Shown: in pieces, positions 1 to 64,000 of the stretch
Position numbering within the stretch: position 1 is the first letter of the stretch
Layout of the letters: each line of letters opens with the position of its first letter
From: an uncultured Eubacteriales bacterium
GTDB lineage: Bacteria; Bacillota; Clostridia; Oscillospirales; Acutalibacteraceae
Assembly (NCBI GenBank): GCA_951801675.1
Contig: CATONX010000003.1
Span: 62,001-126,000, forward strand
Length of the DNA: 64,000 nt
Reading direction: 5' to 3'
The notes under the pieces: generated by a model
The model's database searches: none
The model's input: only the letters and a program-made list of their open reading frames with translations
Told to the model about the DNA's origin: nothing
Made by a program: the position numbers and the translations under genes

Positions 1-755
1 AAGGTGGCCCTGGTCAAGGGCTTGTCCCGTTCCAGCTTGCCCGTGAGCTTTAAAAGAGGAAGCTCTGCCGGAGCGCAGAGGGCCCGGGCCATTTTTCCCG
101 CAAGCTGAGCCGCTTCGGAAAGCTTCCCGTCCTCCAGCGCTTCCATCGCCCGGCCGATGACGCCGCCGCACAGGCCTGCCGCCCGATGAAGTTCGTCTTC
201 CGGCCGGTCAGGGAAGGCGGCGCGCAGAGCCGTGACCGTTTCCTCCTCGCTTACCGGAGACAAAGGAATGGTTACGCACCGGGAGAGAATGGTGGGCAGC
301 ATGGATTCCCGGCTCTCGGCGGTGAGCAGAAAGACCGCGTAGGAAGGCGGCTCTTCCAGAATCTTTAAAAGAGCGTTTTGCGCCTGCACGGTCATGGCCT
401 GGGCATTCTCCAGAAGATAAATTTTGTATTTCCCCTCGTTGGGGGTAATGAACACATCCGCCTTGATGGCACGGATTACGTCTAAGTGAAAAGACCGGGC
501 CCCGCCGTCCGACCCGTATTCCCGGATATCCGGATGAATGCTACAAAGAGACTTGCGGCAGGCGGCGCATTCCCCGCAGGGGACCTCACCGGTCCCTTCG
601 CATTGATAAGCGGCGGCAATCAGGCGCGCCAAAGTGCGCCGCCCACAACCGGCCGGGCCGGTGAGCAGATAAGCATGGGGCAGCCTTCCCGAGGAGAACA
701 CCCGGGAAAGCTGCTCCTTTGCCGTTTCATTTCCAAGAAAGGTCCCAAATTTCAT
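1..755 (-). CDS. holB: DNA polymerase III delta' subunit, 3' end cut by the window edge
   Basis: This is the delta' subunit of the clamp loader, which helps place the sliding clamp on DNA. The reading frame opens with MKFGTFLGNETAKEQL and has a degenerate P-loop (GPAGCGRRT). A zinc-finger-like Cys cluster (C..CGECAACR) follows near residues 50-65, then the typical LLKILEEPP stretch and an SRC motif. All of these are hallmarks of delta'. About 251 codons are visible and the C-terminal part lies outside the window. The start at 755 is preceded by AAGGACG. It lies 9 bases downstream of darA, as in the Firmicutes tmk-darA-yaaR-holB cluster, so the two are probably co-transcribed. Confidence 0.93.
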   Translation of the reverse strand, partial: MKFGTFLGNETAKEQLSRVFSSGRLPHAYLLTGPAGCGRRTLARLIAAAYQCEGTGEVPCGECAACRKSLCSIHPDIREYGSDGGARSFHLDVIRAIKADVFITPNEGKYKIYLLENAQAMTVQAQNALLKILEEPPSYAVFLLTAESRESMLPTILSRCVTIPLSPVSEEETVTALRAAFPDRPEDELHRAAGLCGGVIGRAMEALEDGKLSEAAQLAGKMARALCAPAELPLLKLTGKLERDKPLTRAT

Positions 756-764
756 AAAACGTCC

Positions 765-1088
765 TTACAGTTTGATAAACTGATCCACGTTGACTACGAA
801 CACCGTAGCGCCGCCCACCGTAACCTCCACCGGATAAGAGGCGTATACCTCCATGCCGTAGGCGGAACTGGCCGGGGCGATCTGCGTGCGCTTTTTGCAG
901 CATTTGGATATAATATCCAGCACATCGTCTACCTTTTCGTCGTCCACGCCCACAAGCAGCGTGGTGTTACCCGCCCGCAGGAAACCGCCGGTGGTGGCGA
1001 GCTTGGTGGCCGAGTAACCCGAGGTGGTCAGAGTAGAGGAAAGCATGGAGCTGTCGTCGTTGTTGACGACCGCGAGAATCAACTTCAT
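765..1088 (-). CDS. darA: Cyclic di-AMP receptor DarA (PstA-like, DUF970)
   Basis: This is a small PII-like trimeric protein of 107 residues. Its family binds cyclic di-AMP. The sequence MKLILAVVNNDDSSML, followed by a GFLRAGNTTLLVG stretch near residues 35-50, is typical of DarA. The start at 1088 is chosen because an AAAGGGGG ribosome site sits about 9 bases ahead of it; the longer upstream reading has no such site. It is placed between a decarboxylase (YaaO-like) and holB. In Bacillus the same order is yaaO-tmk-yaaQ-yaaR-holB, so tmk and yaaR are missing here. The downstream target of the c-di-AMP signal is not known from the sequence. Confidence 0.93.
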   Translation of the reverse strand: MKLILAVVNNDDSSMLSSTLTTSGYSATKLATTGGFLRAGNTTLLVGVDDEKVDDVLDIISKCCKKRTQIAPASSAYGMEVYASYPVEVTVGGATVFVVNVDQFIKL

Positions 1089-1166
1089 AGAGGGTACCCC
1101 CTTTGATCGGTCATAAAACCGCCCCGCTTTGTACATTCTGTTTTAAAAGAGGCGGATTTTCTCTTT

Positions 1167-2507
1167 CTATTTTATCACTTTGATCTCACAAATACCATAG
1201 CTTTTGAGAATTTTTGCGGCCGCCTCGTCGATGATTTCCCCCGGCGCCACCACTGGCACACCGGGCGGGCAGGGGCAGGAAGCTTCCGCCGCGATCCGTC
1301 CGACGCTGTCGTCGATAAAAATGCGCTCTCCAGGGGCCAGCAGCGCCTGGCGGGGAGAGACTGCAGCCTTGGGCAGAGTGGTCACCGTCCCGGCCTTCGG
1401 CAGGGGTGCGCGGCGCCCCTGCAGGGCGGACAGGGCGTTTTTCAGCCGCACGTAGTCCTTTTCCGGGTTGAACGGGGATGGGATGAGGACCACATGCAGC
1501 CCGTCGGCGTATTCCGGTTCCACCCCCTGCTGGCGCAGAAGCCCCGCCGCCGCATGTCCGGTAAGCCCCAACGGGCCTGTGCCGATGGTGATGCGCACCG
1601 GGTCCCATTCCCCCTGGGGCAGCGTCATCCCCAGAGCCAGGGCGTGCCGGCGCACATCCTCCACCTGCTCCTTGAGCTTCGAAAAGGCCGCGGCCCCTTC
1701 CTCCTCTAGCCAGGCCCGGCAAAGGTCCAAAGATACCATGATGGGATAGGAGGGGCTTGTGGAGCCGAACAGGGCCATGGCGGAGGGGGCCTCCGCGCAG
1801 TAGGCATCCTCGGCAATGTGCAGCCAGGCGCCGCCGGTCATCACCGGCAGGGTTTTGTGGGCGGAGTCGCAGGTGATGGAGGCGCCGCGCTCCAAAGGAT
1901 GGGCGCCGGGCGCTGCGAATTTCAGGTGGGCGCCGTGGGCGTTGTCCACTAGGAGCGGCACCCCGTGGGCTCGACAGACCGTAGAGATACCTCTTATGTC
2001 GGACAGCACCCCGTAATAATCGGGCGTGGTTACATACACCGCGCAGGCGTCCGGGTTCTCCAAAAGGGCGGCCTCGATGTCCTGCGGGTACACCCGGCCG
2101 GGAAGGCCGTCCCCGGCGTCGGGCCTGGGAAGGACCCACACAGGCGTAATGTCCAAAAGGGCCATGGCGTTGACCGCCGAGCGGTGGATGGTGCGCCCGG
2201 CTACGATCTTCCCCCCCTGAGGTACGGCCAGACGCAGCATGGTCTGGATGCAAAGAGAGCAGCCGCCTGCGGAAAACAGGGTGCGTTTGGTCCCATATAA
2301 AGTGCTTGCCCGCTTCATAGCCTCGGCAATGGGGCCGGTGGCCTCATAAAGGCTGTCGGTATCGGGGATTTCCGTGGTATCCAGCCGCAATAGATCCCCC
2401 ATCCGGTCGAGGGGAGAGGCGATTCCCTTGTGGCCGGGCATGTGCATGGGCACGCGGCCCAGGGCCAGATGCTGTTCGAGTGCGTTTAATAAAGGAGAAG
2501 CGGACAT
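1167..2507 (-). CDS. Orn/Lys/Arg decarboxylase family protein (PLP-dependent, YaaO/SpeA-like)
   Basis: This is a fold-type I PLP enzyme of 446 residues from the Orn/Lys/Arg decarboxylase family. Family members decarboxylate basic amino acids to polyamines or diamines. The visible marks are the N-terminal PMHMPGHKG, a DTTEIPDTDSLY segment, and the PLP-lysine region SAHKTLPVMTGGAWLH near residue 220. A smaller C-terminal domain ends the protein. The ATG at 2507 is preferred because GGAGG lies 7 bases upstream, whereas the ATG at 2513 would overlap it. It is the short single-wing form found next to tmk/darA/holB in many Firmicutes. The substrate (arginine, lysine or ornithine) cannot be told from sequence. 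Confidence 0.88.
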   Translation of the reverse strand: MSASPLLNALEQHLALGRVPMHMPGHKGIASPLDRMGDLLRLDTTEIPDTDSLYEATGPIAEAMKRASTLYGTKRTLFSAGGCSLCIQTMLRLAVPQGGKIVAGRTIHRSAVNAMALLDITPVWVLPRPDAGDGLPGRVYPQDIEAALLENPDACAVYVTTPDYYGVLSDIRGISTVCRAHGVPLLVDNAHGAHLKFAAPGAHPLERGASITCDSAHKTLPVMTGGAWLHIAEDAYCAEAPSAMALFGSTSPSYPIMVSLDLCRAWLEEEGAAAFSKLKEQVEDVRRHALALGMTLPQGEWDPVRITIGTGPLGLTGHAAAGLLRQQGVEPEYADGLHVVLIPSPFNPEKDYVRLKNALSALQGRRAPLPKAGTVTTLPKAAVSPRQALLAPGERIFIDDSVGRIAAEASCPCPPGVPVVAPGEIIDEAAAKILKSYGICEIKVIK

Positions 2508-2598
2508 ATTCATTCCTCCATCGGCGTGATCGGAAAAAAGCAGCGTTCTTTCTCATTGTATGAAAAAGAAGCGGTTGTGTGTCAAAAAGGCCCGGTTT

Positions 2599-3270
2599 TT
2601 ACCGCTTTCCCACGGGGCAGCTGGCCATGCAGATGCCGCACACCGCGCCGCGCCCGATGTGCTGGTAGGTTTTCATGTGTTTCGAGCACTTGTCCGGGTC
2701 GTAATAAGTTTCCCGGTCCATGCCAGGGAGAAAGGAAACTCCCGCGATGGCACCTGCCGGGCAGCGGTCTTGGCAGACGGTGCACCCCCCGCAGCCGGAA
2801 TAAATGGGCGGCTCGGTTACCGGAAGGGGACAGTCGGTCAGTACGGTGGCAAGCCGCACCCGGGGCCCCCACTGAGGGGTAATGAGCAGGGCGGACTTGC
2901 CGATCCACCCCAGCCCCGCCGCCACCGCCGCGGTCTTGTGAGGAAAGAGGCCCCGGTATTCCTCCCGGGGCGGGATGGACTGGGAAGCGGCGATGGGCAT
3001 GGCTTGATAGCCTGCCCGCTCCAGCCGTGCCGCCGCCCGCAGCGACCAGGAGTCCAAAAAAGCGTTGGCGGCGCGGTAATGCTGGAAATAAGGGTAGGTG
3101 GGGCCGCCCGCGACCGGGGCGACAATCTGGGACGAGAGGGCAAAAACCAACGTGATGCCGTAGGGAAGATGGGCGAGGGAAGCGGGAAGCCGCCCGTCCA
3201 GCCGGGAGAATCCCACCGCCGCCATCCCGTCCTCTTCCATCTGCCGGACAAGTCCATCCAAGTCGAACAT
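2599..3270 (-). CDS. Epoxyqueuosine reductase-like 4Fe-4S double-cluster protein
   Basis: This 223-residue protein resembles the C-terminal and central parts of QueG-type proteins. A region with AAGLGWIGKSALLITPQWGPRVRLATVLTD is followed by a CGGCTVCQDRCPAGAI cluster near residues 135-150. A second set, CSKH with CGICMASCPVGK, lies at the very end, giving ligands for two 4Fe-4S clusters. It is much shorter than true QueG (over 300 residues) and lacks its N-terminal cobalamin-binding part. It is therefore better called QueG-like; its substrate is unknown. The ATG at 3270 has AGGAGG 8 bases upstream. It stands alone between divergent and convergent neighbours. Confidence 0.75.
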   Translation of the reverse strand: MFDLDGLVRQMEEDGMAAVGFSRLDGRLPASLAHLPYGITLVFALSSQIVAPVAGGPTYPYFQHYRAANAFLDSWSLRAAARLERAGYQAMPIAASQSIPPREEYRGLFPHKTAAVAAGLGWIGKSALLITPQWGPRVRLATVLTDCPLPVTEPPIYSGCGGCTVCQDRCPAGAIAGVSFLPGMDRETYYDPDKCSKHMKTYQHIGRGAVCGICMASCPVGKR

Positions 3271-3726
3271 GGCCAAAGCCTCCTGATTGCAAAAATGATT
3301 CGCAGGCGAAGCGTGAAAACTTACAAATCCGGCGGCGCGCCCGCTTTCTCACGAAACCGGCGGATGAGAGAAGCACGTACAAGGAAAAAACCGCCGCCGG
3401 GCTGCGCGGATGCGCTGTCCCCGGGCAAAGAGAACACGGTTTTCTCTCCCAAAGCGGGAAGCTCTCATGCCCTTTTGAAAAGAAGATTGGAAACCGGAGG
3501 CCTAGGTATAGGAAGCTGCCCGGGCGCATATAGAAGGGAGAAATCCAACCCCTTTACTCCCACCCGATTCCCACGTGTGCATAATATGTGGTATTATACA
3601 ATATTTTTTGGGTTCTGGGGAGGTTTTGTTGCAATCAAGGGGGAGGAATGGTAAAATGTTTGGGTATTGGGTAAGAAATTTGCCGCGTTCTTTTCTCCAG
3701 AGCGGCACATGGGCAGGAGGAAGCTT
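3271..3726. other. Intergenic region between divergent genes
   Basis: No credible gene is seen here. The left two thirds is GC-rich with no coding signal on either strand. The right end (about 3585-3620) turns AT-rich. It holds a -10-like TATTAT/TATAAT on both strands inside GGTATTATACAATA, which may serve the flanking genes, although no good -35 box is evident. A 24-codon frame starts at the ATG at 3657 behind GGGGGAGG, but nothing supports it as a gene. Confidence 0.5.
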
Positions 3727-4107
3727 TTGAAGGCACGCAAGCTTTGGCGGATGGCTGATTTGGCGCTGATTGTAGTGGTAATTGCCGCTGCGGTGACTAC
3801 GGCGGTCCTCCTTTGGTTTCCCACCGGCGGCGACGCGGTGGCGGTCATCGCGGTAGGCGGGGAAGAGGTAGGCCGTGTGAGGCTCAGTGGGGTGACCGCA
3901 GGGTATGACCTGCCGCTTCACACCGACCCGCAGGTGATCCTTCGGGTGGAGCCCGGGCGCGTCCGCTTTCAAAAAGCCGGGTGCCCCGACCAAATCTGTG
4001 TCAACACCGGATGGCTGACCTCCCCCGGCCAGACGGCGGTCTGCCTGCCCGCCCGCGCCTCGGTACGCATCGAGGGGGCCGGCGGGGTGGACGCGGTGGT
4101 TCGATGA
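3727..4107 (+). CDS. NusG domain II-containing protein, one membrane anchor
   Basis: This 126-residue protein has a short basic start, one membrane segment (LIVVVIAAAVTTAVLLWF, about residues 14-31) and an exported domain. That domain matches the NusG domain II family found beside Rnf operons in Clostridia. A conserved KAGCPDQICVNTGW Cys-x4-Cys stretch lies near residues 88-102. The TTG start is chosen because AGGAGG lies 6 bases upstream; an in-frame ATG at 3709 is the alternative. Its stop overlaps an in-frame ATG of the next gene. Its role is not established, though its position suggests a link to the Rnf complex. Confidence 0.82.
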   Translation: MKARKLWRMADLALIVVVIAAAVTTAVLLWFPTGGDAVAVIAVGGEEVGRVRLSGVTAGYDLPLHTDPQVILRVEPGRVRFQKAGCPDQICVNTGWLTSPGQTAVCLPARASVRIEGAGGVDAVVR

Positions 4108-4127
4108 CAAGGCGGAGGTGCGAGCGA

Positions 4128-4643
4128 GTGGAAAGAAAAAGCCGGGCCAAACAGGTGGCGCTGCTTGGAATGCTTGGAGCGGTGGCCATTGTGCTGTCCT
4201 GGCTGGAAGGAATGCTCGGCCCGGTGCCCGGGCTTCCGCCGGGAGCCAAGCTGGGGCTTTCCAACGTGGCGACCATGCTGGCGGCTTCCACCATGGGGCC
4301 GGGCAGCGCTTTGGCCATTGCGCTTTTAAAGGGCCTGTTCGCGGGTTTGACCCGGGGCCTTACCGCGGGGCTCATGAGCCTTTCCGGCGGCCTTCTCAGC
4401 ACGGGCGTGGTCTGCCTTCTCCTTTGGTGGAGAAGATGCCCGCTGGGCTATGTGGGTATCGGAATCGCAGGGGCGGTCTGCCACAACATGGGGCAGCTTT
4501 TGGTCTCCTTTTTGCTGACAAACGCCGCCGTCTTCGCGTACCTGCCCTTCTTGCTGCTGTTCGCTTTGCCGGCGGGGGCAGTAACCGGGCTTACCTTACA
4601 TATTTTACTGCCGGCTTTTTCCCGGCTTCGGGGAGAAATCTGA
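4128..4643 (+). CDS. Gx transporter family membrane protein
   Basis: This is an integral membrane protein of 171 residues with about five hydrophobic helices. It belongs to the family long annotated as heptaprenyl diphosphate synthase component I and now called Gx transporter. The motif GLPPGAKLGLSNVATMLAAS near residues 30-50 and the NMGQLL segment near 120 are typical. The GTG at 4128 has GGAGG 9 bases upstream; an ATG at 4104 that overlaps the previous stop is also possible. It lies between the NusG-II gene and rnfC, a common clostridial order. The transported compound is unknown. Confidence 0.82.
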   Translation: MERKSRAKQVALLGMLGAVAIVLSWLEGMLGPVPGLPPGAKLGLSNVATMLAASTMGPGSALAIALLKGLFAGLTRGLTAGLMSLSGGLLSTGVVCLLLWWRRCPLGYVGIGIAGAVCHNMGQLLVSFLLTNAAVFAYLPFLLLFALPAGAVTGLTLHILLPAFSRLRGEI

Positions 4644-4685
4644 CGTTTGGTTATCCTTTTGGTATAATGGGAGAGAAATTATACC
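4640..4685 (+). promoter_or_regulatory. Candidate rnf promoter with overlapping dyad
   Basis: CTGACG and TATAAT (4663-4668) are separated by 17 bases, a good sigma-A-type promoter starting at the stop codon of the previous gene. A perfect inverted repeat GGTATAAT-N9-ATTATACC (4661-4685) covers the -10 box and the likely start of transcription. That is where a repressor site would sit. Confidence 0.6.
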
Positions 4686-4713
4686 GGACAAGATAGATGA
4701 TGGAGGAAACACA

Positions 4714-6078
4714 ATGGAAAACAAAACCCTCAGGCGGTTCTTTTCCTTTGGGGCGTCCCGGCCGCACGGCGGCGCGTCGGTGCCCCACCGGAAGAACACC
4801 GCGGACAGCGAGTCGGTGGTCATGCCGCCGCCCGAACGGGTGATCATTGCCATGCAGCAGCACATCGGCGCGCCCTGCGAGCCGGTGGTGAAGCCGGGCG
4901 ACCCGGTGGCGGTGGGCCAGGTGGTGGGGGACACGAAGGCGTTCGTGTCGGCACCCATCCACGCCAGCGTCTCAGGTACCGTCAAGGCAATCACCGAAAT
5001 CCAGCTGCCCGGCGGGCAGAAAACCAAGGCGGTTATCATTGAAAGCGACGGGGAGCAGCGGGTGCACGAAAGCGTGCAGCCCCCGGTCATCCAATCCAGG
5101 GAGGACTTTGCGGCGGCGGTGCGCGCGTCGGGGCTTGTGGGCCTGGGCGGCGCGGGATTCCCGGCTCATGTGAAGTTAAATCCCCCCAAGGACGCGAAGA
5201 TCGACACGCTCATTGTCAACGGCGCCGAATGCGAGCCCTATATTACCGCCGACTACCGGGAAATCATGGAGAACAGCTGGGACATCATGTCGGGCGTTTA
5301 CGCGGTCAAGGACCTTTTGGGCGTGGAAAACGTGATCATCGCCATTGAGAACAACAAGCCCGACGGCATCAAGGTCTTAAGCTCCATCGCCGATAACTCC
5401 AACGATCCGGATAACCAGGTGAACATCAAGGTTCTGCCCTCCCGGTACCCCCAAGGGGCGGAGAAGGTGCTCATCCAGGCAACCACCGGGAGAGTGGTCC
5501 CCACCGGCAAGCTTCCCAGCGACGTGGGCGTAGTGGTGATGAACATCACTTCCATCGCCTTTTTGTCCCGGTATATGAAAACCGGGATGCCCCTTACCAC
5601 CAAGCGGCTGACCGTTGATGGGTCCGCCATCTGGTCGCCGAAAAACGTGATCGTTCCCATCGGTACCCCCATCAAGGACGTGATCGCGTTTGCCGGGGGC
5701 TATAAGGAAGACCCCAAGAAGGTTATCATGGGCGGCCCGATGATGGGCCTTGCCATGGTGGACGATTCCCTTCCCGTTTTGAAGCAGAACAACGCCATTT
5801 TAGCCTTTGACGAAAAGGAAGCCAAGCTCATGGAGCCGCTGCCCTGTATCCGGTGCGGCAAATGCGTGCACGCATGCCCCATGAAGCTGATGCCCACCTC
5901 CATCGAGCGGCTCTATAAGGCAAAAGACGTGGAGGGTTTGCAGAAAGCGGGTGCTATGACCTGCATGGAATGCGGCTGCTGCGCGTTCGTATGTCCCGCG
6001 GGGCGGCGGCTGGTGCAGTCCATGCGCCTGTCTAAGGCCCTCATCAAAAACGCACCGAAGAAGGAGGCGAAGGGATAA
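4714..6078 (+). CDS. rnfC: Rnf complex subunit C
   Basis: RnfC is a peripheral subunit of the Rnf ferredoxin:NAD+ oxidoreductase, where it carries FMN/NADH-binding and two 4Fe-4S clusters. The 454 residues show the N-terminal biotinyl-like part, a GLVGLGGAGFPAHVKL glycine-rich loop near residue 133 and NGAECEPY near 170. The cluster motifs CIRCGKCVHACP and CMECGCCAFVCP lie near 380 and 420. The start has GGAGGAAACACA just upstream. It is the first gene of rnfCDGEAB and its stop overlaps the rnfD start by one base. Rnf uses electron flow from reduced ferredoxin to NAD+ to pump Na+ or H+. Confidence 0.97.
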   Translation: MENKTLRRFFSFGASRPHGGASVPHRKNTADSESVVMPPPERVIIAMQQHIGAPCEPVVKPGDPVAVGQVVGDTKAFVSAPIHASVSGTVKAITEIQLPGGQKTKAVIIESDGEQRVHESVQPPVIQSREDFAAAVRASGLVGLGGAGFPAHVKLNPPKDAKIDTLIVNGAECEPYITADYREIMENSWDIMSGVYAVKDLLGVENVIIAIENNKPDGIKVLSSIADNSNDPDNQVNIKVLPSRYPQGAEKVLIQATTGRVVPTGKLPSDVGVVVMNITSIAFLSRYMKTGMPLTTKRLTVDGSAIWSPKNVIVPIGTPIKDVIAFAGGYKEDPKKVIMGGPMMGLAMVDDSLPVLKQNNAILAFDEKEAKLMEPLPCIRCGKCVHACPMKLMPTSIERLYKAKDVEGLQKAGAMTCMECGCCAFVCPAGRRLVQSMRLSKALIKNAPKKEAKG

Positions 6079-7022
6079 TGGAAAAGCTGTTTGTATCCTC
6101 GTCCCCCCACCTGCGCAGCGGGACGGGCGTGCGCTCCATCATGCTCGATGTGATCATCGCCCTGGCCCCTGCCCTGATCGCCTCGGTGATCCTGTTCGGC
6201 CTGCGGGCGCTGCTGGTGACGGCGGTATCGGTTGCCGCGGCGGTGCTGGCGGAATACCTTTCCCGGAAAATCATGAAGCGCCCCAATTCCATCGGGGATT
6301 TGAGCGCCGTGGTCACCGGTATGCTGCTGGCCTTTAACCTGCCCGTGTCCATCCCTTTGTGGATTGCCGCGCTGGGCTCGGCCATCGCCATTGTGGTGGT
6401 CAAGCAGTTCTTCGGCGGCATCGGGCAGAACTTTGTCAATCCCGCTCTGGCCGGGCGCATCATCCTGATGGTATCCTTCCCGGCCCAGATGACCAAGTGG
6501 ACCATGCCGCTGACTTCCTTTAGCGGATTGGACGCGGTGACCACCGCCACCCCGCTGGGCGTTCTCAGCGAGGGCGGAGAGCAGGCCATGCCTCCTCTTC
6601 TGGACATGTTCTTCGGCGTGCGGGGCGGCTGCCTGGGAGAAACCTGTGCGGTAGCGCTGCTTTTGGGCGGGGTGTACTTAGTGGCCCGCAAGGTGATTAA
6701 CCCCATTATCCCCATTTGTTATGTAGGCACGGCGGCGCTTTTGTCCCTGGCCTTCGGGCTGGACCCGCTGGTACAGATGCTGTCCGGCGGCCTGCTTTTG
6801 GGCGCCATTTTCATGGCGACCGATTATGCCACCTCTCCGCTGACCAACTGGGGCAAGGTGATCTTCGGCATCGGCTGCGGCGTGCTTACCATGATCATCC
6901 GCCAGTTCGGCAGCTTGCCGGAGGGCGTGTCCTTCTCCATTGTGCTGATGAATATCCTGGTTCCCTATATTGACCGGCTGACCCGTCCGGTTCCGTTCGG
7001 AGAGGAGGGGGCGCGGCAATGA
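6078..7022 (+). CDS. rnfD: Rnf complex subunit D
   Basis: RnfD is a membrane subunit of the Rnf pump, 314 residues with about nine or ten hydrophobic helices. In the family it carries covalent FMN on a threonine. The likely site is the DAVTTATPLGVL segment near residue 155, which follows a conserved proline-rich helix end. The frame overlaps rnfC (TAATG) and rnfG (ATGA), so translation is probably coupled through the operon. Length and order match clostridial Rnf operons. Confidence 0.96.
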   Translation: MEKLFVSSSPHLRSGTGVRSIMLDVIIALAPALIASVILFGLRALLVTAVSVAAAVLAEYLSRKIMKRPNSIGDLSAVVTGMLLAFNLPVSIPLWIAALGSAIAIVVVKQFFGGIGQNFVNPALAGRIILMVSFPAQMTKWTMPLTSFSGLDAVTTATPLGVLSEGGEQAMPPLLDMFFGVRGGCLGETCAVALLLGGVYLVARKVINPIIPICYVGTAALLSLAFGLDPLVQMLSGGLLLGAIFMATDYATSPLTNWGKVIFGIGCGVLTMIIRQFGSLPEGVSFSIVLMNILVPYIDRLTRPVPFGEEGARQ

Positions 7023-7585
7023 TGAAGAAAATCATTGGCCCGGCTGCGGCGCTGACCATTATCTGTCTGGTGGTGACGGCGCTGCTGGCAGGCACGAACT
7101 TTATCACGAAAGACATTGTGACCGAGCGGGCCGCCGCTACAGCGGAGGCTTCCCGTAAGCAGGTGCTCCCGGCGGCCGCTTCCTTTGAGGAAGTAACCAT
7201 CGCCGAAGAGGGGAACGGCATGTATGCCGGGCTTGATGCGGCGGGCGAGGTGGTCGGCTACGTGTTCGAAACCTCCGGCAAGGGCTACGGCGGCGCGGTC
7301 AACGTGATGACCGGCATGACCAAGGACGGGGAAATCACCGCCGTGACGCTGGTTTCCCACAGCGAGACCCCAGGCCTGGGCGCCAAGGCGGGGAACGACG
7401 CTTTTATCTCCCAGTACAAGGGCGCTGCTCCCCAGGGCGGCTTTGCGGTGACCAAGAATGCACCCACCGCCGACAGTCAGGTGCAGGCGGTCACGGGAGC
7501 GACCATCACCTCCAAGGCGGTCACCAGCGCGGTCAACGAAGCCATTGAGCTCTATGAAACCTATGGGAAAGGAGGCGGTGCGTAA
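7019..7585 (+). CDS. rnfG: Rnf complex subunit G (covalent FMN)
   Basis: RnfG has one N-terminal membrane helix (residues 5-25) and an extracytoplasmic FMN-binding domain. The covalent flavin motif is seen as AVTGATITSKAV near residue 160, where the Thr of the GAT element would hold FMN through a phosphoester bond. ETPGLGAKAG near 120 is another family signature. Its 188 residues fit the family. Start codons at 7019 and 7022 are adjacent; the first overlaps the rnfD stop as ATGA. FMN transfer would require an ApbE-type enzyme, which is not in this window. Confidence 0.95.
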   Translation: MMKKIIGPAAALTIICLVVTALLAGTNFITKDIVTERAAATAEASRKQVLPAAASFEEVTIAEEGNGMYAGLDAAGEVVGYVFETSGKGYGGAVNVMTGMTKDGEITAVTLVSHSETPGLGAKAGNDAFISQYKGAAPQGGFAVTKNAPTADSQVQAVTGATITSKAVTSAVNEAIELYETYGKGGGA

Positions 7586-8280
7586 TGGCAAAGGGCAAGC
7601 TTCTTTCTACCTTTACCAAGGGCATTGTGAAGGAAAACCCGGTGCTTCGCCTGGTGCTGGGCACCTGCCCGACCCTGGCGGTCACCACCATGGCGGAAAA
7701 CGGCCTGTGGATGGGCATGGCGGCCACTCTCGTCCTTTTGGGGTCCAACGTGGTCATTTCCCTTACCCGCAAGGTGATTCCCGATAAGGTGCGCATTCCG
7801 GCCTTTATTACCATCATCGCCGGATTTGTCACCCTGGTGCAGATGCTTGTAAAGGCGTATGCCCCCGAGGTCAACGATAAGCTGGGCATTTTCCTGCCCC
7901 TGATCGTGGTCAACTGCATCATCCTGGCCCGGGCGGAAATGTTCGCCAGCAAGAATAAGGTGCTTCCCAGCATTTTGGACGCGCTGGGCATGGGAGTCGG
8001 TTTTACCGCGGCTTTGGTGCTCATGGGCTCCATCCGGGAGCTTTTGGGCAGCGGCAGCCTCTTCGGCGTTCCCATCACCAGCAGCTTCATCGATCCCATG
8101 ATCGTCATGATTCTCCCAGCCGGCGGCTTCTTCGTGTTCGCCATTCTCATCGTGCTGGCCAACAAGCTCTCCGGCGACGGCAAAAAGGCCGTGCTCGGCT
8201 GCGCCGGGTGCCCCTCCGCCGCCCATTGTCCGAATGCCCAGACGGGCGGCTGTGAGGAAAAGAAGGAGGGTGAGCAGTAA
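7585..8280 (+). CDS. rnfE: Rnf complex subunit E with a cysteine-rich tail
   Basis: RnfE is a membrane subunit homologous to RnfA, with six expected helices. This one has 231 residues. The KENPVLRLVLGTCPTLAVTT start and the LPLIVVNCIILARAEMFAS helix carry the conserved cysteines that in the family hold an intramembrane iron-sulfur cluster with RnfA. The last 30 residues are hydrophilic and contain four cysteines spaced C-x2-C-x5-C-x7-C. This tail is absent from the well-studied proteobacterial subunit. The gene overlaps its neighbours by one base on each side (TAATG). Confidence 0.95.
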   Translation: MAKGKLLSTFTKGIVKENPVLRLVLGTCPTLAVTTMAENGLWMGMAATLVLLGSNVVISLTRKVIPDKVRIPAFITIIAGFVTLVQMLVKAYAPEVNDKLGIFLPLIVVNCIILARAEMFASKNKVLPSILDALGMGVGFTAALVLMGSIRELLGSGSLFGVPITSSFIDPMIVMILPAGGFFVFAILIVLANKLSGDGKKAVLGCAGCPSAAHCPNAQTGGCEEKKEGEQ

Positions 8281-8870
8281 TGCAAATGGCCATAACCATC
8301 CTGATTTCCGGGATTTTGACCGATAACTTCGTGTTGTCCAAGTTTTTAGGGATCTGCCCGTTTTTGGGCGTGTCCAAGAAGACCAATACTGCCGCCGGCA
8401 TGAGCGCGGCTGTTATCTTCGTCATGCTCATCGCCACTTTGGTGACCTATCCGGTATATGCCTGGCTGCTGGTTCCCAACGGCCTGGACTATCTGCAAAC
8501 CATCGTGTTCATCCTAGTCATCGCGGCGCTGGTGCAGCTGGTGGAAATTGCTCTGCGTAAATTTTTGCCGCCATTATACAATTCGTTGGGCATCTACCTG
8601 CCTCTCATCACCACCAACTGCGCGGTGCTGGGCGTGACCATCCTCAATTTCGACAACAACTACACCTACGGCGAGGCCCTCCTCAACGCCTTCGGCGCAG
8701 GCGTGGGCTTTTTGCTGGCGATGATTCTTTTTGCAGGCGTGCGGGAGAAGCTGGAGGGGTGCGACATCCCCGAGTCCCTCAAGGGCCTGCCCATCACCCT
8801 CATCGCCGCGTCGCTGGTGTCCATCTCCTTCCTGGGCTTTCAGGGCCTGGCGGAAGGGCTGTTCAAGTAG
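8280..8870 (+). CDS. rnfA: Rnf complex subunit A
   Basis: RnfA is a 196-residue membrane subunit with six hydrophobic helices. The signature segments are the N-terminal DNFVLSKFLGICPFLGVSKK and the LGIYLPLITTNCAVLG helix near residue 100-118. The cysteines in both correspond to the ligands of the membrane-buried cluster shared with RnfE. It starts one base inside rnfE and is followed after 18 bases by rnfB with its own AAAGGAGG site. Confidence 0.96.
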   Translation: MQMAITILISGILTDNFVLSKFLGICPFLGVSKKTNTAAGMSAAVIFVMLIATLVTYPVYAWLLVPNGLDYLQTIVFILVIAALVQLVEIALRKFLPPLYNSLGIYLPLITTNCAVLGVTILNFDNNYTYGEALLNAFGAGVGFLLAMILFAGVREKLEGCDIPESLKGLPITLIAASLVSISFLGFQGLAEGLFK

Positions 8871-8888
8871 AAAGGAGGCGCTTTTCCC

Positions 8889-9719
8889 ATGTTTCAAGAC
8901 ATTTTGTTTCCGGTTATGATCGTCGGGATCATCGGCTTTCTGGCGGGCATCGGCCTGGCGGTGGCGGCCATCGTTATGGCGGTACCGGTGGACCGCAAGG
9001 CCCAGGCCATCAAAGAGGCGCTTCCTGGAGCCAACTGCGGCGCCTGCGGCTATTCCGGCTGCGAAGGGTACGCAAAGGCCTTGTCGGAAGGTTCTGCCCC
9101 GGCGGGGCTATGTTCCCCGGGCGGCGCGCAGGTGGCCGAAGAGATTGCCTCCATTCTGGGGACCGCCCCGGCCCAAGTGGAGTATAAAACCGCTCTGGTG
9201 CGCTGCAACGGCACCACCCAGAACACCGGGGTGAAGATGGAGTACGACGGTCTGAGAAGCTGCGCGGCGGCCAGTATGTTTTACGGAGGCACCGGCAAAT
9301 GCTCCTACGGCTGCATCGGCTATGGAGACTGCGCGGCGGCCTGCGAGTACGGGGCCATCCAAATCTGCAACGGGGTGGCGGTCATCAACCCGGCCCGGTG
9401 CAAAGGCTGCAACAAGTGTGTTACCGTCTGCCCCAAGCACATCATCGAGCTGGTCAGCGCCCAGGCGGCGTCGGTAGTGCGCTGCCGCAACCAGGACAAG
9501 GGCGGCGAGACCCGCAAGCAATGTTCTGCCGGCTGCATCGGCTGCATGCGGTGCGTGAAGGCCTGTGAATTTGATGCGGTGCATGTGAAAAACTTCCTGG
9601 CAACGGTGGACTATGATAAGTGCACCGGCTGCGGCAAATGCAACGAGGTATGCCCGGTGGGATGCATCAGCATTCTGAAGGTGCAGGAAATCCAGGAGAA
9701 TACCTCGGTCGTCTCCTAA
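8889..9719 (+). CDS. rnfB: Rnf complex subunit B (multi-cluster ferredoxin)
   Basis: RnfB is the electron entry subunit that takes electrons from reduced ferredoxin. Its 276 residues begin with a membrane anchor (about 7-29), then the GANCGACGYSGCEGYAKA motif for the first 4Fe-4S cluster. Ferredoxin-type motifs follow: CKGCNKCVTVCP near 170, CIGCMRCVKACE near 218 and CTGCGKCNEVCP near 245. It closes the rnf operon, and a strong terminator follows 13 bases later. Confidence 0.97.
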   Translation: MFQDILFPVMIVGIIGFLAGIGLAVAAIVMAVPVDRKAQAIKEALPGANCGACGYSGCEGYAKALSEGSAPAGLCSPGGAQVAEEIASILGTAPAQVEYKTALVRCNGTTQNTGVKMEYDGLRSCAAASMFYGGTGKCSYGCIGYGDCAAACEYGAIQICNGVAVINPARCKGCNKCVTVCPKHIIELVSAQAASVVRCRNQDKGGETRKQCSAGCIGCMRCVKACEFDAVHVKNFLATVDYDKCTGCGKCNEVCPVGCISILKVQEIQENTSVVS

Positions 9720-9731
9720 AAGGTCAATAAG

Positions 9732-9776
9732 ATAGAAAACCGGCCCGCCGAAATTTTCGGCGGGCCGGTTTTCTAT
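9732..9776 (+). terminator. rnf operon terminator
   Basis: A perfect 22-bp inverted repeat with a single-base loop lies just after rnfB, GC-rich in the middle and A/T at the ends. The T-rich right end makes it a rho-independent terminator. The symmetry means it could also work on the other strand. Confidence 0.93.
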
Positions 9777-9838
9777 TTGAGGAAAAAACAGGATTGTAGA
9801 TAGTTGCTTAATTATATTCACATATTATTTCAAAATTA

Positions 9839-9867
9839 TTGTTATTTCACCAATATCATGTTATCAT
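9839..9867 (+). promoter_or_regulatory. Candidate cas operon promoter
   Basis: TTGTTA (9839-9844) and TATCAT (9862-9867) are 17 bases apart in an AT-rich stretch between the rnf terminator and cas3. This would give a 5' leader of roughly 70 bases before the cas3 start. Confidence 0.55.
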
Positions 9868-9941
9868 ATTGTCATATTTTAGCACTCTTAGTCGCCAAAT
9901 CCAAAAAACCGCGATTTACTGATGAAAAAGGGGGATTGCCT

Positions 9942-12086
9942 ATGCCCATCTATTTGGGGCACCGCGCCGAAGATGGCCGGGAGCAGCTGCTTTTGGACCA
10001 TTTGATCGGCGTCGCCCGGTACGCGCAGGCCTTCGCCGATTCCTTTGGCGCCGGTGCGCTCGCGTACCAAATCGGACTTGCCCACGACGCCGGCAAGTAC
10101 TCGGATAAGTTTCAGCGCCGTATTCGCGGCGCACCCGTGCAGGTGGACCATTCCACCGCGGGCGCGCAGCTGATGATCGAGCGGAGAAACGCCCCTGCCG
10201 CCTACTGCATCGCCGGCCACCACGGAGGCCTGCCCGATGGCGGCGGACAATATGACCAGGCGCAGCCTACCCTGTCTGCCCGTAAAGAAAAGCCAGTGGA
10301 ACCTTACGATGGGTTTTGGCGGGAAGTGACGCTCAAGCCGGCGGTATTTGATCCCCCAACCATCTTAGGCGTCGGGGGATTTACCGCCGCCTTTTGGATT
10401 CGAATGCTCTTTTCCTGCCTGGTGGACGCAGACTATTTGGATACCGAGGCCTTCATGCAGGGAAAAAAGCCGCCTAGGGGAGAATACGCTTCCATCGAGG
10501 AGCTGCTCGCCCGCCTGTACCGGGATATAGCCCGCTTTGAAAACCCCGAGGGCGATCTCAACCAGGAACGGTGCGCCATTTTGGAGGCCTGCCTCGATGC
10601 GGGCCGGCAGCAAAGCCCCGGGCTTTTTACCCTGACGGTCCCCACCGGCGGAGGAAAAACCATTGCCTCCCTGGCCTTTGCTCTCGAGCACGCGAAGAGG
10701 CATCACCTCAAGCGCGTGATCTACGTCATTCCGTTTACCTCAATTATCGACCAGACAGTGAGCGAGTTTGAAAAGATCCTGGGGAAAGAGAATGTGCTCG
10801 CCCATCATTCCGGCGTGGAATATGAGGATGGGGAGGGGAACGATTCCGACCAGTCCCGCAAAAAGCTGGCGGCGGAAAATTGGGACATGCCCGTAGTTGT
10901 CACCACGGCCATGCAGTTTTTCGAATCCCTCTTTTCCAATAAGACCTCCCGCTGCCGCAAGCTTCATAACATCGCCCAGAGCGTGATCATCTTTGACGAG
11001 GCCCAGACCATACCGCTGCCATACCTAAAGCCCTGCGTGCGCGCCATCGCGGAGCTGACCGTCAACTACCGCACGTCCTGCGTGCTGTGTACCGCCACCC
11101 AGCCGGCATTAGGCCCCTTATTTGCCGAAATTCACCCCACCCTTCAAAGCCGGGAGCTATGCCCGCCGCTCAACTGCGATGTGTTTCGCCGGGTGCAGTA
11201 TACGAATCTGGGCAAGCTTTGCGACGAGGAGCTGGCCGCCCGGCTCAACGGACATGCCCAGGTCCTCTGTGTGGTCGGTTTGCGAAAGCATGCACAAACG
11301 ATTTTCGCGCTTCTTGAGCAGAAGGGAAGCGTGCACCTGTCCACTCTGATGACCCCGCGGCACCGCCGCATCATGCTTCGGCTCATCCGCAGACAGCTCA
11401 AAAGGGGTAGGACCTGCCGGGTGGTTTCCACCAGTCTCATTGAAGCGGGGGTGGACGTGGACTTCCCCGTGGTTTACCGGGCCGAAGCAGGACTCGACTC
11501 GGAAATTCAAGCCGCCGGGCGCTGCAACCGGGAGAAAAAGCGTCCAACAGAGGAAAGCTTCGTCTATCTTTTTACACCGGAGGACACCTATACCGCCCAT
11601 TTGCCGCATATGCTCCGCCGGCCCATGGAAACTGCCCGGGATGTAGTCCGCGGCTGCAGAGAGCTCGACGCGCCCGAAACCATCGAACGGTATTTTACCC
11701 AGCTTTATCAGCTCAGCGGGCCGCTTCTGGACCAGAAAAACGTGGTATCCCAGTTCGAGAAGGCCCAGGGAAGCTATCCCTTTGCCACCGTAGCAGGGGA
11801 CTTTCGCTTGATCGAAACGAACACCCGCGCCGTCATCATTCCCAAAGGGGCGCAATACCGCAAGCTGGACGAACGGCTGCGAAGCGGGGAACGGTCCCGG
11901 GCGTTGTTTCGCAAGCTGGGGGCCTTTACGGTCAGTGTCTACGAATGGCAGTTTGAGGCCCTGGCGGGCCGGGGCGCGCTGGAATTTCTCGACGAGCAGG
12001 TCGCCATTCTGCTAGACTTGACGCTTTACGACGGGAAAACCGGGCTGCAAATGCCGGAAGGTTACGGGGAAGCGCTCTTTGTATAA
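9942..12086 (+). CDS. cas3: CRISPR-associated helicase-nuclease Cas3 (type I-C)
   Basis: Cas3 unwinds and degrades target DNA after Cascade recognises it. This 714-residue protein has an N-terminal HD nuclease domain with HDAGK near residue 45 and a DHS motif near 70. A superfamily 2 helicase follows, with Walker A PTGGGKT near 235, FDEAQ (the DEAH-box variant) near 350, and the helicase C-terminal motifs TSLIEAGVDVDF and QAAGRCNRE near 500-525. The ATG at 9942 has GGGGG 8 bases upstream; the longer upstream frame is AT-rich and not protein-like. It leads the cas operon. All key residues seen appear intact, so interference may still work. Confidence 0.95.
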   Translation: MPIYLGHRAEDGREQLLLDHLIGVARYAQAFADSFGAGALAYQIGLAHDAGKYSDKFQRRIRGAPVQVDHSTAGAQLMIERRNAPAAYCIAGHHGGLPDGGGQYDQAQPTLSARKEKPVEPYDGFWREVTLKPAVFDPPTILGVGGFTAAFWIRMLFSCLVDADYLDTEAFMQGKKPPRGEYASIEELLARLYRDIARFENPEGDLNQERCAILEACLDAGRQQSPGLFTLTVPTGGGKTIASLAFALEHAKRHHLKRVIYVIPFTSIIDQTVSEFEKILGKENVLAHHSGVEYEDGEGNDSDQSRKKLAAENWDMPVVVTTAMQFFESLFSNKTSRCRKLHNIAQSVIIFDEAQTIPLPYLKPCVRAIAELTVNYRTSCVLCTATQPALGPLFAEIHPTLQSRELCPPLNCDVFRRVQYTNLGKLCDEELAARLNGHAQVLCVVGLRKHAQTIFALLEQKGSVHLSTLMTPRHRRIMLRLIRRQLKRGRTCRVVSTSLIEAGVDVDFPVVYRAEAGLDSEIQAAGRCNREKKRPTEESFVYLFTPEDTYTAHLPHMLRRPMETARDVVRGCRELDAPETIERYFTQLYQLSGPLLDQKNVVSQFEKAQGSYPFATVAGDFRLIETNTRAVIIPKGAQYRKLDERLRSGERSRALFRKLGAFTVSVYEWQFEALAGRGALEFLDEQVAILLDLTLYDGKTGLQMPEGYGEALFV

Positions 12087-12135
12087 ACTGAAGCGGCAGA
12101 AGCCTGCCGGCGCGAAACGATCCATATACACACGT

Positions 12136-12168
12136 ATTTCAGTCCACGCCTCTCTTGCAAGGGGGAAC
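12136..12168 (-). repeat. Solitary CRISPR-repeat-like element, inverted relative to the array
   Basis: Read on the minus strand, these 33 bases match the array repeat at 26 of 33 positions by my alignment. The 3' end GCGTGGACTGAAAT differs from the repeat by one base, so the part that becomes the crRNA 5' handle is nearly intact while the hairpin half has drifted. It stands alone in the cas3-cas5c gap and lies antisense within any cas operon transcript. It could encode a crRNA-like regulatory RNA on the minus strand, act as an anti-repeat in the cas mRNA, or be a relic of an older array. Confidence 0.75.
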
Positions 12169-12355
12169 TGTTGTCACCCCTTTGCGGTTACAGGTGGGGG
12201 ACTCCGGCGACGCCGTGAGGGCGTGGTACACCCTTTGCGGCTATGGCTGGCGGTGCATTTCAAGGAAAAAGAGGTGAAAGCGTAAGTAGCGTTTTGTTTG
12301 GCATTCCGATGCCACGCTGTATTCGTTGTTTTAAGTGAAAAGTGAGGTGAATCCA
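12169..12355 (+). promoter_or_regulatory. Structured leader between cas3 and cas5c
   Basis: This stretch has no credible gene. It holds two imperfect direct copies of a CACCC(C)TTTGCGG..TA..G.TGG motif (about 12175-12197 and 12228-12249). Between them is a possible hairpin (ACGCC-GTGAG-GGCGT), and a second possible hairpin (GTC.CCCC with GGGG.GAC) overlaps the first copy. It may regulate cas5c-cas8c-cas7c expression. Nothing here proves that. Confidence 0.35.
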
Positions 12356-13009
12356 ATGAGCAAAGGAATTCAAGTGGAGGTCTGGGGCCCCTATGCCCTG
12401 TTTACCCGCCCGGAGCTAAAGGTAGAGCGAGTAAGCTACGATGTCATCACACCAAGCGCAGCCCGGGGGCTAATAGAGGCCATCTACTGGCATCCGGGGC
12501 TGCGGTGGAGCATTGACCGCATTCATCTGCTCAGCCCCATCGCGTTTACCAACATCCGCCGCAACGAAGTCAAAAGCAAGCTGAGCGCTTCCACTGCGCG
12601 CAGCGCGATGATGGGAACCGGGAAGCTTCCCGCCCTTTATACCGGAGAGGACATTCAGCAGCGCGCGTCCATGGTGCTTACCGATGTGCACTACGTCATC
12701 GACGCCCATTTTGAGCTGACGGACAAGGCGGCCCCTTCCGACAACGAGGGCAAATTTATCGACATTGCCCGCCGCCGCCTCGCCCGAGGCCAGTGCTTTC
12801 ATCCGCCCTGCTTCGGTTGCCGGGAGTTTCCCGCTTCCTTCCGGGCATGGGAGGGAGGACCTGTACCCGCCATCAATGAAACCCGTGACCTGGGGCTGAT
12901 GCTGTACGACATGGATTATCGGAATCCCCGGGACATTCAACCCACCTTTTTCCGTGCAAAACTGGAAAAAGGGGTGCTGGAGGTAGCGGGGCAGGAGGTA
13001 CTGCGATGA
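12356..13009 (+). CDS. cas5c: CRISPR-associated protein Cas5c (pre-crRNA endonuclease, type I-C)
   Basis: In type I-C systems Cas5c (Cas5d) replaces Cas6: it cuts the repeat transcript and caps the crRNA 5' handle in Cascade. The 217 residues begin with QVEVWGPYALFTRPELKVERVSYDVITPSAARG, a characteristic Cas5 N-terminus, followed by an EAIYWHPG segment. The ATG at 12356 has GAGGTGA upstream; an upstream in-frame start at 12335 has no ribosome site. The stop overlaps the cas8c start as ATGA, so the two are translationally coupled. Confidence 0.93.
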   Translation: MSKGIQVEVWGPYALFTRPELKVERVSYDVITPSAARGLIEAIYWHPGLRWSIDRIHLLSPIAFTNIRRNEVKSKLSASTARSAMMGTGKLPALYTGEDIQQRASMVLTDVHYVIDAHFELTDKAAPSDNEGKFIDIARRRLARGQCFHPPCFGCREFPASFRAWEGGPVPAINETRDLGLMLYDMDYRNPRDIQPTFFRAKLEKGVLEVAGQEVLR

Positions 13010-14766
13010 TTCTCCAAGCGTTAACCAAGTATTACGACGCGCTGCTCACACAAGGCGCCATCTCGCCGCCCGGCTGGTGCGCCGCGAAGGTTTCCTATGC
13101 GCTGCACATCGGGGACGACGGGGAACTGCTGGACGTGTTTTCCCTCAAGCAGCCCTCTTCCGACGGCAAGCGGGAGGTGCCGCAGATTCTCCGGGTGCCC
13201 GAGCAGGTGAAAAAGACGGTAAACGTGGCGTCCAACTTTTTGTGTGACAACAGCGCTTACCTCCTTGGAATCGACGCCAAGGGCAAGCCGGCCCGGACCC
13301 TCGAATGCTTTACAGCGGCCCGCGCTCTGCACGAAGCGGTGCTGGCGAACACGGATTCGCCTGCCGCCCGGGCAGTCCTGGCCTATTTCGCCCGGTGGGA
13401 GCCGGATAAGGCCGCGGCCCACCCCGCTCTGCAGGAAACCCTGTCCGATATCCTCAAAGGCGCCAACCTGGTCTTTTGGGTAAACGGTGGGTACGCCCAG
13501 GAGGACCCTGCCGTTCGTGCCGCGTGGGAGGGCTGCCAAGGCGAAGAGGCGGCACGCTGCGGCCGGTGCCTGGTTACAGGGGAACATGCCCCCATCGCCG
13601 TGCTGCACCCTTCCATCAAGGGAGTGAAGGACGCCCAATCCAGCGGCGCGTCTCTCGTTTCGTTTAATGCCGACGCCTTCGAGTCCTACGGCAAGGAGCA
13701 GCGGGACAAGACCGGCCAGGGCTTCAATTCGCCGGTTGGTAAGCGGGCGGCCTTTGCCTACGGGACGGCGCTCAACCAACTGCTGCGGGACCGGGAGCAT
13801 GTGCAGGTGGTGGGGGACACCACCATCGTCTACTGGGCTGAGGACGGGGAGCCTCTGTGTCAGGACCTCTTCGGCGCAGGCATGTTCGGCATGCCCAGCA
13901 GCCAGATTACCCAAAACGACTTAAACCGGGCCATCAAAGCGCTAGCAAAGGGCAAGCCGGTAAAGGTAAACGATGCCCTGCTAAACCCAGACAACCATTT
14001 TTATGTGCTCGGCCTTGCGCCAAGCGCGGCCAGAGTCAGTGTGCGGTTCTTCTATATGGATACCCTCGGCCGCATTCTGACCCATCTGCACGAGCATCAC
14101 GAGCGGCTGCGCATCGAACCGATGGGGCTGTATCCCCCATCCATCTGGCAGCTGCTCAGCGCCACCGTCAACCAAAACAGCCGGGATAAGAAAGCATCCC
14201 CGCCCATGGCGGGCGCCATGGTCCGGGCGGTGCTAACCGGCGGCATGTACCCGGTTTCCCTGTTTGAGAACACCATGATGCGCATCCGCGCCGAGCGGGA
14301 GGTGTCCCACAGGCGCGCGTCGATTCTGAAAGCATTTTTCCTGCGCAATCGGACTTTTTCCGTTCCAGAGGAGGTATTAGACGTGAAGCTAAACGAGGAA
14401 AGCACCTATCTGCCCTACGTGCTCGGTCGGCTTTTTGCCGTGCTGGAGAAAATACAGCAGGATGCCAATCCGGGCATCAACGCGACCATCAAGGATAAAT
14501 ATTTCAACAGTGCCATGGCGATGCCGGCGGGAATTTTTCCGCTTTTGACCAAGCTCTCCCAGAGCCATCTGCGTAAACTGGAGGACCGCCGCCGTATTTA
14601 CTATGAAAGAATCATCACCGAATTAAAGGGCCGCATGGAGGAAACCCTGCCCGCCCGCCTGTCTTTGGTGGAACAGGGCGCCTTTGACCTTGGGTATTAC
14701 CATCAGGTTCAAAAGCTTTATACCAAGAAACAAAAGGAGGAAAAAGAAGATGTTGGAGCCGATTAA
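13006..14766 (+). CDS. cas8c: CRISPR-associated protein Cas8c/Csd1 (type I-C large subunit)
   Basis: This is the large subunit of I-C Cascade, which recognises the PAM and recruits Cas3. The 586 residues start MILQALTKYYDALL, typical of Csd1. They carry CGRCLVTGEHAPIAVLHPSIKGV near residue 180-205 and LGLAPSAARVSVRFF near 335. In this subtype a small Cas11 subunit is made from an internal start near the 3' end of the gene, and the same may happen here. It overlaps cas5c by 4 bases and cas7c by 17 bases. Confidence 0.94.
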   Translation: MILQALTKYYDALLTQGAISPPGWCAAKVSYALHIGDDGELLDVFSLKQPSSDGKREVPQILRVPEQVKKTVNVASNFLCDNSAYLLGIDAKGKPARTLECFTAARALHEAVLANTDSPAARAVLAYFARWEPDKAAAHPALQETLSDILKGANLVFWVNGGYAQEDPAVRAAWEGCQGEEAARCGRCLVTGEHAPIAVLHPSIKGVKDAQSSGASLVSFNADAFESYGKEQRDKTGQGFNSPVGKRAAFAYGTALNQLLRDREHVQVVGDTTIVYWAEDGEPLCQDLFGAGMFGMPSSQITQNDLNRAIKALAKGKPVKVNDALLNPDNHFYVLGLAPSAARVSVRFFYMDTLGRILTHLHEHHERLRIEPMGLYPPSIWQLLSATVNQNSRDKKASPPMAGAMVRAVLTGGMYPVSLFENTMMRIRAEREVSHRRASILKAFFLRNRTFSVPEEVLDVKLNEESTYLPYVLGRLFAVLEKIQQDANPGINATIKDKYFNSAMAMPAGIFPLLTKLSQSHLRKLEDRRRIYYERIITELKGRMEETLPARLSLVEQGAFDLGYYHQVQKLYTKKQKEEKEDVGAD

Positions 14767-15640
14767 AAACCGCTATGAATTTGTGATTTTGTTCGACGTG
14801 GAAAACGGCAACCCCAACGGGGACCCCGACGCGGGCAACCTGCCCCGGCTAGACCCGGAAACCGGTTACGGACTGGTGACCGACGTGTGCTTAAAACGCA
14901 AAATCCGCAACTATGTGGAAACCGTCAAGGAAGGAGAATCCGGCTATCGCATCTATATTAAGAGCGGCGTCCCGCTCAACCGCTCTGACAACGAGGCGTT
15001 TACCGGCCTTCAGATCGACCCCAAGACCATCAAGGACCTCAAAAAGAAAGACGACCAGCTGGACGCAAAGGTCCGGGACTGGATGTGCCGTGAGTTTTAC
15101 GACATCCGCACCTTCGGCGCGGTCATGACCACCTTCATGAAAAACAACCTCAACTGCGGGCAGGTGCGCGGCCCGGTACAGCTGAGCTTCGCCCGGTCGG
15201 TGGACCCCATCGTTCCTCAGGAAATCACCATCACCCGTGTCGCCATCACCACCGAGGACGCCGCCCAGGATAAGGTCACCGAAATGGGCCGCAAATACAT
15301 TGTGCCTTATGCCCTCTACCGGTGCGAAGGATATGTTTCCGCCAACTTAGCCCGCAAGACCACCGGGTTTTCCGAGGAGGACCTGGCTCTTCTCTGGCAG
15401 GCGATTCTCAACATGTTTGAAAACGACCGCTCCGCCGCCCGGGGCAAGATGGCCGTGCGCCAGCTCATCGTCTTCCGGCACGACAGCGAGCTTGGCAACG
15501 CCCCCGCTTACAAGCTATTCGACACGGTTACCGCCCGGTGCCGCGACGGGGTGGTGAGCCCCCGCTCCTATCGGGATTACGAAGTGCTGGTCGACACCGA
15601 TTCCCTGCCGGAGGGCGTGACCTGCACGCAGATGGTGTGA
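14750..15640 (+). CDS. cas7c: CRISPR-associated protein Cas7c/Csd2 (type I-C backbone)
   Basis: Cas7c forms the helical backbone of Cascade along the crRNA. The 296-residue protein has the FDVENGNPNGDPDAGNLPR start that defines Csd2 and an RTFGAVM segment near residue 122. RGPVQLSFARSVDPI follows near 142 and GLLWQAI-like helices lie later. The ATG at 14750 has AGGAGG about 9 bases upstream; the frame reads further upstream inside cas8c, but those codons look non-coding. Its stop overlaps the GTG of the broken cas4. Confidence 0.95.
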   Translation: MLEPIKNRYEFVILFDVENGNPNGDPDAGNLPRLDPETGYGLVTDVCLKRKIRNYVETVKEGESGYRIYIKSGVPLNRSDNEAFTGLQIDPKTIKDLKKKDDQLDAKVRDWMCREFYDIRTFGAVMTTFMKNNLNCGQVRGPVQLSFARSVDPIVPQEITITRVAITTEDAAQDKVTEMGRKYIVPYALYRCEGYVSANLARKTTGFSEEDLALLWQAILNMFENDRSAARGKMAVRQLIVFRHDSELGNAPAYKLFDTVTARCRDGVVSPRSYRDYEVLVDTDSLPEGVTCTQMV

Positions 15641-15911
15641 CCGGGGTTCGGGAAGAAGAGTACCTGGCCATCTCCGGTATCCAGCATTTCGCCTTTTGCC
15701 GCCGACAGTGGGCGCTGATCCATCTGGAACGCCAATGGGTGGAAAACCTGCGCACCGTGGACGGACAGCTCTTTCACCAGCGTGCCCACGACGCGGCGCA
15801 GACCGAAAGCCGGGGAGATACCCTGCTTGTCCGCGGCCTTCCAGTGGTTTCCCATACCCTCTGCGTGCAGGGCGTGTGCGACGTGGTGGAGTTTCACCGG
15901 GACGCAAACGG
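15637..15911 (+). pseudogene. cas4: cas4 5' fragment (truncated, fused out of frame to cas2)
   Basis: About 90 residues of Cas4 remain, from a GTG start overlapping the cas7c stop. They include the IQHFAFCRRQWALIHLE start with the first cluster cysteine and GVCDVVEFH with one metal-binding Asp. The sequence then stops resembling Cas4: the E-x-K nuclease motif and the C-terminal cysteine cluster are missing. After about 15911 the same frame runs out of phase through cas2 remnant DNA to a stop at 16032. Family proteins have about 200 or more residues. Cas4 trims and selects new spacers, so this copy should be dead. Confidence 0.85.
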
Positions 15912-16145
15912 CTGCGCCAAGTTGCCAAGCAGTGCGTCAACTATGGGCAGCGGGTACAGAACTCCGTGTTTGAATGCCTGCTCGACCCTGCCCAGTGCCG
16001 GATGCTGCAAAGCAAGCTGCGCGCGATCATAGAGGAGGAAAAGGACAGCCTGCGGTTTTATTATCTTGGCAATCACTATCAAACCAAGATCGAACACTTC
16101 GGCGCGAAATCCGGATACGAACCGGAAGGGGTTTTGTTGGTTTAG
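15900..16145 (+). pseudogene. cas2: cas2 remnant lacking its start and first strand
   Basis: In the third frame, 81 codons match type I-C Cas2 from GRKRLRQVAKQCVNYGQRVQ to the C-terminus GAKSGYEPEGVLLV. The usual first 15 or so residues (start Met, first beta strand and the conserved Asp of a TYDV-like motif) are absent. No start codon with a ribosome site is available. Cas2 bridges two Cas1 dimers in the integrase. With cas1 missing and this gene headless, spacer acquisition cannot run from this locus. Confidence 0.87.
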
Positions 16146-16304
16146 GTGCGAAGCGGAATCGGTCAGGATTTGTTTGACGGTTCGCACCTAGATGGGGTCT
16201 GTTTTGGAAGTTTCTTTGTGCTGAAAAAGGCATGGAATCCGGATTGGTTTCCTGTTTTTGTGTGGCATAACCAAAAATGAACAGCGTTTTTGTTCAGTTT
16301 TGCC
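16143..16304 (+). promoter_or_regulatory. CRISPR leader region
   Basis: About 160 bases lie between the cas2 stop and the first repeat, AT-richer than the genes. A perfect 10-bp inverted repeat, TAGGTGCGAA at 16143-16152 with TTCGCACCTA at 16181-16190, begins at the cas2 stop codon itself. The leader should contain the array promoter; no single convincing -35/-10 pair is visible. Confidence 0.6.
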
Positions 16305-16590
16305 GTCGTCCCTCGCGAGAGGGGCGTGGATTGAAATTTGTTTCTTCTGGTAGATGGTCGAACGCCCCCAGGTCGTCCCTCGCGAGAGGGGCGTGGATTG
16401 AAATTGTGCTGTCAGACACGGGGCTGTTGGATACCGCCTGGTCGTCCCTCGCGAGAGGGGCGTGGATTGAAATCAGCTCATGCTGTCGGCGCCCACCACC
16501 TTAGATAGTCGCCCCTCGCGAGAGGGGCGTGGGTTGAAATGTTTCCGACCGCTCTACTTTGATAACCCCTTTTGGTCGCCCTTCGCGAGA
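16305..16590 (+). CRISPR. Type I-C CRISPR array, four spacers
   Basis: Repeats of 33 bases start at 16305, 16372, 16441 and 16508. A fifth, truncated copy starts at 16575 and keeps only its first 16 or so bases, with changes. The repeat opens with GTCGTCCCTCGCGAGAGG and ends GTGGATTGAAAT, the classic I-C form, with a CCCTC-GCGA-GAGGG hairpin. The fourth copy has two changes. Spacers are 34, 36, 34 and 34 bases. Decay is at the leader-distal end, as expected, so the array reads left to right, the same way as the cas genes. Confidence 0.96.
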
Positions 16591-16607
16591 AGTACAAAAA
16601 GGCACAA

Positions 16608-16639
16608 AAGAGGGTCTGCGTTCATACGCAGACCCTCTT
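16608..16639. terminator. Hairpin terminator between the CRISPR array and trkA genes
   Basis: A 13-bp stem (AAGAGGGTCTGCG with its complement) and a 6-base loop form the hairpin. On the minus strand it is followed by TTTTG, so it best fits termination of the trkA transcript; it may also stop the array transcript. Confidence 0.8.
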
Positions 16640-16672
16640 ACTTATTCCGTAAACAAAGCCCCACAGCCGCCT

Positions 16673-17335
16673 TTATTTTTTCACTGCCGTCAGCGTCTTG
16701 ACCAGCTGCTTGCGGACCTTGCTGGTGGAGACCGCCACCAGCTCGTCACCCGGCTGGATGATGGTATTGCCGCGGGGAATAAAGAACTCGCCCCGGCGCA
16801 CCACCGAAACGATAATGCATTCCTCTGGCAGCGGAATCTTGCTGATGCGCATGTCGCTTACCGCTGCATTCTCCGGCACCTTGATTTCGCAGATAACCCC
16901 TTCGCCGTGGATGGAAGCCAACAGCCGGATCCCTACCGTGTCCACCGTCTGTTCAATCAGGCTGGTGATCAAGCCTGTGGAGGACACCGGAATATCCACT
17001 CCCAGCTTGCGCATGATTTCCAGATTCTTCGGATTGTTGGAACGGGCAATGGTCTTTTTCGCATGAAACCGTACCCGCCCCAGCTGGCAGGCAATGAGAT
17101 TGTTCTCATCCTTGCCGGTGACCGCCACCAGCGCGTCGCAGTCGCTGGCCCCGGCGGAATCCAGGGATTCGATGGTGGTGCCGTCCCCGCAGACCACCGG
17201 AATATCCAGCTCATTGGCGATCCGGGTGCAGGCCTCTTTATTGGTTTCGATCAGGCGGATGTCATGTCCGTTCTCCAGCAGGGATTTGCATAAGTAATAT
17301 CCCACTTTGCCGCCGCCGACTATGATAATTTTCAT
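16673..17335 (-). CDS. trkA: TrkA/KtrA-type NAD-binding potassium transport regulator (second copy)
   Basis: This 220-residue protein has an RCK-N Rossmann domain (MKIIIVGGGKVGYYLCKSLL, then a VVCGDGT motif) and a C-terminal RCK-C ligand-binding domain from about residue 135. Such proteins sit on the cytoplasmic face of K+ uptake channels and gate them in response to nucleotides or c-di-AMP. It lies 28 bases downstream of a second TrkA-like gene. No TrkH/KtrB membrane subunit is present nearby, which is unusual for such a pair. DarA elsewhere in the window shows that c-di-AMP signalling exists in the organism. Confidence 0.9.
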   Translation of the reverse strand: MKIIIVGGGKVGYYLCKSLLENGHDIRLIETNKEACTRIANELDIPVVCGDGTTIESLDSAGASDCDALVAVTGKDENNLIACQLGRVRFHAKKTIARSNNPKNLEIMRKLGVDIPVSSTGLITSLIEQTVDTVGIRLLASIHGEGVICEIKVPENAAVSDMRISKIPLPEECIIVSVVRRGEFFIPRGNTIIQPGDELVAVSTSKVRKQLVKTLTAVKK

Positions 17336-17363
17336 GGACGCTTCTCCCTTCTGTTCCGGCCGG

Positions 17364-17990
17364 TCAGTCGACCACCCGGCAGCAGATCACCTTGTCGCCT
17401 TCGTCAATGGTATACTCCGGGGGCAGCTTCGCGGCCAGAATAATTTCGCCTGAATCCTTCTGTACGCCGAAAATTTCCTCGTTGTCCCGCAGCGGTACAT
17501 GCAAAAGCGTCTTTCCTCGGATGGACCTGTCCGGGTGCTTGACCGTAAAGCCCACCGTACAGTTGTCGAAAGAAAGGGTGCGCGGGTCGTCCTTGTCAAT
17601 CATCACCGAGTAAAGCGTGTCCACGGTCAAACGGGTCGGACAAATGGTGCGAATGCCGAAGTGGCTGAAAACCGTTTCTCTGGAAGGGTCCACGATGCTG
17701 GCCACCACCCGAGGGACCTTGAACACCTCCAGCGCCATCTGGGATACCATGATGTTCACATTGTCATCGTTGGTGACCGCCACCAGCGCGTCACAGCTTT
17801 CGATCCCGGCGTTTTGCAGGACTTCCTGGTCCACCGGGATGCCAACCACCGTCACTCCGGAAAAATTGAGTCCCAACTGTTCGAGCTTTCCAGGGTCCCG
17901 GTCCACCACCGCCACATAATGCCCGTATCGGTTGAGTGCCTTGGCCAGGCGCACCCCGATCTTGTCGCACCCAACAATCATGACATTCAT
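17364..17990 (-). CDS. TrkA/KtrA-type NAD-binding potassium transport regulator (first copy)
   Basis: This is a 208-residue paralogue of the next gene, with the RCK-N domain (MNVMIVGCDKIGVRLAKALN, then DRDPGKLEQLG) and an RCK-C domain from about residue 130. The ATG at 17990 has GGAG 6 bases upstream; longer in-frame starts are less likely. The dinucleotide loop reads GCDKIG instead of GxGxxG, so its nucleotide affinity may differ from the second copy. The pair probably forms one transcript from about 18000 to the terminator at 16608. Confidence 0.87.
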   Translation of the reverse strand: MNVMIVGCDKIGVRLAKALNRYGHYVAVVDRDPGKLEQLGLNFSGVTVVGIPVDQEVLQNAGIESCDALVAVTNDDNVNIMVSQMALEVFKVPRVVASIVDPSRETVFSHFGIRTICPTRLTVDTLYSVMIDKDDPRTLSFDNCTVGFTVKHPDRSIRGKTLLHVPLRDNEEIFGVQKDSGEIILAAKLPPEYTIDEGDKVICCRVVD

Positions 17991-18367
17991 ATGCTTCTCC
18001 ATTTCCCGCGCAAGGCTTGTCCCATTGCGCGTATCGCGTATAAAATACCCCGATGAGCTTCCCAGTGAAAATGGTGACCCTTGCGGATATGTCCCCAAGG
18101 TGCCGCCCCAAAAAGACCGGTGCGCCATTTTCCAAGGAAAAAAGAAAACGGCAGGGACCGAAATATGTCCCGCCGCCAATGGGAATGTGGGACAAAAATC
18201 TGGCCCCGAAAAAACACCTCAATGCAAAAAGCACCTCAACTTATGTGAGGTGCGCGAATACTCTGAGAGTTGGCGCTGCGAAAAAGATACCATCTTTTTA
18301 CGCGTGCACTTTCAGATGGAAGAAAAGGAAAGAGCCCGAACGCGAATTGCGTCCAGACTCAGTCTGG

Positions 18368-18444
18368 TGGCCCGCCCGGAGGGATTCGAACCCCCGGCCT
18401 CCAGAATCGGAATCTGTCACTCTATCCAGCTGAGCTACGGGCGG
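18368..18444 (-). tRNA. tRNA-Arg (anticodon CCG), CCA encoded
   Basis: The minus strand folds into a 77-base tRNA. The acceptor stem is CCGCCCG/CGGGCGG. The D arm is GCTCAGCTGGATAGAGT. The anticodon loop is TTCCGAT with anticodon CCG, and the T arm is GGGGGTTCGAATCCCTC. A discriminator G and a genomic CCA follow. The anticodon stem top pair looks mismatched. It would read CGG arginine codons. Confidence 0.9.
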
Positions 18445-18526
18445 ATACTGCTTTGCCCAAATACTATACCACAACCCGGCAAATCTGTAAAGAGAGAAAT
18501 TGAATGGATTTCCAAATAAATGAAGA

Positions 18527-18700
18527 TCATACTTGGCGGCGGCCTTTTTTGCTCATCAATGCACCGATGCGGCCGGTTTCCCGCGCGGTCAGGCCGCCCC
18601 AGCCTTCCGCCTGCAGGCGGTCGCCAAGGCCCAAACTCTGGGCAATCCGGATTTTTTCCAGATCTCGTGGTGTCGGTTCCTTTTTCTTTTTCTGCGCCAA
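18527..18700 (-). CDS. Small acid-soluble spore protein, alpha/beta-type (SspF-like)
   Basis: This short gene of 57 residues starts at TTG 18700 with GGAGG 8 bases upstream. The protein runs MAQKKKKEPTPRDLEKIRIA, then a GLGDRLQAEGWGGLTARE segment and ETGRIGALMSKK. The GWGGLTAxExGxIG core matches the alpha/beta SASP family, which coats and protects spore DNA. It is shorter than the major SASPs and closer to SspF-like members. It indicates an endospore former. It is probably made in the forespore, although I did not find a clear sigma-G promoter. Confidence 0.8.
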   Translation of the reverse strand: MAQKKKKEPTPRDLEKIRIAQSLGLGDRLQAEGWGGLTARETGRIGALMSKKGRRQV

Positions 18701-18875
18701 TGTGACAGCCTCCCTGCACTCATTCTGTCCATAGTCTCTGCCGGAAGGAGAAAGTTATACATCTTCTTCCAAAACAAAAGGAAAAAGATGGCGCAACCTG
18801 TATAAACCCTGTCATGTCCGCCCATCCTACTGGCATATAAATACTATAGGTACTCTACCGAAAGGCGTGAAAGAC

Positions 18876-19166
18876 ATGAGCGGACTCAAAGATTGGAAAA
18901 ACCAGCTGTTCCAAAAGAAACCCGACGCACAGGAAGTCTACACCCAGGAGCTGCTCGCAGAGATTCGGGAGGTATGCCGGCAGATGCAGAGTGCCAACTC
19001 CCGATTTGCAAATGAAAATGACAATGACCTGGTAGATGCGTGCATTTACGAAATGGAAGCGCTCAACGCGCGTTACCGTTTTCTTATCAAACGGGCGCGG
19101 GAGGTAGGGATCACCTGCACGCCGGTCCAGGCCAGAGAAATCAAGGGGGGAGAACAGGTGGGATAG
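18876..19166 (+). CDS. DUF2508 family protein (YaaL-like)
   Basis: This 96-residue, mostly helical and charged protein has a conserved FANENDNDLVDACIYEMEALNARY stretch in its middle, the mark of DUF2508/YaaL. The ATG at 18876 sits behind GAAAGGCG. It is followed at once by bofA, the same order as recR-yaaL-bofA in Bacillus, but recR is not next to it here. The function is unknown. The pairing with bofA suggests a role during sporulation. Confidence 0.82.
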   Translation: MSGLKDWKNQLFQKKPDAQEVYTQELLAEIREVCRQMQSANSRFANENDNDLVDACIYEMEALNARYRFLIKRAREVGITCTPVQAREIKGGEQVG

Positions 19167-19171
19167 GTGCA

Positions 19172-19423
19172 GTGGCCGCGGTCGCTGTTTTGGTGACCGG
19201 TGGCTTAATAATCATCGGCTTCATGGTCCGGTCCGGAAAACCGGTGCGCAGTCTTCTGAGCTCGGCGGTTCAGGGAATTCTGGCCTTGACGGTGGTAAAC
19301 CTGACCGGAGCGCTTACCGGGGTAACCCTTTCGGTCAACGCGACAAGTTTGGGTGTTGCAGCGCTGGGCGGCATTCCGGGAATCATTGGAATGCTGATGA
19401 TGAACATAGTGATGGCAGGATAA
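19172..19423 (+). CDS. bofA: Pro-sigma-K processing inhibitor BofA family protein
   Basis: This 83-residue membrane protein has two hydrophobic segments. The conserved end includes VNLTGALTGVTLSVNATSLGV and GIPGIIGMLMMN. In Bacillus, BofA holds the SpoIVFB protease inactive in the mother cell until the forespore signals. The GTG at 19172 is the best in-frame start, 5 bases after the DUF2508 stop. Its ribosome site (AGGTGGGATAGG) is weak, which suggests coupling to the upstream gene. Confidence 0.85.
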   Translation: MAAVAVLVTGGLIIIGFMVRSGKPVRSLLSSAVQGILALTVVNLTGALTGVTLSVNATSLGVAALGGIPGIIGMLMMNIVMAG

Positions 19424-19425
19424 GA

Positions 19426-19456
19426 AGAAGGCGCAAAGCTATGCTTTGCGCCTTCT
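19426..19456. terminator. Bidirectional terminator between bofA and the DUF4364 gene
   Basis: The 13-bp stem AGAAGGCGCAAAG with its complement has a 5-base loop and is flanked by T-rich sequence on both strands. It separates two converging genes. Confidence 0.88.
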
Positions 19457-19466
19457 TTCTGCTTTA

Positions 19467-20045
19467 TTATACGCCGATCATCCGTCGGAACGCCTCCACA
19501 TCCCCGGTCTGCAAGGCGAGTACCCCTGCGTAGACCCGGCCCGGGTCTCTCAGAAAGTCCTCCCGGATCACTTCTGCCTGAATGCGGTCGGCCACCAGCA
19601 AGGAAACCTGCATCAGCTCCCGCTTCCCATCGGAAACGTGGCAGACAACGGTGAAGCCGTCCGCTGTCTTGTTGATTTCCACCTGATTTTCCCGCTCCAG
19701 CTTGATTCGGGTCATCAGCTTCATTGCTGCGTGTACCGCTTTTTCCCGTACCGAAATGGGCAAATCCGATTCCAGCGTCTGGGCAATCCGGCTGCCGGTT
19801 TCGGTGACGGTCAGCATGTCGTCCCCTTGGGTGGGCTGAACGTGTCCCCGGTCCAGCAGTTCCCCGATTGCATCGGTCACCTCAAAATAGTTTGCCAGCC
19901 CGTTTGCCTGGATGACCTGAATGATGCTGTTCCTGGAGAGGGGTCCGCCCACGCTTTTGAGCAGATAGCAGACGAGGAGCAGCACCTGGCTGCGGCTGGT
20001 CAGGCCACCGGGGACAACCCCGTTTACAAATACATTTTGCTCCAT
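19467..20045 (-). CDS. DUF4364 family protein
   Basis: This 192-residue protein opens MEQNVFVNGVVPGGLTSRSQ. It has a winged-helix-like N-terminal half (helices around SRNSIIQVIQANGLANYFEV, then LLDRGHVQPTQGDDMLTVTE) and an alpha/beta C-terminal half. This matches DUF4364, a clostridial family whose role is unknown; the fold hints at a regulator. The ATG at 20045 has AAAGGTGG upstream. Codons continue open further upstream but pass through a terminator, so they are not likely to be used. Confidence 0.82.
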   Translation of the reverse strand: MEQNVFVNGVVPGGLTSRSQVLLLVCYLLKSVGGPLSRNSIIQVIQANGLANYFEVTDAIGELLDRGHVQPTQGDDMLTVTETGSRIAQTLESDLPISVREKAVHAAMKLMTRIKLERENQVEINKTADGFTVVCHVSDGKRELMQVSLLVADRIQAEVIREDFLRDPGRVYAGVLALQTGDVEAFRRMIGV

Positions 20046-20125
20046 GGTGAAACCACCTTTCCCTGAATGAATCCTTTCTATTATACAACTTTTTTCCGTC
20101 CGCGCAAAGAGAAAAACAAAAAAGC

Positions 20126-20158
20126 ACCCCGTCCTCCCAGAGTGAAGAGGACGGGGTA
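20126..20158 (-). terminator. Second terminator of the orphan minus-strand transcript
   Basis: An 11-bp stem (ACCCCGTCCTC with its complement) has a 10-base loop. On the minus strand it is followed by GCTTTTTTGTTTTT. It ends transcription arriving from the right, where no protein gene is evident. Confidence 0.85.
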
Positions 20159-20750
20159 CATAAAGGAGATGACTATCAAAGCAAGGAAATGCGAGATCTT
20201 GCTTTTGATAAGTTTTGGTAAGGGAATACGGCCAACTGCTAGCAGCCGTAATGATCACGCCGTAACCGACATGAAACGCTTTCCAAAGGAAACATTCGCT
20301 TTTGCGGAAAGATTGTCTTTTTAAAGCAAAAAAGAGTGCGACCGGTACCCGATCGCCAAACTAAGAAATTATTGCAATGCCAACGCACTACCGCTATAAA
20401 AACAGCGGCCAACTCCAGCTCGAAACGCTCATAGCATCCAACCGGGTTTTTACCCGTACCGGTCACGGTGAATGGTGCTCTTGCGGTCCGCGCCGCCGAG
20501 ACGCAAACCTTATAGATGCGCCTACGAACGCGTTCTCCTCTTTTCTTTCTCCTTCTTCCATGGCCTATATACACCATGCTTTTGCGTGCCAAGCGGATTC
20601 CTGCGTTTGGCATACCCCTATGCTCAACGGTAAGAAGAATCCATGCCACGAACAATAGCAAGCAGTATATAACAAACAAAAAACACGAGCAAAATAAATA
20701 GATAACAAAGAAAAAACAGAAATGTTATATTTATATTGCTGAATGCTGTA
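20159..20750 (-). ncRNA. Candidate structured non-coding RNA (orphan transcription unit)
   Basis: A strong minus-strand promoter (20757-20785) is followed by about 420 bases to a first terminator (20338-20356) and about 600 bases to a second (20126-20158). No reading frame in between has a ribosome site or a protein-like sequence. The longest, 20239-20679, begins with TTG and is rich in Arg and Cys. The RNA could form several hairpins, for example CCGCT-N8-AGCGG and CGGGT-AAAA-ACCCG. It could be a regulatory RNA, a long attenuated leader for the DUF4364 gene, or a member of a large RNA family I cannot recognise by eye. Confidence 0.45.
20338..20356 (-). terminator. First terminator of the orphan minus-strand transcript
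   Basis: On the minus strand GCGATCGG-GTA-CCGGTCGC forms an 8-bp stem with one G-T pair, followed by ACTCTTTTTT. This is a compact rho-independent terminator. Confidence 0.72.
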
Positions 20751-20756
20751 CTTGTA

Positions 20757-20785
20757 ATTATAGATTTTCTCCTAGTTAAAGTCAA
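20757..20785 (-). promoter_or_regulatory. Strong minus-strand promoter with no downstream protein gene
   Basis: TTGACT and TATAAT on the minus strand are separated by exactly 17 bases in an AT-rich stretch. It reads left, away from the secreted-enzyme genes. Confidence 0.78.
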
Positions 20786-21152
20786 GTGGAAAAAAGAAGC
20801 GAATTACTCGAAAAATTCATACTATTTTAATTCATATATCATTTATATCCTTATTTTAGCAAAATATTAGTCAATATCTAATATAAAACAGGTAATTTAA
20901 AAAGGCTCTGCTTAAATGAAAAGAAAAATATGCTATTCTATTTTGACTTGGATGTTTCAAATTCTAAACACAGAAAGAAGAAAAAAGTGAATATTTCTTA
21001 CTTTTTTGCAAAGAGGATGGAAGCGCTCGTGCAGTTGCCCCATCCAGGGGGGTAATCAAAAGAAAATGCATCCATAAGGTACGCAGAGAAGCGGACGGCT
21101 CTGCATGCGCCGATGCTTTCTGAAGGAGAAAGCCAGCTTTTCCGTATTAGAA
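20786..21152. other. AT-rich intergenic stretch
   Basis: No gene or repeat is recognised. It is clearly more AT-rich than the surroundings and separates the orphan transcript from the PL11 gene. Confidence 0.5.
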
Positions 21153-21184
21153 ATCCCGGCCTGCAAGTTGCTGCAGGCCGGGAT
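21153..21184 (-). terminator. Terminator of the first PL11 gene
   Basis: The 13-bp stem ATCCCGGCCTGCA with its complement and a 6-base loop lies 31 bases after the stop codon. The following T-run is short (TTTCT). Confidence 0.75.
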
Positions 21185-21215
21185 GCGAGGATCGTCTATC
21201 TGGAAGAAGAGAACC

Positions 21216-24200
21216 CTATCTGGTAATACGGGTGGAAAGCGGCAGCGTATCTTCCAGCCACGCAAAGTCGGCACCGGCAGCTTTTACGGTAAAGGTGCGG
21301 GGGCCGGGAGTTCCCACGCTGAGGGTATAGGTCCAGGTGCGAACGCCGTTTTCATCCACATACGTGCATGTGGTAGGGGCAAGGCCGGTGCCGGTTTCAT
21401 TGAAGAGGCGGACCTTGGCAACATTAGTGGAGGTCTTGATGGTGGCGGTAATGGGCTCATTGACCTTGCCGGCCGGGTCTATCGTCGCCTCAATGAGTTT
21501 GACCTCACCGCCCGGAGTAACCGATGCGTCGCCGATATAGAAGCACACAAACACACCGGTGTCTTCGCCGTCCGCATACACGTGCAGGGTACGGTCACCC
21601 TTGGTAGCCAGGGAGAAGGTCAGGGTCCAAGTAATGGAACCGTCTCCGTTCTCCTTGCTTTCGCGACTGGTTGCCAGGCCGTTGCCGTTTTCGCTGACCA
21701 GGTATGCCTTCTCAACGGTGTCCGGCGTGGTGATGGTGACCGTGATGGTCTCGTTGGGCGCGTAGATTTCCTTGTCGGCACAAGCGGAGGTCTCAACAGG
21801 AGTAGGAGGCACATCCGGGTCAAAGCCGTTTGTGTAGATGACCGGGTAGGTGGGCAGCTGAAGGTTTAGAACCTTGTCTTTCACGTCTTCGCCCAGATAG
21901 AAGCCGCCGATGTGGGGAGGCTGGTTGTAGGCGGTGTTCTGGCTGGCGACGCCGATGCGGTAGCCCGAGTCATGCATGAGGGTGTAGATCATGTAATCGG
22001 TGGGAATGGTGGTGGAGTAAATGCGCAGCTCGGTGGAATCCACGTCACGGGCCACGATTTCCTCACGCCAGTCGCCGAAGATGTCGGCGGTCAGGGTCGG
22101 ATTGCTCTTGGTTCCATTGTTGGTCTGGGTTCCTTCCAGCACGGCCAGAGTATCCACGCGGTTGGTGGTTTCATTGTACTTGTAAATGGTCTGTGTGCTG
22201 CCGTCGGGCATTTCATGGAGCAGGTCGCCGTCCCAGTAGGTGGCCCAATTGCAGTTCATACTTCTGGGCATGGGAGCAACCGCTTCTCCGTAGACATTGT
22301 AAATCGAGCCGGAACCGGACGCCCAGACTTCAAAGCCGGGATTTGAGGTGATGTTTGCCGCAACGCCCCGTCCAACATCTGAGTTAGTATACTTTTTCCC
22401 GAAGAGAAACGCGCCGTTGGCAGCGTCACATACGAAGAAGTTCAGAGGCGCGTTGGCGTCCTCCTGCGGCATCATAAGCTGCAGGCCCTGCCGATCCGGG
22501 AAGAAGGGGCCTACATGCAGTGCGTCGCCGTGGGCCAGGTTATACGAGGAGGCTCCCTTGCCGTTTTGGCTCCACAGGAGAGAACCGTCGTAGTTGATTG
22601 CCAGCGGGCCGGTGGTAATTTCATCGAAGCCGTCGCCGTCCAGATCGCCGGCGATGGTATAATGCGCGCCCTTGCCCTCGTAATCCTTCGGATTGGGCAG
22701 CTTGCTGGAGTCAAAGTTCCAGTACGGCTGTAACTTGCCGTCCACGACAAAGTATGCCCCCATGGTGACCTTGGTGTAGTAGCCGCGCTGCTGGAGAATG
22801 GCCGGCCGGGTCTTGGAGGAATCCGCCGGATCGGGCGCGTAGAACATGGTGTTCTGGAAGCGGTCGGAGCGGTTGCCCCAGTTATCGCCCCAGAGGTTCG
22901 TGTCCACGATGGGGTTGGGGTAATCGACGCAGTCCATCAAAGCGCCGGTTTCGCCGTTGACAAGGATGAGGAACTCGCCCTGGCGCGGGTCGATAACATG
23001 CCCATTGGAAGCCACCCAGTCCGCCGTCGGATCTCCGATGGTGGCGACGCAGTACTTGTCTTCCATGGTCATGACACCCTCTTCGTTGGGCGTGTAGATC
23101 TTCGTTCCGTCGGCAGCCTTGACGGTGAATTCCGCTTTGCCGTCCTGATCGAAGTCATAGAACAGGAACTGGTTGTAATGGGCGCCGGAGGGCTCGTTGT
23201 AGCCGATGTCCACACGCCACAGGAGGGTGCCGTCCATTTTGTAGCAGTCAAAATAGGTGGGGCTGGTCATACCGGTTTTGCCGGAATCCATAGAGTTGCT
23301 GGGATACCATTTGACCACGATTTCATACTCGCCGTCTCCATCCGCGTCCGCTACCGACGCGTCGTTGATGGAGTAGCTGCCGATGGTGCCGGACCCGTCG
23401 TGAGTCGGTCGGTCGGCGGGCTTTTGAACCGCAATGCCCAGATAGTTCTGGCCCAGCGCCGTGAAGGGCTGACTCTTGGTGGACGTTGTGCCCTGTATGG
23501 ATTCAATGACGTAAACGTCGCCTGCTTTGCCGTGCGCGTCTACAAAGTTGGTTTTGGTGGCAATGGGCTCTGCGTTGACCTTCTGATCGTTGCGGTAGAC
23601 ATTAAAGGAAATGCCGGTGTTATACTCGGTGGAAAGCAGCCGCCAGCTGACGAATACCCCGTCCTGCGACTGCATAGCCACCACGCCCCGATCCAGCCAC
23701 TCGGTGGAACGAGCGATCGCATTGTACCCCGTGAAAGCCGGCCGGATGACTACCGTAAAGGTGGGGACAATGTCGAGAGCATTGTTGTATTCCGACGGGA
23801 ACGCGCCGGTGAATACATACGCGCCTTCTTTTTGGGGGTTGAATTCCGGGGTGCTCTGCCAAATAACCGCAATGTCCTTCACGGTTTTATCACCCATGGT
23901 AGCGCTGACGGTAGCGGGCAGTGTGATCCGGTCGCCCACGTACGCGTAGAGGTCGTGCGGCTGGATGATGGACATAATGGAGTTGGCGGAATAGCTCTTT
24001 GTATATGCGCAGAAGTTGTCAAGACCCGTGGTAAAGGTATGGTTTTTACCGCCCAGGCGGATGCCCTGGATGGTGATGCGGGTGATGCCGCCGGCGGTTC
24101 TTGCATCCAGCGGAATGTCCGCGTAAGTAAGGGCTGAATCGGGCTCGCCACGCTTGGAAATCACCAGAGTAGCGGTGTTTGCTTTAAAATGAAAGGTCAG

Positions 24201-25319
24201 CTCCACGCTGTACCAGACGTTCTGTTCCGTAAAGCCGATTTTGGCAGCCTCGGTGGGGGAACCGTCCTGGTTGCCGGCGTAATAGCCCAGCTGGCCGTTG
24301 GAGTTTCTCGACTGGAGGGCGAAGACCTGCCCGGTCTGCGAGAAGAAGGCGAATTCGTTGGAATTATCACCGGACACATTGGAACCGGGCAGCCAGTCGA
24401 AGGTAAAGCGGACCTGTTCGCCTTCGATAGAGGAATCAAAGCTCTTGCTGGCCACGCGGCTGCCGCTGGCGCCGCTGACATGAAAGCGCAGGTAATGGTT
24501 GCCGTTTTCCTCGGCCGCGTTGGAGAGGGTGGCGCTGGAGGTGGTGAAGCCCCAAACATTACCGTCTTCAAAGTCGGCCGACTGGGTCAGGGTCAGCGAG
24601 GATTCCGTGCCGATCATAACATTGTCGATGCCGTTGGTAAAGGTGTGATTGATGCCGCTCAGGCGGACACCGCTCATGGCCATGCGGGTGATGGGGCCTG
24701 TGGTAGCGCCGTCCAGAGCGATGTCCGAATAGGTGACTGCCGTATTCGGTTCGCCACGTTTGGCGATGGTGAGCGAAGCGGTCTTGGCCGCCATGTTCAG
24801 ATTGAGGGTCACGCTGTACCAGGCCGTCTGATCGGTGAAAGAAAGGGGCGTGGCGGCCGTAGGCGCGCTGGACGTGCCCGTGCTGTTGCCCGTATAATAG
24901 CCCAGGCTGCCGGCCGCGTTGGCGGCGCCTTTGGACTGGAGGGCGAAAACTTGTCCGGCTGCCGAGAAGAGGGCGAGCTCGGTGGAATTGTTGCCGCCCG
25001 TACTGGTGCCGGGCAGCCAATCAAAGCGAAACCAGAGTTCATCAGCGTCATAGGGAGTGGCAAAGGACTTGCTGCCGGTGCGTACGCCCGACTGGTTGGT
25101 AATCGAGAACTGCATGTAGTGGTTTCCATTGGCTTCCGCCGCAATGGAGGGATTGGCGTTGCCGTCAAACCCCCACAGGTCGCCGTCCTCAAAGTCGGTG
25201 GAATCATAGACTTCGGAGCTGGCAGGAGGAGCGGCGAATGAGGTGACGGTGAAAACGCTCATCACCATGCTCATACAGAGCAGCAGGGCAAGAAGTTTCC
25301 TGGTTTTCATTGCTTTCAT
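21216..25319 (-). CDS. Secreted rhamnogalacturonan lyase, PL11 family, multidomain
   Basis: This is a 1367-residue exported enzyme expected to cut the rhamnogalacturonan-I backbone by beta-elimination. A signal peptide covers about residues 1-29 (ending SFA). Two related LamG-like modules (about 40-235 and 245-435, sharing GNHYxxF and FDWLPGS/T) and an Ig-like domain (445-535) follow. The PL11 catalytic region (540-1190) starts at TEWLDRGVVAM and has several calcium-type repeats (DADGDGEYEIV, DLDGDGFDEI) and TLTADIFGDWREEIV. Two C-terminal modules of about 85 residues end the protein. No LPXTG or SLH motif is seen. The start has GGGAG upstream. Domain calls are from memory of the family; specificity for RG-I is the family rule. 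Confidence 0.88.
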   Translation of the reverse strand: MKAMKTRKLLALLLCMSMVMSVFTVTSFAAPPASSEVYDSTDFEDGDLWGFDGNANPSIAAEANGNHYMQFSITNQSGVRTGSKSFATPYDADELWFRFDWLPGTSTGGNNSTELALFSAAGQVFALQSKGAANAAGSLGYYTGNSTGTSSAPTAATPLSFTDQTAWYSVTLNLNMAAKTASLTIAKRGEPNTAVTYSDIALDGATTGPITRMAMSGVRLSGINHTFTNGIDNVMIGTESSLTLTQSADFEDGNVWGFTTSSATLSNAAEENGNHYLRFHVSGASGSRVASKSFDSSIEGEQVRFTFDWLPGSNVSGDNSNEFAFFSQTGQVFALQSRNSNGQLGYYAGNQDGSPTEAAKIGFTEQNVWYSVELTFHFKANTATLVISKRGEPDSALTYADIPLDARTAGGITRITIQGIRLGGKNHTFTTGLDNFCAYTKSYSANSIMSIIQPHDLYAYVGDRITLPATVSATMGDKTVKDIAVIWQSTPEFNPQKEGAYVFTGAFPSEYNNALDIVPTFTVVIRPAFTGYNAIARSTEWLDRGVVAMQSQDGVFVSWRLLSTEYNTGISFNVYRNDQKVNAEPIATKTNFVDAHGKAGDVYVIESIQGTTSTKSQPFTALGQNYLGIAVQKPADRPTHDGSGTIGSYSINDASVADADGDGEYEIVVKWYPSNSMDSGKTGMTSPTYFDCYKMDGTLLWRVDIGYNEPSGAHYNQFLFYDFDQDGKAEFTVKAADGTKIYTPNEEGVMTMEDKYCVATIGDPTADWVASNGHVIDPRQGEFLILVNGETGALMDCVDYPNPIVDTNLWGDNWGNRSDRFQNTMFYAPDPADSSKTRPAILQQRGYYTKVTMGAYFVVDGKLQPYWNFDSSKLPNPKDYEGKGAHYTIAGDLDGDGFDEITTGPLAINYDGSLLWSQNGKGASSYNLAHGDALHVGPFFPDRQGLQLMMPQEDANAPLNFFVCDAANGAFLFGKKYTNSDVGRGVAANITSNPGFEVWASGSGSIYNVYGEAVAPMPRSMNCNWATYWDGDLLHEMPDGSTQTIYKYNETTNRVDTLAVLEGTQTNNGTKSNPTLTADIFGDWREEIVARDVDSTELRIYSTTIPTDYMIYTLMHDSGYRIGVASQNTAYNQPPHIGGFYLGEDVKDKVLNLQLPTYPVIYTNGFDPDVPPTPVETSACADKEIYAPNETITVTITTPDTVEKAYLVSENGNGLATSRESKENGDGSITWTLTFSLATKGDRTLHVYADGEDTGVFVCFYIGDASVTPGGEVKLIEATIDPAGKVNEPITATIKTSTNVAKVRLFNETGTGLAPTTCTYVDENGVRTWTYTLSVGTPGPRTFTVKAAGADFAWLEDTLPLSTRITR

Positions 25320-25367
25320 ACATCTCCCTTTTTTTAACTCATCTGCTAAAACCAGATGGTATATTTT

Positions 25368-25396
25368 ATGATATATGATCCTATTCAGAGAGTCAA
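25368..25396 (-). promoter_or_regulatory. Promoter of the first PL11 gene
   Basis: On the minus strand TTGACT and TATCAT are spaced by 17 bases, about 50 bases ahead of the start codon. A small hairpin CATCTG-N7-CAGATG (25340-25358) would lie at the 5' end of the mRNA. Confidence 0.7.
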
Positions 25397-25563
25397 TTTA
25401 TTTCCAAAATATTTTATCAGTATGGATAAAATTTGGCTATTCTATCTTTTTTTGATATAATTCCTTGTGCAACTAGCCATACAAATTTTTCTTTTCTTTT
25501 TCCAGTAAGGAACGAGCCGGACTGTTTTTTCTATTTGTATCATGATGAAAGAGAGAGAATGAG

Positions 25564-25603
25564 AAAACCCCTGCGTATCCGAAACCGGGTACGCAGGGGT
25601 TTT
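25564..25603 (-). terminator. Terminator of the GH43 gene
   Basis: The 14-bp stem AAAACCCCTGCGTA with its complement has a 12-base loop and lies 28 bases after the GH43 stop. The T-run is within the right arm. Confidence 0.8.
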
Positions 25604-25631
25604 CGTTATAAGAAGAAGGAAGAAGGAGAAG

Positions 25632-28169
25632 TTATCGGGTAACGCGAACCTGCAGAGTCTCTACGTCATCGGCCCAAACCATGTCGGAGCCTGCGACCTT
25701 AACGGTAAAGGTACGGGTGCCGACAGAACCAACGCTGACTTCATAAGTCCAGGTGCGAACGCCGTCCTTGTCCACGTAGGTGCAGGAGGTGGGAGCCAGG
25801 CCCATGCCGTTTTCGTTGAAGAGACGGACCTTAGCAACCGCGGTAGAAGTCTGGATGGTAGCGGTAAAGGGCTTGTTGACCTTTGCGCTGTTGGCAGCCT
25901 TCGCGCTGATGAGCGCCACTTCTTCGCTGGGCTGGACCGTTACGGATGTGGTGCCGACCGCAACCTTTACATCCAGGCCGGTGTCGATACCGTCCACATA
26001 AACGCTCAGGGTACGGTTGCCCTTGGAACCCAGAGACAGGGTCAGGGTCCAGGTGGCAGTACCGTCGCCATTGTCCTTCGCTTCGCGGGTGGAGACAAGG
26101 CCGCAGCCCGCTTCGCTGACCAGGTAGGGCTTCTGGGCGTATTTGCTGGTGGTAACGTTGACAGAGAAGAGCTCGCCAGGCTTGCAGGCGATCTGATTGG
26201 CTTCGACGGAAACCGGAACGTTCTTGGTCAGGGCCAGATCATCGAACATAACCCACTGATCCGCCGCAGCGTCAGAGTAAACGCCGATTTCACACTGACC
26301 GCCGGTAACCTGAACATCAGAGAGAACGATCTGCGTCCAATTGTCCATTTTGTTGGCCAAAGAAGCCTTGTACTCCTGATCGCCGGACTTGAGGTACATT
26401 TCGCAGGTGGACTGACCGCCGCTGCTTCTGACCCAGCCGTACATGGTGTAAGTGCCATCCTCAAGATTGGTGATGGTCTGCTTCGTTCTGGTCTTATAAG
26501 CGTCCGTGCCTTCGTTGTGCTTGGTGTATCCGTGATACCACGAATAGTTACCAAAGATCGGGCTGCAAAAAGCCTTGCCGTCGGTGAGCAGCTGGAATTC
26601 CTTCTCTGCTGCAGAGGTGCCGCGGTTGCCGCCGTAGTTGACCTGCGCGACCTGGCCGGCGGTGGTCTCAACCTCCCAGCCGTTGGGAGCATGGACGTAA
26701 CTTTGGATAGCGCCAAGAGCACCCGCAACGCGGTCGCACTCGAAGGAGGGGTTATGGATGTAGTTGTTGTTTTCGCCTACCGACCAGGTACCCTTTTCAA
26801 TGTCGATCTCAAACTGGGAAACGTCGTTGAAAATCGGGGTAACGCCGTCTTTCGCGATGGTAACCGGGCACCAGGAGTTATAGCCGATGCCGTTGCCGGC
26901 CATGTCAGACCAGCGGTCGCCCAGGAAGAGGATCAGGGTGTCTTCCGTGCCCTGGACCTTCACAAAGTTGCTCACCTGAGAAACGTGGCTGAAGGTGGAT
27001 ACGCCGCCTTCCATCGGAAGAGAGCTGTTTGCCTTGCCGTTCATGTCGGTAAAGGGGCCTGTGGGACTGTCACCGATCATAACGAAGCTGGGAGAAGAGT
27101 TCCAGCCGCGCAGGTCGGAAGAAACCAGGTAATACTTGCCGTTGATGGTGAACATGGAGTTGGCTTCACGGCCGCCGGAACGTCCATATTCCTCGTTGCC
27201 CTCGTAAACCTTGGTGATCTTCTCGATCTGGGTGTAATCTTCGTTGAATTCGCCCACATAAATGATGTCGCGTTCCCGCAAGGTGTTGTTTTCATCCTGC
27301 TTATAGGGAGGAACGGTCACGCCATCGCTGCAGAAGATCAGGTAAGGCGTTCCGTCGTCGTCAACGAACACGGTCTGGTCGCCGGTGCCGTCGCTGAAGC
27401 AGCCCAGAGGCTTCAGGGAATCCTGGCTGGCGACCACCTTAAAGGGGCCGGTGGGGCTGTCGGAAGTTGCAAAAATGAGTTTCGGCCATTTGCCGTTGTT
27501 GAGCATGCCGGAGAACTGCGAAATGAGGACGTAATTATTGTTTTTCGCATTGTACATCACGCCCATGCGACCGACCCACCAGACCATCCGTGCGTCCAAA
27601 TCGGCATAGGTCAAAGCCTGGCCTTCATTCGTCCAGTTGACCAGGTCAGTAGAAGAGTAGCAGGTCACTGCCTTAAAGTTGGAACCTCCGGTTTGAGCGC
27701 CGTTGGATTCATAGTACGTGGTTCCAGAGCCGTATTCCACGCCGTACCAATAGTACTTGTCGCCGAATTTCTGGATATTGCCAGCCTGAGACTGGATCGG
27801 ATTGCCGTCGGTATCCCGGTAGAATACATCGTTGGTGATCATTTTGTCACCGGTGATGACGTCCACATAGCAGGAAGCGGTAGCGCCGTTCTCGGCCGTG
27901 GCGGTGATGAGCGCCGTGCCGATGCCCACCGAGGTAACAATACCATCGGGCGATACTCTAGCGACCTTCACATCATCGGAGGACCAGGTAATGCTGGCGT
28001 CCTTTGCATCCAGGACTTCCAGCAGAGCTAAGTCTCCGCCCTCGAGCATGGTGATCTGGGTTGCGCTCAGCTGCAGGCCGGTTCCGTCCGCCGCGAACGC
28101 TACGCCCTGCATGCATCCGAACAGGAGCGCAAAGGTAAGTAAGACTGCAAGTAATTTGCGTGTTTTCAT
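25632..28169 (-). CDS. Secreted GH43-family glycosidase with Ig-like and C-terminal tandem modules
   Basis: This is an 845-residue exported protein. A signal peptide (1-27, ending AFA) is followed by a Big_2-type Ig domain (about 30-110, with ITWSSDDVKVARVSPDGIVT). A five-bladed GH43-like region (about 115-460) has YYWYGVEYGSG, VWWVGRMGVMYN and SDGTGDQTVFVDDDGTPYLIF. It is closest in memory to GH43 enzymes of the exo-beta-1,3-galactanase type, which trim galactan side chains. A beta-sandwich of unknown ligand (475-625) comes next, then the two C-terminal modules shared with the neighbours. The ATG at 28169 fits a signal peptide; longer starts do not. The exact substrate is uncertain. Confidence 0.82.
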   Translation of the reverse strand: MKTRKLLAVLLTFALLFGCMQGVAFAADGTGLQLSATQITMLEGGDLALLEVLDAKDASITWSSDDVKVARVSPDGIVTSVGIGTALITATAENGATASCYVDVITGDKMITNDVFYRDTDGNPIQSQAGNIQKFGDKYYWYGVEYGSGTTYYESNGAQTGGSNFKAVTCYSSTDLVNWTNEGQALTYADLDARMVWWVGRMGVMYNAKNNNYVLISQFSGMLNNGKWPKLIFATSDSPTGPFKVVASQDSLKPLGCFSDGTGDQTVFVDDDGTPYLIFCSDGVTVPPYKQDENNTLRERDIIYVGEFNEDYTQIEKITKVYEGNEEYGRSGGREANSMFTINGKYYLVSSDLRGWNSSPSFVMIGDSPTGPFTDMNGKANSSLPMEGGVSTFSHVSQVSNFVKVQGTEDTLILFLGDRWSDMAGNGIGYNSWCPVTIAKDGVTPIFNDVSQFEIDIEKGTWSVGENNNYIHNPSFECDRVAGALGAIQSYVHAPNGWEVETTAGQVAQVNYGGNRGTSAAEKEFQLLTDGKAFCSPIFGNYSWYHGYTKHNEGTDAYKTRTKQTITNLEDGTYTMYGWVRSSGGQSTCEMYLKSGDQEYKASLANKMDNWTQIVLSDVQVTGGQCEIGVYSDAAADQWVMFDDLALTKNVPVSVEANQIACKPGELFSVNVTTSKYAQKPYLVSEAGCGLVSTREAKDNGDGTATWTLTLSLGSKGNRTLSVYVDGIDTGLDVKVAVGTTSVTVQPSEEVALISAKAANSAKVNKPFTATIQTSTAVAKVRLFNENGMGLAPTSCTYVDKDGVRTWTYEVSVGSVGTRTFTVKVAGSDMVWADDVETLQVRVTR

Positions 28170-28618
28170 TCTTATTTCCCTCTTTTCTTTCTTGCTGTTT
28201 TGGAGATCGCTGAGATTGGTCCGGACCGGCATCCAATGCCACCCCAAAGGTTTTCCGGAAAAAGGGGGCGCTGTTTCACAAAAAACGCTGTGGCGGCAAG
28301 GGCCCTCTCCGCCTCGCCGTGCTTTTGGCAAGGCAAAGCCGGAAATCCACCCTTTGTGCCGGAAGAACGTGGCAGTATGGAACCACGCAGGGGATGCTTT
28401 GCTGCTGTCATTCCTCCTTTACTACTCTCCTGATCTCGTTGCAGGATTGCAAATCCCCTAATACGACAAAAATCGTACCAACCTCATCCCTCTTATTATA
28501 GCGGATGCTTATAGAAGGAAAAAGCAAAAAAACTATGATTTATGTGCAAAAATCCGATTATAATAGGCGAAAAGTTGTGCATACTAGCAAATAATCAAAA
28601 AAATTAGCAAGAAAACGA
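28170..28618. other. Upstream region of the GH43 gene
   Basis: This long untranslated stretch has no gene. A TATAAT box on the minus strand (28494-28499) lacks a good -35, which may mean activator dependence. It would give a leader of about 325 bases. A small TACGA-N6-TCGTA hairpin lies at about 28462-28477. Confidence 0.45.
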
Positions 28619-28650
28619 AATCCCGGTCTGCCATTTGGCAGACCGGGATT
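28619..28650 (-). terminator. Terminator of the second PL11 gene
   Basis: A 15-bp perfect stem (AATCCCGGTCTGCCA with its complement) and a 2-base loop are followed on the minus strand by TCGTTTTC. Confidence 0.88.
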
Positions 28651-28692
28651 CGCAGAACAAAGGTATCTTATAAGAAGGAAGAAGACAAAGGG

Positions 28693-31600
28693 TTATCGAG
28701 TGACGCGGACCTGCAAGGTCTCGGTGGCGTCTGCCCACACCATATCGGTGCCGGCGACTTTAACCGTAAAGGTACGGGCGCCGACGGAACCGACGCTGAC
28801 CACATAAGTCCAGGTGCGAACGCCGTTTTCGTCCACATAGGTGCAGGAGGTGGGAGCCAGGCCCATGTTGTTTTCATTGAACAGACGGACCTTGGCAACG
28901 CTGGTGGAAGTTTGGATGGTCATCGTAATCGGTTCGTTGACCTTGCCGGTTTCCGGAGCGGTCGCGCTGATCAGCTTGATTTCATCGCCTGGCACCGTCG
29001 AAGCGTCGCCGATCTTGAAGCTGATATCCACGCCGGTGTCCACGCCGTCCGCATAGACGCTCAAGGTACGATCGCCCTTGGTGGACAGGGAGAAGGTCAG
29101 AGTCCAGGTAACCGATCCGTCGTCGTTATAACGGATAGAACGGTTGCTCGCGAGGCCCATGCCCGTTTCGCTGACCAGGTACACCTTCGACACACCCGAA
29201 CCGGTGTTCACGGTTACGGTGATGGTATCGTTGGGCGCGTACACTTCCTTGTCGGCAGCGGCCGAAATCGGTGCATTGGTGTAGTACATCGGGGAGGTGG
29301 GCAGTTCCATCGCCAGGACCTGATCCTTGTTGTCCTCACCCAGATAGAAGCCAATGTGCGGCGGCTGATTGTAGGAAGTATTCTGATTGGCAATCGATAC
29401 GCGGTAGACCGGATCATGCATGAGAGTGTAGATCATATAGTCGGTCGGGATGGTGGTGGAGTAGATGCGCAGAGCGGTGGAATCGGTGTTGCGGGACACC
29501 ATTTCCTCGCGCCAGTCGCCGAAGATGTCGGCGGTCAGGTTGGGGTTGTTCTTGGTGGAGTTGTTGGTGTAAGTGCCTTCGAAGACTTCCAGAGTCTCGA
29601 GGGTGTTCTCTTCCCAGTTGTACTTGTAGATGGCCTGGGCGGTGGGCGTCTCGGCTGCAACCGCGTCGATCTTCTGACCGTCGGGCAGCTCATGGAGCAG
29701 GTCGCCGTCCCAGTACATGTTCCAGTTACAAGTGAAGTTGACCGGCTTCTCGGTCGCGATGGTTTCGCCGTAGGCGTTGAAAATCGGGCCTACCGGGACC
29801 TCGCCGGGCGTCTCGTTGTTCGGACGCTGGCCCCAGGCCTCGTAACCGGGCTGCGGAGTAATGTTGGCGGCGATGCCGCGGCCGCAGTCAAAGTCGCCCG
29901 CCATAAAGCGGATACCCATCAGGGTAAAACCGGTAGCGCCGTCAAAGAGAGCAAAGTTATAGGGGGATTTTTTGTCTTCAAAGGGAGTGAAAACCTGCAG
30001 ACCGTCCCGGTCGGGGAGCATCGCGGCCACATGCAGCGCGTCGCCGTGGCCCAGGTTCTCTCTGCCTTCCTTGCCGTCGGCGATCCACAGGGTGGAACCG
30101 TCGTGATCAATGGCCATTGCGCCCACGATGATCTCATCGTAGCCGTCGCCGTCGATGTCGGCGGTGGACATGGAGTGGTTGCCGCGGCCGTTCCGCACGT
30201 CGCTGCTGGGATCGGTCAGCCAGCTCCACTGCTTCTCAAGCTTGCCGTCGATGAGGAAGTAAGCAGCGTAACCGGACACGGTGTAGTAGCCGCGCTGCTG
30301 GATGGCAGCCGGGCGAATTTCAGAGGAACCTTCCGACACCGGCAGATACGCAACGCCGGCGTTGAAGCGGGTGGAGCGGTTGCCGTAGTTGTCGCCCCAC
30401 TGGCCGGTGGTGTAGGCGTCGTAACGGGTGGGATAATCCACCGTATCCAGGATCGCGCCGGTTTCGCCGTCAAACGCGGTGAGGAACTCGTCCACGCCGT
30501 TGACCATTTCCTTACCGGTGCTGGGGTCTACATCCATCTTGGTCGGGTCGCCGACCACGCCCAGAACCACGGTCTCGTCCATGACGCCTTCGGCGTTGGG
30601 CGCATACACGGTGGCGCCGTTGGCGGTACGGATGATGAAGTCCGCCTTGCCGTTTTGCTCAAAGTCAAAGAGCAGGAATTGGTTGGTGTGCGCGCCGGAC
30701 ATGGTGTTGGTACCCATGTTGATGCGCCAGAGGATAGTGCCGTCGAGCTTGTAGCAGTCGAACAAAGTCGGGCTGGTGGGGGTGCGTCCGGAGGAGTCGA
30801 TGGCGTTGTCCGGATACCACTTGACCACGATCTCGTATTCGCCGTCGCCGTCCACGTCGGCAACGCTGGCGTCGTTGAGAGTGTAACCAGCCATATCGCC
30901 CTTAATGGTGGCCTTGGGCTCGGGCTTCTGGACCGGAATGTTCATGTAGTTGTGTTCCAGAGCGGTAAAGGGCTCCGACAGGGAGGATTTCCCGTCCACA
31001 ATGGATTCAATCACATACACGTCGCCCGGTTTGCCCTCGGGATCGGTGTAGTTGGTAACAGTGGTGATGGGCTGAGCATTGATCTTCACATCGTTGCGGT
31101 AGACGTTGAAGGCAATGTTGGAGCCGTATTCGGAAGCAAGCAGGCGCCAGCTGACGAACATGCCGCTGCCGTTGTTGAGCGCGACCACACCGCGGTCCAG
31201 CCACTCCATGGAACGCTCATAGCCGTTGTAGTTGGAGGAAGGCTTGGTATAGATGACCGCGATCTTCGCCGTCAGGTTGTTGCCGTTGCCGAACGCGCCG
31301 TCCTTGGGCAGAACGGGAGCGGTATAGAAATAGGTGCCTTCCGCTTCCGGGTTGAAGGGACGGTCGGAGGTCCATTCACCCAACTGGGCAATGGCGGTGG
31401 TGCCGTTCTCCAAAACCACTTTGGTCTCGGTGGGGAGAGCGGGCATCGGGTCGCCGAAATCCACGCCGATGTTCTTCGGGTTGGAGACGGAGGTGATGTC
31501 CGGGTACCGCTTGTAGGTTACCGTAAAGGTAGCCTGCAGGTCACGGATGTTGTCATATGCGCCGGGAATCAAAGGCGCGGTCATGGTATATACGCCGTTG

Positions 31601-32505
31601 GCATCCGGATTGAACGCAGGCGTGCAGGTCCACTCGCCCACCGGGATGTCCACGATGGAGTAGTTGCCCAGCGTCGCTTTGACGGTGGCGGGCTTCGGGA
31701 ACTCGTCGCCGTAGCCGATGGTCACGTCGGCCGGGTTGGCGATGGAAAGAATCGCGTTGTCCGCGTAGCCTTCGCTGGTCACTTCGAAGTTATCGAAGCC
31801 CATGGAATTGCTGACGTTACCGCCGTTCTTGGTATCCTCAGCGTTGCGGCCGCGGGCGGCGAAGATCCACATTTCCGTCAGATCCACCGCGTCTTCACGG
31901 ATGGCAATGTTCGAGAAAACGGTGGGAGCATCCTGGGAGTCTCTGGCTTTGATGGACAGAGTCGCCGTATGGGCGGAGTAGTCCAGCGTCAGGCTGATGC
32001 GCACCCAGGTGCCGGCCTTGAAACCGGTGTCGGTCGCCAGGCCGCGGCTTACGATGTTGCCGGTGAACAGCGCGGGTGCGTTGCCGGCATAGAAGGCAAG
32101 CTTGCCGTCTTTGGAGGTGTTGAAGGTGAAGGTCTGGCCGGCGGTGCTGTAAAAGCGCAGCTCCGCCACGTTGTGTTCATTGGGAACGGTTCCGGGCAGG
32201 TAATCAAAGTTGATAACCGCTTTGGTCCCTTCCTTCGGCTCGAAGGTTTTCAGGTTGCCGCGGTTACCGCCGGAGCTGCCCAAATTTGCTTTCAGATAAT
32301 GGTTGCTGTTTTCCTCTGCCGTTGAGAAGGAATAACCGGCGCCGGCGACTTTGCTGTCGGTTTTAAAACCCCAGTCGCCCACGCTGTCCCCTTCAAAATT
32401 TTCCAACGGAAAATAATCCTGCTGGGCAGCGAACGCAGTCATCGGCATCACGCCGAGGATCAGCAGCGCGCTGAGCAGCAGTGCGAGGACTTTCTTTGCT
32501 CTCAT
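28693..32505 (-). CDS. Secreted rhamnogalacturonan lyase, PL11 family, second copy
   Basis: This 1270-residue exported protein is a paralogue of the gene at 21216. A signal peptide (1-27, ending AFA) is followed by one LamG-like module (30-230). Two Ig-like domains come next (235-415, with the repeated pattern SNPKNIGVDFGDPMPALP). The PL11 region (about 425-1070) runs from MEWLDRGVVALNNGSGMF to NPNLTADIFGDWREEMV, with DVDGDGEYEIV and DIDGDGYDEII repeats. The two C-terminal modules end in VRVTR. It differs from the other copy in its N-terminal binding modules and in an insertion near WGQRPNNETPGEVPVGP. The two lyases may split work between different RG-I regions or between endo and exo cutting. 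Confidence 0.88.
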   Translation of the reverse strand: MRAKKVLALLLSALLILGVMPMTAFAAQQDYFPLENFEGDSVGDWGFKTDSKVAGAGYSFSTAEENSNHYLKANLGSSGGNRGNLKTFEPKEGTKAVINFDYLPGTVPNEHNVAELRFYSTAGQTFTFNTSKDGKLAFYAGNAPALFTGNIVSRGLATDTGFKAGTWVRISLTLDYSAHTATLSIKARDSQDAPTVFSNIAIREDAVDLTEMWIFAARGRNAEDTKNGGNVSNSMGFDNFEVTSEGYADNAILSIANPADVTIGYGDEFPKPATVKATLGNYSIVDIPVGEWTCTPAFNPDANGVYTMTAPLIPGAYDNIRDLQATFTVTYKRYPDITSVSNPKNIGVDFGDPMPALPTETKVVLENGTTAIAQLGEWTSDRPFNPEAEGTYFYTAPVLPKDGAFGNGNNLTAKIAVIYTKPSSNYNGYERSMEWLDRGVVALNNGSGMFVSWRLLASEYGSNIAFNVYRNDVKINAQPITTVTNYTDPEGKPGDVYVIESIVDGKSSLSEPFTALEHNYMNIPVQKPEPKATIKGDMAGYTLNDASVADVDGDGEYEIVVKWYPDNAIDSSGRTPTSPTLFDCYKLDGTILWRINMGTNTMSGAHTNQFLLFDFEQNGKADFIIRTANGATVYAPNAEGVMDETVVLGVVGDPTKMDVDPSTGKEMVNGVDEFLTAFDGETGAILDTVDYPTRYDAYTTGQWGDNYGNRSTRFNAGVAYLPVSEGSSEIRPAAIQQRGYYTVSGYAAYFLIDGKLEKQWSWLTDPSSDVRNGRGNHSMSTADIDGDGYDEIIVGAMAIDHDGSTLWIADGKEGRENLGHGDALHVAAMLPDRDGLQVFTPFEDKKSPYNFALFDGATGFTLMGIRFMAGDFDCGRGIAANITPQPGYEAWGQRPNNETPGEVPVGPIFNAYGETIATEKPVNFTCNWNMYWDGDLLHELPDGQKIDAVAAETPTAQAIYKYNWEENTLETLEVFEGTYTNNSTKNNPNLTADIFGDWREEMVSRNTDSTALRIYSTTIPTDYMIYTLMHDPVYRVSIANQNTSYNQPPHIGFYLGEDNKDQVLAMELPTSPMYYTNAPISAAADKEVYAPNDTITVTVNTGSGVSKVYLVSETGMGLASNRSIRYNDDGSVTWTLTFSLSTKGDRTLSVYADGVDTGVDISFKIGDASTVPGDEIKLISATAPETGKVNEPITMTIQTSTSVAKVRLFNENNMGLAPTSCTYVDENGVRTWTYVVSVGSVGARTFTVKVAGTDMVWADATETLQVRVTR

Positions 32506-32554
32506 GTTTGTACATCTCCCTTTTTTTCTAATTCTCCCGGTATGGGATGTACTA

Positions 32555-32583
32555 ATTGTAGCGAAGGTTCACAAAGAAATCAA
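32555..32583 (-). promoter_or_regulatory. Promoter of the second PL11 gene
   Basis: On the minus strand TTGATT and TACAAT are spaced by 17 bases, about 50 bases upstream of the start. The leader shares AAAAAAAGGGAGATGTA with the other PL11 gene. Confidence 0.68.
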
Positions 32584-32666
32584 GACAATTTCGCTATATT
32601 TACATAGAAAATTGATGAATGTTGGAACAACTATAGCCGAAATACGAAAAAACTGCACAAAAATAA

Positions 32667-32695
32667 GCGGCGGCCCCTTTTTGGGGGACCGCCGC
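32667..32695 (-). terminator. Terminator of the CE12 gene
   Basis: The GC-rich stem GGCGGCGGTCCCC with GGGGCCGCCGC is followed on the minus strand by TTATTTTTG, 25 bases after the stop codon. Confidence 0.85.
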
Positions 32696-32719
32696 CTGAA
32701 TAGGAGAAAGAAGAAAGAG

Positions 32720-35700
32720 TTACCGGACCTTGACTTCCAGCGTTTCGTCGCCGTAGAAGACGCGGTCGTAATTGGCGGCTTTCGCGGTAAAGACGCGGTT
32801 GCCGCTGGAGCCTACGCTCAACTCATAGGTCCAAGTGATGGTGCCGTCGGCGTTTTCCACGCTGGTGCACGTGGTGGGTGCCAGGCCGGCTCCGGTTTCA
32901 TTGAAGAGGCGCACGATCTTAGCGCTCTTGTTGGTCACGATCGTCACCGTGAAGTTCTCGTTGCGCTTGACCGTACCGGTGGGGCCGGACACAGAAAGCA
33001 CCGCCGGCGTCGGATCGGCGGGATCCACCGGGGGTTCCCCGACTTTGAAGGATACCGTCTTGCCGGTATCCACGCCGTCGGCAAACAGCTTCAAGGTACG
33101 CTCGCCCTTGGTTCCCAGCGCAAAGGTCAGGGTCCAGGTGGTGGTACCGTCGCCATTGGCGGATAAGGTCCGCTCCGAAATAAGGGGCATACCGTTTTCG
33201 TTGGCCAGATATGCCATCGACACGTCGTCGGGCAGAACCGTGGTGACGGTGATGGTTTCGTTTGGCACATAGGAATCCTTGCTCGCTTCCACCTTCACGT
33301 TGGAGAAATCCAGTTCGAGGTTATCCAGCGCCAGGTTGATTTGTTCAGCGACGTAGTCGTAATCCGCCTGCAAAGACAGATCGAGGTCCACATAGTAGCC
33401 CAGAACATACGCGGCCAGCAAAGCTTTTCTGGAGTTCATCGTGTACTTGGTCTCAAAATTTGCGCTCGTAATGATATCGTAGGCTGTTTTGCCAGCTTCC
33501 ATCAAGGCACTGTTGTCAATAACCGTGCCGGCCGGGACATAGTAGATGCCGAAGTTGTCCACATTGGTGCTCCACAGCGTGGACAAGTCATTGGCACCGG
33601 TATCCATCTTGCCGCGGGCGGTGTACCAGATCATGGAGGTCAGATCCTTGGCATCCTCCGGAATGGCGATATCGGTGATATAAGCATATTCGTCGGGATA
33701 CTGATCCGCATCCTTCGGCTCAATATAAAGGTCGGCGGTATGGGTGGTGTAGTCAAAAAGAACCTGAATGGAATACCAGATGTCATTGCGAAGACCCAGG
33801 TCCACAGCCGGACCCTTTTCAAAGCCGTCGCTCTGGATATCGGCAGTCTGATAACCGGCTACATAGCCGATATGGCCGTTGCAGGAGGTTTTCAGGGTAA
33901 AGTAAGGGGTCTTGGAGGTGGAGCCCAAGAAACGGAACTCCGTGACGTTACGCCGGTCGGGATTGCCCGGCTGCCAGTCAAATTCCAGAGAAAGCTTGTC
34001 GGATGCCACCGCATCAAACGTCTTGGTTCTGGAACGGCCGCCGGAAGCGGACACGTAGAAGTTAAGGTAATGGTTTCCGTCTTCCTCCAGCTCGCGGGTA
34101 ATCGATACCTGGCCGGTGGTACCCCAGTTGGATTCAAAGTTACCTTCCATGTCGTCGTTGATCACGACGTCAAGGCTGCGCTCAAGGCCGTTCACCGCGT
34201 TTTGCAGATTATTGAGGGCAGCGTTGACCGCGTCGTCGGAAGCGGCATTGTCTTCCAGAAGGCCCAGCGCTTCATGGACGGCCTTGTCCAGCGGCAGATA
34301 GCTTTCCAAGGTGTAGTGGTAGCTGTAATGACGCAGGGCATACCCGTATTCATTCGCCAGGTTTTCCAGCGTCTCCCGCGGAGATTCCACATACTGGCGC
34401 ACGGTAATGGACTCAGACATCGGACCAGTACCGGTCAGGCCGGTGGCGGCGATGGCGTAATCATAATCGCCGGTAGCCGGGGAATCCAGGGTAACGCTCA
34501 GCTTGGGAGCGGTCAGGTCGGGAGTGACGTAGGCGGTGCCCTCTCCAACCTTTTCATAGGTGCTTGCATCCGCGCCCGCCGCCTTGCGGTAAACGGGGAA
34601 GCGAACGATCATCTGATCCGGATTATAAATGACCGACTCAGGCATCTCCCAGGCAAGGGTGACGCTGCCGGTGGTCTGCCGGGCCACAGAAAGATTGGAA
34701 ACCACAGCGGTAGGCGCATTGGTGGTGTTCAGCGGGTGCGCCTTGACATAAGGCTTAATGGGAGTGTCCATGTCCTTGAGGTCGTTGGTGATGATCTGTG
34801 CACAGAGGATGCCGCCCACGCGGGAGGGATGGGTGCCGTCCACCGTCAGGTAGCTGCTGGCGGAAGGAACCGCTTTCTTATAGGCGGCGAACTGCGGGTT
34901 CATATCAATGAGAAGAATGTTTTCCTCTTGTGCCAGCTCACGCATATACTTCATGAAGTTGGCGTTGCCGGTGTGCGGGGTCACCAGGACCGGCGTGCCG
35001 CCGAAGGCGCGCACGGCATTGACATACTTCATCAGATATTCTTTGAAGGGACCAGGCGTCTTGTTGTCGATGAAGCGGCGGCCGGCGGCCGTCTCGTTGA
35101 TGCCCCATTCGATCATAACCGTATCGCCGGGCTTCGCGTCCACAAAGAAACGGTTAAAGTCGCCCTTATAAATGAAGTTGCGGGCGGAGTAGCCGCCGCG
35201 GCCCTTGTTGTCGATGATGACATTGTCGGCGAAGAACTGCCGGTTGGCAAGCTCCGAGCCCCAACCGGTCTGCTCGGGAATGGGGGTTAAGTCGGGCTGG
35301 TCATAAGGAGGATAGGTGGCAACCGTGGAGTCGCCGATGAAGCGGATGCGGGGCTGTTCGCTGGCCGCCTGCTGCTGCACACGGGTGATCTCCATGGCGT
35401 TGATGCGGCCTGTACCGGAGACGCCGTCGTTTGTAAGGCTGGTGGCCAGCTCCACCGTCAGCTTGCCGTCGTACACGGCCACGCGCACGGTGTTGTCCCG
35501 CCACTCGCCGGCCTTGCTTTCAATCCAGCTGGCCTGGGAAGGCTCGGTATATGCGTCGGCCCATTCCTCGGTGGACCATTTGACTGCGTTCATGTTGCCG
35601 TTCAAGTAGGCGCCGGACACGTATTTGTTCCATTTTCCGCCCTGAATAATCCGCACGTCATACAGGCCGTTGGGCAGGTCAACCGTAAAGGTGGGATATG

Positions 35701-36049
35701 AATACTCGACCACCGAACTGCTCACCTGGGTGCGGATGTTGTTGTAGTGGATTCCATCGCCGAGAATCGCATCGGGGGGATCCATTTCCGAAGAACCCGA
35801 CAACTGGCCGTCAAAGGGCTGCCAGCCGTATCCCTTGGCTTCGTCGTAGCGATCGTAGCCGCTGACGGAAATGTAGCCGTCGACCGGCTCCTGTGAACTG
35901 TTTCCAAAGTCGAACTTCATGGTCGACCCCACCGGGAAGGTTTCGTCGGTGGCCGGCGCCGCCGACGCGATGCCCGAGAACGCCACGCTGGACATCAGCA
36001 TCAGCGCGCTCAAGGCAACGGACAGAGCTCTTTTCCATGATTTTGCCAT
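32720..36049 (-). CDS. Secreted rhamnogalacturonan acetylesterase, CE12 family, multidomain
   Basis: This is a 1109-residue exported SGNH hydrolase expected to remove acetyl groups from rhamnogalacturonan. A signal peptide (1-31) precedes a galactose-binding-like domain (40-205). The esterase domain (215-455) has FIGDSTVATYPP with the catalytic Ser and DGTHPSRVGG with the Asp and His, as in CE12 proteins such as YesT/RgaE. Later parts are an FnIII-like domain, a FIVAR-type helical region (about 575-640), a LamG-like module (650-850), a second helical repeat and the two shared C-terminal modules. The ATG at 36049 has GGAGGAG 6-9 bases upstream; a longer frame to 36148 lacks a signal peptide at its start. 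Deacetylation would help the two PL11 lyases. Confidence 0.86.
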   Translation of the reverse strand: MAKSWKRALSVALSALMLMSSVAFSGIASAAPATDETFPVGSTMKFDFGNSSQEPVDGYISVSGYDRYDEAKGYGWQPFDGQLSGSSEMDPPDAILGDGIHYNNIRTQVSSSVVEYSYPTFTVDLPNGLYDVRIIQGGKWNKYVSGAYLNGNMNAVKWSTEEWADAYTEPSQASWIESKAGEWRDNTVRVAVYDGKLTVELATSLTNDGVSGTGRINAMEITRVQQQAASEQPRIRFIGDSTVATYPPYDQPDLTPIPEQTGWGSELANRQFFADNVIIDNKGRGGYSARNFIYKGDFNRFFVDAKPGDTVMIEWGINETAAGRRFIDNKTPGPFKEYLMKYVNAVRAFGGTPVLVTPHTGNANFMKYMRELAQEENILLIDMNPQFAAYKKAVPSASSYLTVDGTHPSRVGGILCAQIITNDLKDMDTPIKPYVKAHPLNTTNAPTAVVSNLSVARQTTGSVTLAWEMPESVIYNPDQMIVRFPVYRKAAGADASTYEKVGEGTAYVTPDLTAPKLSVTLDSPATGDYDYAIAATGLTGTGPMSESITVRQYVESPRETLENLANEYGYALRHYSYHYTLESYLPLDKAVHEALGLLEDNAASDDAVNAALNNLQNAVNGLERSLDVVINDDMEGNFESNWGTTGQVSITRELEEDGNHYLNFYVSASGGRSRTKTFDAVASDKLSLEFDWQPGNPDRRNVTEFRFLGSTSKTPYFTLKTSCNGHIGYVAGYQTADIQSDGFEKGPAVDLGLRNDIWYSIQVLFDYTTHTADLYIEPKDADQYPDEYAYITDIAIPEDAKDLTSMIWYTARGKMDTGANDLSTLWSTNVDNFGIYYVPAGTVIDNSALMEAGKTAYDIITSANFETKYTMNSRKALLAAYVLGYYVDLDLSLQADYDYVAEQINLALDNLELDFSNVKVEASKDSYVPNETITVTTVLPDDVSMAYLANENGMPLISERTLSANGDGTTTWTLTFALGTKGERTLKLFADGVDTGKTVSFKVGEPPVDPADPTPAVLSVSGPTGTVKRNENFTVTIVTNKSAKIVRLFNETGAGLAPTTCTSVENADGTITWTYELSVGSSGNRVFTAKAANYDRVFYGDETLEVKVR

Positions 36050-36292
36050 GTTTTCTCCTCCTTCATTGAATCCTGCATCTTTGGTGCGCCCAGGTTGCTC
36101 CTGTTGGAAAAGGGGCAGGAAAGGCGCGGCTATAACCCCTCTGAACAAAAACCGCGCTTCTCCCGGCGGACTTTTATCAGAAAGGCCTTCGTATGTTCGC
36201 GGTTGGTATGCCGGTGGGCACGCGCCCTCTGTACGTACCTTTCAAAAGGTGTATTGTACAATTCGCACACATTTCCGCGTGAATACTTCTAT
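36050..36292 (-). other. Long 5' leader of the CE12 gene
   Basis: About 240 bases lie between the promoter and the start codon with no gene. I see no known riboswitch class here. Confidence 0.45.
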
Positions 36293-36320
36293 ATTATAGC
36301 ATTGATACCTGCAATTTCAA
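36293..36320 (-). promoter_or_regulatory. Candidate CE12 promoter
   Basis: On the minus strand TTGAAA and TATAAT are spaced by 16 bases in an AT-rich stretch. It implies an unusually long leader. Confidence 0.6.
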
Positions 36321-36525
36321 CCAGTTCTACCGAAATTTTAACAAAATTTAGAGAAAAATTACGAAATTTTTGCTATTGGACTGCTGTGGAAACGGTTGGA
36401 TGCCGAACCGGCGGCTTCTAAAGTGCGTCCGACGACCATTCGCGCACAGCTTATGCATATTATTGTGCATGAGTTGATTGCATGCAGGAAAAGCGATATA
36501 ATAGAATTAAAGAGGTGAGGCGAAA

Positions 36526-37182
36526 ATGTATTGTGCGATCATCGGAGACATCATTCAGTCCAGAGCGCTTGCCGACCGGGAGGGTGCCCAGGCAAAGCTG
36601 CAAGAGACACTCACGCGGGTCAATGAGCGGTATGAAAAGGCGCTGGCGTCCGACTGCACCGTTACTTTAGGCGACGAATTTCAGGCTCTCTTGTTTACGC
36701 CGGTCCCCGCCTTCGAGCTCATCGAGGAGGTGCAGCGGCGGATGCATCCGGTGCGGCTGCGCTTCGGCATAGGGGTCGGGGAGATCACCACACCCATTTT
36801 CCGCCGCTTGGCCATCGGGGCGGACGGCCCGGCCTACCACTACGCCCGCGCCATGATTGACCGGATGAAGGAAAGCGAGCGTGGCCGGGAACGGCCCAGG
36901 GAAGAGCTTTTGTATTTTTCCGGGGACCCCGGCGACGGCCTCATTAACGCCGCCGCCCTCCTTTACCGGCAGGTGGAGCGGGACTGGACCGCCTCCCAGC
37001 GGGAAAAAATCGCCGCTTATCTGGAAACCGGGGGAACCCAGGAGAGCATTGCCGCCCGGCTGAAGGTTTCCCAGTCCAGTGTCAACCGGGCCTTTAAAAG
37101 CGCCCGGCTTTATGAATACCGGTATGCCTTGGAGCAGATCCGCGCGTATCTTGAGCGTGTCTACGGGAGGTGGGAGCTGTGA
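36526..37182 (+). CDS. SatD family protein
   Basis: The 218-residue protein starts MYCAIIGDIIQSRALADREG and carries CTVTLGDEFQALL near residue 43-57, both typical of SatD. The C-terminal third has a sigma-like helix-turn-helix (GGTQESIAARLKVSQSSVNRAF), so it may bind DNA. SatD was named from the streptococcal sat (acid tolerance) locus; its biochemical role is not known. A GAGG site lies 7 bases upstream of the ATG. It overlaps the DUF3307 gene (GTGA), a pairing that recurs in Firmicutes. Confidence 0.85.
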   Translation: MYCAIIGDIIQSRALADREGAQAKLQETLTRVNERYEKALASDCTVTLGDEFQALLFTPVPAFELIEEVQRRMHPVRLRFGIGVGEITTPIFRRLAIGADGPAYHYARAMIDRMKESERGRERPREELLYFSGDPGDGLINAAALLYRQVERDWTASQREKIAAYLETGGTQESIAARLKVSQSSVNRAFKSARLYEYRYALEQIRAYLERVYGRWEL

Positions 37183-37922
37183 TCAAAAGCGTGTGGTTTT
37201 TGGTGCTGCTGCTGGGGCACCTGTTGGGAGACTTTACCTTTCAACCCCCGTCTTTGGCCAAAAAGAAAGCGGACAACCTGTTTTACGTGCTCCTCCACGG
37301 CGGAATCTATACCTTGTGTATGGCTGTCGTCCTAGTGATTGCGTTCCCCTTTTCCTTTGAGCTTCTCTATGTGGGCCTTCTGGCCGCGCTGACCCACCTG
37401 GCGGTGGATTTGGTGAAGTTTTTCTTGGCGAGGCGAAAGGACTTGGCCCAGACCCATGCCGCCGCCCTCTTTTTGGGGGACCAGGCGGCGCATCTTGTGA
37501 TTCTGCTGATCCTTTCCCTCACCCTTGGCGACGGGACGCTTTCACTGCGGGTCTGGCCTCAGCCGGTGGCGATCAGCCTCGCCTTTACCACCGAGGAGCT
37601 TCTCAAAGCAGTCCTTCTTCTTTTGCTGGCGGGCAAGCCGGCAAACCTGCTCTTTCTTACCCTGTTTCGCAAGTTTCGCCCCCAGAAGGACGGGCAGGAG
37701 GAAGTGAAAAACGCAGGCGCCACCATCGGCACGCTGGAACGAATCGTCATGATGGCTATGCTGTGCCTCGGGCAGTACGCGGCGGTCGGCTTGGTGCTCA
37801 CGGCAAAATCCATTGCCCGGTATGACCGGATTTCTAAGGAACCCAGGTTTGCCGAATACTATCTGCTGGGGACGCTGACGAGCCTTTTTTATTCGGTGGC
37901 CGCCGTTTTCCTGCTTTGGTAG
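37179..37922 (+). CDS. DUF3307 family membrane protein
   Basis: This 247-residue protein has about six hydrophobic helices. It starts with FLVLLLGHLLGDFTFQPPSLAKKK, the family mark of DUF3307: a first helix with HxxxD followed by a Q-rich turn. A second HLAVDLVKF motif lies near residue 70. GTG at 37179 overlaps the SatD stop, with GGGAGG 8 bases upstream. The partners probably act together; the function is unknown. Confidence 0.83.
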   Translation: MIKSVWFLVLLLGHLLGDFTFQPPSLAKKKADNLFYVLLHGGIYTLCMAVVLVIAFPFSFELLYVGLLAALTHLAVDLVKFFLARRKDLAQTHAAALFLGDQAAHLVILLILSLTLGDGTLSLRVWPQPVAISLAFTTEELLKAVLLLLLAGKPANLLFLTLFRKFRPQKDGQEEVKNAGATIGTLERIVMMAMLCLGQYAAVGLVLTAKSIARYDRISKEPRFAEYYLLGTLTSLFYSVAAVFLLW

Positions 37923-38025
37923 GAGGGGCGCGCGCTCCCGGCAGCAAAGGCGCTTAGGCGGCTGTGCACATTAGAAACCCGAAAACCTGCGGCTATCGGG
38001 TGTAAAAAAATTTTCAAAGACGCCC

Positions 38026-38054
38026 TTGACAAAGGGGGCGGGCGTGCATATAAT
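38026..38054 (+). promoter_or_regulatory. Promoter of the leuA T-box leader
   Basis: A consensus TTGACA and a consensus TATAAT are separated by 17 bases. Transcription should start near 38061, the beginning of the T-box leader. Confidence 0.92.
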
Positions 38055-38060
38055 AGGGTC

Positions 38061-38356
38061 AAATCGAATACGGTTTACCAAAGACGTAGAAGGGAATAAG
38101 ACACAGCCGAAGGCTTTCAGAGAACCGGCGGAAGGTGCGAGCCGGCAGCGGACGTTGTGTGTATAGCTCATCCCTGAGTTGCCCGTCTGAGGCTCCTTTG
38201 GAGCAGTAGGAGGGGACGCTTGTGACGGCGTTATCGGTCAAGGCCTTGTTAGAGGCCGGTGAGGATGCGGGTAAACCGCATCGAAATAGGGTGGTACCGC
38301 GTAGAATGTTGATTCGACGCCCCTGTATGTGATGGTTTCACATACAGGGGCTTTTT
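38061..38356 (+). promoter_or_regulatory. T-box riboswitch (probably leucine-specific)
   Basis: The leader has the T-box bulge in GGGTGGTACCGCG (38289-38301) and a stem I with AG-bulge-like AGAGAACCGGCGGAAGG. A terminator with stem GCCCCTGTATGTGA at 38319-38351 and a run of five Ts close it. Uncharged tRNA pairing to the bulge would favour the antiterminator and let leuA be read. A CTC triplet in GTATAGCTCATCC on the 3' side of stem I is the likely specifier, which is a leucine codon and fits the gene controlled. Confidence 0.92.
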
Positions 38357-38562
38357 GCTATGCAAAAGCATAGCAAAAAAATCAAAATGCGCTATTCCCT
38401 CGCCCCTTCGGGGCAACCGGAAATGATGCGCGAAAAACTTCCCGCACAGAAAGCTTTCCCTCATTTGGTAGTGTGCTCAATTGCGCGTGAAGTTTTGTAC
38501 CCCAAAGCCCCGTTGCTCTTTTTCACCGGCTGACAAACTGATTTTTGAAAGGAGCATGTCCC

Positions 38563-40245
38563 ATGAAAGAAGCGTTTCGAAAGTACATTCCGTTCACCCC
38601 TGTCGACCTGCCCGACCGGCAGTGGCCGAATAAGACCATCACCAAGGCCCCCATCTGGTGCTCGGTGGACCTGCGCGACGGCAACCAGGCGCTGGTCAAT
38701 CCCATGAACCTGCAGGAAAAGCTCAAGATGTTCCATACCCTGGTGGACGTGGGGTTTAAGGAGATTGAGGTGGGATTCCCGTCGGCATCCGAGACGGAGT
38801 ATGAAATTCTGCGCACCCTCATTGAAGACAACCACATCCCCGACGACGTAACCATCCAGGTTCTGGTGCAGGCGCGGCCCCATCTCATCCGCAAAACCTT
38901 TGAGGCCATCCGCGGCGCCAAGAACGTCATCGTGCATTTCTATAATTCCACCTCCACCCTGCAGCGTAAGGTGGTATTCAAAAAGGATATGGCCGGCATT
39001 ATCGACATTGCGGTGGAAGGTGCCAGGCTCATCCGGGAGCTGACCCGGGAGATGGACGGCTCGGGTACCAACATCCGCTTTGAATATTCCCCCGAATCCT
39101 TTTCCGGCACGGAGGGGAAGAACGCGGTGGCCATCTGCCAGCAGGTGCTGGAGGCCTTGGGCGCCACCCGGGAGAACAAGGTGATTTTAAACCTGCCCTC
39201 CACCGTGCAGATGAGTACGCCCAACGGCTTTGCCGACCAGGTGGAGTATTTCTGCCGCAACCTGCCCTGGCGGGACCGGGCGATTGTTTCCGTCCATCCC
39301 CACAACGACCGGGGGACCGGCGTGGCGGACGCGGAGCTGGCGATGATGGCGGGGGCCGACCGGGTGGAAGGCACCCTGTTCGGCAACGGCGAGCGCACCG
39401 GCAATGTGGACATTGTGACGCTGGCTTTGAACATGTACACCCAGGGCGTGGACCCGAAACTGGATTTCAGCCACATCAATGCCGTGCGGGAAGTCTATGA
39501 GGAATGCACCAAGATGCCCGTCCACCAGCGCCACCCTTACGCGGGTGAGCTGGTGTTCACCGCCTTCTCCGGCTCCCATCAGGACGCCATCTCCAAGGGC
39601 AAGGCGTATATGAAGGAGAGCGGCACCCCGTACTGGGAGGTTCCCTATCTGCCCATTGACCCGGCGGACATCGGCCGCCAGTACGAGCCGGTCATCCGCA
39701 TCAACTCCCAGTCCGGCAAGGGCGGCGCCGCCTATGTCATGCAGTCGGAGTTCGGCTATCACCTGCCCAAGGAGATGCACCCGGAGTTCGGACGCATCGT
39801 CAAAGCCGCCTGCGACGAGGCGGGCCGGGAGCTCAAGTCCCGGGAGATTTTCGACCTGTTCGAGAAAGAATACCTGGACATCCGTACTCCCTACCTGCTC
39901 AAGCGTCATAAGATCAACCAGGAATCGGGAACCAACGGGGAGGCCGCCGTCTGCTTTGAGGGCGTGGTTGCCTGCGAGGGCCGGGATATGGAGATCACCG
40001 GCCACGGTAACGGCCCCATCGACGCCTTCTTTAACGCCATCCAGCAAATCGGTATTCAGGGCTACTCGTTTATTTCCTACCACGAGCATGCCATCTCCAA
40101 GGGATCGGACTCCAAAGCCATCGCCTACATTCATTTAAAGAACCCGGCCGGCGAGGACGTCTTCGGCGTGGGCGTGGCCAGCAACATCAACATCGCTTCC
40201 ATCCGCGGCGTACTGTGCGCCATCAACCGCTCGGTATCCAAATAA
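38563..40245 (+). CDS. leuA: 2-isopropylmalate synthase
   Basis: LeuA condenses 2-oxoisovalerate with acetyl-CoA, the first step of leucine synthesis. This 560-residue protein is the longer, LeuA2-like type, with WCSVDLRDGNQALVNPM near residue 33 and VSVHPHNDRGTGVADAEL near 243. These carry the metal-binding Asp and His-x-His residues. A C-terminal allosteric domain (about 430-560) is present. The ATG at 38563 has AGGAG 8 bases upstream. Expression is set by the T-box ahead of it. leuB follows but leuC and leuD do not. Confidence 0.95.
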   Translation: MKEAFRKYIPFTPVDLPDRQWPNKTITKAPIWCSVDLRDGNQALVNPMNLQEKLKMFHTLVDVGFKEIEVGFPSASETEYEILRTLIEDNHIPDDVTIQVLVQARPHLIRKTFEAIRGAKNVIVHFYNSTSTLQRKVVFKKDMAGIIDIAVEGARLIRELTREMDGSGTNIRFEYSPESFSGTEGKNAVAICQQVLEALGATRENKVILNLPSTVQMSTPNGFADQVEYFCRNLPWRDRAIVSVHPHNDRGTGVADAELAMMAGADRVEGTLFGNGERTGNVDIVTLALNMYTQGVDPKLDFSHINAVREVYEECTKMPVHQRHPYAGELVFTAFSGSHQDAISKGKAYMKESGTPYWEVPYLPIDPADIGRQYEPVIRINSQSGKGGAAYVMQSEFGYHLPKEMHPEFGRIVKAACDEAGRELKSREIFDLFEKEYLDIRTPYLLKRHKINQESGTNGEAAVCFEGVVACEGRDMEITGHGNGPIDAFFNAIQQIGIQGYSFISYHEHAISKGSDSKAIAYIHLKNPAGEDVFGVGVASNINIASIRGVLCAINRSVSK

Positions 40246-40380
40246 AGGCTTCCTCATAAGTGCCAGCGCTCAATGAGAGGCGCATCGTCTGGGACGCACG
40301 GCAGCGCTCCAGGCACGACTCTTGTTCGCTCCTTCGGCGGGTAAACGGGTCCATATTATAATAAAGGTGTGGTTTCATCT

Positions 40381-41454
40381 ATGAAGAACTATCAGGTGGT
40401 GCTCCTAAAAGGAGACGGAATCGGTCCGGAGATCGTCCGGGAAGCGGTCAAGGTTCTGGACAAAACGGCGCAGAAATTCCGCTTCGGCGTGACCTATACC
40501 GACGCCCTTTTGGGCGGCGCGGCCATTGACCAGACCGGCGTCCCGCTTCCAAAGGAAACGGTGGACCTTTGCAATCAGGCCGAGGCGGTGCTTCTGGGCG
40601 CCGTGGGCGGCCCCAAGTGGGAGACGCTCCCGGGCAACCTGCGTCCGGAAGCGGGGCTTTTGGGCATCCGTTCGGCCATGGGCCTGTTTGCGAACCTGCG
40701 TCCAGCAAAGATTTTCGCCCCCTTGCGCGCGTCCTCTCCGCTTCGTGGGGACATCATCGGCGAAGACCTGGACATTCTGGTGGTCCGGGAGCTCACCGGC
40801 GGCATCTACTTTGGCGAACGGGGCCGCCAGCAGGTAAACGGCCAGCCGGCAGCCTACGATACCGAACAGTATACCGTCCCCGAAATCGAGCGCATCGCCC
40901 GGGTAGGGTTCGACTCCGCCCGTAAGCGGGGAAAGAGGCTGTGTTCGGTGGATAAGGCAAACGTCCTGGAAGCCTCCCGCCTGTGGAGGGAAACGGTCAT
41001 CCGCATCGGCGCGGAGTACCCGGACGTGGAGCTTTCCCACATGTATGTGGATAATTGTGCCATGCAGCTGGTGCGAAATCCCAAGCAGTTCGACGTGATC
41101 GTCACCAACAACATCTTCGGCGACATTCTTTCCGACGAAGCCTCCATGATCAGCGGCTCCATCGGCATGCTCGCCTCTGCGAGCCTGGGCAGCGGCAAAA
41201 ACGGCCTTTTTGAACCCATTCACGGCTCCGCACCCGATATTGCCGGCCAAGGCATCGCAAACCCCTTGGCCACCATCCTGTCGGTGTCCATGCTGCTGCG
41301 GTATTCCCTGGAGGAGGCCCAGGCGGCCGATGCCATCGAGGCGGCGGTGGCCAAAGTGCTCGACGAAGGCTACCGCACGCCCGACATCTTTACCGAGGGC
41401 AGCAAGAAAGTTGATACCATCACGATGGGCGATCTGGTGACGGTCCGTATCTGA
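40381..41454 (+). CDS. leuB: 3-isopropylmalate dehydrogenase
   Basis: LeuB oxidises and decarboxylates 3-isopropylmalate with NAD+. The 357 residues start with [30 protein letters not shown] and the [10 protein letters not shown] substrate loop follow. The metal-binding region [20 protein letters not shown] and the NAD-binding [15 protein letters not shown] come near residues 240-290. It lies 135 bases after leuA, likely in the same transcript. A strong terminator follows. The middle enzyme, isopropylmalate isomerase (leuCD), must be encoded elsewhere. Confidence 0.96.
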
Positions 41455-41468
41455 CCATACCGCGGAAA

Positions 41469-41509
41469 AAGAAGCCGGACGCACAGAAAACCCGTGCGTC
41501 CGGCTTCTT
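41469..41509 (+). terminator. leuAB terminator
   Basis: A 16-bp stem (AAGAAGCCGGACGCAC with its complement) and a 9-base loop lie 14 bases after the leuB stop, with the T-rich end in the right arm. Confidence 0.9.
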
Positions 41510-41747
41510 TGGCAGACGAAGACCCCAAATCATCCGTCGTCCTTTTGTGAGATCTTTTTCCCTTTCCTTATAGAAAAGTATGGTTGGGTCATTCAAAATT
41601 GCAAAAAACCGTTTTTTTGTATGAATATTTTACCATGTCAAAATATCGAATAAATAAAACTGCGTTGTTTCCAGACGGCAACGATGAAAAAACCGGATTG
41701 CAGGCAGATCGAAAAGAAAACAGCAGCCATATAGGCGAAACAGCAAA

Positions 41748-41780
41748 AAAGTGGCGGAGATTTTAAATCTCCGTCACTTT
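41748..41780 (-). terminator. abrB terminator
   Basis: On the minus strand, a 15-bp stem around GACGGAGATT and a 3-base loop are followed by CACTTTTTTGC. It lies about 65 bases after the abrB stop. The 240 bases between here and the leuB terminator show nothing else. Confidence 0.82.
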
Positions 41781-41845
41781 CTTGATAACAGGGAAGAAGA
41801 GGGCCGAACTCGTTGGCCACAGCCTTATGTAAGAAGCATGGGTAC

Positions 41846-42094
41846 TTATTTCGTACGTTCGGTAAGCTCCTTGATGCAGTTCGGGCAGATGTTGCGGCCC
41901 TTATAATTGATGATGTCTCTTGCGTCGTTGCAAAAGATACAAGCCGGTTCATATCTCTTGAGGATGATACTGCCGCCATCCACGAAGATCTCCAGCGGAT
42001 CCTTTTCGTTGATGTCCAGCGTGCGGCGGAGTTCGATGGGGAGGACAATACGGCCCAACTCATCGACTTTACGGACGATACCAGTAGATTTCAT
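41846..42094 (-). CDS. abrB: AbrB/SpoVT-type transition-state regulator with Zn-ribbon-like tail
   Basis: The 82-residue protein begins with the swapped-hairpin DNA-binding domain (STGIVRKVDELGRIVLPIEL) of AbrB. Its C-terminal half carries CIFC near residue 52 and CPNC near 70, a probable zinc ribbon of the type seen in clostridial AbrB. AbrB proteins repress stationary-phase and sporulation genes and are themselves shut off by phosphorylated Spo0A. It is divergent from the sporulation genes spmAB. GGGGG lies upstream of the ATG and a consensus-like promoter is at 42142-42170. Confidence 0.92.
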   Translation of the reverse strand: MKSTGIVRKVDELGRIVLPIELRRTLDINEKDPLEIFVDGGSIILKRYEPACIFCNDARDIINYKGRNICPNCIKELTERTK

Positions 42095-42141
42095 AAATGC
42101 TGCCCCCTTATATTGATAGGTTAAAATCCTATCTTGTCTCC

Positions 42142-42170
42142 ATAATAATAATATTTTCCATAGATGTCAA
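42142..42170 (-). promoter_or_regulatory. abrB promoter
   Basis: On the minus strand TTGACA and TATTAT are separated by 17 bases. A 6-bp dyad GATAGG-N7-CCTATC (42115-42133) lies between it and the gene, in the mRNA leader. Confidence 0.82.
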
Positions 42171-42488
42171 CCGAAAATCTTATATTAATTGATAATAGTT
42201 TAAATTTCTTCTGATATTGTTAAATAGTTAACAATATAGTGCGTCGAAATTACTCGAAAATCACATGATTTTGACTAAATTGTGAGGAAAAATTACTTCA
42301 CATATTTCGAAATTCTGAGTTGTATCTACAAATGATTTTAGGATAATGTTTCCAAAAGCCAGGATTCCCAGTTTTAGGATGATAGGGGAATGAATTTCCG
42401 TTCCCCTTCATACACATGCAAATGGACAGCATCTTTGTGCGTATCCCTGCACAAGGGCGTCCGAAACCAGAGAAGGGAATGGGCGCAT
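42171..42488. promoter_or_regulatory. abrB-spmA intergenic control region
   Basis: No gene is seen. A perfect 10-bp inverted repeat ATATTGTTAA-ATAG-TTAACAATAT lies at 42214-42237. CGTCGAA and CTCGAAA, which resemble the Spo0A box TGTCGAA, follow at about 42242-42259, with TTTCGAAA near 42307. The spmAB promoter is not obvious and may be a sporulation-sigma type. Confidence 0.55.
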
Positions 42489-43073
42489 ATGCTCAATTAC
42501 ATATGGGCGGGCCTGATGGTGCTGTCGGTGGTATTCGGCATCTGCAACGGCCGTATGAGCGAGGTGTCCGCCGCCATCATGAACGGCGGCGGCAAAGCGG
42601 TAGAACTGACCTTGGGCCTTTTGGGCGCCATGTGCTTCTGGGGCGGGATCATGAACGTGGCGGACAAAGCTGGGGTGACCGCCCGGATCAGCCGGCTTAT
42701 CAGCCCCATCACCAAGCGCATCTTTAAAGGGATGGATCCCAAAAGCGCCCCCGCCAAGGCCATCTCCATGAACATTACCGCAAACCTTTTAGGGCTCGGA
42801 AACGCAGCCACCCCTTTGGGTCTCAAGGCCATGCGGGAAATGCAGAAGGAAAACAAGACGCCTGAACGGGCCACCAAGCATATGATTTTTTTCGTGGTGT
42901 TAAATACCGCCTCCATCCAACTGATTCCCACTACCGTAGCAGTGCTGCGCGGAAACTACGGAGCCGCTTCACCCATGGACATTCTGCCGGCGGTGTGGAT
43001 CACCAGCATTGTTTCCCTGACCGCCGGCTTGATAACTGCATGGCTCTTAGGGCGGTTTGAACGGAAAAAATAG
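42489..43073 (+). CDS. spmA: Spore maturation protein A
   Basis: SpmA is a 194-residue nucleoside-recognition (Gate) domain membrane protein. Its family, with SpmB, is needed for full dehydration of the spore core. It has the MLNYIWAGLMVLSVVFGICN start, GLLGAMCFWGGIMNVADKAG near residue 45 and NITANLLGLGNAATPLGLKA near 92, a glycine-asparagine-rich helix break that defines the family. The ATG at 42489 is chosen over upstream frames that read into the AT-rich leader. spmB follows after 30 bases. Confidence 0.94.
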   Translation: MLNYIWAGLMVLSVVFGICNGRMSEVSAAIMNGGGKAVELTLGLLGAMCFWGGIMNVADKAGVTARISRLISPITKRIFKGMDPKSAPAKAISMNITANLLGLGNAATPLGLKAMREMQKENKTPERATKHMIFFVVLNTASIQLIPTTVAVLRGNYGAASPMDILPAVWITSIVSLTAGLITAWLLGRFERKK

Positions 43074-43103
43074 CCGCACGCCGGCAGAGCAAGGAGGGGA
43101 ACC

Positions 43104-43628
43104 ATGGCACAGTTGAGCGATTATCTTCTTCCCATCCTGGTCGGGGCGGCGGTGCTGTTCGCCCTGTTCAAGGGTGTTGCGTCCTTTGACGTGTTCGGCG
43201 GCGGCGCCAAGGAAGGCTTTGAGACCACCATCAAGCTGCTGCCCACCTTGGTCGGGCTGATTACCGCGGTGGAAATGTTCAAAGCGTCGGGAGGGCTTGA
43301 CGTGCTGGTGCACGCCCTGTCTCCGGTTGCCAAGGCGCTGGGCCTGCCACAGGAGGTCATGCCTCTCGCCCTGCTGCGTCCCATATCGGGAGGCGGCTCC
43401 TTGGCTATTTTGGAGAGTATTTTTCAGGATAACGCACCCGACTCGTTTGCCGGCCGGGTGGCCTCGGTGATGATGGGGTCCACGGAAACCACCTTCTACG
43501 CCGTGGCCGCCTATTTCGGCGCCGTGGGCGTCAAGCAGATCCGCTATACCGTACCCGCGGCGCTGACGGCGGATCTGGTGGGTTTTGTCATGAGCGCGCT
43601 GACCGTCCGCCTGCTTTTTGGCGTATAA
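43104..43628 (+). CDS. spmB: Spore maturation protein B
   Basis: The 174-residue partner of SpmA has the same Gate-domain fold. The GAKEGFETTIKLLPTLVGLI segment near residue 35 and LLRPISGGGSLAILESIF near 90 are family marks, as is MMGSTETTFYAVAAYFGAVG near 125. AAGGAGGGG lies about 8 bases ahead of the ATG. The spmAB pair in Bacillus is expressed in the mother cell or forespore during sporulation. Confidence 0.94.
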   Translation: MAQLSDYLLPILVGAAVLFALFKGVASFDVFGGGAKEGFETTIKLLPTLVGLITAVEMFKASGGLDVLVHALSPVAKALGLPQEVMPLALLRPISGGGSLAILESIFQDNAPDSFAGRVASVMMGSTETTFYAVAAYFGAVGVKQIRYTVPAALTADLVGFVMSALTVRLLFGV

Positions 43629-43631
43629 CGG

Positions 43632-43660
43632 TTGACGCGGCAGAAATAGACACGTACAAT
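43632..43660 (+). promoter_or_regulatory. Promoter of the pseudouridine synthase gene
   Basis: TTGACG and TACAAT are spaced by 17 bases directly after the spmB stop. Confidence 0.75.
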
Positions 43661-43711
43661 ATACCATTATAATAGAAGCAAACAGAAATCCGAATGAACA
43701 GGAGGCGTGTT

Positions 43712-44455
43712 ATGGCGGTGATGCGGCTGGACCGTATGCTTTCCGGACAGGGTGTCTGTAGCCGGAGGGAAGCGGGGATGTTGGTTCGCAAAGGAGCGGT
43801 TTCGGTCAACGGCCGGACGGCCCGTAGTCCCGAACAAAAGGTGGACCCGCGGGAGGATGTGGTGGCGGTCAACGGCCGGCCCCTTATTTATAAGGAGTAC
43901 CTTTATATTTTAATGAATAAGCCCCAGGGGGTTGTGAGTGCCAGCAGCGATCCCAGGCAGAGGACGGTGCTCGACCTGTTGCCTGCCTCTTTGCGCCGCC
44001 GCGGCCTCTTCCCGGTGGGCAGGCTCGACAAGGATACCACCGGATTGCTTCTTATCACGGACGATGGAGAGTTTGCCCACAAGCTGATGTCCCCCAAAAA
44101 GGAGGTATACAAAACCTATGTCGCCCGGTTGGACGGGCCTGTGGGAGAGCGGGAAGTGGAAGCCTTTGCCAAGGGCCTTGTCTTGAAGGACGGTACCCAG
44201 TGCCGTCCGGCCGTTCTCCTCTTGCCCAAAGACGGCTCAAATACCGCCACCGTGCGTATCTGCGAAGGAATGTACCATCAGGTCAAGCGCATGTTTGAAG
44301 CGGTGGGCCGGCAGGTAGTGGGGCTGCACCGAACGGCAATCGGAAATTTCACGCTGGAAAACGAGCTGCCAAGCGGAAAATGCCGGGAACTGACGGAAGA
44401 AGAGGTAGCGCTGCTGCGAAAAAATGCGCAGGACGGCGAAAAGGAAATCTGTTAA
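43712..44455 (+). CDS. rsuA: RsuA-family pseudouridine synthase
   Basis: This RNA-modifying enzyme has 247 residues. An S4-like domain (RLDRMLSGQGVCSRREAGML) leads, followed by a catalytic domain with the GRLDKDTTGLLLITDDGE motif near residue 100 that holds the catalytic Asp. NKPQGVVSASSDP and EGMYHQVKRMFEAVG are further signatures. It is most like RsuA (16S rRNA position 516 in E. coli), but RluB/RluE-type relatives are close, so the target site is inferred. The ATG at 43712 has AGGAGG 7 bases upstream. Confidence 0.88.
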   Translation: MAVMRLDRMLSGQGVCSRREAGMLVRKGAVSVNGRTARSPEQKVDPREDVVAVNGRPLIYKEYLYILMNKPQGVVSASSDPRQRTVLDLLPASLRRRGLFPVGRLDKDTTGLLLITDDGEFAHKLMSPKKEVYKTYVARLDGPVGEREVEAFAKGLVLKDGTQCRPAVLLLPKDGSNTATVRICEGMYHQVKRMFEAVGRQVVGLHRTAIGNFTLENELPSGKCRELTEEEVALLRKNAQDGEKEIC

Positions 44456-44697
44456 AAATCCATAAGAAATCAAAATGCATTTTGACCGGGTATCAGAAAA
44501 GGTTCGTGAAATCGTCTCAAAAAGAAACAAAAAAATGTACGTTTTTTGAACTGCTGGGCGTTTTACATAATCCTCAAAAGCAAAGTTTGGGTAATTAATG
44601 ACTGTTCTTCGCCTCGAGTTTCTGATATAGTATTAGACACAGAGTGATGCCGAATACGAGCAATTCGAACCACAATACAACTCAGGAGGCTATTAAA

Positions 44698-45810
44698 ATG
44701 GCAGGTTTATCACTAAAGAACATTTACAAGATTTACTCGGGCAATGTCACAGCGGTTTCTGATTTTAATCTTGAAATTGAGGATAAGGAATTTATCATCC
44801 TCGTCGGTCCTTCCGGCTGTGGTAAGTCCACCACCCTGCGTATGATCGCGGGCCTGGAAGAAATCAGCAAGGGCGAACTTTACATCGGTGACCGTCTGGT
44901 CAACAACGTTCCCCCGAAGGATCGCGACATCGCGATGGTGTTCCAGAACTACGCCCTGTATCCCCATATGACCGTGTTTGACAACATGGCGTTCGGCCTG
45001 AAGCTGCGCAAGGTTCCGAAGGATCAGATCAAGCGCCGCGTGGAAGAGGCCGCTCGCATCCTGGATATCTCTCACCTGCTCGACCGTAAGCCGAAGGCGC
45101 TCTCCGGCGGTCAGCGTCAGCGTGTTGCTCTGGGCCGTGCCATCGTGCGTGAGCCGAAGGTCTTCCTGCTTGACGAACCGCTGTCCAACTTGGACGCCAA
45201 GCTGCGTGCGCAGATGCGTACCGAGCTCGCTAAGCTCCATAAGAGACTGGGCACCACCTTCATTTACGTTACCCATGACCAGACCGAAGCTATGACCATG
45301 GGCGACCGCATCGTGGTTATGAAGGACGGTCTGATTCAGCAGGTCGATACCCCGCAAAATCTGTACGACAAGCCATGCAACATGTTCGTGGCCGGCTTCA
45401 TCGGTTCTCCCCAGATGAACAACATCGACGTGGTCATCGAGAAGAAGGGCAACGATTACTTTGCCAAGTTCGCCAACTATGCCATCAAGCTGCCGGCGAG
45501 CAAGTCCGAGGGCGGCAAGCTGGACGCTTACATCGGCAAGGAAGTCGTCATGGGCATCCGTCCGGAGAACATCCGCGACGAGGACCTGCACATTGAGGAC
45601 AATCCCGACGGCATCGTAACCGCCGACGTGGAAGTGACCGAGCTGATGGGTGCGGAGATTTACCTGTACGTGACCCTGGCCGGTACTCCCATGATTTGCC
45701 GCGTGGCTCCGACTTCTGTTGCGAAGCCCGGCGAGTCCATCAAGCTTGCCATCGACACCACCAAGATCCATCTCTTCGACAAAGAGACCGAGAGAACCAT
45801 CTCCAACTGA
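44698..45810 (+). CDS. Sugar ABC transporter ATP-binding protein (MsmX/UgpC type)
   Basis: This 370-residue ATPase has Walker [10 protein letters not shown] near residue 38, [14 protein letters not shown] near 135 and [15 protein letters not shown] near 155. A TOBE regulatory domain occupies about 235-370. It is a single gene with no permease or binding protein beside it, flanked by its own ribosome site (CAGGAGG) and terminator. Such stand-alone MsmX-type ATPases power several carbohydrate importers at once; in Bacillus this includes rhamnogalacturonan and galactan oligosaccharide uptake. Codon use looks like that of a highly expressed gene. It could serve the pectin products made by the secreted enzymes. 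Confidence 0.9.
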
Positions 45811-45830
45811 TTGGATTTCTAAAACAAATA

Positions 45831-45862
45831 AAAACCGCTGTGGGATTTCCCACAGCGGTTTT
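45831..45862 (+). terminator. Terminator of the ABC ATPase gene
   Basis: A 14-bp stem (AAAACCGCTGTGGG with its complement) and a 4-base loop end in a T-run. Confidence 0.92.
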
Positions 45863-46088
45863 TTCATAGAAACCGGCGATGCCCGGAGAAACGAAAAAAC
45901 CCCGGCTGATTATCGCGTAGCCGGGCAGAAAAGACGCCGCCGCCTGATTGCTTCATGCAATATGGATTAAACAGGAAGAGAATATGGCATACTATATAAA
46001 AATCTACACAATTAGAGTGAGGTTTTCTCTGCCTCTTTTCCTCATTCCGCTAAATTGTTACCATTTTGAAACTTTTATCGTGGAATTG
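45863..46088. other. Intergenic stretch upstream of the CdaR-like gene
   Basis: No gene is seen. A CCCGGCT-N11-AGCCGGG hairpin (about 45902-45926) is followed on the minus strand by GTTTTTTCG and would end a minus-strand transcript, for which no gene is visible. Confidence 0.4.
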
Positions 46089-46117
46089 TTGCAAAGAGGC
46101 TCAAATTTGTGTAGAAT
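46089..46117 (+). promoter_or_regulatory. Promoter of the CdaR-like regulator
   Basis: TTGCAA and TAGAAT are spaced by 17 bases, about 85 bases ahead of the start codon. Confidence 0.68.
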
Positions 46118-46204
46118 AAGCTTAATGATCGAAAAAGAGTGGGGAGAAATCTGACATTTTGTTCGATTTGTTTTGGGTAATGTAAATATAGGAGGGAATT
46201 TGAT

Positions 46205-47290
46205 ATGTCCAACAGATTGTTCCAGGGCGTCGTAGTGCAAATGCGGGATGCCATTGACCGCACCATCGGGGTCATTGACGAATCTTCCACCATTATCGCA
46301 TGCAGCGAATTGGGCCGGATCGGCGAAACCATAGAAAAAATCTCCACTGAGACTTTGGCGGTGGCTGACCTTCTCATCAGCGACGGGTATACCTACCGGG
46401 CGTTCACCGGAGTGACCAAATCGGATTATGCGGTGTTTGTGGAGGGAACGGACGAGCTTGCGGCAAAGTACGTCTCGCTTTTGTCCATTGCACTTTATAA
46501 TATCAAGCAGTACTACGACGAGAAGTATGACCGGGGCAATTTCATGAAGAATGTCATTTTGGACAATATTCTTCCCGGCGATATTTATCTCAAGGCACGG
46601 GAGCTGCGGTTCAATACCGACGTGACCCGCGTGGTGCTCCTCATCCGCATTTCCACCCGCACCGATGTGTCGGCTTACGATGTGGTTCAGAACCTGTTCC
46701 CTGACAAGAACAAGGATTTTGTCATCAACATCAACGAAACGGACATTGCCCTCATCAAAGAAATCCGGTCGAACATTGAGACCAAGGACTTGGAAAAGCT
46801 GGCCCGCTCCATTGTGGACACCCTCAGCGGCGAGTTCTATACCCATGCCTTCGTGGGCATCGGAACCACGGTCACCGGCATCAAGGACCTGGCCCGTTCC
46901 TTCAAGGAGGCCCAAGTGGCGCTGGAGGTTGGAAAGGTGTTCGACACCGACAAGACCATCGTCAGCTACGACAATCTGGGCATTGCCCGCCTGATTTACC
47001 AGCTGCCCACCACGCTGTGCGAAATGTTCCTGAAAGAAGTGTTCAAGAAGGGGGCCATCGAATCGCTCGATCAGGAAACCCTGTTCACCATCCAGCGTTT
47101 CTTCGAGAACAACCTGAACGTTTCCGAGACCTCCCGGAAGCTGTTCGTCCACCGCAATACGCTTGTGTACCGTTTGGAAAAAATCAAGAAGCTCACCGGA
47201 TTGGATTTGCGTGAATTCGACCATGCCATTGTGTTCAAGGTGGCGCTCATGGTAAAGAAATACCTTTCTGCCAACCCCGTGAAGTATTGA
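46205..47290 (+). CDS. CdaR/PucR-family transcriptional regulator
   Basis: This 361-residue protein has an N-terminal sugar-diacid-recognition-like domain (about 1-130, starting MSNRLFQGVVVQMRDAIDRT). A GGDEF-like middle part follows, and the C-terminal PucR helix-turn-helix (about 300-355) has NNLNVSETSRKLFVHRNTLV and LEKIKKLTGLDLREF. Such proteins are usually activators responding to small organic acids such as glycerate. AGGAGGG lies upstream of the ATG. The neighbouring ABC ATPase and the pectin genes make a sugar-acid signal plausible, but no target site is recognised. Confidence 0.85.
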   Translation: MSNRLFQGVVVQMRDAIDRTIGVIDESSTIIACSELGRIGETIEKISTETLAVADLLISDGYTYRAFTGVTKSDYAVFVEGTDELAAKYVSLLSIALYNIKQYYDEKYDRGNFMKNVILDNILPGDIYLKARELRFNTDVTRVVLLIRISTRTDVSAYDVVQNLFPDKNKDFVININETDIALIKEIRSNIETKDLEKLARSIVDTLSGEFYTHAFVGIGTTVTGIKDLARSFKEAQVALEVGKVFDTDKTIVSYDNLGIARLIYQLPTTLCEMFLKEVFKKGAIESLDQETLFTIQRFFENNLNVSETSRKLFVHRNTLVYRLEKIKKLTGLDLREFDHAIVFKVALMVKKYLSANPVKY

Positions 47291-47513
47291 GTTTACGGGA
47301 AAAGCAGCTTGAAAAGGAAAGAACGTGTGTCCGGGTCTGTATAGCAGGTCCGGACATTCGGCTTGCTTAAACGGAAAATTTCCGTTCATTTCCTCATAAA
47401 CCCACAAAACACTTCCATCTGCCGCCCGCTAAGGGCAGGAAGTTTTTCCGCTGTGACAGCGGGAGATCTGTTTTGAAACCGGCAGAAATCTACATAAGAA
47501 GGGTAGGGAGCGA

Positions 47514-48200
47514 ATGATTGAATTTCGTGGCGTAACGAAAACCTATCCGAACGGAACGACCGCGCTCAAGGACATCAATCTCACCATTGAGGATGGAGAA
47601 TTCGTCTTTATCGTCGGTTCGTCCGGCGCGGGAAAGAGCACCTTTTTAAAATTGATTATCCGCGAGGAAGTCGCCAATGCCGGGAAAATCCGGGTCAACG
47701 GCTTTGACTTTTCCACGATGAAAAAACGGGATATCCCGTATATGCGCAGGACCATGGGAATCGTTTTTCAGGATTTTCGTTTGATTCCCAAGATGACCGT
47801 GTTTGACAACGTGGCTTTCGCCATGCGGGTGACCGGGGCGCCGCCCAGGCAGATCCGCAAGCGAGTTTCCAAGGTCCTGGCTTTGGTGGGCCTGAGCCAC
47901 AAGGCCCGCTGCATGCCGGGTGAACTCTCCGGCGGCGAGCAGCAGAGGGTGGGCCTGGCGAGAGCTATGGTGAACAATCCGAAGATGATCGTAGCGGACG
48001 AGCCTACTGGAAACATCGACCCGGAACGGTCTTTCGAGATGGTCAAGCTTCTCAGCGAAATCAACCGCCGCGGCACTACCGTGCTGATGGTAACCCATGA
48101 AATGAGTCTGGTGGAGCGCTTCGACCGCCGGGTGATCCAGATTGACGACGGAAGCGTGATTTCAGATACGGGGGTGAGAGAATCGCATGAAGACGAGTAG
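47514..48200 (+). CDS. ftsE: Cell division ATP-binding protein FtsE
   Basis: FtsE is the ATPase that works with FtsX to switch on peptidoglycan hydrolases at division (and, in Bacillus, elongation or sporulation). The 228 residues include Walker A GSSGAGKST near 38, FQDFRLIPKMTVFDNVAFAM near 87 and LSGGEQQRVGLARA near 137. VADEPTGNIDPE follows near 160. It overlaps ftsX by 14 bases. A small dyad region upstream (about 47327-47359, GTGTCCGG with CCGGACA) may be part of its leader. Confidence 0.95.
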   Translation: MIEFRGVTKTYPNGTTALKDINLTIEDGEFVFIVGSSGAGKSTFLKLIIREEVANAGKIRVNGFDFSTMKKRDIPYMRRTMGIVFQDFRLIPKMTVFDNVAFAMRVTGAPPRQIRKRVSKVLALVGLSHKARCMPGELSGGEQQRVGLARAMVNNPKMIVADEPTGNIDPERSFEMVKLLSEINRRGTTVLMVTHEMSLVERFDRRVIQIDDGSVISDTGVRESHEDE

Positions 48201-49101
48201 CCTCGGGTATCTGATTCGAGAGGGCTTTCGCAGCCTGTGGACCAACCGGAACATGGCGCTGGCGTCGGTGGGCGTGTTGCTGTCGTGCCTGGTGCTGCTG
48301 GGCAGTGCGGTTTTGGTGGTGCTGAATATCAACCAGGCGGTGGGCTGGATGGAAAGCCAGAACATCGTGATGGTTTACTTAAAGAGCGGGACCACCCAGG
48401 CGGATATCGACGCGGTGCAGTCGAAATTCGGCCAGATTGATAATATCGCGGAAACCAAGTTCATCTCCAAGGAAGAGGCGCTGGAAACCCAGAAGAAGGC
48501 GCTGGGAGAGGACGGGGACCTGTTTGACGGCTACAAGGGGGAGAACCCCTTCCCGGATGCGTATCAGGTTTCGGTCAAGGATGTGGAGCGGTATACCGAG
48601 ACGGTGGAGGAACTGCGGGGCATTACGCAGGTGGAAAAGGTGTCCGAGCGCACCGAAGAAGCCGAAACCATGTTAAACGTGCGCAATACCGTGTCGGTCA
48701 TCAGCTTCTGGGTCATCGGCCTGCTGATTTTGGTGGCCCTCTTCATCATTTCCAACACCATTAAGATCACCATCTACGAGCGCCGCCTGGAAGTGAGCAT
48801 CATGAAATCGGTGGGCGCTACCAACGGGTTTATCACCATGCCTTTCATTATTGAAGGGATGCTCATCGGCCTGATTGCAGGCCTGTTATCTACGGGAATT
48901 TTGTGGTATGTCTACGGCCTGGCGGCCGACGGCATTTTCAAGATGTCCGCCTTTGCGACCCTGATCCCCTTCTCTGATGTGGGATGGCTGATCCTGCTGT
49001 GCTTTTTGGGAATCGGAATGGCCGCAGGCGCATTGGGCAGCTTTATTTCCGTACAACGCTATTTAAGAACCAATGGCGGAGGTGTTTACAATGTCCTATA
49101 A
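48187..49101 (+). CDS. ftsX: Cell division protein FtsX
   Basis: FtsX is a 304-residue membrane protein with four helices (about 20-45, 175-200, 222-250, 268-295). A large outer loop between the first two helices (about 50-170) is the part that contacts the hydrolase activator. MKTSSLGYLIREGFRSLWTN and KITIYERRLEVSIMKSVGAT are family marks. It overlaps ftsE at its start and the LytM gene at its end, so the three act as one unit. Confidence 0.94.
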   Translation: MKTSSLGYLIREGFRSLWTNRNMALASVGVLLSCLVLLGSAVLVVLNINQAVGWMESQNIVMVYLKSGTTQADIDAVQSKFGQIDNIAETKFISKEEALETQKKALGEDGDLFDGYKGENPFPDAYQVSVKDVERYTETVEELRGITQVEKVSERTEEAETMLNVRNTVSVISFWVIGLLILVALFIISNTIKITIYERRLEVSIMKSVGATNGFITMPFIIEGMLIGLIAGLLSTGILWYVYGLAADGIFKMSAFATLIPFSDVGWLILLCFLGIGMAAGALGSFISVQRYLRTNGGGVYNVL

Positions 49102-50497
49102 GTCTTTGGGCAGGAGAAAGGGTCTGAAAACCAAGCTTCTGTGCTTGCTGACTGTTTTGACCGTAATGGTTGCTTCCATGCCGATGACGGCGCTGGGTTT
49201 GACCCAGGCGGAGGCAGATCAAAAGCGGGCGGAATACGATCGGAAGATTGCAGATTTCCGTGAGCAATACAACCAGGAACTCCAAAATGAGAAGAACGCG
49301 CAGAATCAGATTTCTCTCATTGAAGAGGGAATTCAGGCTTTTGAGGAGCAGCAGGCTCTTATCAACGATCAGATTGCCCAGTTGGACACGACCATCCAGG
49401 AATATGATCGGCAGCTTCAAGAGTTGGACAGGAAGGTGCAGGCGACCCAGCAGGAAATCGACGGCTTAAACGCCAGGGTCACTCAGCTGGAAGCGGATTT
49501 GAGCGCCAAGGAAACCCAGGTAGACGATACCTACGAGGTATTCATGCAGCGTATGCGTGCGCTTTACATGAGCGGGGAGGTATCCTCGCTGACCATGTTC
49601 TTTAATTCCGGGGATTTTGCCGATTATTTATATCAGGCAGAGGTCAAGCAGCGGCTTGCCGAGCAGGACAAGCAGCTGGTGGATACGCTTCGTACTCAGA
49701 TTGAAGAAATGAATGCCACCAAGGCAGACATTGAAACCTCCAAACAAACTCTTTCCGCCAAGATGGACGAGCTTCAAGCTGCCCGTGGCGAGCAGCAGGA
49801 TAAGAAGAACCAGGTGCAGGTGGAAAAGAACAAGCAGGTAGAGGCCAAGCAAGCGCTTGACAATAATGTTGCCGAGCTTGCAAATTTGCGAAGCGAGCAG
49901 CAGGCAAAGATCGATTATGCCCAGAGGCAGCAAAAACTAGCGCAGGAAGGTATCAGCGACGCTGAGCGGGATAAAAGTTCCATCCAGGTCACCGAGCAGG
50001 ACAAAAATGAAAATCCGGTTGTCCCGCCCGTCGATGAGGACCCCTCGGCCATGAACTTCATCTGGCCGGTTCCCGGTTATGACCAGGCGAAAAACATTTC
50101 TTCTCCCTACGGGAACCGTATTCTGTTTGGCAAGCTGGAATTCCACACCGGCATCGACATCGCCGGATACGGGGACTATGGCCACATTGCCGGCAAAACC
50201 ATTGTGGCCGCGGAAGACGGTGTTGTTACCATCGCCAAAAACAACGGCCAGTGGAACTATGGCTGGGGCAACTACGTGAGTATCGACCACGGCATCAACA
50301 GCGCCGACGGTAAGCGGTACGAGACCTTCTATGGCCATACCCAGACGGTGCTCGTGAGTGTGGGGCAATATGTGACCAAGGGAACCCCCATTGCCAAGGT
50401 GGGTACCAGCGGAAACTCCACCGGCTATCACCTGCATTTTGAGGTGCGGGCGAACAACCAGTATCAAAACCCCATGAATTACGTGCACACCCGATAA
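49091..50497 (+). CDS. EnvC-like murein hydrolase activator / LytM (M23) protein
   Basis: This 468-residue protein has a signal peptide (about 1-36). A long coiled coil (about 40-320, full of Gln, Glu and Lys) is followed by a LytM/M23 domain (about 330-468). Metal ligands are present: EFHTGIDIAGYGD and GYHLHFEVR. Unlike E. coli EnvC, whose site is degenerate, it may be an active endopeptidase. The start at 49091 overlaps ftsX and has GGAGG about 8 bases upstream. FtsEX probably opens it by pulling on the coiled coil. Confidence 0.9.
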   Translation: MSYKSLGRRKGLKTKLLCLLTVLTVMVASMPMTALGLTQAEADQKRAEYDRKIADFREQYNQELQNEKNAQNQISLIEEGIQAFEEQQALINDQIAQLDTTIQEYDRQLQELDRKVQATQQEIDGLNARVTQLEADLSAKETQVDDTYEVFMQRMRALYMSGEVSSLTMFFNSGDFADYLYQAEVKQRLAEQDKQLVDTLRTQIEEMNATKADIETSKQTLSAKMDELQAARGEQQDKKNQVQVEKNKQVEAKQALDNNVAELANLRSEQQAKIDYAQRQQKLAQEGISDAERDKSSIQVTEQDKNENPVVPPVDEDPSAMNFIWPVPGYDQAKNISSPYGNRILFGKLEFHTGIDIAGYGDYGHIAGKTIVAAEDGVVTIAKNNGQWNYGWGNYVSIDHGINSADGKRYETFYGHTQTVLVSVGQYVTKGTPIAKVGTSGNSTGYHLHFEVRANNQYQNPMNYVHTR

Positions 50498-50510
50498 CAA
50501 AAGAGCGAAA

Positions 50511-50533
50511 AGAGGCCGCGGTAAGCGGCCTCT
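50511..50533 (+). terminator. Weak terminator after the LytM gene
   Basis: The 9-bp stem AGAGGCCGC with its complement has a 5-base loop and a short T-run. It may reduce read-through into the protease gene. Confidence 0.55.
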
Positions 50534-50648
50534 TGCATCGGGAGTACGGGCGCAAGTCCGTCTGTACTCCACGAACGGCCGGTCCTTTTCCGTGCGAAGG
50601 GGCCATGGGCATACGTGAATTTTGCGCACGGAGAAACGGCGGAAATGG

Positions 50649-51992
50649 ATGAACAAACGAATCCCACTGGGCATTACGCTGGCGCTGATGATGGTGACGG
50701 CTGCGATCACCGTCACCATCACCATGGTTCTGTCCCAGCAAAAGTTTGACGAAAAGCTCGGCAACATCAACGAACGCCGCGCCATGTACGCGAAGATCAG
50801 TGAAATCGACACAAAAGTCCGGGAGAATTATTTCGGGGACATCGACGAAACCGAATTGATGGATATGGTGGCCAGCGGTTATCTGGCCGGGATTGGGGAC
50901 AAGTATTCCTCCTATCTGACCGCCGCCCAGACCGCCGAGCTCAACAGTGAAATCAGCGGCAAAGCCACCGGCGTGGGCCTTCGGGTAACCGAGTACACCG
51001 ACGGCAACATCTACATCTATCAGGTGATGGCCTCCTCTCCGGCTCAGACGGCCGGTGTGCAGAAGGGCGACGTTATCATCCGGGTGGGGGACAGCACAGT
51101 TGCGGATATCGGCTACCGGGAAGCCACCAAGCTGCTCAGCGGCGAGGTGGGATCCACTGTAAACATCACCGTGCGCCGCGGAGAGGAGGAGCTCCCCTTT
51201 ACTCTCACGCGGGCAAGCTATGAGAACTATACCGTATCCGCCGGTATTATGAGCGGCGTGGGCATTGTCAAGATCGACGAGTTCAATAACAACACCGACG
51301 AGCAGTTTATCGGCGCGGTGGAAGCGCTGCTTGCCCAGGAACCGGTAGGCTTGGTGTTTGATCTGCGGGGCAATACAGGGGGCACGCTGGAATCGGTGTG
51401 CGCCATGCTCGACTATCTGCTCCCGGCCGGCGATGTGGTTTCCAGAACCGACAGCACCGGTACCCATGTGATTTACACCTCCGATGACCATGAGGTGGAC
51501 ATTCCTATGACGGTGCTCGTCAACGAAAAGACCGCTTCGGCCGCGGAACTCTTTGCCTGTGCCCTGCGCGATTACGGCAAGGCCCAGCTGGTGGGCACTA
51601 CCACCTACGGCAAAGGCAGCATCCAAAGCCTCTTTACGCTGACCGATGGTTCCAGCATCAATCTGACCATTGCCAGATTCAATCCGCCCAAGTCTGAAAA
51701 CTTTGAAGGCGTGGGCCTGACCCCGGATGTGGAGGTCCGTCTGAGCACCGAAGAAAAGGCGAACTTTTATTTTATGAACCTCATGGATGACCCGCAGCTC
51801 AAAAAGGCCATGGAGCTTTTGAATCCGCCGGTCCCCACCGACTATATCGAGGTTCCCTTCTCGCCTGCGCCTACCTATGTTCCCAGTGGGAATACGTCGG
51901 CGGCGCCGGATTCCGGGGAAAGCGAGACGCCTCCCGCCTCTTCCGAAGAACCCGTTTCCAGTGAGGAACCGCCTGCCGACAGCGCGGCATAA
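50649..51992 (+). CDS. Carboxyl-terminal processing protease (S41, CtpA-like)
   Basis: This 447-residue exported protease has an N-terminal anchor or signal (about 9-30) and a PDZ domain (about 105-190, with GLRVTEYTDG and SSPAQTAGVQKGDVIIRVGD). The S41 catalytic domain has FDLRGNTGGTLESV, VNEKTASAAELFA (the Ser) and GTTTYGKGSIQ (the Lys), giving a Ser-Lys pair. The C-terminus is a low-complexity Ser/Pro/Glu tail. In Firmicutes the gene follows ftsEX and a LytM protein and may process cell-wall enzymes. The ATG at 50649 has a weak AGAAACGGCGGAAA site upstream. Confidence 0.9.
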   Translation: MNKRIPLGITLALMMVTAAITVTITMVLSQQKFDEKLGNINERRAMYAKISEIDTKVRENYFGDIDETELMDMVASGYLAGIGDKYSSYLTAAQTAELNSEISGKATGVGLRVTEYTDGNIYIYQVMASSPAQTAGVQKGDVIIRVGDSTVADIGYREATKLLSGEVGSTVNITVRRGEEELPFTLTRASYENYTVSAGIMSGVGIVKIDEFNNNTDEQFIGAVEALLAQEPVGLVFDLRGNTGGTLESVCAMLDYLLPAGDVVSRTDSTGTHVIYTSDDHEVDIPMTVLVNEKTASAAELFACALRDYGKAQLVGTTTYGKGSIQSLFTLTDGSSINLTIARFNPPKSENFEGVGLTPDVEVRLSTEEKANFYFMNLMDDPQLKKAMELLNPPVPTDYIEVPFSPAPTYVPSGNTSAAPDSGESETPPASSEEPVSSEEPPADSAA

Positions 51993-52010
51993 GCACCTTA
52001 GAGTGTATCA

Positions 52011-52047
52011 AAAAAGAGCCGGGGTATGGTTTGCCCCGGCTCTTTTC
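52011..52047 (+). terminator. Terminator of the ftsE-ftsX-lytM-ctpA cluster
   Basis: The stem AAAAGAGCCGGGG with its complement has a 9-base loop and a TTTT end, 20 bases after the stop codon. Confidence 0.9.
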
Positions 52048-52226
52048 CGTTAGCCGGCGGAGAAATTGGCTGCGTGCTCCAGATTATAAAAAATCAAAAC
52101 AGCAAGGACCCCGCTCGTTTTTGAAAAGAGAAAACAAAGCGTAAATTTTACAGGATCTTTCTATGTTTTTGCAAATTTCGCAGAAAAAACGCATATGATT
52201 GGGTATGGTGCATGAAGTTTGAAAGA

Positions 52227-52263
52227 ACATATGGTATATATTTTTAGTAATAATACCATATGT
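52227..52263. promoter_or_regulatory. 11-bp inverted repeat upstream of the 52304 gene
   Basis: ACATATGGTAT and ATACCATATGT are separated by 15 AT-rich bases, about 40 bases before the gene. It could be an operator or an mRNA hairpin. The surrounding 250 bases are AT-rich and otherwise empty. Confidence 0.55.
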
Positions 52264-52303
52264 ATTTCAATTCCTTTCTTTTGATCACAAGGACGAGGTG
52301 AAG

Positions 52304-53167
52304 ATGATGTTTTCCGTACTCAATCTGCAAGAACACATATCGCAAGGATTTTGGGAAAAACTGTCCGGGTGGATCAAACGCAACCCGGTAGGAGCGGAGC
52401 TTATAAAATCCGGCCCGGTGCGGTATTGGGAAGTCAAATGGGAGCAGCGGGGCAACCGCCCGGTGCCGTGGGGACAAATTCAGGAACTGGCCCGGTGGGC
52501 GCCGGCCGGTATGCTGCTACCCAAAGGCGTGCAGCCGCCCGAGGGAATCGACCTGCCGCTGGTATCCGGGGAAGGGCTGCAGCGCCACCTGCTGCAGGAA
52601 GCAGCGGTGGCGGCGGTAGGCGCCAGCCGTGCCGAGCCGCTCAAACTGTCGGTGGCGGTGTTCGACCCCGACGGGCGGCTGGGCTCTCTGGCGGTTCGTT
52701 TCCTGCCCTATGCGTCCACCGTCAAGGTGATTACGGAGAACCCGGAGCAGCTGCTGGACGCCCAGCGCCAAGCTATGATAGAATATGGCGCCGCGCTGCT
52801 CATTACCGATGAGCCGGCCGCCGCACGGGATTGCCCGGTGGCAGTGGCGCCCGACGGGCTGCCGGAAGGGTATGAAGGAGGAGAACAGGTTCTATTCTCG
52901 TTGGAGAAATGCCGCCTGTCTCCGCCAGGCCTGAGCGTTACCGGCTGCGTCGCCCGGCTTCGGGAGGACTGCGCCGCGGCTTGTCCGTCTTTTCTCGACC
53001 CCGAGCAGTTCGCCGCCGCCCTCTTCGCCACCCGTCAGTGCCCAGGCGGCTATTATGGAGGCGACTGCCGCCTGTCGGACGGCCGGCGGATGCCGGCTCA
53101 GCAGGTGGGCGAATGGATTGCCGCCTGCGTGCGCCAGGAATCGCCGCCCATGGAAAGAAGAGCGTAG
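52304..53167 (+). CDS. Hypothetical protein, Rossmann-like core
   Basis: I do not recognise this 287-residue protein. It has a middle part with the beta-alpha-beta feel of a nucleotide-binding fold (LSVAVFDPDGRLGSLAVRFL, then TVKVITENPEQLLDAQRQ, ALLITDEP). The N-terminus has helices (LQEHISQGFWEKLSGWIKRN) and the C-terminus has a few cysteines. No transmembrane segment or signal peptide is seen. GAGG lies 5-8 bases ahead of two adjacent ATGs (52304, 52307). It stands alone before greA with a palindrome in its upstream region. A function is not proposed. Confidence 0.75.
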   Translation: MMFSVLNLQEHISQGFWEKLSGWIKRNPVGAELIKSGPVRYWEVKWEQRGNRPVPWGQIQELARWAPAGMLLPKGVQPPEGIDLPLVSGEGLQRHLLQEAAVAAVGASRAEPLKLSVAVFDPDGRLGSLAVRFLPYASTVKVITENPEQLLDAQRQAMIEYGAALLITDEPAAARDCPVAVAPDGLPEGYEGGEQVLFSLEKCRLSPPGLSVTGCVARLREDCAAACPSFLDPEQFAAALFATRQCPGGYYGGDCRLSDGRRMPAQQVGEWIAACVRQESPPMERRA

Positions 53168-53218
53168 ACGAAAGACGGAAAAATCCGCTTGTTTACAAGA
53201 AATTTTGAGTTTCCCCCG

Positions 53219-53247
53219 TTGACATAGGAAACCGATTTGACTATAAT
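53219..53247 (+). promoter_or_regulatory. greA promoter
   Basis: A consensus TTGACA and a consensus TATAAT are separated by 17 bases. Transcription would start near 53254. Confidence 0.92.
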
Positions 53248-53287
53248 TATTCTAATATGCGGGGCAACGCAAATACGAAACCGGAAC

Positions 53288-53312
53288 GCCTCCGCCTTTT
53301 TAAGGCGGAGGC
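53288..53312 (+). promoter_or_regulatory. Hairpin in the greA leader
   Basis: A perfect 11-bp stem GCCTCCGCCTT with its complement and a TTT loop lies in the untranslated leader, about 35 bases after the likely start of transcription. No T-run follows, so it may slow or pause polymerase rather than end transcription. Confidence 0.65.
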
Positions 53313-53359
53313 TATCATAATACAATGCGCAAGGACGCGTTATTGGAGGGTTTATTACA

Positions 53360-53839
53360 ATGGCAATGGCAAAACAAGTGCTTCTGACGGATGAGGGATT
53401 AAAAAAGCTGGAGACGGAGCTCGAAGAACTCAAAGGCAATAAACGAAAAGAAATCGCAGATAAAATCGAGGTCGCCCGTTCTTTTGGCGATCTGTCGGAA
53501 AACAGCGAATATGACGAGGCGAAAAACGAACAGGCTATCGTGGAAGCCCGCATTGCGGAGCTGGAAGCGACCCTGCGCAACGTAAAAATCCTCGACGAGG
53601 ACGATCTGACCACCGAGATGATCCACGTGGGATCGAAAATCAAGGTGTTCGATAAGGAGTTTGACGAAGAGGTCAGCTACCAGATCGTCGGCTCTACCGA
53701 AGCCGACCCCATGAACGGCCGCATTTCGGACGAGTCCCCGGTGGGCAAGGCGCTGCTGGGCCATAAGGTGGGCGACGTGGTAGATGTAGAGGTTCCCGAC
53801 GGCGTGGTCACCTTTGAAATTCTGGATATCGCCAAATAA
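53360..53839 (+). CDS. greA: Transcription elongation factor GreA
   Basis: GreA enters the secondary channel of RNA polymerase and stimulates cleavage of backtracked RNA. The 159 residues have the N-terminal coiled coil (about 10-80) with the acidic tip [12 protein letters not shown] near residue 42-53 that carries the catalytic Asp and Glu. The FKBP-like C-terminal domain has [20 protein letters not shown] lies 9 bases upstream of the ATG. Confidence 0.97.
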
Positions 53840-53901
53840 GGAGTCACAAAAGGATATTCGGTATGAAATAAGGAACATGCCTTTTGCGAAAATTGGTTGA
53901 C

Positions 53902-53948
53902 GCGGGCGGGGAGCGGCAGGTTCCACTCCTTCTGCCCGCACTTTTTTT
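53902..53948 (+). terminator. greA terminator
   Basis: GCGGGC and GCCCGC close a longer imperfect stem, followed by AC and seven Ts. Confidence 0.8.
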
Positions 53949-54002
53949 GAGAAAATTTTAGGGCGTGCGGCAGTTGCCGGGAGCGCCCCGGGGGGATTAA
54001 AG

Positions 54003-55514
54003 ATGAGCGAAACAAAGGAAGTAAACCAGTCGCCGGAGCAGGAGACCCAGTCGTTAAGCGAGCTTTTGCAGATCCGGCGGGACAAGCTTAGTGAGCTGCA
54101 GGCCCAGGGGAAGGACCCCTTCGCCATCACTACCGCAGAGCAGACCATCCATGCCGCGGACATTGCGGCCCGGTTCGAGGAGCTGGAGAACACCGACTGC
54201 GCCATTGCCGGGCGGATGATGACCCGCCGGGACATGGGCAAGGCAAACTTCATCGACCTGCATGACGCCACCGGCCGCATCCAGGTGTACGTGCGCATGA
54301 ACGATGTGGGAGAGGAGACCTTCGCAGAGTTCAAGAAATGGGACTTGGGGGACCTCATTGAGGTCAAGGGCTTTATCTTCCGCACCCGCCGGGGAGAAAT
54401 CTCGGTGCACGCGAAAGAAATCCGGCTTCTTTCCAAGTCGCTTCTGCCGCTGCCGGAGAAGTTCCACGGGCTGAAGGACACCGACACCCGGTACCGCCAG
54501 CGGTATCTGGACCTGATTGTCAACCCCGAAGTGAAGGACACCTTCTTAAAGCGCAGCCGGATCATTTCTTCCATCCGCCGCTACCTGGATTCCCAGGGCT
54601 TTGTGGAGGTGGAGACTCCGATTCTCAACGTGATCGCTGGCGGCGCCACCGCGCGCCCCTTTGTCACCCATCATAATACCTTGGATCTGGATATGTACCT
54701 GCGCATCGCGCCCGAGCTCTATCTCAAAAGGCTCATCGTCGGCGGGATGGAACGGGTGTACGAGCTGGGACGCAACTTCCGCAACGAAGGCATGGACGTG
54801 CGCCACAACCCGGAGTTTACCATGGTGGAGCTCTATGAGGCCTTCACCGATTACCACGGCATGATGGAGCGGGCGGAAAACCTGATCGCAGGAGCCGCCA
54901 GGGAAGTGCTGGGCACCACGAAAATCACCTACCAGGGCGAGGAGATCGATTTGACGCCGCCCTTTGCCCGCATGACGATGATTGACGCGGTCAAGAAGTT
55001 CTCCGGGCTTGACTTTGATTCCTTCCGCGGGGACGATGCAGCCGCTCGTACAGCGGCCAAGGGCCTTGGCATCGAAGAAATCAAGGACGATATGGCCTGG
55101 GGCGACGTGCTCAACCTGGTGTTTGAGGAAAAGGTGGAAGAGCAGCTGGTGCAGCCCACCTTTATTATCGACTATCCGGTGGAAATTTCGCCGCTCACCA
55201 AGCGCAAGCCGGACGCGCCTCATCTCACCGAGCGGTTCGAGCTGTTTATCGTACGCCGGGAATTCGGCAACGCCTACTCCGAGCTCAACGATCCCATCGA
55301 CCAGCGTGCCCGGTTCGAGCGGCAGGCCGCTCTGCGGGAAAAGGGAGACGACGAGGCCCAGATGCTCGACGAGGATTTCCTCACGGCGCTGGAATACGGA
55401 ATGCCGCCTACAGGCGGCTTAGGAATTGGCATCGACCGGCTGGTGATGCTGCTGACCGACAGCTACTCCATCCGCGATGTGCTGCTTTTCCCGACCATGA
55501 AGCCCAGGGAATGA
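54003..55514 (+). CDS. lysS: Lysyl-tRNA synthetase (class II)
   Basis: LysS charges tRNA-Lys. The 503-residue protein has an OB-fold anticodon domain (about 55-165, with [20 protein letters not shown]). The class II core has motif 2 [20 protein letters not shown] near residue 260 and motif 3 [14 protein letters not shown] near 475. Its length fits bacterial LysRS. No T-box is seen upstream. The 163-base gap after greA holds the greA terminator. Confidence 0.97.
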
Positions 55515-55592
55515 TCCTGGCTTGAAGTGCCTGACGGCCGCCGTGCGGTATGGTGCGGCCAGGGAGGGAAACCACATCAAAGGAGGACAAAC

Positions 55593-56384
55593 ATGCCCAG
55601 ACCAATTCGAGACCCGAAAAACCCCGACGACGGGCAGGAATTCGAGCCGGAGAACCTGTCCAGAGGAAAGCGGGTAGCCCGGTGGTTTCACGATTATTGG
55701 TATTTTTACGGCCCGAAGATCATTGGCGTGGTGGTGGTGTTGGCCATCGTCACCAGCCTGGTGGTCTATTTCGTAACCCAGGAAAAACCCGATTATTATG
55801 TAGGCTTCGTCACGGCCAAAGGGCTGACTGGGGATCAATTGAGCACGCTGCAAAGCGCCATGACGGCCTATGCCGAGGATGTTAACGGCGATGGAAAGGT
55901 GGTCGTCCAGATTGACGACTATGCGCTGGAATCGGAGAATCCCAGCCTGCAGCAGGCGTCGGTGGCCCGCTATTCCGCCACCCACATGATGGTGGAAAGC
56001 TTCCTGTTTGCCTATGAGGATTCTCAGCTTACAAAGGTCCTTGAGAGCGATCCGCCTGAGCCGGTTTCCACCATGTTCGACGAGATTGACGGCATCACCC
56101 CCTATGACTCGGAGGAGGGCAGCTACCGCTGGCAGATCAAGGGAAGCGATTTCGGCAATCTGCTGGGGGACATCAGTTTGCCGGACGATTTGTGTTTCAT
56201 GCTCAGAAAGCTCCCGGAGGATACCAAGGAGCATGGGCAGGAAATGTACCGCACCTCGGCGGAATTATTTGAGCGGGTGCGCAGCAACACCCCCACCGAG
56301 GCGGGCATCAACCAGCTGGCGCAGAATCCGGAGGTCCGCGAGCGTCTGGAATCCATGTTTGGTCTTACAGGGACGAAATCCTAA
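55593..56384 (+). CDS. Hypothetical single-pass membrane protein
   Basis: This 263-residue protein has a charged cytoplasmic start (about 1-40), one membrane helix near residues 45-68 (IIGVVVVLAIVTSLVVYFV) and an outer domain. AAAGGAGG lies just upstream of the ATG. The family is not recognised. The outer domain is acidic (for example SDPPEPVSTMFDEIDGITPYD). It lies 78 bases after lysS and 34 bases ahead of the GH112 gene and may share a transcript with both. Confidence 0.78.
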   Translation: MPRPIRDPKNPDDGQEFEPENLSRGKRVARWFHDYWYFYGPKIIGVVVVLAIVTSLVVYFVTQEKPDYYVGFVTAKGLTGDQLSTLQSAMTAYAEDVNGDGKVVVQIDDYALESENPSLQQASVARYSATHMMVESFLFAYEDSQLTKVLESDPPEPVSTMFDEIDGITPYDSEEGSYRWQIKGSDFGNLLGDISLPDDLCFMLRKLPEDTKEHGQEMYRTSAELFERVRSNTPTEAGINQLAQNPEVRERLESMFGLTGTKS

Positions 56385-56418
56385 TCCAATCGAGTATCAT
56401 TTGGAGGAACGGTGCGAT

Positions 56419-58611
56419 ATGGGTATGCAACATACGTTAAAGCAGGGCGGCTTTACGCTGCCGGGAGAAGCGGGCTATGAAGAGCTGACGCTTCAAATGG
56501 CTAAAAAGTGGGGCGCTGACGTCATCCGCGACAGCGACGGTACTCAGCTTTCCGACGAGATCATCAACGCAGGTTACGACATCTATTCCACCATCTGCCT
56601 GATCCGGTCGGACAATGCGTGGGCAAAGCAAAATATGGACAAGCTCCAGCAGAACTTCCTTATGAGCGAGCCGGTCTACGCGAAGGGCGATACCGTGACC
56701 ATCGAGCCGCTTAAAGGGTATTTCACCCAGCAGTTCGCGGTCAACTGGAAGGATGAGCCCAAGGAGTTCTGGCAGGTGTTCGACCGCACCGCCGGTACGG
56801 AGGTTCCCGCCGGGGACTGGGACTATGACGAGCAGACCGAGACCGTCACGGTCCGCGGCTGCGTCCCCTATCACAAGTACACGGTCAATTTCCTCGCCAT
56901 CCGTCTGTGGGAGGAAATCTCCATGTACAACCACATCACCAACGACTGGGGCGACAAGGAGCATCTCATGGCGGTGGAACCCCGCCATCCTGAGACCCAG
57001 GCGCAGATTCTCAAATGGCTCGAGCAGTGGTGCAAGGACCATCCCATGACCAACGTGGTCCGTTTCACCTCCATGTTCTATAACTTCACCTGGATTTGGA
57101 CCGACCATGAAAAGCGCCGGGACGATTTTACCGACTGGGGTTCGTATGATTTTACCGTCAACCCCATCGCCCTGCGGGAATTCGAAAAGGCCAAGGGTTA
57201 TAAGATGACCTCGGAGGACTTTATCAACCGCGACCTTCATAATGCCACCCACAATGCGCCGGGCAGAAAGTATCGGGACTGGATGGATTTCGTCAACCAG
57301 TTTGTAGTGGAGTTCGGCAAGAAATGCGTGGACATCGTCCACCGCTACGGCAAGAAAGCCTACGTGTTCTATGACGACAGCTGGGTGGGCGTGGAGCCCT
57401 ACGGCGAGCGGTTCAAGGAATTCGGGTTTGACGGCCTGATCAAGTGCGTCTTCAACGGCTTTGAAGCCCGCCTGTGCGCCGGCGTCGAGGACGTGCAGGT
57501 GCACGAGCTGCGTCTGCACCCGTACCTGTTCCCCACCGGCCTGGGCGGTGCCCCCACCTTCATGGAGGGCGGCAACCCCACCCTGGACGCGAAACGTTAC
57601 TGGGGCAATGTCCGCCGGGCCATCCTGCGCGCGCCCATTGACCGCATCGGCCTGGGCGGCTATCTGTCCCTAACCCAGAAGTTCCCGGATTTTCAGGATT
57701 ACATCGCCCAGGTGGCGGACGAGTTTCGGCTCTTAAAGTCCTTCCATCAGGGAGGCAAGCCCTATTGCCTGCCGGTGAAGGTGGCGGTGCTCACCTCCTG
57801 GGGCAAGCTTCGTTCCTGGAGCTGCTCGGGCCATTACCACGAGCACCCGGAGCTGGATTTGATTAACCTCATCGAGGCCCTGTCCGGCCTGCCCATTGAC
57901 GTGGCGTTTTTAAGTCTCGACGAAGTGCGTGAAAAAGGCGTGCCCGCGGGCGTGGACGTGCTCCTCAACGCCGGCCGGCTCAACACCGCCTGGAGCGGCG
58001 GCGAGGCCTGGAAGGACGCGAAGCTTTTAGAGGAAATCAACCGCTTTGTGGCAAACGGCGGCGGCTTTATCGGCGTCAACGAACCGGCGGCCCAGGACTT
58101 CAGCACCCAGTTCATCCAAGTGGCGGACGTGCTTGGCGTGGACCTGGACCTGGGTACCCGCATCTGCCACGGCCGGTACCAGTATGAGGTGGAAAAGAGC
58201 CATTATATTACCGCGGACACCGCGGCGGCCGATTCCATCCTCGGCAAGGACGGGGTGTATCTCTTGAACGACCAGGTGCAGGTGCTCTTAGAGAAAGAGG
58301 GAGCGCCCGCTCTCACGGCCAACCAGTTCGGCAAGGGCCGGGGCGTCTACATGGCCGGCTTCCGGTACAGCCTGGAGAGCGCCCGGCTGCTCATGCGGGC
58401 CATCTGCTGGGCGGCGGGCAAGGAGGACGCGGCGGACACCTTTGTGTGCGACAACCTCTATACCGAGTGCGCCTACTATCCCGATACCAAGAACCTGGTT
58501 ATCATCAACAACGCTGAGGAACCCCAGGACTGCGCGGTAAAAACGCCTTCCGGGGACGTAGTGAAGGCCCAGCTTCCGGCGTTCGAAATCAAGATTGTGT
58601 CTTTGGCATAA
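56419..58611 (+). CDS. GH112 family galactosyl phosphorylase (galacto-N-biose, lacto-N-biose or galactosyl-rhamnose)
   Basis: This is a 730-residue cytoplasmic enzyme without a signal peptide. It matches the GH112 family in length and content, with TLPGEAGYEELTLQMAKKWG at the start and RFTSMFYNFTWIWTDHEKR near residue 215. FYDDSWVGVEPYGERF lies near 318 and a C-terminal beta-sandwich ends it. Members split Gal-beta-1,3-HexNAc or Gal-beta-1,4-rhamnose with phosphate to give galactose 1-phosphate. Which substrate applies cannot be read from sequence by eye. The nearby rhamnogalacturonan genes favour Gal-rhamnose; a gut habitat keeps host glycans possible. GGAGG lies 11 bases before the ATG. A strong terminator follows. 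Confidence 0.88.
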   Translation: MGMQHTLKQGGFTLPGEAGYEELTLQMAKKWGADVIRDSDGTQLSDEIINAGYDIYSTICLIRSDNAWAKQNMDKLQQNFLMSEPVYAKGDTVTIEPLKGYFTQQFAVNWKDEPKEFWQVFDRTAGTEVPAGDWDYDEQTETVTVRGCVPYHKYTVNFLAIRLWEEISMYNHITNDWGDKEHLMAVEPRHPETQAQILKWLEQWCKDHPMTNVVRFTSMFYNFTWIWTDHEKRRDDFTDWGSYDFTVNPIALREFEKAKGYKMTSEDFINRDLHNATHNAPGRKYRDWMDFVNQFVVEFGKKCVDIVHRYGKKAYVFYDDSWVGVEPYGERFKEFGFDGLIKCVFNGFEARLCAGVEDVQVHELRLHPYLFPTGLGGAPTFMEGGNPTLDAKRYWGNVRRAILRAPIDRIGLGGYLSLTQKFPDFQDYIAQVADEFRLLKSFHQGGKPYCLPVKVAVLTSWGKLRSWSCSGHYHEHPELDLINLIEALSGLPIDVAFLSLDEVREKGVPAGVDVLLNAGRLNTAWSGGEAWKDAKLLEEINRFVANGGGFIGVNEPAAQDFSTQFIQVADVLGVDLDLGTRICHGRYQYEVEKSHYITADTAAADSILGKDGVYLLNDQVQVLLEKEGAPALTANQFGKGRGVYMAGFRYSLESARLLMRAICWAAGKEDAADTFVCDNLYTECAYYPDTKNLVIINNAEEPQDCAVKTPSGDVVKAQLPAFEIKIVSLA

Positions 58612-58622
58612 GAATACGTGCA

Positions 58623-58657
58623 AAAGCGGGGCAGGAGATGTTCTCCTGCCCCGCTTT
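58623..58657 (+). terminator. GH112 terminator
   Basis: The 15-bp stem AAAGCGGGGCAGGAG with its complement has a 5-base loop and ends in a T-run. Confidence 0.93.
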
Positions 58658-58694
58658 TTTTGTTTTTCTATCCTTGGAATTGGATAGAGCGCGA

Positions 58695-58751
58695 GTGATT
58701 GTGAAATATATTCACTCAGCCACAGACGATTGATTGTGAATTGTATTCACA
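58695..58751. repeat. Two tandem GTGAA-N5-TTCAC dyads
   Basis: GTGAA-N5-TTCAC occurs at 58701-58715 and 58736-58750, each inside a longer direct repeat TGATTGTGAA.T.TATTCAC. The centres are 35 bases apart. The layout suggests two operator sites, possibly for the small XRE regulator downstream. Confidence 0.65.
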
Positions 58752-58800
58752 TACCCGGTTTTGCTGCAGTCGGCCCTTTCCGTTCGATTCCTACCCGATT

Positions 58801-58842
58801 TCGTGTTCATTTCTTTTGCGTCGCCAAAAGAAATGAACACGA
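58801..58842. repeat. 18-bp perfect hairpin
   Basis: Arms of 18 bases (58801-58818 and 58825-58842, starting TCGTGTTCATTTC) surround CGTCGC. No T-run follows on the plus strand. It may be a dispersed palindromic element or a regulatory hairpin. Confidence 0.7.
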
Positions 58843-58962
58843 TGTCAGGTAAAAAACGGACGGCAGATTCCGACGAATTGGAAGCATGAAAAATCTAGGG
58901 TTATTCTCCCTAATAAGCTACGAATAATTTGTTATAATTAAGGCCATGGAGGAGGAATTGAG

Positions 58963-59196
58963 ATGAGCCGCTACCGTATCCTTCGAAAGCGCAATCGACT
59001 TTTACAGATTCAAATTACATTGGAAACGGGCATCGATCAAAGCGTTTACTCGAGAATCGAACGCGGATGCCGGGAGGCGTCTCTTTCTCAATGCAAAGAG
59101 CTTGCCAAGCTCTTTGGAACCAGCATGGATTACCTGGCCGAGCTGACCGACGAAGAAAAGCCCTATCCCAGAAGCCAAAAAGAAACCCGCAGCTGA
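58963..59196 (+). CDS. Small XRE-family helix-turn-helix regulator
   Basis: The 77-residue protein is mostly one Cro/CI-type domain. SRYRILRKRNRLLQIQITLE is followed by the recognition helix region GIDQSVYSRIERGCREAS and an ending CKELAKLFGTSMDYLAELTD. GGAGGAGG lies just upstream of the ATG. It has its own AT-rich promoter region (a TTATAATT stretch near 58931-58938). No partner gene is beside it. Its stop codon lies within a terminator shared with the next, converging gene. Confidence 0.87.
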   Translation: MSRYRILRKRNRLLQIQITLETGIDQSVYSRIERGCREASLSQCKELAKLFGTSMDYLAELTDEEKPYPRSQKETRS

Positions 59197-59226
59197 ATCA
59201 GCCGTTTGATTCATCTGCGGGTTTCT
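59181..59226. terminator. Shared terminator at converging gene ends
   Basis: The outer stem AGAAACCCGCAG with CTGCGGGTTTCT and the inner stem TGAATCA with TGATTCA overlap the last codons of both the XRE gene and the RNase M5-like gene. Confidence 0.72.
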
Positions 59227-59825
59227 TCTGTGATAAGCGCCGCCACCGCCGCCCGGTATTCCTCCTTGGTGCAAACGGTGTTGAGCACCTGTAATAGCGC
59301 CCCGGAAGACAGATGCTCCGGCAGGTCCAGCGCCTTGAGCAAAAGCCCCCTGCGGCACTTGCTGTCCGCCCGGCCGGTGATACCGTCCTCATATAAGTCC
59401 GCCGGGGTGATCGGCTCGCCCCGCGTCCGCGGCGCTTCTTCCATTTCCTCAAAGGTGGCCCCCGCCCTTTTGAGCGCGTCGAGAATCACCTGCTTGGGAA
59501 CCCCTTCCACCCCCAGCTTCCCTTCCTTGGAGGGCTGCGCCTTGCGGCTTTCCTTGCCGAACAGGTCGGGGATATACGCGTGCTTGACGTACCTCGTTGG
59601 GATGGAACCGCCCAAATACCGGCGGATGACGAAGCCCGCCCCGTCGCTGTCGGTGAGGATGAGAAGGCCCCGGGTTTCGGCCAGCCGGCGAAAGAGCTTG
59701 AGCCGGTCCTTATTCTTGAATATGGCAAACCCGTCCGTTTCCAGAATCAGCCCGTCGATCAGGGAGGAAAGCTTGATCTTGTCGTACTTGCCTTCCACGA
59801 TCACCGCTTCCTTGATCCGAATCAA
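59211..59825 (-). CDS. rnmV: Ribonuclease M5-like Toprim protein
   Basis: RNase M5 trims precursor 5S rRNA. The 204-residue protein has a Toprim domain (IKEAVIVEGKYDKIKLSSLI with the catalytic Glu, then LLILTDSDGAGFVIRRYL with the Asp-x-Asp pair) over about residues 5-90. A C-terminal domain (DUF4093) follows from about 120. The start at 59825 has GGAGG in the preceding bases. It lies 19 bases after holA and likely shares its transcript. 5S rRNA is not in this window. Confidence 0.85.
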   Translation of the reverse strand: MIRIKEAVIVEGKYDKIKLSSLIDGLILETDGFAIFKNKDRLKLFRRLAETRGLLILTDSDGAGFVIRRYLGGSIPTRYVKHAYIPDLFGKESRKAQPSKEGKLGVEGVPKQVILDALKRAGATFEEMEEAPRTRGEPITPADLYEDGITGRADSKCRRGLLLKALDLPEHLSSGALLQVLNTVCTKEEYRAAVAALITEETRR

Positions 59826-59844
59826 TTGCCCGAACCCTCCTTCT

Positions 59845-60876
59845 CTATACCGCCAGCAGCCCGGCCACCGTCTGCTCGAGAATCACCCGCCGGTCGGTTC
59901 TCGACCCTTTGAGCATCCGGTCGGCCTTGCTGAGCAGCTCCAGCGCCGCCCGCAGGCGGGACAGGTCCAAAGACGCGCAGTCTCTCGCCGCGTTTCGCAG
60001 GCGGAACTCTTTGCCTCGGTAATCAAAGCAGGTCTTGAGCGCCTCCGCCGGTTCCCCGCCCATGCCCGCGACCTTTGCCCGGTATAAGTCCGCATAGGTC
60101 GAGCACAGCGCCGCCAGCAGCATCACCGGCTCCTCCCGGTTGGCAAACAGCGTATCCAGCAGGGAAAACGCCTTGTCCGCCTCCTTGCGGGTGATGGCCC
60201 GCACCAGGTCGAACGCGCCCGCGTCCAGGGTAGGGGTAGCCACCGCCTTGATCTGTTCCCTGGTGATCTCTCCGCTCCCCGCAAAAGCGCACACCTTTTC
60301 CAGCTCGTGGAACAGCGTCTGCATGTCGCTGCCGCAGAGGGTCACCAGATAGCTTGCGTTGTGGGGGCTCAGGGTGCAGCCCAGCTTTGCCGCCGCCGCG
60401 CACAGGGTTTTCCCCAAGGACGCCGCATCCCGCCGTCCTAACTCCACCGAACAGCCCACCGCGTCGATTTTTTTCACAAAGGTCTTCCATTTCGAGGACC
60501 GTTTCAGATTGGCCTCCACCGCGTCCAGCCGAAAGATCAGCACACAGGTGTCCGGCGGGTCCTTGAGAAGCTCGGTCATTTTGGCCGACTCGGCGGCGTT
60601 TACGCTTTCCGCGTCGAAATCCCGCACGATCACGCAGCGTTTCTCGGCCATCACCGGCAGCATCTCCACCGCGTCCGCGATTTCGTCCACCGACGAGTCC
60701 TTCCACTCGAACTGCATCCGGTTAAAGTCGTCCATCCCGGCGCCCACCGCCTTGTCGGCCAGCTGCCTGCAGTAGAGCTTTTTGAGGTAGTCCTCCGCCC
60801 CGTGCAAAAGATACACTCGCGCCAGGTCTCCTGTTTTGATATGCTTTTTTAGTTCCAATTCATTGATGGCCGGCAT
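59845..60876 (-). CDS. holA: DNA polymerase III delta subunit
   Basis: HolA opens the sliding clamp in the clamp loader. The 343-residue protein has LARVYLLHGAEDYLKKLY near residue 18, then ALPVMAEKRC-like EMLPVMAEKRCVIVRDFD near 70. ALNNLQKEL is replaced by FHELEKVCAFAG near 190 and IREQIK-like EITREQIKAVAT near 205. The overall order and length fit delta. GACAGATC upstream of the ATG contains a poor ribosome site. It is 18 bases downstream of comEC, a common clostridial order. Confidence 0.9.
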   Translation of the reverse strand: MPAINELELKKHIKTGDLARVYLLHGAEDYLKKLYCRQLADKAVGAGMDDFNRMQFEWKDSSVDEIADAVEMLPVMAEKRCVIVRDFDAESVNAAESAKMTELLKDPPDTCVLIFRLDAVEANLKRSSKWKTFVKKIDAVGCSVELGRRDAASLGKTLCAAAAKLGCTLSPHNASYLVTLCGSDMQTLFHELEKVCAFAGSGEITREQIKAVATPTLDAGAFDLVRAITRKEADKAFSLLDTLFANREEPVMLLAALCSTYADLYRAKVAGMGGEPAEALKTCFDYRGKEFRLRNAARDCASLDLSRLRAALELLSKADRMLKGSRTDRRVILEQTVAGLLAV

Positions 60877-60894
60877 GATCTGTCCTTTCTTCGT

Positions 60895-63108
60895 CTATCG
60901 GATTTTTTGTACCATCACGTCCGCGTTTCCCCGGGTGCGCACTACAAAGGTGTCGTTGGGTACGGCGAAAGCACTCTTTTCCAGGGCTTGCAGCCGGATC
61001 AAGGCGGGCGCGGAGGTTTTCGTTTCTCCCGTCACCAGGACCAGCGGGCTTTCCACCTGATGAAAGGACGCCGGGAGGCTGCCGTGAAACACCGCCGCTT
61101 GCAGCGGGACGTTCGGGCACGCCGACCCGTCCGCTCCCTCGGTGGCGAACAGCGTGGCCGTGGAACCGGCGCGGATGAGAATGAGGCTTTCCTCTCCTTG
61201 GGTTACGATCCGCAGCGTAACCCCGTCCCAAAGTGCGATTTCGCAGGAAGCATAGGGCTGGCGGATGGTGTCCTCTTTTACGGTTTTCTCCAGCTTTTTC
61301 GCTTCGCTCCCGTCCTCCGGGAGCATAGCAAGCGTTACTTCATAGGTGTTCAGCAGCTCCGCTGCACCCGACGCATATTCTTCGTTTAGCTTAGGGAGCA
61401 AAAGAAGATCGATGCTTTTGACCCCGTTTGCCACCAGATATTCGTTGGTTTCCCATCCGATGTCCCATGCTCCGCCGCAGCCGATGACCGCTGCCCGGCC
61501 GTCCTTGGTGAGCACCACCGACGAGCCGCCCCCTGACCCGATGACCGCAATGGAGGTCACGCCTCGGTTGAGAAGCTGACCCGACAGCATCCCGCAAAAG
61601 AGCAGGATAGCGGAAAGCAGGGCGGTCATGCGCAGCAGGGTTCCGTTCTTTCGAAGGAGAAGTGCCGCCGCCACCAAAACCAAGGTCCCGCACAGCCACA
61701 AAAGGAAATAATCCTCTGCCGTGCTCACCGTGGAGAAGGGAAGATGCGCGCAGAAGTGGGCGGCTCCCATGAGATACCGGGCGAGAAGCCCTGCGATCAG
61801 CGAAAAGGGATATGCCAGGAAGGAAAAGGGGCCCAGCAGAGAAAGAACCGAACCAAGCCCGCCCATCAGCAGCATCCCCGAGGCTGGGAACATCACCAGC
61901 ACGTTGGTCAGCGGCGCGACCAGAGACAGCTGGCCGAACACCAGAATCAGAATCGGCGTGTTAAAGAGCGTCGCCGCCAGGGACTGGGCCATAATTCCGC
62001 TTCCCTTTTGAAGCAGGCCGCCCACCACCCGGATGTCCGGGATGCGGGAATCCATCGCGTTTTGAAGCCGGCCCGCCAAAAGGATGATGCCCAACGTGGC
62101 TGAGAAGGACATCAATAGCCCGATTCCTGCCGCCGCATACGGATTTGTAATCGTCAGCAGAAGAGCGGCCAACCCAAGGGAGTTGAGCGGGTCGCTCTGC
62201 CGGCGAAGAATTCCGCCCAAAAGGACCACCAGCATCATGATGCCCGCCCGCACCACCGACGGGGTAAACCCGGTCAGCGCCATGAAAAACACAACAAACC
62301 CCGCCGCAATCAGGTTCTTGAGCCATTTCTTACCCTTGAGCCGTTTTAGCAGCAGCATCACAAACCCGGTCAAAATCACAATATGAGTGCCGGACACCGC
62401 CAGCAGATGGCTGATGCCGCTGTCCCGGAAATCCAGGCGGACCTGCGGGTCGATAAAATCGTCCACGCCCAGAAGCACCCCGTTGATGAGCTCGGCCGCG
62501 TCGGGCGCGAGCATCTTCCGGTTTTGCTCGAGCATGGCCGACCGAAGGGAAACGATGTGGGAATAAAAGGGCTTTTTAGCCGGCGTGGTGAACAAAAATC
62601 CGTCCTCGCTGCGCACCGTCAGGTAAACGCCTCTGGTTTTCCAGCTTAGAACCGTGGGAGCATAGGGCTTATAGAAGGTCACGTCCCCGGAGAATTCGTC
62701 AAAGGGCTCGGCATTAAGCGGGAAATCATTGGTATAGGTGACCTTGAAGCTTTGAGGCGCGCCGGGCAGGTTCACCGATGTGATTTGCAGAGAGTACCGG
62801 TACCGCCCGCCGGTATATTCCGGCAGGTCGGTGATGTATCCGGTGACACTGGTCGTTTGCCCATCCAGGCTGACCACAGGCGCGTAGGAAACCTGTTCGG
62901 TCAGGCAAAAGGCGGTCAGAGCCAGGGTACAGGCGAGCAAAGCCGCCGGAATGGTCCGGCCCTTGCGCAGCGCCGGGACCAGAAAGGTCACAACCGCGGC
63001 CGCCGCCGTCATGACCAGAAACACGATGGCCGCCGTAAAACCCAAAAATGCGGCGGCCACCAGCGCCAGCAGCCAGGAAAAGCCAACTACCGCCAGAGTC
63101 CGTCGCAT
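60895..63108 (-). CDS. comEC: ComEC/Rec2 DNA-uptake channel protein with degenerate metallo-beta-lactamase-like tail
   Basis: ComEC forms the membrane channel for single-stranded DNA uptake. The 737 residues show N-terminal helices, an OB-like domain (about 65-180) and the competence domain (about 190-480). That domain has LLAVSGTHIVILTGF near residue 231. The C-terminal domain starts at about 520 (SIAVIGSGGGSSVVLTKDGR). There the metal-binding HxHxDH motif expected in ComEC is replaced by LLLPKLNEEYASGA, so the nuclease-like part has lost its metal site. The transporter part looks intact. Confidence 0.9.
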   Translation of the reverse strand: MRRTLAVVGFSWLLALVAAAFLGFTAAIVFLVMTAAAAVVTFLVPALRKGRTIPAALLACTLALTAFCLTEQVSYAPVVSLDGQTTSVTGYITDLPEYTGGRYRYSLQITSVNLPGAPQSFKVTYTNDFPLNAEPFDEFSGDVTFYKPYAPTVLSWKTRGVYLTVRSEDGFLFTTPAKKPFYSHIVSLRSAMLEQNRKMLAPDAAELINGVLLGVDDFIDPQVRLDFRDSGISHLLAVSGTHIVILTGFVMLLLKRLKGKKWLKNLIAAGFVVFFMALTGFTPSVVRAGIMMLVVLLGGILRRQSDPLNSLGLAALLLTITNPYAAAGIGLLMSFSATLGIILLAGRLQNAMDSRIPDIRVVGGLLQKGSGIMAQSLAATLFNTPILILVFGQLSLVAPLTNVLVMFPASGMLLMGGLGSVLSLLGPFSFLAYPFSLIAGLLARYLMGAAHFCAHLPFSTVSTAEDYFLLWLCGTLVLVAAALLLRKNGTLLRMTALLSAILLFCGMLSGQLLNRGVTSIAVIGSGGGSSVVLTKDGRAAVIGCGGAWDIGWETNEYLVANGVKSIDLLLLPKLNEEYASGAAELLNTYEVTLAMLPEDGSEAKKLEKTVKEDTIRQPYASCEIALWDGVTLRIVTQGEESLILIRAGSTATLFATEGADGSACPNVPLQAAVFHGSLPASFHQVESPLVLVTGETKTSAPALIRLQALEKSAFAVPNDTFVVRTRGNADVMVQKIR

Positions 63109-63140
63109 TTTGTCACCGCCTGTCTATAAAAACGTTCCGG

Positions 63141-63677
63141 TTATTTGAAGAACAAGGGGAGGGGCTCTAAAAAGAGAATGTCGTCCCGGTTTGCCGCGTC
63201 CCCTTCCGCAAGGACAGTAGCATGACCCGCGATGATCCCCCCCGCTTCCTTTACCAGCGCCTCGATGGCGTTTAAGGATTCCCCGGTGGAAATGACATCG
63301 TCCACAATCAGCACCCGCTTGCCGCTGATAGACTCCGCCTCATCCCGGTCTAGGTACAGCGTCTGCAGCCTTGCGGTGGTGATGGACTTCACTTTCGCCG
63401 CAATCGGATCGCGCATATAGAGCTTGGTGGCTTTTCTTGCCACATAATACCGTTTTCCGCTCTGGCGGCTCATTTCATGGGCCAGCGGGATGCCTTTGGC
63501 CTCGGCTGTCATAATCACATCGAAGTCCGGGCTTTTTTTGAGCAGCTCCTCGGCTGCTTTTACGGTCAGCTCCACGTCACCGAACAGGATAAAGGCAGCA
63601 ATGTCCATTTTATCATTGAGAGGGCAGCGCTTTAAGGTGCGGGTCAGCCCGCAGATTTGCATCGTATAGCTTTCCAT
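63141..63677 (-). CDS. Adenine phosphoribosyltransferase-like PRTase
   Basis: The 178-residue protein has the PRPP-binding motif RVLIVDDVISTGESLNAIEA near residue 120. An N-terminal half like that of APRT has FDVIMTAEAKGIPLAHEMS near 52. The typical APRT role is to salvage adenine to AMP with PRPP; xanthine-type PRTases are close relatives. AAAGGGG lies 8 bases upstream of the ATG at 63677. It sits between comEC and a HIT protein, both on the same strand. Confidence 0.83.
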   Translation of the reverse strand: MESYTMQICGLTRTLKRCPLNDKMDIAAFILFGDVELTVKAAEELLKKSPDFDVIMTAEAKGIPLAHEMSRQSGKRYYVARKATKLYMRDPIAAKVKSITTARLQTLYLDRDEAESISGKRVLIVDDVISTGESLNAIEALVKEAGGIIAGHATVLAEGDAANRDDILFLEPLPLFFK

Positions 63678-63707
63678 CTTCTATTCCCCTTTACGATTGG
63701 ATGGAGG

Positions 63708-64000
63708 TTAGCCCATCTGACCTTGCAGCGGCCGTCCGCCCATGATGTGAAAATGCAGGTGCTTGACGGTCTGGGCCCCGTCGTCGCCGGAGTTGGTGAC
63801 CACTCGGAAGCCGTTTTCGAGCCCCAGCTCCTTGGCGATTCCCGGGATAACCTCGAAAATGTGGGCCACCAGAGCGGAAGTTTCTCCCGTAATGTCCGCC
63901 GCCGAAGCAATGTGCGTTTTCGGGATCACCAGCACATGCACCGGCGCCTGGGGATTGATGTCTTGAAACGCGTACACGAGCTCGTCCTCGTACACTTTCG
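63708..64000 (-). CDS. HIT-family protein, 5' end cut by the window edge
   Basis: Ninety-seven codons of a HIT (histidine triad) nucleotide hydrolase are visible. They start inside the protein at KVYEDELVYAFQDINPQAPV and include the active-site HLHFHIMGG near the end. The missing N-terminus should hold the CIFC zinc-binding start of the family. These small enzymes hydrolyse nucleotide phosphoramidates such as AMP-lysine. No stop lies within the frame before 63708. The gene probably heads the PRTase-comEC-holA run. Confidence 0.93.
   Translation of the reverse strand, partial: KVYEDELVYAFQDINPQAPVHVLVIPKTHIASAADITGETSALVAHIFEVIPGIAKELGLENGFRVVTNSGDDGAQTVKHLHFHIMGGRPLQGQMG

What the first reader, a model, noticed from the sequence alone, without database searches (positions are those of the whole stretch)
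12136..12168. Lone, inverted CRISPR-repeat-like element inside the cas operon
Seen: 33 bases between cas3 and cas5c match the reverse complement of the array repeat at 26 of 33 positions. The crRNA-handle end differs by only one base. Known: single degenerate repeats near cas genes can encode crRNA-like RNAs that guide Cascade to repress cas promoters (CreR) or toxin promoters (CreA of CreTA). Inference: on the minus strand it could give such an RNA, with the pseudo-spacer beginning ACGTGTGTATATGG. On the plus strand it would sit in the cas mRNA as an anti-repeat able to pair with pre-crRNA and affect cas5c-cas8c-cas7c translation.
Basis: partly seen in the sequence, partly recalled or inferred. 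Interest (0 to 1): 0.75.

Follow-up and report, generated by a model that had tools for sequence, protein, structure and literature searches.

The report
Decayed self-regulating CRISPR guide gene
The lone backward repeat is the worn-out remnant of a small RNA gene that, in many related gut bacteria, appears to make their type I-C CRISPR complex switch down its own genes; here the guide no longer matches its promoter, so it probably no longer works.

Summary
Window 12136-12168, minus strand, matches the array repeat at 26 of 33 bases; the next best non-array place in the window reaches 21. In 80 related type I-C loci, 38 carry a lone minus-strand repeat in the same cas3-cas5c gap, followed by a 20-30 nt guide and a terminator hairpin. 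In 32 of these 38 the guide matches the locus's own cas5c promoter region next to a TTC/TTT PAM, with mismatches almost only at guide positions 6, 12 and from 18 on, the pattern expected of type I Cascade guides. A second sample of loci repeats this (11 of 13 candidate elements). This is the anatomy of a CreR gene, a crRNA-like autorepressor of cas genes, in type I-C. The window copy keeps the place, orientation, repeat and a small hairpin. It has no convincing target in its gap, window or genome, no detectable promoter, two broken stem pairs, and cas1 is deleted next door. I conclude it is a decayed creR, not a working one. CreR is a known kind; the CreA/toxin and anti-repeat readings are not supported.

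The parts
12136..12168 (-). degenerate CRISPR repeat (psi-R) of the creR relic; crRNA handle end at 12136-12145 (GGACTGAAAT)
   Evidence: 26/33 to the array repeat; positional equivalents in 38 of 80 related I-C loci
12110..12135 (-). pseudo-spacer ACGTGTGTATATGGATCGTTTCGCGC (guide), no recognisable target left
12094..12109 (-). small terminator-like hairpin CGGCAGGCTTCTGCCG followed by CTTCAGTTTA; equivalent to the long terminator hairpins of relatives but weaker
   Evidence: only terminator-like site in 12000-12420; folding energy -14.3 against about -20 to -41 in relatives
12169..12355 (.). rest of the gap, where relatives keep the creR promoter (minus) and the cas5c promoter with the CreR target; neither is detectable here
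9942..12086 (+). cas3
   Evidence: TIGR01587 and TIGR01596
12356..13009 (+). cas5c (crRNA-processing subunit of type I-C)
   Evidence: TIGR01876, 158 bits
13006..14766 (+). cas8c
   Evidence: TIGR01863, 468 bits
14750..15640 (+). cas7c
   Evidence: TIGR02589, 344 bits
15638..16145 (+). remnant of the adaptation genes: N-terminal part of cas4 joined out of frame to the C-terminal part of cas2; cas1 missing
   Evidence: TIGR00372 below its cut-off on one frame, TIGR01573 on another frame
16305..16540 (+). array of four 33-nt repeats with three spacers between them, plus a truncated fifth repeat at about 16575

Best explanation
[quoted passage not shown] In relatives the anatomy is: a promoter pointing away from cas5c, one degenerate repeat, a guide of roughly 20-30 nt, then a terminator hairpin (shown by sequence). 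The first ~17 nt of the guide match the promoter region of the cas5c-cas8c-cas7c operon next to a TTC/TTT PAM (shown). By inference, Cas5c cuts the RNA at the repeat and Cascade loads it; pairing limited to the seed-proximal part lets Cascade sit on the promoter and repress it without Cas3 destroying the DNA, as published for CreR and CreA. The system would thus turn itself down, and be released when crRNAs or anti-CRISPRs take Cascade away. In the window the repeat, orientation, position and a small hairpin survive, but target and promoters are not detectable, so the regulation is probably lost.
For: 38 of 80 related I-C loci have a lone minus-strand repeat in the cas3-cas5c gap, mostly 50-70 nt after the cas3 stop, and gap length tracks its presence (Mann-Whitney p about 1e-12). 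In 32 of 38 the guide matches its own gap at 12 or more of 17 bases with a TTY PAM, against 62 of 1482 cross-pairings. Mismatch is 0-3% at positions 1-5, 69% at 6, at most 6% at 7-11, 78% at 12, and chance-like from 18 on. Most other guides have a target with a TTA PAM or a one-base slip. Further loci repeat this: 11 of 13 candidate elements, same profile. 29 of 37 have a 10/12 or better sigma-70-like promoter towards cas5c. The window's nearest tree neighbours beyond its sibling, L010 and L013, carry the element. Decay here: no target (p about 0.9), no promoter, two of eight stem pairs broken (sequence), weak hairpin, cas1 deleted.
Against: No RNA or expression data. A genome-wide target search with relaxed PAM or bulges was not run, so a target in trans cannot be fully excluded. 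Promoter scans cover the sigma-70 consensus only. The genome holds other scattered, degenerate I-C-like repeat arrays, so a stray repeat is conceivable. The sibling L009 lacks the element, so no close relative shows an intact version of this very copy.
Confidence: 0.85

Rival explanations
1. The window element is still a working regulatory guide (CreR or CreA) that represses a gene elsewhere or uses a target too diverged to see.
For: Repeat handle nearly intact, hairpin still present. One PAM-flanked 14/17 match lies at 5420 minus inside rnfC, a score reached by 1 of 300 shuffled guides over the window.
Against: That match has mismatches at guide positions 3 and 7 in the seed, plus 11, and lies in a coding region. 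The only other genome hit, one mismatch at C22:13052, is inside prfB and compatible with chance. No promoter is seen beside the repeat.
Confidence: 0.08
2. A stray single repeat from a relic or orphan CRISPR array that landed in the gap and never was a regulator.
For: The genome and its sibling carry several orphan, degenerate I-C-like arrays outside the cas locus.
Against: Position, orientation and the following hairpin equal those of creR in the relatives, including the next tree neighbours L010 and L013. A dozen or so stray repeats in 2.36 Mb would hit this 269-bp gap with a chance of roughly 0.001-0.002 (own estimate).
Confidence: 0.06
3. Plus-strand anti-repeat in the cas mRNA that pairs with pre-crRNA and tunes cas5c translation.
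For: The plus strand of the element is complementary to the array repeat at 26 of 33 bases.
Against: In relatives the stem part departs freely from the array repeat (alignment; own-array repeats), while handle, minus-strand promoter and guide-promoter match are kept. The element usually lies 150-350 nt upstream of the cas5c start and upstream of the cas5c promoter.
Confidence: 0.02

Closest known systems
CreR, cas-regulating RNA (Liu et al. 2023, Cell Host Microbe, doi 10.1016/j.chom.2023.08.005; read only through reviews PMC13131331 and PMC12737573)
   Same: Degenerate repeat plus guide near cas genes, limited complementarity to the cas promoter, own promoter, no toxin gene
   Different: The review in hand names I-B, I-E and V-A; here the system is I-C, the target is the cas5c operon promoter, and processing would be by Cas5c because I-C has no Cas6. 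The window copy lacks target and promoter.
CreA of CreTA (PMC8501985, PMC9458426)
   Same: Repeat plus guide with pairing at positions 1-5 and 7-11 and a TTC PAM; the one-repeat form ending in a terminator resembles H. hispanica creA
   Different: In the relatives the matched promoter is that of the cas5c operon, not that of a toxin; in the window there is no match
Standalone repeats and mini-arrays of Shmakov et al. 2023 (NAR, doi 10.1093/nar/gkad495; not held here, content recalled from memory)
   Same: Conserved single repeats near cas genes with guides partly complementary to cas promoters
   Different: Could not check whether the I-C group described here is already in their list
Racr solitary repeat units (PMC10651486)
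   Same: Single repeat that mimics the array repeat; an I-C example exists
   Different: Racrs lie in viruses and plasmids and inhibit Cas; this one is inside a bacterial cas operon and relatives carry a promoter-matching guide

Membership tests
CreR (relatives) | ectopic degenerate repeat next to the cas operon with crRNA handle kept | tested here: met
   38 of 80 loci, handle mostly without mismatch; 12 of 85 further loci carry a minus-strand handle
CreR (relatives) | guide with PAM-flanked partial complementarity to its own cas promoter region | tested here: met
   32 of 38 loci and 11 of 13 further elements; mismatch at 6, 12 and from 18
CreR (relatives) | own promoter and 3' end | tested here: met
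   consensus scan only: -10/-35-like boxes beside the repeat in many loci, strong hairpin after the guide
CreR (relatives) | RNA is made, loaded into Cascade and represses cas genes | not testable with these tools
   needs RNA and expression data
CreR (window copy) | ectopic degenerate repeat in the creR position | tested here: met
   12136-12168
CreR (window copy) | target in its own cas promoter region | tested here: not met
   best 9/17, p about 0.90; gapped p 0.99; cas3 upstream p 0.73
CreR (window copy) | promoter for the RNA | tested here: not met
   0 sigma-70-like sites at 12000-12420; best 7/12 on minus
CreTA | guide-repressed toxin next to creA | tested here: inconclusive
   no guide-matched promoter found beyond chance; CreT is a tiny RNA gene that is hard to see
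Rfam families | match to a curated RNA family | tested here: not met
   no match up to E 1 at 11950-12420

The most novel reading that the evidence does not exclude
Type I-C systems of Clostridia and some relatives carry a widespread, repeatedly lost CreR that represses only the Cascade operon promoter inside the locus (cas5c onward, not cas3). Its guide and promoter change together over evolution, and it decays when the adaptation genes are lost, as in this window.
Probability: 0.55. Interest if true: 0.55.

Novelty: new member of a known kind. Interest (0 to 1): 0.5.

Why it matters
It extends RNA-guided self-repression of CRISPR-Cas, with a very clean seed-pairing signature across dozens of genomes, to the common type I-C, which processes its guides with Cas5c. 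It points to cultured strains in which to test how I-C Cascade levels are set. The signature (match at 1-5, 7-11, 13-17, free at 6 and 12) is natural evidence that I-C Cascade ignores every sixth base in vivo. The window shows how such a regulator looks when it decays in a locus that has also lost its adaptation genes.

Tried and rejected
Window pseudo-spacer against viral contigs: no exact 22-base match, so no support for a normal immune spacer. Targets in the own genome: only one 1-mismatch hit, inside prfB, with more hits for the reversed control pattern. The 14/17 match at 5420 inside rnfC: rejected for seed mismatches and coding location. Rfam: nothing. Alignment with sibling L009: gap is unrelated, element absent. 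The two key papers (CreR 2023, Shmakov 2023) are not in the library. A first pass over the second sample of loci ignored strand and was redone with orientation checked.

Full report
Observation. The 33 bases at 12136-12168, read on the minus strand, match the array repeat at 26 of 33 positions, and the handle end differs at one base. Over both strands of the 64-kb window the next best place outside the array reaches 21 matches. The surrounding genes are cas3 (9942-12086), cas5c (12356-13009), cas8c (13006-14766) and cas7c (14750-15640), then a cas4 fragment joined to a cas2 fragment with cas1 missing, then four repeats.

Relatives. A search with Cas5c gave 80 related loci. 38 of them have a lone repeat in the cas3-cas5c gap, on the minus strand in every case counted, mostly 50-70 nt after the cas3 stop. 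Loci without it mostly have a very short gap (Mann-Whitney p about 1e-12). Read on the minus strand the order is: -10-like TATA box in many loci, repeat with varied stem but constant handle, a guide of roughly 20-30 nt, then a GC-rich hairpin. On the plus strand, between the element and cas5c, 29 of 37 loci scanned have a sigma-70-like promoter with 10 or more of 12 consensus bases.

Target test. The guide of each locus was compared with the gap between its element and cas5c. Without any PAM demand the best match reached the floor of 300 shuffles (p 0.003) in most loci, and the best sites had PAM TTC in 23, TTT in 8 and TTA in 3 of 38 rows, window included. With a TTC/TTT PAM demanded and no position exempted, 32 of 38 relatives had at least 12 of 17 matches, against 62 of 1482 guide-gap pairs taken from different loci, some of them related. 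Mismatch fractions by guide position were 0-3% at 1-5, 69% at 6, at most 6% at 7-11, 78% at 12, 0-16% at 13-17, and at chance level from 18 on. Published creA guides also pair at 1-5 and 7-11 beside a TTC PAM (PMC8501985); free sixth positions are a known property of type I Cascade (own knowledge). Of the six others, L013 and L018 have a target with PAM TTA, L023 one with a one-base slip, L066 a shorter one, and L010 and L040 none. For L016, which has two units, the second guide is the one that matches.

Second sample. Searches of the family, order and phylum gave 85 further loci. 12 carried a minus-strand handle upstream of cas5c; 11 of 13 candidate elements had a target by the same match rule, with the same mismatch profile. 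One of the 11 (L138, two overlapping handles in one locus) is doubtful.

What the window copy is. It sits in the same slot and orientation, followed by a small terminator-like hairpin (12094-12109). But its guide ACGTGTGTATATGGATCGTTTCGCGC has no target in the gap (best 9 of 17, p 0.90; gapped p 0.99), none upstream of cas3 (p 0.73), and none that convinces in the window or genome. No promoter is seen on either strand. Of eight stem pairs in the array repeat two are broken (read from the sequence). The hairpin energy, -14.3, is weaker than in all relatives scanned. In a Cas5c tree the window and its sibling L009 group with L010 and L013, which carry the element, while L009 has none; the gap of L009 is unrelated in sequence. 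The presence label changes at least 24 times on the tree, so gain or, more likely, loss is frequent. I therefore read the window copy as a creR in decay, in a locus that has also lost cas1.

Mechanism. Shown: anatomy, conservation, guide-promoter match. Inferred: transcription, Cas5c processing, loading into Cascade, repression of the cas5c operon without DNA cutting because pairing ends after about 17 bases, and release when crRNAs or anti-CRISPRs compete for Cascade, as reported for CreR in I-B, I-E and V-A (PMC13131331; PMC12737573).

Novelty. CreR is a known kind. The review at hand names I-B, I-E and V-A. Whether the I-C group was already listed by Shmakov et al. 2023 could not be checked. 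I file the family as a new member of a known kind and the window copy as its relic.

Noticed in passing
15638-16145: cas4 and cas2 are fused by a deletion that removed cas1, so the system has lost spacer acquisition while cas3, cas5c, cas8c and cas7c are open; the sibling L009 has a long array.
   Followed up: partly
L181 (own genome C24:14305-14720, 21680-21755), own genome C24:26587-26886, and L182 (C1:180807-181018): Orphan I-C-like repeat arrays far from cas genes: spacing mostly 60-68, conserved TTGAAAT handle, but stems that differ from unit to unit. The sibling genome G143 has further sets outside its cas locus.
   Followed up: partly
L016:4066-4165: This creR locus has two repeats 67 nt apart with an extra promoter-proximal spacer (TACTGTGACGAGC...) before the promoter-matching guide: either a new spacer taken up into creR or an ancestral two-unit form.
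   Followed up: partly
12178-12253: The gap holds two imperfect copies of CCCTTTGCGGYTA..GG 53 nt apart (repeat finder D19); the gap has no match in the two other genomes of the genus and its origin is unknown.
   Followed up: no
L027:2414-2974: In L027 an extra stretch of about 250-300 bp sits between the cas5c promoter and cas5c compared with its relative L012, flanked by shared sequence (GTGACRGGAGTCGAAC ... CACCTTAA); perhaps an inserted element.
   Followed up: no
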